A stretch of DNA of 27,255 bases from positions 1 to 27,255 of IMG/VR virus record IMGVR_UViG_3300020215_000127, one strand, 5' to 3'. The translations under genes were made by a program, and so were the position numbers. Below the pieces are notes generated by a model, which did not search any database, was not told the origin of the DNA, and saw nothing but the letters and a program-made list of their open reading frames with translations. Origin of the DNA: a virus. This document shows, in pieces, positions 1 to 27,255 of the stretch. Numbering within the stretch: the stretch's first letter is position 1; the number at the start of each line of letters is the position of its first letter.

Positions 1-776
1 TGCCGGCTGTGTGGAATCTCGAAAAGGTGGACGAAGTTAATTCGCTCGCCTCTCACGGCAATGACCACAGTCATAAAGCGATTGAGGCACCCAAGGCGAT
101 AGCAACGGACGGAGAGATTTTACCCGTTACCGGGGCGGACGGCGTGAGTAAAAGAAACGAACCGGGCGGCATCACCCCTTTCGACACGCGCTATGACTGG
201 ATGTTAGTAAAAATGCCCGCCGGGTCTACCGTCCACGACCTCGGCTCAACTTTCGACCTCTCGAAACTGGACCCCGAGATTGACCGCATCCTTAAGTCTT
301 TCGAGAAGGATTACCCCGAGCTACAGGCCCACGAAATCATCCAGAACAAGAGCCAGCTTTCGGGCGCCGCCCTCCGTCGGCTCCTCGCCCCCTCTCAGTC
401 GAAGCTCGACAAGGCTTTCGCCGTCTACGGCCTGCCCGTCGTCAGGCTCAGGCAGATGGGCGTGGCGATTGCGGGGTGGAGAGTCAACGGGGGCGGCTGG
501 ATGCGGAGGGACAATCAGCGCGACGTGTTCCGCCCGTTCGGGCTCGACTCCTATTCCAAGGGCGCTTTGAATTTCGGCCTCAAGCGTCCGTTGCTCGTCG
601 AGGACACGCCGATGGAGGAGGAGGAGTTGAAGGCGAAGCAGGCCGAGTCGGCGAACGCCCTGAAAGAGTCTCTTGACCCCGTGGAATACCTCGTCCGGGC
701 CGGGTATACGCGGGAGAGGGCGGTGGAGATTGTCGGGGCGAGAGGCAAGGCGAACGGCGGTGAGGGCGGCGAATGA
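1..776 (+). CDS. Portal protein, C-terminal part (truncated by window edge)
   Basis: This is the last 258 or so codons of a gene that is already open at the first base; the GTG at position 9 is probably internal. In portal proteins the homologous part lies in the wing, stem and crown of the dodecameric ring through which DNA is packaged. The visible part has an acidic, helical central stretch (DLSKLDPEIDRILKSFEKD), then PELQAHEIIQNKSQLSG and a RQMGVAIAG segment typical of long-helix portal C-termini, and ends in a Glu/Lys-rich tail. Its position just ahead of scaffold and capsid genes fits a portal. Family assignment is by sequence style and context, not by search; another head protein upstream of the capsid is possible. 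The next gene overlaps its stop by 4 nt (ATGA). Confidence 0.62.
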   Translation, partial: PAVWNLEKVDEVNSLASHGNDHSHKAIEAPKAIATDGEILPVTGADGVSKRNEPGGITPFDTRYDWMLVKMPAGSTVHDLGSTFDLSKLDPEIDRILKSFEKDYPELQAHEIIQNKSQLSGAALRRLLAPSQSKLDKAFAVYGLPVVRLRQMGVAIAGWRVNGGGWMRRDNQRDVFRPFGLDSYSKGALNFGLKRPLLVEDTPMEEEELKAKQAESANALKESLDPVEYLVRAGYTRERAVEIVGARGKANGGEGGE

Positions 777-1129
777 AGACGACCGCGAAGCATTTCGAGG
801 AGTTCAAGCGGTATCACGCCGAATACCTGACACGGTTCGGCCTCCTGCAATGGCGCGTCGAATATAAGCACGAAGCCCTAGAGGATTCATACGCCGTTTC
901 GGATATGAGTTTTACCGGGAAGTGTATGGAGGTGACGCTGGCAACGCATTGGACCAAATCTCGCCCGCCCGATTCTACTGAACTGCGGCGGCTGGCGAAG
1001 CACGAGGCAGTACACGCCTTACTTCACGGCCTGTACTGGCACGCGAAGGCGCGGTTTATCCAACCCGACACGCTGAACGAGGTCGAGGAGTCCATAGTGA
1101 GGACGCTGGACCGGCTGATACCCGACTGA
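773..1129 (+). CDS. Small HExxH-motif protein, putative zinc metallopeptidase
   Basis: A 118-aa protein with a clear zinc-binding HEAVH motif at residues 77-81 (KHEAVHALLHGL), the signature of zincin-type metallopeptidases. Downstream acidic residues around 104-105 (NEVEES) could supply the third ligand. It has no signal peptide or membrane segment, so it would act in the cytoplasm or in assembling heads. Its start overlaps the portal stop (ATGA), so the two are translationally coupled. Many phages carry a prohead protease between portal and capsid genes, but those are usually serine proteases and larger, so a maturation role is only inferred. A SprT-like or toxin-type peptidase fold is an alternative. 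The motif is certain; enzymatic activity is not. Confidence 0.72.
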   Translation: MKTTAKHFEEFKRYHAEYLTRFGLLQWRVEYKHEALEDSYAVSDMSFTGKCMEVTLATHWTKSRPPDSTELRRLAKHEAVHALLHGLYWHAKARFIQPDTLNEVEESIVRTLDRLIPD

Positions 1130-1140
1130 GGAGGTCGCGC

Positions 1141-1317
1141 ATGAAGGCATATTGCACGGAGATTGATGAGGCGAAGAATTACGTCGTCATCACCATCTAC
1201 AACTCTGCCAAGCGAAAGCAGTACGAAATTAAAGTCCCAAAGTATTTCATGGGCGAAGCAAAGGGCGTAGAGGTCGGGACCGAGGTCACGCTTTCAGTCA
1301 AAAAGAAGCGGGCATGA
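1141..1317 (+). CDS. Small protein of unknown function (58 aa)
   Basis: A short ORF with a strong ribosome-binding site (GAGGAGG about 6 nt before the ATG). The product begins MKAYCTEIDEAKNYVV and ends in a Lys-rich tail (VKKKRA). The alternation of charged and hydrophobic residues (YVVITIYNS, YEIKVPKYF) suggests a small beta fold. Its stop overlaps the ATG of the next gene (ATGA, 1314-1317), placing it in the same operon. I recognise no family. The ribosome-binding site, the overlaps on its downstream side and the tight packing are the main reasons for calling it a gene. Confidence 0.7.
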   Translation: MKAYCTEIDEAKNYVVITIYNSAKRKQYEIKVPKYFMGEAKGVEVGTEVTLSVKKKRA

Positions 1318-1559
1318 AGCGCGCAGAAATCCGACTCTCCAACTGTCAGATAAAGTCCCTCGCCATCGCCCGCAAGGTGGCGAAGCACTTGTCAGAGATT
1401 GAGAGCGTGGCCGGCATCAAGGAGACGCGCATCACGTTAGTTGACTGCTTCATCTGCCCAGACATCACGGACGAGCAGTTGGACGCGCTCAACAGGACGC
1501 CCGCGGAGAAGGCCGTGAGAAGCATCATCAGGCAGTTGAGGAGGGGCCGTGGCGACTAA
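1314..1559 (+). CDS. Small helical protein of unknown function (81 aa)
   Basis: An 81-aa product starting MKRAEIRLSNCQIKSLA and ending in a basic RQLRRGRGD tail. It contains two cysteines four residues apart (DCFICPD), too few for a zinc site on their own. It is mostly helical by composition. The start overlaps the previous stop by 4 nt, and its own end overlaps the GTG start of the next gene (1549), so it is embedded in a coupled run of small genes between portal and capsid blocks. No known family is recognised. Confidence 0.65.
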   Translation: MKRAEIRLSNCQIKSLAIARKVAKHLSEIESVAGIKETRITLVDCFICPDITDEQLDALNRTPAEKAVRSIIRQLRRGRGD

Positions 1560-1728
1560 AACGAGCAAGGGCCTGCGCAAGTGGCGCGCGAAGCAGAAGC
1601 GCGGGGCGATTATGAAGCCCTCGACCTTCGAGAAGATTGCGAAGAAGGCCGGGAAGAAGGTGGCCGGGGCGGCGTACTGGAAAACGGCTAAGGCGAAGTA
1701 CAAGAAGGCGAAGTCGAAAAAGAAGTGA
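1549..1728 (+). CDS. Very basic Lys-rich small protein (59 aa)
   Basis: A 59-aa ORF beginning at GTG, with GAGGAGGGGCC directly upstream as ribosome-binding site inside the previous gene. The product is extremely basic: runs such as EKIAKKAGKKVAGAAYW and a C-terminus of KAKSKKK. A nucleic-acid-binding role is plausible from charge alone. It overlaps the preceding gene by 11 nt and the following gene by 4 nt (GTGA), consistent with translational coupling. No family is recognised with confidence, although short Lys-rich proteins ending in or near a YWK-type motif are frequent in phage late regions. Confidence 0.62.
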   Translation: MATKTSKGLRKWRAKQKRGAIMKPSTFEKIAKKAGKKVAGAAYWKTAKAKYKKAKSKKK

Positions 1729-1967
1729 GCGAAGTCAGAGTCATCAAAGCCAAGGCGCGGGTTGTGTTCGCGGCCGGCTGCGGCTACTGCTCGCGCGACA
1801 GTCTTGAGATGACGGCCGCCGGGGTGATTACCGTCAAGGCACCGCACGGCGAGGACGTACACCCGGCCGTCGTGACGATTCAAATGCTCGTGCGCGAGGT
1901 GAGCGACCCCGCAACGCTCGCGGACCTTAAAAGGATAGTCGGGGAGCGGGGAGAAAAAGCCGCATAA
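1725..1967 (+). CDS. Small protein of unknown function (80 aa)
   Basis: An 80-aa product from a GTG start that overlaps the previous stop (GTGA). It has a GCGYCSRDS segment (two Cys three apart) near residues 18-25 and an ITVKAPHGEDVHPAVVTIQ beta-rich centre, then a helical C-terminus (DPATLADLKRIVGERGEK). It is the last gene of the small coupled cluster; a promoter begins a few bases after its stop. Function unknown; no other cysteines make a zinc finger unlikely. Confidence 0.62.
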   Translation: MSEVRVIKAKARVVFAAGCGYCSRDSLEMTAAGVITVKAPHGEDVHPAVVTIQMLVREVSDPATLADLKRIVGERGEKAA

Positions 1968-1970
1968 ATT

Positions 1971-2001
1971 TTGTTACGCTCGCGGACGTTTCGTGTATAA
2001 T
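1971..2001 (+). promoter_or_regulatory. Promoter before the scaffold/capsid operon
   Basis: A perfect -10 hexamer TATAAT lies at 1996-2001 with a TTGTTA -35-like hexamer at 1971-1976 (4 of 6 matches, 19-nt spacer). The alternative GTTACG at 1973 gives a 17-nt spacer but a poorer match. It lies just after the stop of the small-gene cluster and before about 220 nt of non-coding leader, so transcription would start near 2008. The -35 is weak, so help from an activator or a phage factor is possible. Confidence 0.55.
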
Positions 2002-2014
2002 GTTCGGCGTGTTT

Positions 2015-2167
2015 GACATCTGAATGGCCTCTCGGGTGGAACGGCGTTCTAGACGCGGTGCATTCCTTAATATCCATGATGCCATTCAGTTCTAACTAAA
2101 CAATCTATTAGGCATCCTTTTTTGGGGCCGATGTCCGAAGGTACTTCAACCTTCAGATGTCGGCCCC
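2015..2167 (+). promoter_or_regulatory. Structured leader RNA with mutually exclusive pairings
   Basis: In the leader between the 1996 promoter and the scaffold gene, the segment GACATCTGAATGGC (2015-2028) can pair in two ways. CTGAATGGC (2020-2028) is complementary over 9 bp to GCCATTCAG (2081-2089). GACATCTGAA (2015-2024) is complementary over 10 bp to TTCAGATGTC (2152-2161). The two pairings share 2020-2024 and exclude each other, and the second would break the 3' arm of the hairpin at 2124-2167. A small GAAC-GGC-GTTC hairpin (2039-2049) lies inside. This is the layout of an attenuator or riboswitch-type switch; no known class is recognised and no ligand is suggested. Confidence 0.5.
2124..2167 (+). 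terminator. Two-stem hairpin, terminator-like but with a short U run
   Basis: GGGGCCGA (2124-2131) pairs with TCGGCCCC (2160-2167). Within it GAAGGT (2137-2142) pairs with ACCTTC (2149-2154) around a 6-nt loop. Only TTT follows, then CGC, so intrinsic termination would be inefficient. Six T's precede it (2118-2123), which does not help on either strand. It may act as an attenuator, a pause hairpin or an mRNA-stabilising element in front of the scaffold gene. Confidence 0.45.
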
Positions 2168-2221
2168 TTTCGCATGTTCAGGCCAACCCCGCAGCGCGGG
2201 AACAACAGGAGTCCAGCGGAC

Positions 2222-2926
2222 GTGTTGAAACCCTACGACAAGCCGGAAGACATCCCCGACGAGCTGAAAGACCACTACTCGCGCCGCGAGGACGGCAAGT
2301 ATCACGCCGACATCCCCGACGAGCACCCGGCCGTCAAGCACAACGCCAAGCTTCTCAGCGAGAAGACGGCGGCCGAGACGAAGGCCAAAGACCTCGAAAC
2401 GCAGCTCGAAAGCGCGAAGGCCAGCGGCCTCCCGCGCGGGACCGTCGCCGTCCCCAAGGCCGAGCACGAACTGCTCGAAGTCGTGAAGGAAGCCGGCATC
2501 ACGAAGCCGGAAGAATTCAACACCCTCAAGACCGAGCACGCCGACTTCAAGACGAAGGCCGAAGCCGCCGAAGGTGAGAAGCACGCCGACAAGGTGGCCG
2601 AAGCGATGGGCTGGGACAAGGAGAAGACCCGCCTACTCGTGCCCGCCGTCTACGACCTGTCCCAGGTTCAGGTGCGCGACGCCAAGGGCGGAAAACAGGA
2701 GGCCGTCGCCAAGGTGAAGCAGCAGGACGGCTCTTTCATCGAAAAGCCCTTCAACGAGGTGGCTACGGGCGACGCCAAACTCGCTGCGCTGATACCAGTC
2801 CTGACGGGCCAGCAACAGCAGCGGCGCGGCAACGGGGCAGACCCGGCCCCCGCGGGTAGGGCGACGGACCTTGAAAACGATAAGTCGGCCGCCCGCAGTG
2901 CGCGGCGTGCCTACACCAGCTTTTAG
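2222..2926 (+). CDS. Capsid scaffolding protein
   Basis: The protein starts MLKPYDKPEDIPDELKDHY, a head segment common in phage scaffold-type proteins. It continues as a long charged, coiled-coil-prone region (Lys/Glu/Ala-rich, roughly residues 45-140) and ends in a basic tail (DKSAARSARRAYTSF) of the kind that binds the capsid interior. Scaffolds guide procapsid assembly and then leave. I chose GTG 2222 (234 aa) because AGGAG at 2207-2211 lies 10 nt upstream and the family-like N-terminus begins there; the in-frame ATG 2174 has no ribosome-binding site and abuts the leader hairpin. Position directly before decoration and capsid genes agrees. Confidence 0.78.
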   Translation: MLKPYDKPEDIPDELKDHYSRREDGKYHADIPDEHPAVKHNAKLLSEKTAAETKAKDLETQLESAKASGLPRGTVAVPKAEHELLEVVKEAGITKPEEFNTLKTEHADFKTKAEAAEGEKHADKVAEAMGWDKEKTRLLVPAVYDLSQVQVRDAKGGKQEAVAKVKQQDGSFIEKPFNEVATGDAKLAALIPVLTGQQQQRRGNGADPAPAGRATDLENDKSAARSARRAYTSF

Positions 2927-2935
2927 GAGAAGACT

Positions 2936-3364
2936 ATGGCAGACCTTGCTTTGGTGACGGCCGGGCAGTTGCGCGTCGAGGAGAGTCTTGAGCAAGACAC
3001 GCTCCCGGCTGGCGTCGCAATAGCCGCGGGGCAGAGCGTCAAGAAAGACGCCACGACGGGCCGGTGGATACTCGCCGACGCCTCGGCCGCGGCGACCGCC
3101 AACGCCTACGGCATGGCCGTCCGGAGCGTGCCCGCGGGGTTGCCCGTGACGGCCATCCGGCGCGGCGTCGTGGACGGCTTTGACCTGGACGACATTGACT
3201 ACGGCGACCCCGTGTACCTCTCGGACACGGCCGGGGCCGCGGCCGACGCCGCCGGCACGGTCGCGAAGGTCATCGGCGAGGTGACGGCCGTTCACTCCCA
3301 ACTGTTGGGCGACAGCCCCGACAAACTGCTGCGCGTTGACTACGCGGGCGAGGAGGTGGCCTGA
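2936..3364 (+). CDS. Capsid decoration / head-stabilisation protein
   Basis: A 142-aa, Ala/Gly/Asp-rich, beta-type protein (LPAGVAIAAGQSVKKDATTGRW, then VTAIRRGVVDGFDLDDI and YGDPVYLSDTAG). Such short beta-barrel proteins between scaffold and capsid genes are usually decoration proteins bound to the outside of the mature head (DUF2190- or gpD-like). The start has a good site (AGGAGAAGACT before ATG), and its stop overlaps the capsid start (TGATG). The call rests on gene order and composition. Confidence 0.72.
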   Translation: MADLALVTAGQLRVEESLEQDTLPAGVAIAAGQSVKKDATTGRWILADASAAATANAYGMAVRSVPAGLPVTAIRRGVVDGFDLDDIDYGDPVYLSDTAGAAADAAGTVAKVIGEVTAVHSQLLGDSPDKLLRVDYAGEEVA

Positions 3365-4434
3365 TGCCTAACATCATCCCTTACGGCTTCCGCGACCTGC
3401 GCGACCTCGCGTCCCGCCGCATCGAGGGGGAACTGATTGAAGCCGTGGACACGGCCATTCAGGAAACCGTCGAATTCCACAACCGGGAACTGGACACCCT
3501 GCTTGAACTTTTCGTGCGCCGCACGACGGAGTTCAAGGAGCGGTTTCGCTCCGCCGTCCAGGCCCGCCTTCAGCCCCTGGACGAGCACGGCCGCGCCCGC
3601 AAGATTCACGCCGGCAACCTCTACGACATCGAACTCCCCATCCAGTCGGGCGGCATCGCGGAGGGGACGACCGAGGAGATGCGGGCGCTCGAAACCGTCG
3701 GCGACGTGATGGAGCTGACGGCGACGATGACGCTCGCCGACAAGAACTGGATGCGCGACCACATCCTCGCGGCCCTGTTCGCCGCCGCGACGTGGACCTT
3801 CCCCGACCCGGTCCACGGCGACCTGACGGTGCGCCCGCTCGCGGTCGCCGCCGACGGCGTGGAGTACCTACAGTCCAACGGGCAGGCGACGACGCACACG
3901 GCGCACCGGGGGCAGGCTGACCCCATCGACGACACGCACAACCCCTTCCCGACCATCTACCGCAACCTGACTAGATTCAGCGTCAACGGCGGGCAGGTGG
4001 TGAGTCTCGTACCCACCAACCTGCTCGACGACGTGTCGGCCTTGGCCCTCTTCCGCGACCCGCCCGACGCGATGGTGCAGCCGGCGCAAGGGGAAGAGGT
4101 GCTGGTGGGCAACCTGAACGCCCGCGTGCCGGGCGAAGTCGTCGGCTACATCCGCGGGAGTCGCGTCTGGATTGTCCACTGGGACCGCCTGCCCGACAAC
4201 TACATCGTCAGCCTCGCGACCGAGGGCGAGCGCCCCGTCGCCATGCGCGAGCACCCGGTCGCCGCGTTGCAGGGCTTCCGGCGTGCGGGCAACCGCAACG
4301 ACTACCCCTACTTCGAGACGCAGTTCAAGCGCACGGCCGGCTTCGGCGCTTGGAACCGCGTCGGCGCGGACGTGCTCGAAGTCGGCGACGCCACCTACGA
4401 CGTGCCGGCGGGCTACGAATCGCCGATGCCGTAA
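3364..4434 (+). CDS. Major capsid protein
   Basis: A 356-aa protein in the canonical position after scaffold and decoration genes. The N-terminal 60 residues are helical (LIEAVDTAIQETVEFHNREL), followed by beta-rich segments and a C-terminal region with RVWIVHWDRLPDNYIVSL and FETQFKRTAGFGAWNR typical of HK97-fold or related capsid proteins. It should form the hexamers and pentamers of the head shell. No cleavable delta domain is evident, which suits a separate scaffold gene. Translation is coupled to the decoration gene by a 1-nt stop/start overlap. Fold assignment is by context and sequence style. Confidence 0.82.
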   Translation: MPNIIPYGFRDLRDLASRRIEGELIEAVDTAIQETVEFHNRELDTLLELFVRRTTEFKERFRSAVQARLQPLDEHGRARKIHAGNLYDIELPIQSGGIAEGTTEEMRALETVGDVMELTATMTLADKNWMRDHILAALFAAATWTFPDPVHGDLTVRPLAVAADGVEYLQSNGQATTHTAHRGQADPIDDTHNPFPTIYRNLTRFSVNGGQVVSLVPTNLLDDVSALALFRDPPDAMVQPAQGEEVLVGNLNARVPGEVVGYIRGSRVWIVHWDRLPDNYIVSLATEGERPVAMREHPVAALQGFRRAGNRNDYPYFETQFKRTAGFGAWNRVGADVLEVGDATYDVPAGYESPMP

Positions 4435-4445
4435 GGGGGAAGCTG

Positions 4446-4766
4446 ATGGCCTCAATCGAAGCGTTAGCGAAGAGGCGGGGGCAGGCGTTAGAGCGCCTGT
4501 CCTCGGCCTCGGCGAAGGCGGCGGAGAAGTTCGGCGTCGAAGTCCCGGCGCTCGACTTCAACCGGCGCGACCCCGAACTGGGCCGCGTCGAGTTGGTGGA
4601 GAGGGTGGCGGACTTCATCGAGCGAATCGTGGCGGACGTCGAGGTCGTGGAGGCGGAACCGCCGCGCGCGGACCCGACCCCGGCCGTTCTGAACACGGCG
4701 GCCGATACGCCGGCCCGCCCGAAGCCGCGTCGCCGGGCCGCTAAGAAGAGGGCGGGGAAGAAATAG
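4446..4766 (+). CDS. Post-capsid protein with basic tail (106 aa)
   Basis: The reading frame is open further upstream, but ATG 4446 (MASIEALAKRRGQAL) is preceded by GGGGGAAGC and starts just after the capsid stop, so I use it. The N-terminal 75 residues are charged and helical (DPELGRVELVERVADFIERI). The C-terminus is a Pro/Ala/Arg/Lys tail (RPKPRRRAAKKRAGKK). Proteins with this layout are often found between capsid and head-tail adaptor genes, with unknown role; DNA or capsid-interior binding by the tail is a guess. Confidence 0.65.
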   Translation: MASIEALAKRRGQALERLSSASAKAAEKFGVEVPALDFNRRDPELGRVELVERVADFIERIVADVEVVEAEPPRADPTPAVLNTAADTPARPKPRRRAAKKRAGKK

Positions 4767-4769
4767 CCC

Positions 4770-5114
4770 GTGGCCTTGAACGAAAGCCAAATTACCGCGC
4801 TCGCGGATCTGGTAGGCGAGGAATACGACGACACGAAGGACGCCGTCGCCGAACTCGCCAACTACACGGCCGACGAGCGGGCGGCAATCGAGGCGGCAAT
4901 TATCGCGGACCTCGCGGTGTGGGCGACCGTCAGGGACAAACACCTCCGCGTGTCGGGGGGCCGTGACGGGGTGGACCTGGATTACGGGCGGGACCGGGGC
5001 GCCCTAAGACGGCGCAACCGGGAGAGGCTGGGGATGCCTGCCATATCGGAGTCCGAAATCCTGTCGAACCCGGCCGCCGTCCGTCAGGTCGTGATGAGGG
5101 GTCCGGGGTGGTAG
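4770..5114 (+). CDS. Probable head-tail adaptor (connector) protein
   Basis: A 114-aa mostly helical protein from GTG 4770, with GGGGAAG about 10 nt upstream. The first half is acidic and helical (LADLVGEEYDDTKDAVAEL), then comes a basic segment (YGRDRGALRRRNRERLGM). In siphophages the first gene after the capsid block usually encodes the small helical adaptor ring that docks on the portal, and size and position agree. No diagnostic motif is visible, so the assignment is positional. Confidence 0.5.
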   Translation: MALNESQITALADLVGEEYDDTKDAVAELANYTADERAAIEAAIIADLAVWATVRDKHLRVSGGRDGVDLDYGRDRGALRRRNRERLGMPAISESEILSNPAAVRQVVMRGPGW

Positions 5115-5130
5115 GGGGAGGTGTGGAGGA

Positions 5131-5487
5131 GTGGGGGTTGCTGCCGATCTGACTGACGCCTACCGCGAAGTCTTCGACGCGAAGCGAGAGGTGTTCTGGG
5201 AAGGCGCGACGCTGACTCTCATCCTCAACGCCGGCACCGAAGACGAAGAGGAGCTTGAAGTCGAGGGCGGGTGGTTCGCCGAGAAGCAGCGCAGGTTCGG
5301 CGAAGTCGAGAGCATGTACCTGATTCAGATTACCGCGAGGGAGAGCCTGACTACGGAAGTCATGAGTCAGGCAGACCGCTTGAGACTCAAGGGCGTGCTC
5401 TACAGGTTCAACTTCGACCCGCCGGGGGAGGCGCCGGAACTCTGGCAACTCTACGCGACGGAGATGAAGGCGGGCGGGCTTAGCTGA
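5131..5487 (+). CDS. Probable head closure / head-tail joining protein
   Basis: A 118-aa beta-rich protein. GTG 5131 was chosen because GGGGGAGG lies 9 nt upstream. The sequence alternates strands (VFWEGATLTLILNAG, EELEVEGGWFAEKQ, ESMYLIQITARES) and ends GVLYRFNFDPPGEAPELWQLY, a layout similar to head-completion or stopper proteins that plug DNA and link the adaptor to the tail. Its stop overlaps the next start (TGATG), so the two are coupled. Function is inferred from the order adaptor, closure, tail terminator. Confidence 0.55.
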   Translation: MGVAADLTDAYREVFDAKREVFWEGATLTLILNAGTEDEEELEVEGGWFAEKQRRFGEVESMYLIQITARESLTTEVMSQADRLRLKGVLYRFNFDPPGEAPELWQLYATEMKAGGLS

Positions 5488-5996
5488 TGCCCATCACCTT
5501 TGACCTCTTAACCGTTGAGGATTGGATAGACAACCTCAAGGTGGTCTTTGAATCGGATTACGCCGCCGCGCTGGCGCGCGTGAGCCAAGGCGAGACGCTG
5601 CCGGGCCTCCAGGCAATCAACACGGCGAGGCAAGCCACCTTGACGACGCCCGTCTTGAACCTGCTCCCGTACGGCGAGAACCCGAGGCGGAGTGATGACG
5701 GGGCTTCTATCAGCGAGAGCCACTTAATCCTCTGCGAGCTTGAGGTGAGGGCGCGGGTCGCCAACTCTCTGGCCCGGCACATCGTCCGGTACGTGAGTGC
5801 GGGGCGCAGAGTGGTTTACGAAATGGAGAAGGACGCTCTAACAGGAGACATCCCCCAAGGCGAGCGTTCTGGCCTGAACTGGGACGTCAGTCAGGTCAGA
5901 TACGCCGAGCGCCATTACGAAGCGGAAAACCTGTTCACACAGGTCGGCTCGTTCCTGTTGACCATCAACTACACACAAGGAAGAAGCAATGCCTAA
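5487..5996 (+). CDS. Probable tail terminator / tail completion protein
   Basis: A 169-aa protein with a mixed alpha/beta profile: a helical N-terminus (LTVEDWIDNLKVVFES), a long central helix (LCELEVRARVANSLARHIVRYV) and a C-terminal beta strand (VGSFLLTINYTQGRS). Tail terminators cap the tail tube and set its end before joining to the head, and they precede the tube protein gene as here. The ATG overlaps the previous stop. The end overlaps the start of the next gene by 8 nt. Assigned by position and size. Confidence 0.55.
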   Translation: MPITFDLLTVEDWIDNLKVVFESDYAAALARVSQGETLPGLQAINTARQATLTTPVLNLLPYGENPRRSDDGASISESHLILCELEVRARVANSLARHIVRYVSAGRRVVYEMEKDALTGDIPQGERSGLNWDVSQVRYAERHYEAENLFTQVGSFLLTINYTQGRSNA

Positions 5997-6309
5997 AGCA
6001 TCTGACAAGGCCGACGCGACTGAGACGCCGATAAGCGCACCCTGGCGCGGCGCCGGCTTCACCAAAGACAACAAGCCGTACCCCGGCGTTGACCCGAAGA
6101 CCGGCGAAAGAAAGTCGGTCACGCGCGAGGGGTTGCAGAAAGAGTTCGGGCCGAAGCGCGGCGCCGAGTTGTACGACGAAATCGCCATCGCGGGCGGCCA
6201 CGGCCGCGTCGAGGGCTTCCCCGCGCTTCTGCTCGTGGATTTGGACGCCGAGCACGACGCGAAGGTCAAGGAACTTCTGGCCGAGGCCGAGAAGAAGGAC
6301 GCTGAATAA
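5989..6309 (+). CDS. Small protein before the tail tube gene, function unknown
   Basis: A 106-aa protein from ATG 5989 with AAGGAAG as ribosome-binding site. The first half is polar and basic (PWRGAGFTKDNKPYPGVDPKTGERK), followed by a helical segment (REGLQKEFGPKRGAELYDE), and the C-terminus is a charged helix (AKVKELLAEAEKKDAE). It overlaps the tail-terminator gene by 8 nt. It may be an assembly factor for the tail tube, but nothing in the sequence proves this. Confidence 0.6.
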   Translation: MPKASDKADATETPISAPWRGAGFTKDNKPYPGVDPKTGERKSVTREGLQKEFGPKRGAELYDEIAIAGGHGRVEGFPALLLVDLDAEHDAKVKELLAEAEKKDAE

Positions 6310-6321
6310 GGAGTAACTACA

Positions 6322-6906
6322 ATGGCCGGTTGGGATGTCCTGAAAACGATTCAGACGCAGGCGCAGATTTGGGCCGGTCTCGCGATACCGGGCGCGGGGG
6401 CTGGCCTGACGCTTGACGCCAACGGTGAGCCGGACCCGACGGCCAACCCCTTGAGGAAGCATTTGGGGCACACGGCCGAAGGCGCGGAAGCCCTCGTCAA
6501 GCCGACGTACAACAACTTCAACGTGGACGAAAGCCCCGTCGCCTTCAAGCGCAGCGTCGGCGACTGCGAGATGGCAATCGTTGCCAACCTCGTCCAGCTC
6601 GAAGACATGGACATCGCGACGCTGCTCCTGCCCGGCATCGCGACGAAGTCCTCGCCGACCGGCCACACCCGGCTCACGTTCGGGCTCATCCCTGTCGTGT
6701 ATAGCTGCATCGCTATCATCTGGCCGCGCGAAACCGACCCGACTAAGTTCGGCTACGTGATGGGCTACCGCATGGCGAACGATGAAGGTCTCGCCATGCA
6801 GTTCGGACGGACGAAGCTAGCGGGCGCCCCCGTCTCGTTCAAGGCGTTCGGCATCACGTCGCGAGCCTCGACGGACATCTTCGGCCAGTACGACATCACG
6901 AACTGA
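6322..6906 (+). CDS. Major tail (tube) protein
   Basis: A 194-aa protein with a strong ribosome-binding site (AAGGAG). It sits exactly where the tail-tube protein is expected, before the two tail-assembly chaperone frames. It has the beta-rich, Gly-rich make-up of tube subunits (NFNVDESPVAFKRSVGDCEM, KSSPTGHTRLTFGLIPV, KFGYVMGYRMANDEG). It would form the stacked hexameric rings of the non-contractile tail. A possible terminator after the gene fits a highly expressed unit. Confidence 0.72.
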   Translation: MAGWDVLKTIQTQAQIWAGLAIPGAGAGLTLDANGEPDPTANPLRKHLGHTAEGAEALVKPTYNNFNVDESPVAFKRSVGDCEMAIVANLVQLEDMDIATLLLPGIATKSSPTGHTRLTFGLIPVVYSCIAIIWPRETDPTKFGYVMGYRMANDEGLAMQFGRTKLAGAPVSFKAFGITSRASTDIFGQYDITN

Positions 6907-6936
6907 GTCGCCGGCCAGATAACCGCAACGATTGAT

Positions 6937-6985
6937 GCGGGCGCCGCCACTCCGCACGGTCGGACGGGCGGGCGCCCGCCTTAAC
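6937..6985 (+). terminator. Possible terminator after the tail tube gene
   Basis: GCGGGCGCC (6937-6945) is perfectly complementary to GGCGCCCGC (6971-6979), a 9-bp GC stem around a 25-nt loop. It is followed by CTTAACTTTT, a broken T run. It may partially terminate transcription and lower expression of the chaperone genes relative to the tube gene. The stem is clear; terminator function is moderate. Confidence 0.45.
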
Positions 6986-7000
6986 TTTTATGAGGAGCTT

Positions 7001-7513
7001 ATGAACGCGAAGACCAGAGAAGAGAAGCGGGCGCTGCTCGCAAAGTTTAAGAAGCCCACAGACCTGGAACTCAGCGTGTCCGGCATCGTGGCCGAAGTCG
7101 TGCCGCCGCCGGTCGCGGCGTGGATTGTGGCCGGCGAGGTGCCCGAGTCTCTTTTCGGCGCGGCCATGAGTGCCGTACAGACCGGCCCCGCGGCGGTAGC
7201 CGAAGCCCTCAACCTGCCCGAGATGTTCAAGCTGGCGCTCCGCGTCGCGCGCGCCTCTTTCAAGTGGCCGCGGCTCGTGGCTGAAGGTGAGACGTCGCCC
7301 GCGGACGACGAGGACGTGCTGGACCCGGCGACGCTGCCGATGCTTGACCTTGCACGAGTGCTGACGTGGGGCCTCTCCGGCGCGAAGGGCGCGGTGGTCC
7401 AGACGGAAACCGGGGAGGTGCCTGCCGACGCGCTCCACTCCTTTCGTGAAGACCCCGGCGTTCCGAGCTATAGCCAAAACGGCGGACAGGTTCAAGCAGA
7501 GCCCGGCGCGTGA
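7001..7513 (+). CDS. Tail assembly chaperone, short form (gpG-like)
   Basis: A 170-aa protein from ATG 7001, chosen because AGGAG lies 3-7 nt upstream; the frame is open further up without a site. It is mainly helical and acidic in its second half (EGETSPADDEDVLDPAT). It sits between tube and tape-measure genes and its last 68 nt overlap the next frame, the hallmark of lambda gpG/gpGT tail-assembly chaperones, which coat the tape measure while the tail polymerises and are absent from the virion. The role is from gene order, overlap and size, not from a motif. Confidence 0.7.
   Translation: MNAKTREEKRALLAKFKKPTDLELSVSGIVAEVVPPPVAAWIVAGEVPESLFGAAMSAVQTGPAAVAEALNLPEMFKLALRVARASFKWPRLVAEGETSPADDEDVLDPATLPMLDLARVLTWGLSGAKGAVVQTETGEVPADALHSFREDPGVPSYSQNGGQVQAEPGA
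7442..7459 (+). other. Candidate +1 (or -2) programmed frameshift region
   Basis: The downstream chaperone frame is +1 relative to gpG (equivalently -2), and it is open across the overlap. Two plausible +1 sites lie here in the gpG frame: codon TTT at 7442-7444 followed by C (the tRNA can re-pair with TTC), and codon CCC at 7454-7456 followed by G (re-pairing with CCG). No heptanucleotide for -1 slippage is in the right frame. The exact site is not determined. Confidence 0.45.
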
Positions 7514-7796
7514 CTACCTCGGCATTCTTGACCCGGAGTTTGTGTTGGCTACCGACCTCGCGGCGTGGGCCGTCCTTGAAACGCTCGACGCCGAGAAGGC
7601 CGAGAACGAAGCCCGCGCGATGAAAGACTTGCCTCCTTTGCCGTCCCAGTTCAGCCGCAACCGGGCGCCCAAGTCGAGCACCGTGACAGTCAAGGTCGGC
7701 GGCGTGAAGCGCGAGATGCCCTTGCCCCCTCCGGGCTGCTTCTACGGCCCCGACGGGCAGTTGGTTGTGCCCGAGCAGACGAGGAGGATGTTCTGA
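7446..7796 (+). CDS. Tail assembly chaperone extension (gpT-like, made by frameshift)
   Basis: This 116-codon frame begins inside the gpG-like gene and runs to a stop at 7796. Independent initiation at GTG 7446 looks unlikely because the 15 nt upstream (CCACTCCTTTC) hold no ribosome-binding site. The product continues with SPARDYLGILDPEF and a long helix (LDAEKAENEARAMKDL), and ends in a Pro-rich tail (PLPPPGCFYGPDGQ). As in lambda, the fused gpG-gpT protein would recruit the tail tube to the tape measure. Confidence 0.66.
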   Translation: MKTPAFRAIAKTADRFKQSPARDYLGILDPEFVLATDLAAWAVLETLDAEKAENEARAMKDLPPLPSQFSRNRAPKSSTVTVKVGGVKREMPLPPPGCFYGPDGQLVVPEQTRRMF

Positions 7797-7808
7797 CTGT
7801 AGGGATGA

Positions 7809-8045
7809 TTAGCCAGCAGAGTCTTCTGCCCAATCCGTCTTGACTGTCGGGTTAACGATATGAAGTTCCCAATCCGACGTGTGGTCTTCGCGGCAGTTAG
7901 TGCACATTTCCCCGAACGTGTCGGCGTAGCGGTTGAGGCAGTTGCACGTCGGACAGCGCCAGACGGGGAACCGGAAATCGAAATACATATCCGGCTCGTC
8001 GGCGCTTCGTAGCAGTTCGGCCTGCTCCTTTTCCTTCGTGCACAT
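7809..8045 (-). CDS. Small zinc-ribbon protein encoded against the tail operon
   Basis: A 78-aa leftward gene. It has two close cysteine pairs, CPTC (about residues 31-34, inside WRCPTCNCLN) and CTNC (about 48-51), typical of a zinc ribbon. The N-terminus is charged (MCTKEKEQAELL) and the C-terminus acidic. No gene occupies the plus strand here, and the gap is 280 nt, so coding on the minus strand is credible. Upstream is a -10-like TATACT exactly 6 nt from the ATG and no Shine-Dalgarno site, so it may be translated leaderless. It may be a moron, an independently expressed cargo gene in a late operon. Partner unknown. Confidence 0.62.
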   Translation of the reverse strand: MCTKEKEQAELLRSADEPDMYFDFRFPVWRCPTCNCLNRYADTFGEMCTNCREDHTSDWELHIVNPTVKTDWAEDSAG

Positions 8046-8051
8046 GCGGAG

Positions 8052-8057
8052 AGTATA
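8052..8057 (-). promoter_or_regulatory. -10 element of a probable leaderless promoter
   Basis: On the minus strand TATACT (5 of 6 to consensus) ends 6 nt before the ATG of the zinc-ribbon gene, so transcription would start at or near the A of ATG. No good -35 is present at the usual distance (A-rich instead). Spacing equals that of the promoter at 16,055. Confidence 0.38.
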
Positions 8058-8080
8058 GCACCGCGGCGGGAGGTTTTTTG

Positions 8081-8533
8081 ATGTCAGCGGAGTGGGAGGG
8101 CGACAAAGCCTGGATGGAGAAGGTGAGGCGCATAGAAGACCTCGCCGACTTCTCGGACGTCTTCAACGAAGTCATTAACGAGGTAATCGTCCCCGAGGTG
8201 CGCGAGCAGTTCAGGACGGAAGGCAGGGGCCGGTGGGCACGACTCACGCCCGAGTACGAAAGGCGCAAGCGCAGGCTCTACGGAGACAGGCCGATTCTAC
8301 AGGCCACCGGCGCCCTGTTCCGTTCGCTGACTGTGCCGGGGGCGGCCGGGCAGATAAGAGAGGTCGAGCCGACGGAAGCCTTCTACGGGACGAGCCTCCC
8401 GCACGCAAAGTTTCATCAGCACGCGAGGATGAGGAGGCGCAGGCGGCGGATTCTGGAGGTGACGCGGGAGTTCAGGAAGCGGATCAGGGACTCGGTCGCT
8501 AAGAAGCTGGGGGAGAAGTTGCGGCGGGTGTGA
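8081..8533 (+). CDS. Virion morphogenesis protein (Mu gpG-like, Phage_tail_S type)
   Basis: A 150-aa protein; ATG 8081 has GGGAGG 7 nt upstream (the TTG three bases before is ignored). The sequence fits the tail-completion family represented by Mu gpG: an N-terminal helix, then GRWARLTPEYERRKRRLYGDRPIL-type segment (residues about 50-75), a TGALFRSL strand, the FYGTSLPHAKFHQHARM segment, and an Arg-rich C-terminus (RRRRRRI). These proteins help attach tail to head. The position just before the tape measure, rather than beside the connector genes, is a little unusual. Confidence 0.72.
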   Translation: MSAEWEGDKAWMEKVRRIEDLADFSDVFNEVINEVIVPEVREQFRTEGRGRWARLTPEYERRKRRLYGDRPILQATGALFRSLTVPGAAGQIREVEPTEAFYGTSLPHAKFHQHARMRRRRRRILEVTREFRKRIRDSVAKKLGEKLRRV

Positions 8534-8536
8534 CGC

Positions 8537-11500
8537 ATGGCGGCGAACGAAGACGAGATACGGTTAAGACTACAGGCCGAGACGTTCGGGTATCGGCGGG
8601 CGTGGGCCGAGGTGCGCGTGCAGACGGCGCGCGACCTGGCGCAGATACGCGCGACCGTCGCGAACAATCTGGCGCAGGCGAGGACGGCGGCGGCGCAGCA
8701 GCTCGGGGGCATACGGACTGACGCCGCGCGCAATCTTGGGCAGGCCCGCACCGAAGTAGCGAACAACCTCGCGCGGATACGTGAAACCACTGCTCAGAAC
8801 CTCGCCCAAATCAGGGTCCAGACGGCGCGCGAGTTGGCGACGATTCGTCAGAACGCGCGGCAGACCTTCTCAAACCTCGGCGGCGACATCACCGGCTTTG
8901 GCTCGCAGATAAAGTCGGCGGGTGCGGCGTTGACGGTCGGACTCACGGCCCCGTTAGTGGGGCTCGCCGCCGTAGTCACACGTTCCGCCCTTCAACTCGA
9001 CACTTTCAGGAATCGTCTTCTCGCCGTCGAGGGTTCGGCTGAAGCGGCAGAGCGGCGCATCACGCTGCTGCGGAAACTCGCGCAGGACTCCGTCGGCGTG
9101 ACGACGAAGACGGCGCTCGACGCCTACTCACAGTTCAAAGTTATAGGTGACATCACCGAGAGCACGATTGAAAGGCAAATTCGCGCATTTGGAAGGCTCC
9201 ATGCCGCTTTCTCCATAGATGACCCCCAACTGTTCAACCGCAACCTCGTCCAGATATTCTCCCAAGGCTTCGAGATAAAAGACATCCGCGAAGCCCTTGG
9301 GCGCGTGCCGATTTTCAACCAACTCCTTGAGACTGCGTTCGGAACCTCTGACCCCGAAAAGCTCAGGCAGTTGAAGGCGGCCGGCAAACTCACTCTCGAC
9401 TCCTTCCTCGCGGGACTGGCCGGGGCCGTTGAGACAAGCCCCGTCCTCGCGAACATTCAGGAAAGTCTCGGCGTCCGCCTTCAGAAGACCTTCGAGCGCA
9501 TCCAGTTCGCCCTCGCCCCGATTGGGGAAACAATCCTTCGCACAATAGAGCCCTTCATCGAGCCCGTGGCGCGGATGATTGAACGCCTCGGCGCCGCCTT
9601 CGCGTCACTACCCCAAGGCGTCAGGGTTGCCCTCGTCGCCTTGGGCGCTATCGCCAGCATAGTCGGCCCGGCGGTCATTGTGCTGGGTGCCCTCGTGGGC
9701 GCAATCGGGGCAATCGTTACCGCGATCAGCACCGTGGGCGCCCCCGTCGTCGCGGGGGTGGCCGCAATCGTCGTCGCCTTGACCGCCGGTGCGGCGGCCC
9801 TAGTCGTGGCGTGGCAGACGAACTTCGGAGGCATTCAAGAGATAACGACGCGCGTGCTCTCCGCCGTCGGCTCTTTCGTGCAGGAGATGGTCGGGCGGCT
9901 CGTCCTCTTCTGGCAGGAGAACTTGCCCCTCATTAGGCGCACGGTTGAGACCGTCTTGACCGCAGTCCAAGCGTTCTGGGAGAGCCACGGGCAGCGCATC
10001 ACGGCGACCGTTTCGGCGGTGTGGAATGCGATCAGGGAGCGCATAACCCTCACGCTCACCATCGTCCTCAACGCCGTCAAGCTCACCCTGAGCGTCATCA
10101 ACGGCGAGTGGCAAGGCGCCTGGGATGCCTACAAGGCGATTGTCGCCGCGGCCATGAACGCGGTCGGCTCCATACTGCGGAATCTGCCTTCGATGGTGTT
10201 GGGCGTGTTCCGGGCTGCGGCCGGCGTCATCCTCTCGATAGGCGAGGAGATAAAGACCAAGGTCAGCATCCTTGCGCTGCAAATCGGGCAGACGTTAATC
10301 ACCGGCATCGTCCGCGGGATAGCGAGCACCGACCCCCGAACCGTCCTCACCGCCGCGCTCCTCGGCGCGATTGTGGGGGCCGGCGAGGACGCGAAGGCCG
10401 CCGCGGCGTCGAAGGGCGCGGAGGCGGGGCAGGCTTTCTTCAACTCATTTAATGCTTGGGCGAGCAACCTGGGCCGAACGGATTTGACGGGGGGCGTGGG
10501 GCAGTTCGTCACGAAGCCGAAGCCGGCCGGGGAGGGAGACGATGAGAAGTCCCGCAAGAAGGCCGCGAAGATAGCCGAGGAGGCCCGCGCCGGTTTTATC
10601 AAGGCGGAGGCCACGGCCGCGGAGACGGCCTTTCAGCAGGCGGTGGACGCCGCCAAGCAAGCCTTCGACGAGACGGGCAATCTGGGGGCGTTCATCGGCG
10701 CGATGAAGAAGGCAGAGGCCGACAGGTGGAAGGCCCGCGAAGACCAGTTCAAAGCCGAGCGCGAACAGATTAGGCTCTCGGCGGAAGCCGAGGCCGTCAA
10801 GCACGCGCAGATAAAGACAAATTACGCGGAGGAGAGGCAGGCCCACGCGGACTTCATCCGCCGCATGGCCGAACTGGACCGCGAGCACACCGACAAGAGT
10901 CTCGCCGAACTCCAGCGCCTCAACCAACGCGCCCGCGAGTTGGACGAAGCGCGGTTCAATGAGTACGTCGCCCTACAAAAACATTTAGCCGAGCAGGACC
11001 GCATCACTAACGTCGAGGCCGAGCAGCGCATCCGCCGCGAGACGTTGGCCTTTTTCCAGCGGCGACTTAAGGCGCTTCAAGACGAGCAGGAGGCCGCGAA
11101 GGGAAACGTTGAGGCGCTGGCCGATATCACGCATCAACTCGCCCTCCTGAAAGAGCAGGCCGAGGCGTTCATGCGCGGGGACAGGACGCGGCTGGGGGCG
11201 GCTCTGTCGGCCGACGCCGAGGAGTACCTGGAGAAGCTGACGCGGGCGCTCGAAGGGACGAAGGAGCTGTTGAGGCTCGCCGAAGAGGTGCCGCCGCCCG
11301 AGGGTGCGGTGACGAGGGGGCAGGGCCCGCCCGCCCAAAACCCTTTCGCGACCGGGCCGGTTGTTAATAACGAGGCGTTTGAATCTGAGTTCGGCCCCCC
11401 GCCCGCCGCGCAGTGGATGACTTTCGGCGACGTTGTTACCGAAGTGATGGGCAAGATTACTTCGGCGGCGGGCTCGTGGGGCAGCGCGGTCGGTTCGGTC

Positions 11501-12061
11501 TTCAACGGCATTGCTTCAGCCGTGACGCAGACCGTGCAGGCGTTCGGGGGGCTTGCCAAGGTCGGACAGAACCTCGGCGCTTTCTTCAAAGCGGTGGTGT
11601 CCAACATAGCGCAGATGGCGGCAATAAATGCCCTGTTCGAAGGGGCGCAGGCTGTAGCAGCGTGGGCCCTGTCATTCTTCTGGCCGGCGATGGCGAAGAA
11701 GGCCATGCTTCACACCCAGGCCGCAGCGATGTTCGCCCTGGTGGCTGGGGCTGCGGGCGGGTTGAGTGCTGCCATTGGCAGCGGTGGGGGAACGGGCGCA
11801 GCGGGAGCGATGGCCGATAACGGTGTGCGCGGCGGCGGACGCGAGACGGAGCGCGATAGAACTATCCGCGAAGGTCGCAATGGTGGCGCGTCCGACCCCA
11901 ACACCGTCCAGCCGAGCGGGTCCGTCGTGGGCCACATGGTCGTTGACCACAAGTACCCCGACGGGCGGGTCGAGCGAGAGGTCATCCCGCTGCTGCGCCG
12001 ACCCGGCCCCGTCAGGGATACGATTTTAGAGTTGGCGGGCATGGGGCCGAGCCCGGCATGA
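8537..12061 (+). CDS. Tail tape measure protein
   Basis: At 1174 aa, the second largest gene here. The N-terminus carries eleven-residue repeats (see repeat entry), then comes a region at about 128-150 (IKSAGAALTVGLTAPLVGL), a hydrophobic stretch at about 360-430 rich in Ala/Val/Gly (a usual membrane-insertion or channel region of tape measures), and a long charged coiled coil at about 675-890. The C-terminal part (about 950-1060) again has hydrophobic segments (NIAQMAAINALFEGAQ). In siphophages the tape measure sets tail length and is injected into the cell with DNA. Length implies a tail of roughly 175 nm at 0.15 nm per residue. The start lies 3 nt after the previous stop. No lysozyme or peptidase motif is obvious. 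Confidence 0.9.
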   Translation: MAANEDEIRLRLQAETFGYRRAWAEVRVQTARDLAQIRATVANNLAQARTAAAQQLGGIRTDAARNLGQARTEVANNLARIRETTAQNLAQIRVQTARELATIRQNARQTFSNLGGDITGFGSQIKSAGAALTVGLTAPLVGLAAVVTRSALQLDTFRNRLLAVEGSAEAAERRITLLRKLAQDSVGVTTKTALDAYSQFKVIGDITESTIERQIRAFGRLHAAFSIDDPQLFNRNLVQIFSQGFEIKDIREALGRVPIFNQLLETAFGTSDPEKLRQLKAAGKLTLDSFLAGLAGAVETSPVLANIQESLGVRLQKTFERIQFALAPIGETILRTIEPFIEPVARMIERLGAAFASLPQGVRVALVALGAIASIVGPAVIVLGALVGAIGAIVTAISTVGAPVVAGVAAIVVALTAGAAALVVAWQTNFGGIQEITTRVLSAVGSFVQEMVGRLVLFWQENLPLIRRTVETVLTAVQAFWESHGQRITATVSAVWNAIRERITLTLTIVLNAVKLTLSVINGEWQGAWDAYKAIVAAAMNAVGSILRNLPSMVLGVFRAAAGVILSIGEEIKTKVSILALQIGQTLITGIVRGIASTDPRTVLTAALLGAIVGAGEDAKAAAASKGAEAGQAFFNSFNAWASNLGRTDLTGGVGQFVTKPKPAGEGDDEKSRKKAAKIAEEARAGFIKAEATAAETAFQQAVDAAKQAFDETGNLGAFIGAMKKAEADRWKAREDQFKAEREQIRLSAEAEAVKHAQIKTNYAEERQAHADFIRRMAELDREHTDKSLAELQRLNQRARELDEARFNEYVALQKHLAEQDRITNVEAEQRIRRETLAFFQRRLKALQDEQEAAKGNVEALADITHQLALLKEQAEAFMRGDRTRLGAALSADAEEYLEKLTRALEGTKELLRLAEEVPPPEGAVTRGQGPPAQNPFATGPVVNNEAFESEFGPPPAAQWMTFGDVVTEVMGKITSAAGSWGSAVGSVFNGIASAVTQTVQAFGGLAKVGQNLGAFFKAVVSNIAQMAAINALFEGAQAVAAWALSFFWPAMAKKAMLHTQAAAMFALVAGAAGGLSAAIGSGGGTGAAGAMADNGVRGGGRETERDRTIREGRNGGASDPNTVQPSGSVVGHMVVDHKYPDGRVEREVIPLLRRPGPVRDTILELAGMGPSPA
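8594..8857 (+). repeat. Eight eleven-residue repeats in the tape measure N-terminus
   Basis: Residues 20-107 consist of eight 11-aa units with pattern x-x-x-L-A-x-I-R-x-x-x, for example ANNLAQARTAA and ARELATIRQNA. Arg is invariant at position 8 of every unit (residues 27, 38, 49, 60, 71, 82, 93, 104), and Leu or Trp at position 4. Eleven-residue periodicity suggests a right-handed hendecad coiled coil. In DNA this is a 33-bp period. The repeats are likely a length-setting or oligomerisation segment. Confidence 0.78.
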
Positions 12062-12273
12062 GTAAACGCCCCGAACTAGAACAAAGGAAGTATGGCCTTG
12101 CGCTCACGGATGGGGTGCGTGCGAGGCCATACGGCTACGTGCGGGAGGGTAAGCTGGTGATGCGCTCCGAGGGCGAGGATATAGAGTTTACGCCCGAAGA
12201 TTTGGAGCGATTGGCGGGAGAGATTAGGAAGGCGCCGAGCGTGCGCGTCTTTCGTCTCACTTCTGCCGCCTGA
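12058..12273 (+). CDS. Small protein after the tape measure, function unknown
   Basis: A 71-aa protein whose ATG overlaps the tape measure stop (ATGA), so coupled to it. Sequence MSKRPELEQRKYGLALT, then VREGKLVMRSEGEDIEFT and a helix (PEDLERLAGEIRKAPS). In many siphophages the gene after the tape measure encodes the distal tail protein, but this one is too short; its role is open. Its last 17 nt overlap the end of the convergent minus-strand gene. Confidence 0.62.
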   Translation: MSKRPELEQRKYGLALTDGVRARPYGYVREGKLVMRSEGEDIEFTPEDLERLAGEIRKAPSVRVFRLTSAA

Positions 12274-12481
12274 AAACGAATACAGACGTGATAGTGCCAT
12301 ACCCTTCCGAGCCGACCGCTACCAACTCCCAGCCCTCAGCCGCCAGTTGATTCACTTTCTTCTCTTTGGGGCTGTACTCAATCTTATATTCCCACTGGGG
12401 CGGCTTCTGAGCTTGGTAGGTGAAGCCGACGAGCAGGAGACAGACGATTATTAGCGCGGCGAGCGGGAGTTTGTTTTTCAT
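12257..12481 (-). CDS. DUF4177-like exported/membrane-anchored small protein
   Basis: A 74-aa protein with a signal or anchor segment (LPLAALIIVCLLLVGFTYQA), followed by WEYKIEY, KVNQLAAEGWELVAV and a final TITSVFVFRR strand. The WEYKxxY ... LNxLGxEGWELV pattern is the signature of DUF4177, small bacterial and phage proteins of unknown function. ATG 12481 (not the GTG 12 nt upstream) was chosen because GGTGA lies about 7 nt before it. It is the distal gene of the leftward island arm, 14 nt after the stop of the zinc-ribbon gene. Confidence 0.7.
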   Translation of the reverse strand: MKNKLPLAALIIVCLLLVGFTYQAQKPPQWEYKIEYSPKEKKVNQLAAEGWELVAVGSEGYGTITSVFVFRRQK

Positions 12482-12495
12482 AATATTGTTCACCG

Positions 12496-13242
12496 TCAGT
12501 TAGCCCCGAGCCCTTCGGAGTGAACTACTTGGTTGTGTCGGATGAGGTAGTAGGTATCCTTCAGTATCTTTCCTCCGAACGCATTTGTTGCCCGAAGGCG
12601 TAGACGAACGCCCCAATACGGCTCGCCTTTATAGTTCACTTTAGCCACCGGCGACCATTCAACATATTCGGCGCTGCCGTAGTCGTTGAGGACTTGCTTT
12701 AGATACTTGTCAACACACCGGACGCTGCCATCCCACGCGCTGCTCTCAGGCTTCGGTCCTATCAGCGCCAACTCTGCCTGTTCTTTGGCGGCCTCCTGAG
12801 CTTTCTTTTTCTCGGCGGCGAGGCGATCGCGTAGCCATTTGTCTGCCTGGGGCAACAGTTTTTGAGCATCCTTGTACTCGGGTGCGTCTTTCGGTATCTG
12901 CCTAAGATGCTCAATCCCTTCCTTCACCTTGTCGGACGCCTCGAACTTTATAAGGCGATTCCCCTCAGCTAGTTTGTCGCTGGCAGTCTGCGGCGGCGTG
13001 GGGGCGGCCGGCGCGGACGGAACAGGGGTAGGTGTTGTGAAGGCCGTCTGCCTGTCCTGTCGGCGGGCAGTGATGATGGCGACGCTCCAGACTGTGGCTA
13101 GTGCGAGGACGCCGACGATAATCAGTATGACCTTTTTCTTCTTGGAAGGTTGGGGCGGAAGGCTCGCGCCGCATCTGGCGCAGTAGGAATTATCTATCCG
13201 ACTAGGGGCACCACAGCGCGGGCACGAACGAGACACGGGCAT
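12496..13242 (-). CDS. Zinc-ribbon membrane protein with helical domain (248 aa)
   Basis: The frame extends further upstream, but ATG 13242 (MPVSRSCPRCGAPSR) gives a natural start: an N-terminal zinc ribbon with two CxxC pairs (CPRCG and CARCG, residues 7-10 and about 21-24), then a single membrane helix (VILIIVGVLALATVWSV), a Thr/Pro/Ala linker, a charged helical segment (AEGNRLIKFEASDKVKEGI), and a C-terminal beta-type domain (EYVEWSPVAKVNYKG ... RLRLRATNAFGGKIL). The zinc-ribbon plus membrane helix layout is common in bacterial chromosomal proteins, and is unusual in a phage tail region. The function is unknown. Its start is about 230 nt from the rightward ORF at 13469, with which it diverges. 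Confidence 0.72.
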   Translation of the reverse strand: MPVSRSCPRCGAPSRIDNSYCARCGASLPPQPSKKKKVILIIVGVLALATVWSVAIITARRQDRQTAFTTPTPVPSAPAAPTPPQTASDKLAEGNRLIKFEASDKVKEGIEHLRQIPKDAPEYKDAQKLLPQADKWLRDRLAAEKKKAQEAAKEQAELALIGPKPESSAWDGSVRCVDKYLKQVLNDYGSAEYVEWSPVAKVNYKGEPYWGVRLRLRATNAFGGKILKDTYYLIRHNQVVHSEGLGAN

Positions 13243-13468
13243 AAGCCGTGAGGCTCCTTTCAAGATAGTCAGTCCTGAAAAGATACACCCGCCCAAAACG
13301 AAAGGGCAAGGCCGAAGCCCCGCCCTCTCCTTCTGTCTAGCACTCACGGCATATCCGCAAGATGAAGGCCCGAAGCCTGACAGGTGGAACGGTCTGATTG
13401 TAGACCAAAGCACGCCCGAGGATGCGATTAAGATTTTAGGTAAGCCGATAAAAGAAAAGGTTGGCGAG

Positions 13469-13957
13469 TTGCGCGTTAACCCTCTTGAGTCGTGGGTTAG
13501 CAAAAAGAGGAAGGAAAAAGTTTTCAAGACGCTTGAGTATAAGAATCCAAAGGCGGGAGTAGAGAAAGTATGGCTCGCGTTCTTAGATGACAAACTCGTC
13601 TCAATCCTTATGGACTTGAAAGAGGGGACGGTTTCACCCAATGGCCTCGGAAGTATTTACGGCCTAGAATTTCAGCCTCTCATCGGACAAGCCGAGTTAG
13701 GATTCTCACCCAGAGACTACGAGCGTAACCAAGGCAAAATTTATCCCAAGAATTACCCGACCGTTTACCACCTTACCGCCGCTTCGGAGCGTAGTTTCGT
13801 CGTCGCCATGGTTGGCAATGTGCCGAGTTTTGGAGGAGTGTTTGCTAAAGGTCTTGGCGTGCCAGACAAGCCGGGCAGCTTTCCGGGGAAGGTTATGTTT
13901 ATTCAGATACTCAGCCGGACGCTTGAGAACCGGGACGGTGCAGATGTGTTGAATTAG
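13469..13957 (+). CDS. Cargo protein of unknown function, start uncertain or 5'-truncated
   Basis: The first start codon in this frame is TTG 13469, giving 162 aa, but the frame is open and looks coding well upstream: from about 13349 it reads AYPQDEGPKPDRWNG, then LIVDQSTPEDAIKILGKP, joining smoothly to the rest. No ATG, GTG or TTG exists in that upstream part, so the gene may have lost its 5' end, may be frameshifted, or may start at a rare codon. The body is soluble and mixed (VEKVWLAFLDDKLVSILMDL, PGSFPGKVMFIQIL). The final 47 nt overlap the HNH gene on the other strand. This is the only rightward gene in the left arm of the island. Confidence 0.55.
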   Translation: MRVNPLESWVSKKRKEKVFKTLEYKNPKAGVEKVWLAFLDDKLVSILMDLKEGTVSPNGLGSIYGLEFQPLIGQAELGFSPRDYERNQGKIYPKNYPTVYHLTAASERSFVVAMVGNVPSFGGVFAKGLGVPDKPGSFPGKVMFIQILSRTLENRDGADVLN

Positions 13958-14897
13958 TCAACAATAATCTAAACTCTTTCTCCGTCTTCCGACCCTTTCT
14001 AAGATTACACGATTCACAGGCGGGGGCGACATTCGCAATGAAGTTGAGGCCGCCGCGTATGATGGGCTTTCTGTGCTCCCTGTGGGCGCTCTCAAAGTCT
14101 ACTTTAGCTTTGCAGAGGTAACAACGGCCGCCCCAAAAATCATACTTGGCCTGCCACTGGCTTTCGTTGTAACCGCCCCTTGCCCCCTTTCTTCTGGCTT
14201 CAGCGTTGCGTACGCGCGTAGAAATGGCGGGAAAGTTTTGCTGGTAATATATTTGCCAGCAATCTTTGCATTGGGTGGCTAAACCGTGCCGCTGTCTTCT
14301 CGCTATCGTGAAGTCATCCCAAGACGCATAATGCAACCCTGAACCGCACCACTTTACCTTTGCGACAAGTTCAAATAAGAGAACGTAAAACCATCCGCGT
14401 AATGAGCGGCGCGCATCATCTTTCGTGTCACCCGGCCGTCTCTGCATCCAGTTAAGTATGAATTGGCAAGTTCGACATTCATTACGCAACCCCGTTGGCT
14501 TAGTCCGGTCCTTATTGAAATCGGCAACGGACATGCGCTCTTTACACGATGAGCATTGCTTTGTGCCATCAGGGTGTATGCGAGCATTACCCCCTCCATA
14601 CTTACACGGTCGGGAACAAAAGCGGGCGGTCTTAGATAGGCTCGCCTTAACACGAAAGCCTTTCTGGCAGTATTGGCATGTCAACATTGCGCCTGAAAGC
14701 TTGATACATTCTCGGCTACAGAACTTCGCGCGGCCCTGCTCATAGGGTTTGACCTTAAACTCTTTCTGGCACCCCTTGCACGTCAGACATATAGACGACT
14801 TTCTGCACGCCCTACTGCAATGCCGCGACCTCTTGGCCTCGCTAGGTGGTAGCGAGTAAGGTTTGCCGCATCCCTCACACTGTTTAGTCACTGGCAT
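13911..14897 (-). CDS. HNH endonuclease with four to five zinc-binding modules
   Basis: A 328-aa protein; ATG 14897 has AGAGG about 7 nt upstream. Three nearly identical modules C-x2-C-x16-C-x3-C occupy residues 7-31, 40-64 and 74-98 (CSRAC, CSREC, CSRPC ends). A fourth site is C115/C118/C141/C144, and a C184 ... C210/C213 segment may form a fifth. The C-terminus is an HNH nuclease: C259/C262, H272-x-E-H275, IIRGG, N289, C294/C297 and N298. HNH nucleases cut DNA as homing or packaging enzymes; the serial fingers would recognise DNA. No intron is seen around it. It is the third or fourth gene of the leftward arm. Confidence 0.8.
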   Translation of the reverse strand: MPVTKQCEGCGKPYSLPPSEAKRSRHCSRACRKSSICLTCKGCQKEFKVKPYEQGRAKFCSRECIKLSGAMLTCQYCQKGFRVKASLSKTARFCSRPCKYGGGNARIHPDGTKQCSSCKERMSVADFNKDRTKPTGLRNECRTCQFILNWMQRRPGDTKDDARRSLRGWFYVLLFELVAKVKWCGSGLHYASWDDFTIARRQRHGLATQCKDCWQIYYQQNFPAISTRVRNAEARRKGARGGYNESQWQAKYDFWGGRCYLCKAKVDFESAHREHRKPIIRGGLNFIANVAPACESCNLRKGRKTEKEFRLLLTNSTHLHRPGSQASG

Positions 14898-14908
14898 AGG
14901 TAAACCTC

Positions 14909-14929
14909 TGGCGGGGGTGAGGCCCGCCA
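14909..14929 (-). other. Hairpin between the two minus-strand HNH genes
   Basis: TGGCGGG (14909-14915) and CCCGCCA (14923-14929) form a 7-bp stem with a 7-nt loop, directly upstream of the ribosome-binding site of the larger HNH gene. No T run follows, so it is more likely to affect translation or RNA processing than to terminate. Confidence 0.4.
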
Positions 14930-14934
14930 TTCTA

Positions 14935-15267
14935 TCAGAACGCGCTCAAATCCAACTCGCCCATCAGCCTGTCACCCTTCTTGGAGTTGCAGACCGAGTG
15001 AGCCAGCTTGATGTTGTCCTCGTTATGCTCGCCCCCTTTGCTGAGCGGGATAACGTGGTCAAGACTCGCCTCGTGTATGCTCACCCACCGGTTGCACAGG
15101 TGGCACATCTGGTTGTCGCGCTCGCGGATGACGTCGAGGAAGACGAGTTGCGCGCGGACCCGGCCCGCCGCCTTGGCCCGCCTGAGCGCCTTCTGAGCGC
15201 GGTTGCGGATGCGGCGCCGGAAAAGGGTCTGTATCTTCTCGACGGGGGTCATGGGGCGGCGAGTCAT
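14935..15267 (-). CDS. HNH endonuclease (110 aa)
   Basis: The start is ATG 15267 (MTRRPMTPVEKIQ), because it overlaps the stop of the upstream gene (ATGA). The first 40 residues are very basic and helical (FRRRIRNRAQKALRRAKAAG), followed by a compact HNH core: C55-x2-C58, D70-H71-VIPLSKGG, N85, H90-x2-C93 and N94SKKGDR. All catalytic and zinc positions look intact. Such free-standing HNH enzymes near structural genes are often homing or packaging-associated nucleases; here the neighbour is another HNH gene 37 nt downstream. Confidence 0.85.
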   Translation of the reverse strand: MTRRPMTPVEKIQTLFRRRIRNRAQKALRRAKAAGRVRAQLVFLDVIRERDNQMCHLCNRWVSIHEASLDHVIPLSKGGEHNEDNIKLAHSVCNSKKGDRLMGELDLSAF

Positions 15268-15425
15268 CTGACACCCCCGATGTGGTCCGGCCACTCGTCG
15301 GGCGCGGACCCCTGCGCGCCTTCGGCTGCTCTCCGACCGTCACGCCAGATTTCAAACAATGTGATGACGAGGACGAGCAGGAGCCCGGCGAGGTAGCCGA
15401 CGAAGAAGCAGTTAACACAGTTCAT
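15264..15425 (-). CDS. Small single-pass membrane protein (53 aa)
   Basis: A short ORF begins MNCVNCFFVGYLAG and contains one strong membrane helix (GYLAGLLLVLVITLF), followed by a basic and acidic soluble tail ending PDHIGGVR. It starts inside the stop of the previous gene (ATGA, 15422-15425) and its own stop overlaps the HNH start (ATGA), so it is part of a translationally coupled operon. Both cysteines are at the N-terminus. A holin or other membrane effector is conceivable, but nothing proves it. Confidence 0.62.
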   Translation of the reverse strand: MNCVNCFFVGYLAGLLLVLVITLFEIWRDGRRAAEGAQGSAPDEWPDHIGGVR

Positions 15426-15688
15426 CGCTGGCCCCCTTTCCCGGCACGCCTGACGCGCTTAATCCGGTGCAACGGCACGCAAAATATAATGTCAACGTAG
15501 ACGCGCCAGCATTTGTCCGCCCCGTCGTACTTGTAGTCCTCGACCGTGCCGCTCATCTCCACGCCCTCTACGTCGAAGTAAATCCTGTCGCCGGGGCGGT
15601 AGATTGAGAGTGCGCCGTCTATGACGCGCAGCTTCGGCCGGTCCTTCGATTCGCCCGCCGGCTTCTTTCGCTTCGTGTTAGACTTCAT
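15422..15688 (-). CDS. Small basic beta-barrel-like protein (88 aa)
   Basis: An 88-aa protein with a basic N-terminus (MKSNTKRKKPAGESKDR) and a beta-rich core (YRPGDRIYFDVEGVEM, GTVEDYKYDGADKCWRVYV) that resembles an SH3-like or KOW-like small barrel; it ends in a very basic HRIKRVRRAGKGGQR tail. A nucleic-acid-binding role is plausible from charge, but no family is recognised. It is coupled to the downstream membrane protein gene by a 4-nt overlap. A hairpin separates it from the first gene of the arm. Confidence 0.6.
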   Translation of the reverse strand: MKSNTKRKKPAGESKDRPKLRVIDGALSIYRPGDRIYFDVEGVEMSGTVEDYKYDGADKCWRVYVDIIFCVPLHRIKRVRRAGKGGQR

Positions 15689-15729
15689 CTGTCTTTCCCT
15701 TCGTTTGAACAGGCGGGGTGGAAGGTCAA

Positions 15730-15760
15730 GGGCTTAGGGAGTCTCTAGCTTCCTAAGCCC
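15730..15760. terminator. 9-bp intergenic hairpin, possible terminator
   Basis: GGGCTTAGG (15730-15738) is perfectly complementary to CCTAAGCCC (15752-15760), with a 13-nt loop. Read rightward it is followed by GTTCCTTTTAG. Read leftward it is followed by TTGACCTT, so the T run is weak either way. It lies 8 nt after the stop of the first leftward gene and may attenuate transcription into the downstream genes. Confidence 0.45.
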
Positions 15761-15767
15761 GTTCCTT

Positions 15768-15953
15768 TTAGATGAGGAACGAGCGGACGCGCTCGCCCTT
15801 CGGCCGTTCGGGAGCCTTGACGGTGATGAGTTCGTAGGTCGTGACGAGCCACGTCGTCTCTTCGGCCTCTTCCGAGTAGTCCTCATCGAAGGCGTCCGCG
15901 AGGCTGAAATCCTGAATCCGGCTGGTGAGTTCGTTGGCGGCTGTGGCGTTCAT
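15768..15953 (-). CDS. First gene of the leftward island arm, acidic small protein (61 aa)
   Basis: ATG 15953 has AAAGGA about 9 nt upstream; an in-frame TTG six codons earlier is less likely. The 61-aa product (MNATAANELTSRIQDFS, then a DEDYSEEAEETTW acidic stretch, then YELITVKAPERPKGE) has no membrane segment or zinc motif. It is the promoter-proximal gene, a usual place for a regulator, but no HTH is seen. I looked for a RiPP-type leader and core and saw none. Confidence 0.55.
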   Translation of the reverse strand: MNATAANELTSRIQDFSLADAFDEDYSEEAEETTWLVTTYELITVKAPERPKGERVRSFLI

Positions 15954-15992
15954 CGTTTGAAGTCCTTTCAAGGAGTGTTGCCGACAGGGGAA

Positions 15993-16021
15993 AGTATCTC
16001 ACAACTAAGATAGTTTGTAAA
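15993..16021 (-). promoter_or_regulatory. Leftward promoter of the island with a palindrome in its spacer
   Basis: On the minus strand TTTACA (plus coordinates 16016-16021, 5 of 6) and GATACT (15993-15998, 4 of 6) are separated by exactly 17 nt. The spacer contains the perfect palindrome AACTA-AGA-TAGTT (16003-16015). A protein binding it would block this promoter, so it looks like an operator. The region also lies beside the rightward promoter at 16032. Confidence 0.55.
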
Positions 16022-16031
16022 GGATAAAGTA

Positions 16032-16060
16032 TAGACACGCCGAGATATTTTTAGTATATT
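16032..16060 (+). promoter_or_regulatory. Rightward promoter, probably leaderless
   Basis: TAGACA (16032-16037, 5 of 6) and TATATT (16055-16060, 5 of 6) are 17 nt apart. The ATG of the HTH gene follows only 6 nt after the -10, so the transcript would start at or next to the ATG, with no Shine-Dalgarno. Promoter and start codon support each other. Confidence 0.6.
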
Positions 16061-16066
16061 GGGCAC

Positions 16067-16321
16067 ATGGAAATTACTAACACTCACGCGCCAGCGTCGC
16101 ATATACTCCCGAGCATGAGTGGAAAGTTGATTACCGTCCTAGAAGCGGCAGAGCGTTTGGGCGTGCATCGGTCGCGCGTCCACGTTCTGATTCGGGAAGG
16201 CAGGTTGCCCGCTCAGAAGTTCGGGAACGTCTACTTGATTAAAGAATCCGACCTGAAGCTAGTTGAGGACAGGCCAACAGGCAGACCGCCGAAGGTGAGC
16301 AAGAAAGGCACCAAAAGATGA
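16067..16321 (+). CDS. Helix-turn-helix DNA-binding protein (excisionase/MerR-type)
   Basis: An 84-aa protein. Residues about 20-55 (LITVLEAAERLGVHRSRVHVLI, then REGRLPAQKFGNVYLI) match the winged-helix/HTH_17 pattern of excisionases and small MerR-like regulators: an A-A-E-x-L-G-V turn, recognition helix, and the REGRLPA wing. The C-terminus is basic (RPTGRPPKVSKKGTKR). The start is placed at ATG 16067, supported by the leaderless promoter; a second in-frame ATG at 16115 lacks a binding site. It is first in the rightward arm and may bind the palindrome in the divergent promoter region. Confidence 0.78.
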   Translation: MEITNTHAPASHILPSMSGKLITVLEAAERLGVHRSRVHVLIREGRLPAQKFGNVYLIKESDLKLVEDRPTGRPPKVSKKGTKR

Positions 16322-16746
16322 GCACGGAGCTAAACAAAACGCGGCCGACGTGGGCGCAAGTGAGGGAAGCGAAGGCAGAGGGCGGGCTGAGTCGCTTGAT
16401 TAAGGATGAAGTTCGGAACTGGAAGGCGATGGGCTTAGGCGGCCTTCTGGGCACCCTCGGAACGGACAAGGATGCGCGGGGCTTGCTCTTCACCCTTAAG
16501 CATGGCGGCTTGCTTGGCGCGTTGGGCGAACCGTCGGGCCGGCCCATCTCCCCCTTCGCATCACTCATCCAAAAAGAAAAGAAGCGGCGAGAAGAAGTGG
16601 GGCGACAACTGGAGGAGATGCGGCAAGTTTTTAGCCCCGTTTCGCTTTTCGAGACGTGGAAGGCGTTACGACAAACGGACAAGCCCCAACAACCCCCTCC
16701 CGCCCGCCCAAGGAGAACGATGGGCTTCCTGAGCGAAGACATCTAA
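16318..16746 (+). CDS. Protein of unknown function (142 aa)
   Basis: Coupled to the HTH gene by a 4-nt ATGA overlap. The product is helical and charged, with Gly/Leu-rich patches (GLGGLLGTLGTDKD, HGGLLGALGEPSG) around residues 40-75, a charged helix (KEKKRREEVGRQLEEM) and a Pro-rich basic C-terminus (QQPPPARPRRTMG). No family is recognised. The repeated GGLLG(T/A)LG motif occurs twice, about 24 residues apart. Confidence 0.6.
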   Translation: MSTELNKTRPTWAQVREAKAEGGLSRLIKDEVRNWKAMGLGGLLGTLGTDKDARGLLFTLKHGGLLGALGEPSGRPISPFASLIQKEKKRREEVGRQLEEMRQVFSPVSLFETWKALRQTDKPQQPPPARPRRTMGFLSEDI

Positions 16747-16757
16747 TGACCAAGCCT

Positions 16758-16786
16758 TGCCCTTTCTTCGTCTAGGGGTTTACGAT
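16758..16786 (+). promoter_or_regulatory. Weak promoter, possibly leaderless
   Basis: TTGCCC (16758-16763, 4 of 6) and TACGAT (16781-16786, 4 of 6) are 17 nt apart, and the next ATG is 7 nt downstream (16794). The geometry resembles the leaderless promoter at 16032, but both hexamers are weak. Confidence 0.33.
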
Positions 16787-16793
16787 TTCTCCC

Positions 16794-17039
16794 ATGAGCG
16801 AAGACCCCACCCAAGACATCGGCGAGAAGTACGACACCCGGCCGATACTGAAAGACCTGCTCGCCGAGATGCGGGCCGGTTTCGAGCGCGTGGAACGGAG
16901 GCTTGAGGGCTTCGATGTCAGGCTCGACCGCATCGAGAGCGAGGTCAAGCAGACGCACTCGGAACTCCTCAGCCTGCGCGCCGATTTCAAGGAGTTGCGC
17001 GCCGCCATCAAAGAGCACTTCCCCTCCGTCGTGAAATGA
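16794..17039 (+). CDS. Coiled-coil protein (81 aa)
   Basis: An 81-aa protein; residues about 20-70 are a regular heptad coiled coil (LLAEMRAGFERVERRLEG, FDVRLDRIESEVKQTHSEL). It resembles small phage and plasmid coiled-coil proteins of unknown role. No Shine-Dalgarno is evident before ATG 16794 (pyrimidine-rich TTTCTCCC), which fits leaderless translation. Its end overlaps the next gene (ATGA). Confidence 0.68.
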   Translation: MSEDPTQDIGEKYDTRPILKDLLAEMRAGFERVERRLEGFDVRLDRIESEVKQTHSELLSLRADFKELRAAIKEHFPSVVK

Positions 17040-17233
17040 GTAATCGTCTGAAAAAGCAGATCGACGCGGCCTTCGAACGTCTCAGGAAGATGCAGGCCGA
17101 CCGGGACAGGGAGTACCGGGAGAGCACCCGCATAATCCGCGTTGACAAGACCGTCCACCGTGTCCGCTTTGAGGACGAGACGGAAGAAGAAGTCGTGATA
17201 GTGATTGAGCCGAAGGGAGAGGCCAAGAGGTGA
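17036..17233 (+). CDS. Small charged protein (65 aa)
   Basis: A 65-aa protein whose ATG overlaps the previous stop. The N-terminal half is a charged helix (LKKQIDAAFERLRKMQADRD) and the C-terminal half is beta-type (KTVHRVRFEDETEEEVVIVI). The stop overlaps the GTG of the HNH gene (GTGA). No family is recognised; coupling suggests it is co-produced with the HNH enzyme. Confidence 0.62.
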   Translation: MSNRLKKQIDAAFERLRKMQADRDREYRESTRIIRVDKTVHRVRFEDETEEEVVIVIEPKGEAKR

Positions 17234-17805
17234 GCCGCGCCCGAATCTGCAAAGCCTGCGGTGCCTTTTTCGCGGATGAGCGGGAAGGTTTTTACTTCTC
17301 CAAAAATCGGACAAAACCTATTTCTCCGCGCTGTAAGTCTTGCTGGAATGAATATCAAAAGCAACGGTACATCCCCGGCAAGGTTGTGACAGAGGCAGAA
17401 CAGCAGCGGAGGCGCGCGTACAGCCTTGCTAGGTATTACCGCATCTACGCGACGCCCGAGGGCAGGGAGATACTTAAAGAGCGGTCAAAGAAATGGCAAC
17501 AGGAAAACCCTTCAAAGGTGAGCGCCCGCAAAAGAATAGAGAAACATAAGCGGCGCGCACGGAAGACCGGGAACGGCGGGAGCTTCACGGAGCAAGAATG
17601 GCAAGCACTCTGCGCCCGATTCGAAAACCGCTGCCTGCGCTGTGGCGAGCATAAGCCGTTGACGGCTGACCACGTCCTACCTTTGTCACGCGGCGGCGAC
17701 AGCAATATAACTAACATACAGCCTTTGTGCGGCCCCTGTAATAGCAGCAAGGGGACGCGATTTATTGACTATCGCGGCGCGTCGCCTGTGCTACAATCGG
17801 CCTGA
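17230..17805 (+). CDS. HNH endonuclease with N-terminal zinc finger (191 aa)
   Basis: Starts at GTG 17230, overlapping the previous stop. The N-terminal finger has C7/C10 and C35/C38 (ICKACG ... RCKSCW), resembling the fourth module of the 14897 protein. A basic helical linker follows (residues about 55-115), then an HNH core: C135/C138, D147-H148-VLPLSRGGDS, N162, C167/C170 and N171SSKG. All key residues are intact. It is the last gene of the rightward arm, next to the tail-tip genes, so it is a candidate for the nuclease that mobilised this island. Confidence 0.85.
   Translation: MSRARICKACGAFFADEREGFYFSKNRTKPISPRCKSCWNEYQKQRYIPGKVVTEAEQQRRRAYSLARYYRIYATPEGREILKERSKKWQQENPSKVSARKRIEKHKRRARKTGNGGSFTEQEWQALCARFENRCLRCGEHKPLTADHVLPLSRGGDSNITNIQPLCGPCNSSKGTRFIDYRGASPVLQSA
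17789..17797 (+). promoter_or_regulatory. Extended -10 promoter before the tail-tip leader
   Basis: TGCTACAAT at 17789-17797 is an extended -10 element (TG-n-TACAAT, 5 of 6 in the hexamer). A TTGACT box (17765-17770) exists but is 21 nt away, too far for normal spacing, so the extended -10 would have to act mainly alone. It overlaps the last codons of the HNH gene; transcription would start near 17803. Confidence 0.45.
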
Positions 17806-17900
17806 AAAATTCGGCGCGAACTAACGCCGTTCATAACAAAACCAAGGCGCCTAAGCGTCTGCCATGTGGGGCAACAGCCTCCGTGTCAGGCGCTTTTTGT
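17803..17900 (+). ncRNA. Candidate small RNA or attenuator ending in an intrinsic terminator
   Basis: From the predicted start at about 17803 the RNA has a hairpin CGGCG/CGCCG (17812-17816 and 17825-17829) and then a terminator stem GCGCCT/AGGCGC (17847-17852 and 17888-17893), extendable by three pairs into the T run. An inner stem GGGGC/GCCTC around AACA (17868-17881) tops it. TTTTTGTCTTTT follows directly. This may simply end the HNH operon, or be an attenuator for the tail-tip operon, or a free-standing short RNA. The terminator itself is convincing. Confidence 0.5.
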
Positions 17901-17925
17901 CTTTTCAGAACCTTCTTTTCTTTAT

Positions 17926-18285
17926 ATGCCCCCTTCGGCATACCCGACCCCGACACTCGGCGGGCCCCAGTGGTCGCGCTGCCAGGTCGTGGACAAGAAG
18001 TACCCCGTGACGACGGGGCCGGCGTACTACGACGGCGGGCAGGACACCTTCGGCCTGCCCTTCGCAACCATCATCTGGGAAATCGAGTACGGCGGGCTGG
18101 AAGCCGCGGACGCGAACACGCTGGACGCCCACAACGACTCCGCGTACGACACACATCTGGCCTTCAACTTCACCGACCCCGAGACGGGCGTCACCTACAC
18201 GGTCAAATACCTGGAATACCAACGGGCGCCGCGCCGCTTCCGCTGGCAAGGGGGCCGGCTCGTCAAGCTAATTCACAGGCCGTAG
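17926..18285 (+). CDS. Tail tip protein (119 aa)
   Basis: Starts at ATG 17926; no Shine-Dalgarno is visible (CUUCUUUUCUUUAU upstream). The frame is open further upstream, into the leader terminator. The sequence contains WEIEYGGLEAADANTLDAHN and LAFNFTDPETGVTYTV, with aromatic residues of a beta domain, and a basic YQRAPRRFRWQGG segment. A small beta protein directly before the hub gene and after the tape measure region is likely a distal tail or adaptor component. Its stop abuts the start of the hub gene (TAGATG). Confidence 0.62.
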   Translation: MPPSAYPTPTLGGPQWSRCQVVDKKYPVTTGPAYYDGGQDTFGLPFATIIWEIEYGGLEAADANTLDAHNDSAYDTHLAFNFTDPETGVTYTVKYLEYQRAPRRFRWQGGRLVKLIHRP

Positions 18286-21200
18286 ATGCAGGAGACAAGC
18301 CCGACATTCCAGACCGTCCTCGACGCCCACGAGCTAAACGCGGGCAGCTTCGACTTCGTCGAGCTGATAGAAATCTACGCCCACGATTATCTTCCGGGCG
18401 CCGGCGGCTTCGACCCGGCGGCGGCCGAAGAAAGATTCGGCGGAGTCGAGGGCTTCACGTTCCTCGGGCTCGCCTACCAGCGTGAGTACGTCGGCCGGAA
18501 TGAGGTGCAGAGGCTGTTCGGCAAGCAGGAGAATAACGTCAACGCCGACTTCAGCAACGTCAGCCGCGTCCTCGCCGCCTACGTGCAGTCGAACGACGTG
18601 AGCGGGAAGTGGCTCGTGGTAAGGACGCTCTCGCCCCTCAGTTCAACCGTCCTCGCCGACTCCATCGTGCTGTTCTGCGGCCGGCTGGAGAAGCCGGGGG
18701 ACTTGGGTGACACCAACGGGAGCCTCCCGGCAAAGCAGTCCTTCGGCCCCGTCAACTTACAGTTCCCGCCGAGAACCTTCAGCCCCAATGACAAACTGAA
18801 CCGCGACCCCGCGGACCCCAAATTCGAGGGCTTCCGCTTCACCCCCATGCAGGCCACCGTCCTCTGGACCACCAGGGAGCGCCGCCCCGGCTTCGGCGGG
18901 CTGATAGGCTTAACCAAGAAGATCAGGCACTCCCTACAGGCCAGCTCACAGTCGGACGTCGCCGCCGACATGGCGGTGCCCGACGCCTTCGGCCGGGTGC
19001 AGATGTACGTCTTCCACCTCGCGGCCCTGGACATCGGCGGGGCGATAAACCTCTCGGTCGCCGTCTGCGAGGGCGTCATAGCCGAGTACGTCTCCATCAG
19101 GCAGACCAACCCCAAGTTCTCGCAGATAAGCGCCAACCCCGCCCGCTTCTACGGCTACGTCGGGAACGAAGGGCCGCCGGGCAGGGAGCAGAAGCCCATC
19201 CGGGTGCTCGCCCCAGCCATCCCGAACCACCCCGGCGACGGCCACTACTCCCGGACCGCCTGGTTCGCGGGCTTCGTCAGCGGCTCGACGCACGACGTCG
19301 ACGAGGCCGACGCGCCCGACTGGATAGTCTTAATCAAGGCCAAGATCGTGAAGGTGCCCGACGGGTCCGGCGAATGGACCGTCGAGGAGTGGTCAGACAA
19401 CCCCGTAGATATTGCCAGATTTCTGCTCGCCGAGGAGCGTTACTTCAACGAGGGAGAGAACGCCCTTGAGGATGCCGTAAACCTCCAGACCCGGCAGCAC
19501 TGTGAAGAATTTGTTCTAGACGCGACTCAAGGCGAAAGAGCGTTCGTCCCATCGGCCGACATTAGCCAAGTCAGTCGGGTCGGCTCGACGGGGCTGGTCA
19601 CGCCGCGCAGCATCCGCATCGGCGAGATAGGCGACCTCGCGGGCGACGCCGGGGCGGTGCCCATCATCCCCGAGACCTTCGACCCCGGCGACCCGCCCGG
19701 AACCAACCCGCCCGTACTGCCGGGCCGCCCACGGCTGGAAGCGCCTTTCGCCTACCTGCGCAGGCGCTACACCTGCAACGTCACGCTGACGGAGCGGCAG
19801 ACGGCCGTCGACTTCCTGCACAACGTCATCGCGCCGACGGGCAGGCTCTACTTCGTCAGGAACGGCAAGGGGAGAATTGAGATTCGCGGCGAGAAGCCGG
19901 CCGACAACACGCGGCTGAGGGCCGGGGCCGTGGCGACCGACACCGCCGTCAAGGTGCTGGACGTCGAGCCCTGGAAGGCGGGCCTGCTTCTCAAACAAAA
20001 GCTCCTCGTCGGCGCGCACCTGACGACGTCGGAAGTCAGGGCGGTGACGGCCGCGAGCTACACCGCGGACGGAAATTTAATCACCCTGTCAACGTCCGTC
20101 TCGGGGGGCGTGACCGCCACGGCGTCGGGCGCGACCCTTGCGGGCGGCTCCTCCTCGACGCCGGCATCGGCCACCGTCACCATCGGCGGGAGCCCCGCGG
20201 CCGGAGACTCCGTCGCCATCACCATCGACGGCGTCTCCGCCGTCTACGTCCTCGACGGCGACGCGTCCGAAGAGGCCACGGCCGCCATGCTGGCCCGGCT
20301 GATAGAGGCGACGCCCGCCCTCAGACAGTTCGTAAAGGCCACGTGGGGCGGGGCGAACGTGCTGACCATCCAGGCGCGTTACGGCGTCCTGACTCTCAAC
20401 TCCCCCCTCGTAAATCCCCACACCGGCCCCGTCGCCAACCCGGCGGCCGCGCCGACGCTCACGGCCGGCCCGGGCGGCGTGCTGGACGCCGGCCCGTGGC
20501 TCGTCGCCTACTCTTACGCGACCGCTTCGGGCGAGTCGTTCATAAGCCCCGCGGGCGTCGCGACCGTCTCCGCGTCGGGCAAGATAACGACGGGCGCCGT
20601 AACCCTCCCGGCAGGCGCCGCCTCCCTCAACTGGTACGTGAGCAAGTATGTCGGCTCGTCGGAACTCGTCTACTACGGGAGCAACAACGGGAGTGCCTAC
20701 ACGATTGGCCTGACGGACGCCCCCGACTCCTCCGAGGCCCTTCCCCCGGACATCAACACGACGGGCGAGGAGCTGGTGCGCGTCGCCATGTCCTTCGCCG
20801 CCAATGACCAGGGGGCCGCGATACTGGCGCAGGCGGGTTTGACGAGGGGTAACGTCCACGCCGGCACGGCGAAGTGGCCTTTGGGCGGCAAGCAGTCGGC
20901 CGCGAACGTCTTCCGCGGGACCTTCTTCAACGCCGTCGACGACTACGCCTCCACCCCGATTGAGGTCAGGGACTTCGCCCACATCGCCCGGACCCGCAAG
21001 GAGTCGAAGATGGAGGCGGACCTGAGCGGCTTCGACAGCCACTCTCAGGCCAGCCGCTATTTGAACTTCCTTTCCGCCAAGTACCGAGACGGCGACTTCT
21101 TCGTCGAGTTCTCCACCGGACCCGCGGCGATACTCCTTGAGGAAGGGGACGTAATATGCGTCTCCTTCGACAACGGCGGTTTCGTGAATCTGCCCGTCAG

Positions 21201-22836
21201 GGTCGAAGAGCTGCGCATCGGCCCGGCCCCCACCTACACGTGCCGAATCGTGGCGCGCAAGTACGCCACGTCGATGTTCAGCGATAACGTGAGGCAGACG
21301 GCCGTCAAGCTCCCCACGGTGCTCCGCACGGTGACGCCCATACCCACCTCTGCCGTCCTCATAGACCTGACTGCGGTCTCGGAGGAGGACGGGTCGCGGC
21401 CCGGCTTCTACGTCGTCCCCACCTTCGACGCTTCGGCGCACGGCTCCTGGAAAGGGTTTTCGCTTTGGGCCGACTACGGGGCCGGGTATCAGAAACTCGC
21501 CGAAGGGGATGTTGCCGGGACGACGGGCACGGCCACCACTCACCTTTCGGCCGGGAGCCCCCACCAGCCCGAGACCGGCACGACGCTGACGGTGGTCGTC
21601 GAGCCGGGCCGCTCACTCTCTTCGGTAACGCTCACCCAAGCATACGCCTCCGCGCGCGCCAACCTCGCGGCCTACGGGGCTGAGTACGTCCAATTCCTGA
21701 CGGCGACCCTGACGGACGAGGCGACGAACACCTGGACGTTGACGGGCTTCCTCCGGGGCAGGTTCGGCACGGCGACTGACGCGCACGCGGACGGTGAGTC
21801 GTTCGCGCTGATGGAGGCGGCCGTCTTCGTCCCCGCGCCGCTCTCGGCCTTAAACGTCTCGTTCCCCTACAAGGCGCTCACGGTAAACCAAAGTCTTTCG
21901 GACGTGACGCCGCAGAACTTCACCTGGACCGGCGGCTCGGTCAAACCCCTCGCCCCGGTCAACGCCCACCGCAGGGACGATTCGGACGGCAACTCCCTCA
22001 TCGAGTGGACGCCCCGCCGCCGCCTCGGCCACGGCATCCACCAGGGGATGTCGGGCTTCGACGACCTGAGCCCCGAACACTTCCTCGTCGAGTTCACCGA
22101 CTCGTCATTTAATCCGCTCCCCGACCCGCTGGAGATGCCGGTCATCACCAACCTCGCGCTCGCGGCCCTCTTCGAGTCGAGCAGCCCGGACAAGTTCGAC
22201 GGGGTGGACATCAACACGCTCAGCATGGACAACAACACCGACGGGGTGGTGCTGAGCGCGCGGAGCCTCCAGAGGATTCGGCAGACCGGAAACTTCGCGG
22301 CCGCGACGCTCCGGGCGGGCGACGGCCTCGTCGGCTTCGGGTTCATCAGGGATTCGGCCGACTGGCGCAGCGGGGCGGCCCCAGAAACCCTGTGCGACTA
22401 CTGGGTGCAGCTCTCCGTCGGCCCGGACGAGCTCAGGGTTTTCGTTGAAGGCGTGGAGGTCTACTCCGAGGACGCCTCGTCTTACGTCTCCACCGGCGTC
22501 CGCGTAGACGCCGTCCTCTCGGGCGCCGAGTGCCGCTTCGTCAAGGACAGGAAGGGCGACTCCACGCCGCCCTTCTACGTCTCGCCGCTGAAACCCAACC
22601 CGCCGTACCACGTCTTCGCCCGCTGCGACCGCACGGGCTTCACCGGCTTCGGCTCGATAGACCTCGCGGTTGAGAAGGTGACGATGAAGACGACGCCGGA
22701 CCCGAAGACCATCCTGACATCGGCACAGAAGGCCAAGTACGGCATAGGCCCGACTGTCTACTGCAAGATCACGCAAGTTGACGCGCGCGTGGGCAAGGGC
22801 TACGCCCTGCGCGTCGCGCTCGAAGACGAACTGTGA
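18286..22836 (+). CDS. Tail tip/baseplate hub protein (large)
   Basis: At 1516 aa, the largest gene here. The N-terminal about 480 residues are a beta-type domain of hub proteins; at about 499-540 lies FLHNVIAPTGRLYFV and RIEIRGEKP, a region of GTA-type and siphophage hubs. Residues about 600-825 form an inserted, Ala/Thr/Gly-rich section of Ig-like domains (ATVTIGG, GDSVAITIDG). About 1148-1160 is WTLTGFLRGRFGT, a match to the LTGLLRGRxGT hallmark of Phage_tail_3/GTA hub proteins. The C-terminal 250 residues are lectin-like. It binds the tape measure end and the fibre. The start abuts the previous stop (TAGATG), suggesting coupling. Confidence 0.8.
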   Translation: MQETSPTFQTVLDAHELNAGSFDFVELIEIYAHDYLPGAGGFDPAAAEERFGGVEGFTFLGLAYQREYVGRNEVQRLFGKQENNVNADFSNVSRVLAAYVQSNDVSGKWLVVRTLSPLSSTVLADSIVLFCGRLEKPGDLGDTNGSLPAKQSFGPVNLQFPPRTFSPNDKLNRDPADPKFEGFRFTPMQATVLWTTRERRPGFGGLIGLTKKIRHSLQASSQSDVAADMAVPDAFGRVQMYVFHLAALDIGGAINLSVAVCEGVIAEYVSIRQTNPKFSQISANPARFYGYVGNEGPPGREQKPIRVLAPAIPNHPGDGHYSRTAWFAGFVSGSTHDVDEADAPDWIVLIKAKIVKVPDGSGEWTVEEWSDNPVDIARFLLAEERYFNEGENALEDAVNLQTRQHCEEFVLDATQGERAFVPSADISQVSRVGSTGLVTPRSIRIGEIGDLAGDAGAVPIIPETFDPGDPPGTNPPVLPGRPRLEAPFAYLRRRYTCNVTLTERQTAVDFLHNVIAPTGRLYFVRNGKGRIEIRGEKPADNTRLRAGAVATDTAVKVLDVEPWKAGLLLKQKLLVGAHLTTSEVRAVTAASYTADGNLITLSTSVSGGVTATASGATLAGGSSSTPASATVTIGGSPAAGDSVAITIDGVSAVYVLDGDASEEATAAMLARLIEATPALRQFVKATWGGANVLTIQARYGVLTLNSPLVNPHTGPVANPAAAPTLTAGPGGVLDAGPWLVAYSYATASGESFISPAGVATVSASGKITTGAVTLPAGAASLNWYVSKYVGSSELVYYGSNNGSAYTIGLTDAPDSSEALPPDINTTGEELVRVAMSFAANDQGAAILAQAGLTRGNVHAGTAKWPLGGKQSAANVFRGTFFNAVDDYASTPIEVRDFAHIARTRKESKMEADLSGFDSHSQASRYLNFLSAKYRDGDFFVEFSTGPAAILLEEGDVICVSFDNGGFVNLPVRVEELRIGPAPTYTCRIVARKYATSMFSDNVRQTAVKLPTVLRTVTPIPTSAVLIDLTAVSEEDGSRPGFYVVPTFDASAHGSWKGFSLWADYGAGYQKLAEGDVAGTTGTATTHLSAGSPHQPETGTTLTVVVEPGRSLSSVTLTQAYASARANLAAYGAEYVQFLTATLTDEATNTWTLTGFLRGRFGTATDAHADGESFALMEAAVFVPAPLSALNVSFPYKALTVNQSLSDVTPQNFTWTGGSVKPLAPVNAHRRDDSDGNSLIEWTPRRRLGHGIHQGMSGFDDLSPEHFLVEFTDSSFNPLPDPLEMPVITNLALAALFESSSPDKFDGVDINTLSMDNNTDGVVLSARSLQRIRQTGNFAAATLRAGDGLVGFGFIRDSADWRSGAAPETLCDYWVQLSVGPDELRVFVEGVEVYSEDASSYVSTGVRVDAVLSGAECRFVKDRKGDSTPPFYVSPLKPNPPYHVFARCDRTGFTGFGSIDLAVEKVTMKTTPDPKTILTSAQKAKYGIGPTVYCKITQVDARVGKGYALRVALEDEL

Positions 22837-22845
22837 GGCGAACCA

Positions 22846-24813
22846 ATGGCATCACCCTACCTCGGTAAAGACGTTCCCTACGACGGGCAGGCCGGCGCCG
22901 TCTCGGCAATCGCCGACTTCCTCCTGGCGGTCGAGAAGGCCGCGGCCGGCAAAGACGGCACCTTCTCCCTGCAAGGTCTCACGGGCAACGTCCCCCTGCC
23001 CTCCACGGCCTCGCAGCACAAATTCGTCACCCTGACGGGCGCCCCCGCCACCCCCGGCGTCACCTTGCAGTTGGCGGCGAACGCCAACGCGGAGCTCGTC
23101 ATCCTCAACCGCTGCACCGGCTCCTTCTCTACGGTCGTCGTCAAGAGCAAGGACGGGGCGAACGCGGGCAACTCGGCGGGCGTCTCGATAGCCACGGGCG
23201 CCGTCAAGATAGTGGCGCACGACGGCGAGAGCGCGTACGAGCCGAGCGGTTCGGGCGGCGCCGGCCTCTCCGACGGCGACAAGGGCGACGTCACCGTCTC
23301 GGGCTCCGGCGCCACGTGGGCCATCGACAACAACGCCGTCACGAACGCCAAGCTCGCCGACGTGGCGACGCAGACCGTCAAGGGCAGGACGACGGCGGGC
23401 ACCGGAGACCCCGAAGACCTGACGGCCGCGCAGGCGCGCGCCGTCATCCTCAACGGGGACGCGAACAGGGCCGGCAACCGCACCGTAGACTGCCTCAAGA
23501 TGGAGCCCGACGCGATAGAGGCGATACAACAGGGCCTCTTCACCTACACCGTCGGCCCCTCGGAGTGGAAGCTGGTCCTCTCGGCGTGGTACTGCGCCCT
23601 TGACGGCACCGCCGGCCGCTGGGAGGTCAGAGACCCGGCGCGGGCCCAAGTTCTTCACAACGTTGTACTGAGAGGTTCCTACGCCCCCGGTGGCCTGAAC
23701 GCCGGGAGCCACGCGCTCATAGCCAACCCGGCGCTCGCGACCTACGCGAACCCGGAGGACACCTACGAGGAGCGCAGGTGGAAGATGCGGACGCAACTGC
23801 GGACGAACGCGGTCGGCATCGACGCGGCGGGCTGGGCCAACGAGGAGCACGTCCTGTGCGGGGCCTACGGCGCAATCGTCCGGCAGGTGACGGCCTACGA
23901 CGCGCCTTTTTTCGTCATCGGCACCAGCTTCGGCCAGCCCTTGAACATGCACGACGAGCTGGGGGACCTGGCGGCCTACTCGTCGCGCGCCGCCACGGGC
24001 ACCCCGCCCGTCCCCGGCTTCAACTCGACGGTCGGCAACGGCGTGTGGCGCTTCGGCGGCGAGCCGAACCTGCCCGTCACCAAGTACCTGCTCTCTTACG
24101 CCCTCATCGGGCCGGGCAGCGCCGAGACCGCGGGCGTCGACCCGAAAGGTACTATCGCGTGGGTGAACCTCCCCCCGACCTGGTCCAAGGTCGCGGACCC
24201 CAACACCTACAGCTTCCGCGACGACTGCCAGGCGGCGGCGGGCGTCGACACGACGAAGTGGGCCGTGACGGGGGCGGGAACCACCCGCGATAACAAATTC
24301 CTCTGGTACAAGCAGGCGGGCCCGAACACCGGCTGGGGCGACGTCGCCCTGACCTCGATAGCGAACGTCACGCGGGCTTCGGGAAAGGTAATAGAGTTCT
24401 CGGTGAGCTTCGGCGACGTCGCGAACGTCCTCTTCGCGATAGGGCTCTCGGACGGCGCGGGGCTCGCCCCCGCCAACTGGGTCCACGCCTACCTCTTCGA
24501 CTCTAACGCAGTGGCCGGTGCGATGAACCTGCACGGCTGGCAGAACGGGGCGAGCGGGGCGAACACGGGGGCCGGGTCCATACTCGCCAAGAGGATCACC
24601 CGCTGCCGGCTCGTGATGCAGTCGGACAACTCCGTCGCCTATCAGGTGCAGTCGCAGGCGTTCACTGACGGCTCGTCTAACCCCGCACACCCCGGCTCGA
24701 CCGTTTGGCGGACGCTGGCGGTCACGCCCTGGACGGCGGGGCCTTCGACGATGAAGCTGTTTGCTACTACTTACGTCGGGACGGCCTACATTAACGACAT
24801 AAAGGTGTACTGA
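22846..24813 (+). CDS. Tail fibre / receptor-binding protein
   Basis: A 655-aa protein. At residues about 144-203 it contains LSDGDKGDVTVSGSG, then AVTNAKLADVATQTVKGRT and AGTGDPEDLTAAQ, the pattern of phage fibre proteins that links an N-terminal anchor to a C-terminal binding part. The last 200 residues (from about 455, FRDDCQAAAGVDTTKW) look like a concanavalin-type lectin fold. It should bind the host surface receptor. It begins 9 nt after the hub stop and overlaps the next gene by 1 nt. Confidence 0.75.
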   Translation: MASPYLGKDVPYDGQAGAVSAIADFLLAVEKAAAGKDGTFSLQGLTGNVPLPSTASQHKFVTLTGAPATPGVTLQLAANANAELVILNRCTGSFSTVVVKSKDGANAGNSAGVSIATGAVKIVAHDGESAYEPSGSGGAGLSDGDKGDVTVSGSGATWAIDNNAVTNAKLADVATQTVKGRTTAGTGDPEDLTAAQARAVILNGDANRAGNRTVDCLKMEPDAIEAIQQGLFTYTVGPSEWKLVLSAWYCALDGTAGRWEVRDPARAQVLHNVVLRGSYAPGGLNAGSHALIANPALATYANPEDTYEERRWKMRTQLRTNAVGIDAAGWANEEHVLCGAYGAIVRQVTAYDAPFFVIGTSFGQPLNMHDELGDLAAYSSRAATGTPPVPGFNSTVGNGVWRFGGEPNLPVTKYLLSYALIGPGSAETAGVDPKGTIAWVNLPPTWSKVADPNTYSFRDDCQAAAGVDTTKWAVTGAGTTRDNKFLWYKQAGPNTGWGDVALTSIANVTRASGKVIEFSVSFGDVANVLFAIGLSDGAGLAPANWVHAYLFDSNAVAGAMNLHGWQNGASGANTGAGSILAKRITRCRLVMQSDNSVAYQVQSQAFTDGSSNPAHPGSTVWRTLAVTPWTAGPSTMKLFATTYVGTAYINDIKVY

Positions 24814-25247
24814 TGATTAACGAGGAAGCGTCGACGTTGGTGGCGTTCAGGGAGGCGGAGGTCCGCCAGAGGGGCGTGCGCACCTTCGGCCGCCTGCTCT
24901 CGGTCTCGGCGGCGTTCCGGGTGGCCTTGCCCGCCGGCCCGGCGTCGGCGACCCTCTCGCTCGTGCGGGGCTCGGCGGTGCTGGCGGGCGCGGAGCTGCG
25001 GGGTCTGACGAGGCCCGGCGAGCCCGCGAACCCCATCAGGCCCGGAGAGAGCGTGCCGAAGGGCGAGTATCTGTTGTCCTTCGACTTGCGGCCCGCAGAG
25101 CCCGTTGACCTGACGCCCGCCACCCAATTGCGCCTGACGGTCGCGGGGAAGTCCGAGGACGTCCGAATGGATTGGGAGGGGGCCACGATGGAGCCGAATC
25201 CGGGGAGGCTGAAATCGTTCTCTCTGAAGGCCGTCAGGGGCAAGTGA
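24813..25247 (+). CDS. Protein after the tail fibre, function unknown (144 aa)
   Basis: A 144-aa protein whose ATG overlaps the fibre stop. Sequence AFREAEVRQRGVRTFGRLL, then beta-type stretches (AFRVALPAGPASATLSLV, LRLTVAGKSEDVRM). In phages such a gene after the fibre often encodes a fibre assembly factor or an accessory virion protein, but no motif proves it. It is the last rightward gene; only about 100 nt separate it from the convergent leftward genes. Confidence 0.55.
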   Translation: MINEEASTLVAFREAEVRQRGVRTFGRLLSVSAAFRVALPAGPASATLSLVRGSAVLAGAELRGLTRPGEPANPIRPGESVPKGEYLLSFDLRPAEPVDLTPATQLRLTVAGKSEDVRMDWEGATMEPNPGRLKSFSLKAVRGK

Positions 25248-25351
25248 GGGGGTTGGGCCGTCTGAGGGGGTTAAAACGCGCCACAGGGGCTCTAACGGCC
25301 GGGAATGGGCGCCCTAGCGGGGCTCGTCGCCGCGCCCACCTGTTCGCACTC

Positions 25352-25525
25352 TCAGACAACTAGCCAAGTAATGAGGGCGACGAGGGCGACCCCGCCCCCG
25401 CCGAAGATGGTAGCGCCGATGTAATCCTGATACCGGAAAGCTAAGACGGCCGTGCGGAAACAGCCGGCCACGGCGACGGCGAATGCGCCGAAGAACATCG
25501 CCCATACTAACTTATCGCTGTCCAT
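25352..25525 (-). CDS. Two-helix membrane protein, holin-like (57 aa)
   Basis: The frame is open far upstream, but ATG 25525 is chosen: it follows GAGGA and lies 11 nt after the previous stop. The 57-aa product has two membrane segments (LVWAMFFGAFAVAVAGCF and ATIFGGGGVALVALITWL) joined by a short loop with basic residues (FRYQDY). Two-pass membrane proteins of this size at the end of a phage operon are often holins, which open the inner membrane at lysis. No endolysin is seen nearby, so the call stays tentative. Confidence 0.6.
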   Translation of the reverse strand: MDSDKLVWAMFFGAFAVAVAGCFRTAVLAFRYQDYIGATIFGGGGVALVALITWLVV

Positions 25526-25536
25526 GCCTGTCCTCG

Positions 25537-25833
25537 TTAGCCCCCTATCGTCTCGGGGAAGTCCACCCGCGCCGGGTAAAACTCCTTCAGGTCTGCCGCC
25601 CCCAACACCTCCAGGTCTTCTTCGGGAACCCACAAGTCTAGAAAGCGCGGGTCGAAGGTGGTCAGCGCCCACTGCCCGACGTAAGGCCCGCCGTCCGCTT
25701 CCTCAATCGGCCAGGCGTACATGAAGACGGCTTCCGCGCCGAGGGCCCCGCACAGTTCGGGCCGCAGGGTGTCGAGGCGCTTCGGGTTGAACCGGGCGCG
25801 GACGGCGGAGAATTGGACGGCGTCGTCTTCCAA
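25537..25833 (-). CDS. Small protein of unknown function (98 aa)
   Basis: A 98-aa protein starting at TTG 25833, with GGGGGAG about 6 nt upstream. The core is beta-rich (AVFMYAWPIEEADGG, QWALTTFDPRFLDLW) with an acidic helix (VPEEDLEVLGAADLKEF). No membrane segment. It lies 11 nt before the holin-like gene, so they are probably co-transcribed. No family is recognised. Confidence 0.6.
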   Translation of the reverse strand: MEDDAVQFSAVRARFNPKRLDTLRPELCGALGAEAVFMYAWPIEEADGGPYVGQWALTTFDPRFLDLWVPEEDLEVLGAADLKEFYPARVDFPETIGG

Positions 25834-25877
25834 GTCTGCTCCCCCTTCTACCCTCTACTAGTGTGCCGGGCCGCCCG

Positions 25878-26081
25878 CTACATCTCCGGGGCGTCGTCAG
25901 CGATAGATGCCATCAGCGGCGCGGCCTCCATCGCGTCTGCAATCTCACGCGGCGACTTGCCCGCGCCGACGGCTTCGCGCATCGCGCGGGACATCTCATC
26001 AATTATCCGCGCACGCTCTTTCATGCGCAGCCCGAAGTTTTCAACCAGCCTGTCGAATATCGGAACGTGTTCGGTAGCCAT
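25878..26081 (-). CDS. Small helical protein (67 aa)
   Basis: A 67-aa helical protein (FDRLVENFGLRMKERARII, then REAVGAGKSPREIADAMEA). GAGGTGA lies about 5 nt before ATG 26081. The helix-rich, Arg/Glu-rich content has no diagnostic motif. Its leader contains the inverted repeat at 26102-26171, so its expression may depend on that structure. Function unknown. Confidence 0.58.
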   Translation of the reverse strand: MATEHVPIFDRLVENFGLRMKERARIIDEMSRAMREAVGAGKSPREIADAMEAAPLMASIADDAPEM

Positions 26082-26101
26082 GTGCTCACCTCAAATCGTC
26101 T

Positions 26102-26171
26102 GGGGGCCGTGTACTGCTCCAGCGCCGGGCGGTAGGCGAAACCCGGCACGCCCCGAAGGGCCACGGCCCCC
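26102..26171 (-). other. Branched inverted repeat, cloverleaf-like RNA element
   Basis: GGGGGCCGTG (26102-26111) is perfectly complementary to CACGGCCCCC (26162-26171). Read on the minus strand the interior holds GCCC-TTCG-GGGC (a UUCG-type tetraloop hairpin), GCCGGG/CCCGGC with a 12-nt loop, and a small CTG-GAG-CAG hairpin, in series, like a multibranch junction. It sits between two leftward genes. An alternative is that part of it encodes a short peptide starting at a GTG at 26164, in which case the structure might be partly coincidence. Confidence 0.45.
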
Positions 26172-26177
26172 GAGGAA

Positions 26178-26405
26178 TTATAAACTGCGGCCGGGCGGGG
26201 TCCGCGCCTTATCCGCCTGAATTAATCCGTGTATGCAGTCGGCGCACACGCCATACAGCCTCATCTCTGCTTCGTTGCCGCAACGCTCGCACGCCATGTT
26301 TTCACGGTGAGGGAAGATGCGGCCCTCAGTCACTCGCATCAAGGCTGCGTCCGAGCGCAGTAAACTCACTATGCCGTCTTGAACGTCCTCGTCTTCGATA
26401 CCCAT
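26178..26405 (-). CDS. Small zinc-ribbon protein (75 aa)
   Basis: A longer frame is open upstream into the repeat, but ATG 26405 is used: AGAGG lies about 8 nt before it. The product starts MGIEDEDVQDGIVSLL and carries C39-x2-C42 (ACERCGNEAE) and C-x2-C (VCADCIH), a probable zinc site. It ends ARTPPGRSL. It lies about 60 nt downstream of one exported peptide gene and just upstream of the branched inverted repeat. Function unknown. Confidence 0.6.
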   Translation of the reverse strand: MGIEDEDVQDGIVSLLRSDAALMRVTEGRIFPHRENMACERCGNEAEMRLYGVCADCIHGLIQADKARTPPGRSL

Positions 26406-26464
26406 AAATGCAACCTCTGCGCGATTCGCCCGCCGTCGCGTTGGCGCTGGCTCATGGGGAGGGA

Positions 26465-26614
26465 TTATAACCTCTTTCTCGGCGGTCGTTGACCGTACCG
26501 CCATTCCGTACCCTGACTCGTCTCCACCTTCCTCACCTGAACGGCGTCCGGCTGCGCGGGCACGCGGGAGGGGTTGGAGAGAAATATGAGGATGAGGACG
26601 AACAGGTAAGACAT
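26465..26614 (-). CDS. Exported short peptide, copy A of a duplicated gene (49 aa)
   Basis: ATG 26614 lies about 7 nt after AAGGA; the ATG two codons upstream is too close to it. The product has a signal or membrane segment (SYLFVLILIFLSNPSRVPA) followed by about 29 residues (QPDAVQVRKVET and EWRYGQRPPRKRL). It has no lipobox cysteine. It is a near copy of the protein at 26948-27100 and lies in the repeat at 26481-26648. A small secreted or membrane-tethered peptide, role unknown. Confidence 0.62.
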   Translation of the reverse strand: MSYLFVLILIFLSNPSRVPAQPDAVQVRKVETSQGTEWRYGQRPPRKRL

Positions 26615-26648
26615 GAGCATTTCCTTTCACTAACGCGGCGCATCCCCC
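26481..26648. repeat. Direct repeat, copy A
   Basis: Matches 26967-27134 at a constant offset of 486 bp. By hand alignment the core 26521-26648 (128 bp) has 3 differences; the outer 40 bp have 10, all in the part coding for the peptide C-terminus. It contains an exported-peptide gene (minus strand). Offset and absence of indels imply one duplication event or two related insertions. Confidence 0.85.
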
Positions 26649-26709
26649 TGTACGCCTTGCATCGCTCGCAGATGGCCCAGAACTCAGCCGGGTTCCCCGC
26701 CTGTGTCAT
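26533..26709 (-). CDS. Small zinc-finger-like ORF, tail read from the repeat (58 aa)
   Basis: ATG 26709 overlaps the stop of the previous gene (ATGA). The start reads MTQAGNPAEFWAICERC, with C14-x2-C17 and then C31, C33 and C36 (CSCLTC). From about residue 30 onward the sequence is the second reading frame of the repeat copy, including a Ser run and Pro-rich stretch, and overlaps the exported-peptide gene by 82 nt. The N-terminus is probably real; the C-terminus may be an accident of the duplication. Confidence 0.45.
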   Translation of the reverse strand: MTQAGNPAEFWAICERCKAYRGMRRVSERKCSCLTCSSSSSYFSPTPPACPRSRTPFR

Positions 26710-26942
26710 GCGTCCTCCGTCGCTGATTTGACGGCCAAGGGAGGGCGAAGCGGCCCGTAATATTGGCCCTCACACTCCGCGATGCGCCCCCTCTCCTGAG
26801 TGTCGCAGTCGTATTGGACCCACCCGTCCGACTCGTCAAACCACACCTTGACCATCGTGGTCATGCCGAGCGCGTCGGGCCGGAGGAACCAATAGTAGCC
26901 CGCGACGAAGGGCTTTCTGTCTGTCCAGGCAAGTTCTCTCAT
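26706..26942 (-). CDS. Small protein of unknown function, YYGPLRPP tail (78 aa)
   Basis: ATG 26942 starts 5 nt after the stop of the exported-peptide gene, with a modest AGGCGG site. The product (MRELAWTDRKPFVAGYYWF, VKVWFDESDGWVQYDCD, GQYYGPLRPPLAV) resembles small phage and bacterial proteins with an aromatic GYYWF segment and YYGP-type end. Function is unknown. Its end overlaps the next gene (ATGA). Confidence 0.62.
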   Translation of the reverse strand: MRELAWTDRKPFVAGYYWFLRPDALGMTTMVKVWFDESDGWVQYDCDTQERGRIAECEGQYYGPLRPPLAVKSATEDA

Positions 26943-26947
26943 GCCGC

Positions 26948-27100
26948 CTATTGTACCCCTTTCCCCGGCGGCCGTTGACCGTATCGCCATTCAATCCCTT
27001 CGGCCGTCTCCACCTTCCTCACCTGAACGGCGTCCGTCTGCGCGGGCACGCGGGAGGGGTCGGAGAGAAATATGAGGATGAGGACGAACAGGTAAGACAT
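26948..27100 (-). CDS. Exported short peptide, copy B of a duplicated gene (50 aa)
   Basis: ATG 27100 is about 7 nt after AAGGA. The 50-aa product differs from copy A at few positions: N to D at 14, P to T at 22, TSQGT to TAEGI near 32-36, and a new C-terminus (GKGVQ instead of RKRL). The signal segment (SYLFVLILIFLSDPSRVPA) is the same. Conservation of the frame in both copies, with changes in the mature part, argues for a real gene. Confidence 0.62.
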   Translation of the reverse strand: MSYLFVLILIFLSDPSRVPAQTDAVQVRKVETAEGIEWRYGQRPPGKGVQ

Positions 27101-27134
27101 GAGCATTTCCTTTCACTAACGCGGCGCGTCCCCC
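26967..27134. repeat. Direct repeat, copy B
   Basis: The partner of 26481-26648, offset 486 bp. The core 27007-27134 has 3 differences from copy A. It contains the second copy of the exported peptide on the minus strand. The 318 nt between copies hold two short genes. Confidence 0.85.
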
Positions 27135-27255
27135 GAGAGAGAGCGCAGCCGCCCGGCGTGTACCGCGGGGCACCGCCGGTCATCGCTGAAGTACTCGCCG
27201 CACTCGCACCCGGACTCCAACTCCAGCGCGACCTCCTCGCGCGTCAGGGCGACGA
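27116..27255 (-). CDS. C-terminal end of a gene running off the window
   Basis: On the minus strand a frame is open from the right edge to a TAG at 27116. About 45 residues are seen: VALTREEVALELESG, then CECGEYFSDDRRC and ending SLSGDAPR. Three closely spaced cysteines (CEC ... C) hint at a small metal site. It is upstream of copy B of the peptide gene and belongs to the same leftward run. It is too short to identify. Confidence 0.5.
   Translation of the reverse strand, partial: VALTREEVALELESGCECGEYFSDDRRCPAVHAGRLRSLSGDAPR

Follow-up and report, generated by a model that had tools for sequence, protein, structure and literature searches.

The region at positions 1968-2221 of the window, by which we mean the whole 27,255-base stretch analysed here, a tailed-phage record from IMG/VR that is itself a fragment, is best read as the promoter and 5′ leader of an operon for scaffold, cement and major capsid proteins. 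Since related phages share the layout and have clear stop signals, expression of the capsid genes is probably checked by a transcription stop until something overrides it.

The gene order in the window runs from a probable portal end, a call that rests on that order, through a few small genes to the gap at 1968-2221, which is followed on the plus strand by three capsid genes. The first gene of the operon, at 2222..2926, was called scaffold-like from a gene order matching that of relatives, and its product had no PHROG or Pfam match. The second, at 2936..3364, encodes a cement-like protein with weak Pfam cement-family matches below the cut-off, and the third, at 3364..4434, encodes the major capsid protein (phrog_3990, major head protein; E 8e-18). 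The scaffold-like gene probably starts at GTG 2222, preceded by AGGAG (2207..2211, plus strand) as a probable ribosome-binding site; an in-frame ATG at 2174 has no such site. Further downstream, a minus-strand cluster at 12257-15971, with proteins that look HNH-like by eye, breaks up the plus-strand tail genes.

The -10 element proposed in the first-pass annotation is present as TATAAT at 1996..2001, one of two occurrences of this hexamer on the plus strand of the window. The rest of the promoter is less convincing: the best candidate for a -35 element is TTGTTA at 1971..1976, a poor match with a 19-nt spacer, and a consensus promoter scan of the window listed none at 1971-2001. Counting from the -10 element, the leader would span 2008..2221 on the plus strand. 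It folds with a z of about -3.8 to -3.9 relative to shuffled sequences, and its tile ranks first of 253 in the window for folding significance. Most of this signal comes from a single hairpin at 2124..2167, hereafter T2 (z of -7.4, against -2.0 for the leader without it).

T2 is a near-perfect 18-bp hairpin of -31.8 to -33 kcal/mol, followed by UUUCGCAUG and ending at -55 from the scaffold start, and we presume it to be a promoter-proximal terminator. We scored terminators with the d'Aubenton-Carafa formula, taking D>15 as strong. The U-tract of T2 is weak (UUUCGC, three U's), and the hairpin scores D = 0.4, making it one of three sites with D>0 on the plus strand; the first-pass annotation had likewise cautioned that with three T's termination would be weak, and the values in relatives are 22-60. 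With D = 26, a terminator-like site at 17855-17893 is the strongest in the window; 29 nt separate its end from ATG 17923 of a tail-region gene. A promoter cannot fit between the two, and there, too, transcription would depend on read-through.

Upstream of T2, the arm CUGAAUGGC (2020..2028) pairs with GCCAUUCAG (2081..2089) with a probability of about 0.94 to form helix H1. A third competing pairing, H3, which the first-pass annotation had not listed, joins GAUGCC (2078..2083) to GGCAUC, which is followed by CUUUUUU (2117-2123; 3′ arm and tract together 2111..2123), all on the plus strand. H3 with this tract looks like an early weak terminator, but it is blocked by H1, being 8.4 kcal/mol worse in a transcript extending to 2123.

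Several other readings of the leader were tried and set aside. The sequence GGGUGGAACGGCG (from 2034) recalls a T-box sequence and lies about 25 nt from the putative 5′ end; a T-box was rejected because there is no room for a stem I and no Rfam match. Leader-peptide attenuation was also rejected, as the short leader frames (GTG 2036, ATG 2075) lack a ribosome-binding site. A local hairpin, GGC-A-UCC/GGGGCC at 2111-2129, which overlaps the T2 5′ arm, was considered as an analogue of the P2 stem of related prophages described below and gave p = 0.63 against shuffled sequences in a test run without L095 and L096.

We then compared the region with related loci. A search with the capsid protein found six loci with 58-62% identity. 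Upstream sequence could be compared for five loci at about this distance (L003, L004, L005, L007 and L079); they carry a conserved TTTGCAAA..GTGTATnCT directly ahead of the scaffold operon, with a promoter-like site at the place equivalent to that in the window, and lack the structured leader. In L004, L005 and L007 this region also contains a short open frame, about 50 codons long, and in L079 (3544-4584) the scaffold gene and a P-loop kinase-like protein are joined in a single open frame directly behind the promoter. Three more distant loci, L080, L081 and L082 (33-39% capsid identity), combine a promoter and a short leader with a strong terminator. A first prophage scan of named genomes with an alignment of window-type capsids found none; the loci added to the comparison were L085, L087, L088, L091 and L097, together with the Chloroflexota-genome prophages L094-L096, L103 and L105.

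Among 22 related loci, 11 have a strong terminator in the 250 nt preceding the scaffold start; the loci represent about seven lineages and are mutually related, so that these counts are not independent trials. Elsewhere, only six strong terminators were found in 189,883 bases, four of them sharing one position downstream of the capsid gene. The terminators ahead of the scaffold gene mostly end between -39 and -75, a range that includes T2, and of 12 terminator-bearing loci checked, 10 have an extended -10 element upstream of the terminator (expected, 0.016 per interval scanned). In L081, L087, L095 and L096, a second strong terminator lies about 2.2-2.3 kb after the scaffold start, behind the capsid gene, so that scaffold, cement and capsid genes are bracketed by terminators. 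L091 (2708-2764) has a tandem pair of strong terminators ahead of the scaffold gene. In L103 (about 234-279) and, on the reverse strand, L113, a direct repeat of the terminator 5′ arm AGAGCGCCC lies immediately upstream of it, and the terminator 3′ arm can therefore pair with either copy.

Taken with the position and folding of T2, this layout is consistent with a capsid operon gated by a promoter-leader-terminator module in which T2 is an incompletely efficient terminator relieved by a factor, a reading to which we give an even chance. The main functional element would then be T2, acting as a partial, promoter-proximal terminator, with 55 nt between it and the first start codon. The stable H1 (2020-2089) would form first and prevent the GAUGCC/GGCAUC-U6 hairpin, and transcription would mostly end at T2 until a phage or host factor, presumably late in infection, renders RNA polymerase resistant. 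Termination at T2, its relief and its late timing are what we infer from this arrangement. Several points speak against gating: the D of T2 falls far under that of relatives; in the closest relatives (59-61% capsid identity) the leader is short and unstructured, with no terminator; the antiterminator searches described below found no candidate gene; no homologous leader was found in which conservation could show; and the loci compared are not independent of each other.

Other roles for T2 were also considered. Capsid mRNAs whose leaders have stabilising 5′ hairpins are known in phage T7, and a near-perfect 18-bp hairpin with a poor U-tract beside the start of a highly expressed gene could likewise serve as a 5′-UTR stabiliser or RNase III-type processing site for a long-lived capsid mRNA rather than as a terminator. 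We consider this unlikely, since the hairpins of relatives at the matching position have U5-U8 tracts and are terminators by sequence. Still less probable is that T2 now has no function, being either chance structure or what is left of a terminator that has decayed; its U-tract and the missing module in the nearest relatives would fit this, but not its z, the top rank of its tile or a position matching that in relatives. We also think it very improbable that the 2008-2170 transcript is a small regulatory RNA whose read-through yields the capsid mRNA: about 160 nt are bracketed by a promoter and a terminator-like hairpin, but sequence conservation and an Rfam match are both absent.

The first-pass annotation had instead proposed a bistable leader in which GACATCTGAATGGC (2015-2028) pairs either with GCCATTCAG (2081-2089) or with TTCAGATGTC (2152-2161), the latter choice dissolving the hairpin at 2124-2167. 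The bases are all where it placed them, and so are the pairings: 10 bp between 2015-2024 and 2152-2161, 9 bp between 2020-2028 and 2081-2089, and five shared bases at 2020-2024. The alternative 5′ arm is GACAUCUGAA (2015..2024) and its complement, within the hairpin, is UUCAGAUGUC (2152..2161), both on the plus strand. Competing 10-bp and 9-bp Watson-Crick helices sharing at least five bases arose in none of 2000 dinucleotide shuffles of the leader; when G-U pairs were allowed, the duplex energy of the alternative pairing to the hairpin 3′ arm was only marginal (p = 0.058).

The energetics argue against such a switch. A two-state attenuator needs states of comparable energy, and the leader folds at -79.0 kcal/mol when free but at -62.1 kcal/mol with 2015-2024/2152-2161 enforced, a cost of 16.9 kcal/mol. 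The pair probability of this alternative is 0.000, compared with 0.99-1.00 in the lower hairpin stem. Folding by length further indicates that H1 is complete by 2090, long before the 2152-2161 strand is made. Relatives offered no support either: pairing between leader and terminator arm was no better there than in shuffled sequences, one direct-repeat case excepted, and no homologous leader was found in them or, with the patterns used, in 2.9 million viral contigs. Scans with the DNA patterns GACATCTGAATGGCC (22 loci) and CTGAATGGC-N-GCCATTCAG (49 loci) gave chance hits in which similarity stops at the motif, and a similarity search of annotated phages returned a single 24-nt match in Vibrio phages, at chance level. 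We therefore regard the mutually exclusive switch as the least probable of the readings considered. The related suggestion of a riboswitch fared no better, as Rfam gave nothing for the window leader at gathering score and its best chance matches were microRNA models.

Exclusive pairing of another kind was found in Anaerolineae-type prophages, whose leaders align in five distinct loci at the capsid operon: L081 (3795-3875), L095 (2794-2874), L087 (2771-2853), L088 (1819-1901) and L096 (2742-2822), with L094 the same as L088 here. A model built on these leaders, R1, showed that four of the prophages have another, weaker copy lying 7-9 kb upstream (L125:1508-1590 and L119:1528-1608 on the minus strand, L126:1171-1251 and L120:1522-1602). 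By gene order, this copy appears to head a lysis/packaging operon of holin-like, lysozyme-like and terminase-like genes, calls that were read from the sequence rather than from a profile search. The leader comprises a stem P1, a stem P2 (CGGA-AGAUGAGCnC-UCCG and variants, with the loop AGAUGAGC) and a terminator T; because the 5′ arm of T contains the 3′ arm of P2, P2 and T are mutually exclusive. When the stem arms were cut by hand, pairing held in 98.6% of cells, double-sided changes were seen at 10 of 18 pairs, two of them in P2, and every slid control collapsed; as the arms were chosen by eye, these figures lean towards the structure. Weak U-tracts are also present in some copies, such as GCGCAAGUGUUUU in L119 and GCGCUUUACUUUG in L125, which speaks for the gating reading of T2.

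No Rfam family matched the loci with a capsid copy of this leader, and R1 matched neither the window, up to E = 5, nor the other loci. An almost invariant 29-nt element, ACGCAAACUGAAAGGCGGAAAACUCAGGU, lies between terminator and scaffold start in L081, L087, L088, L095 and L096 and may fold into a small pseudoknot (CGC/GCG with CUGA/UCAG). It is conceivable, if somewhat doubtful, that this capsid lineage gates its late operons through leaders with exclusive antiterminator and terminator structures read by a phage factor; the Anaerolineae prophages would then show this with covariation at two late operons each, and the window leader would be a diverged example. The earlier idea of capsid-gene control by attenuation therefore stands in part: the promoter-leader-terminator order is present in about half of the related loci and one subgroup has a covarying hairpin that excludes the terminator, which supports attenuation in the broad sense, but not through the switch at 2015-2028.

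Searches for a factor covered few known antiterminator families. The Q-type families PF06530 and PF03589 were not found in ten related viral records, several of them incomplete, nor was PF03589 in the window, a fragment. NusG-type PF02357 was absent from the viral records, some of which are fragments, and a search for ANTAR (PF03861), run without a positive control, found none. To our knowledge, late-gene control is understood in few phages beyond the classical models. The terminators that several phage lineages have ahead of their scaffold gene give the search for new antitermination factors a definite starting point, and so does an apparently unnamed RNA leader that occurs twice per Anaerolineae prophage.

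Among known systems, ANTAR targets are dual hairpins of which the second is mutually exclusive with a terminator (PMC3369931). The Anaerolineae leader, though not that of the window, resembles them in having two hairpins, the second excluding the terminator; its loops, however, are of 9-10 nt (UGnAnnnGn-like and AGAUGAGCnC), and the ANTAR hexanucleotide loops with A1 and G4 were not found in it. The p7 protein of Xp10 is a phage protein that overrides intrinsic terminators (PMC6624301), and there is no leader similarity to the window. The lambdoid late promoter pR', with its leader and tR', is controlled by Q antitermination (PMC6606751). The window may resemble it, with a putative promoter, a short leader and a presumed intrinsic terminator directly before late genes, and in the two-copy Anaerolineae prophages one copy appears to head the lysis/packaging operon, as at pR'. 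The window differs in that its hairpin scores as a weak terminator and that a Q-type protein was not found in the records searched, several of them incomplete. Finally, the GafYZ-controlled gene transfer agent cluster of Caulobacter needs an antiterminator for its expression (PMC11150451). Its terminator, of 150-bp direct repeats, sits after the first gene (PMC11150451), unlike those described here, but it too has terminators inside a capsid gene cluster and thus provides a precedent for antitermination in such clusters.
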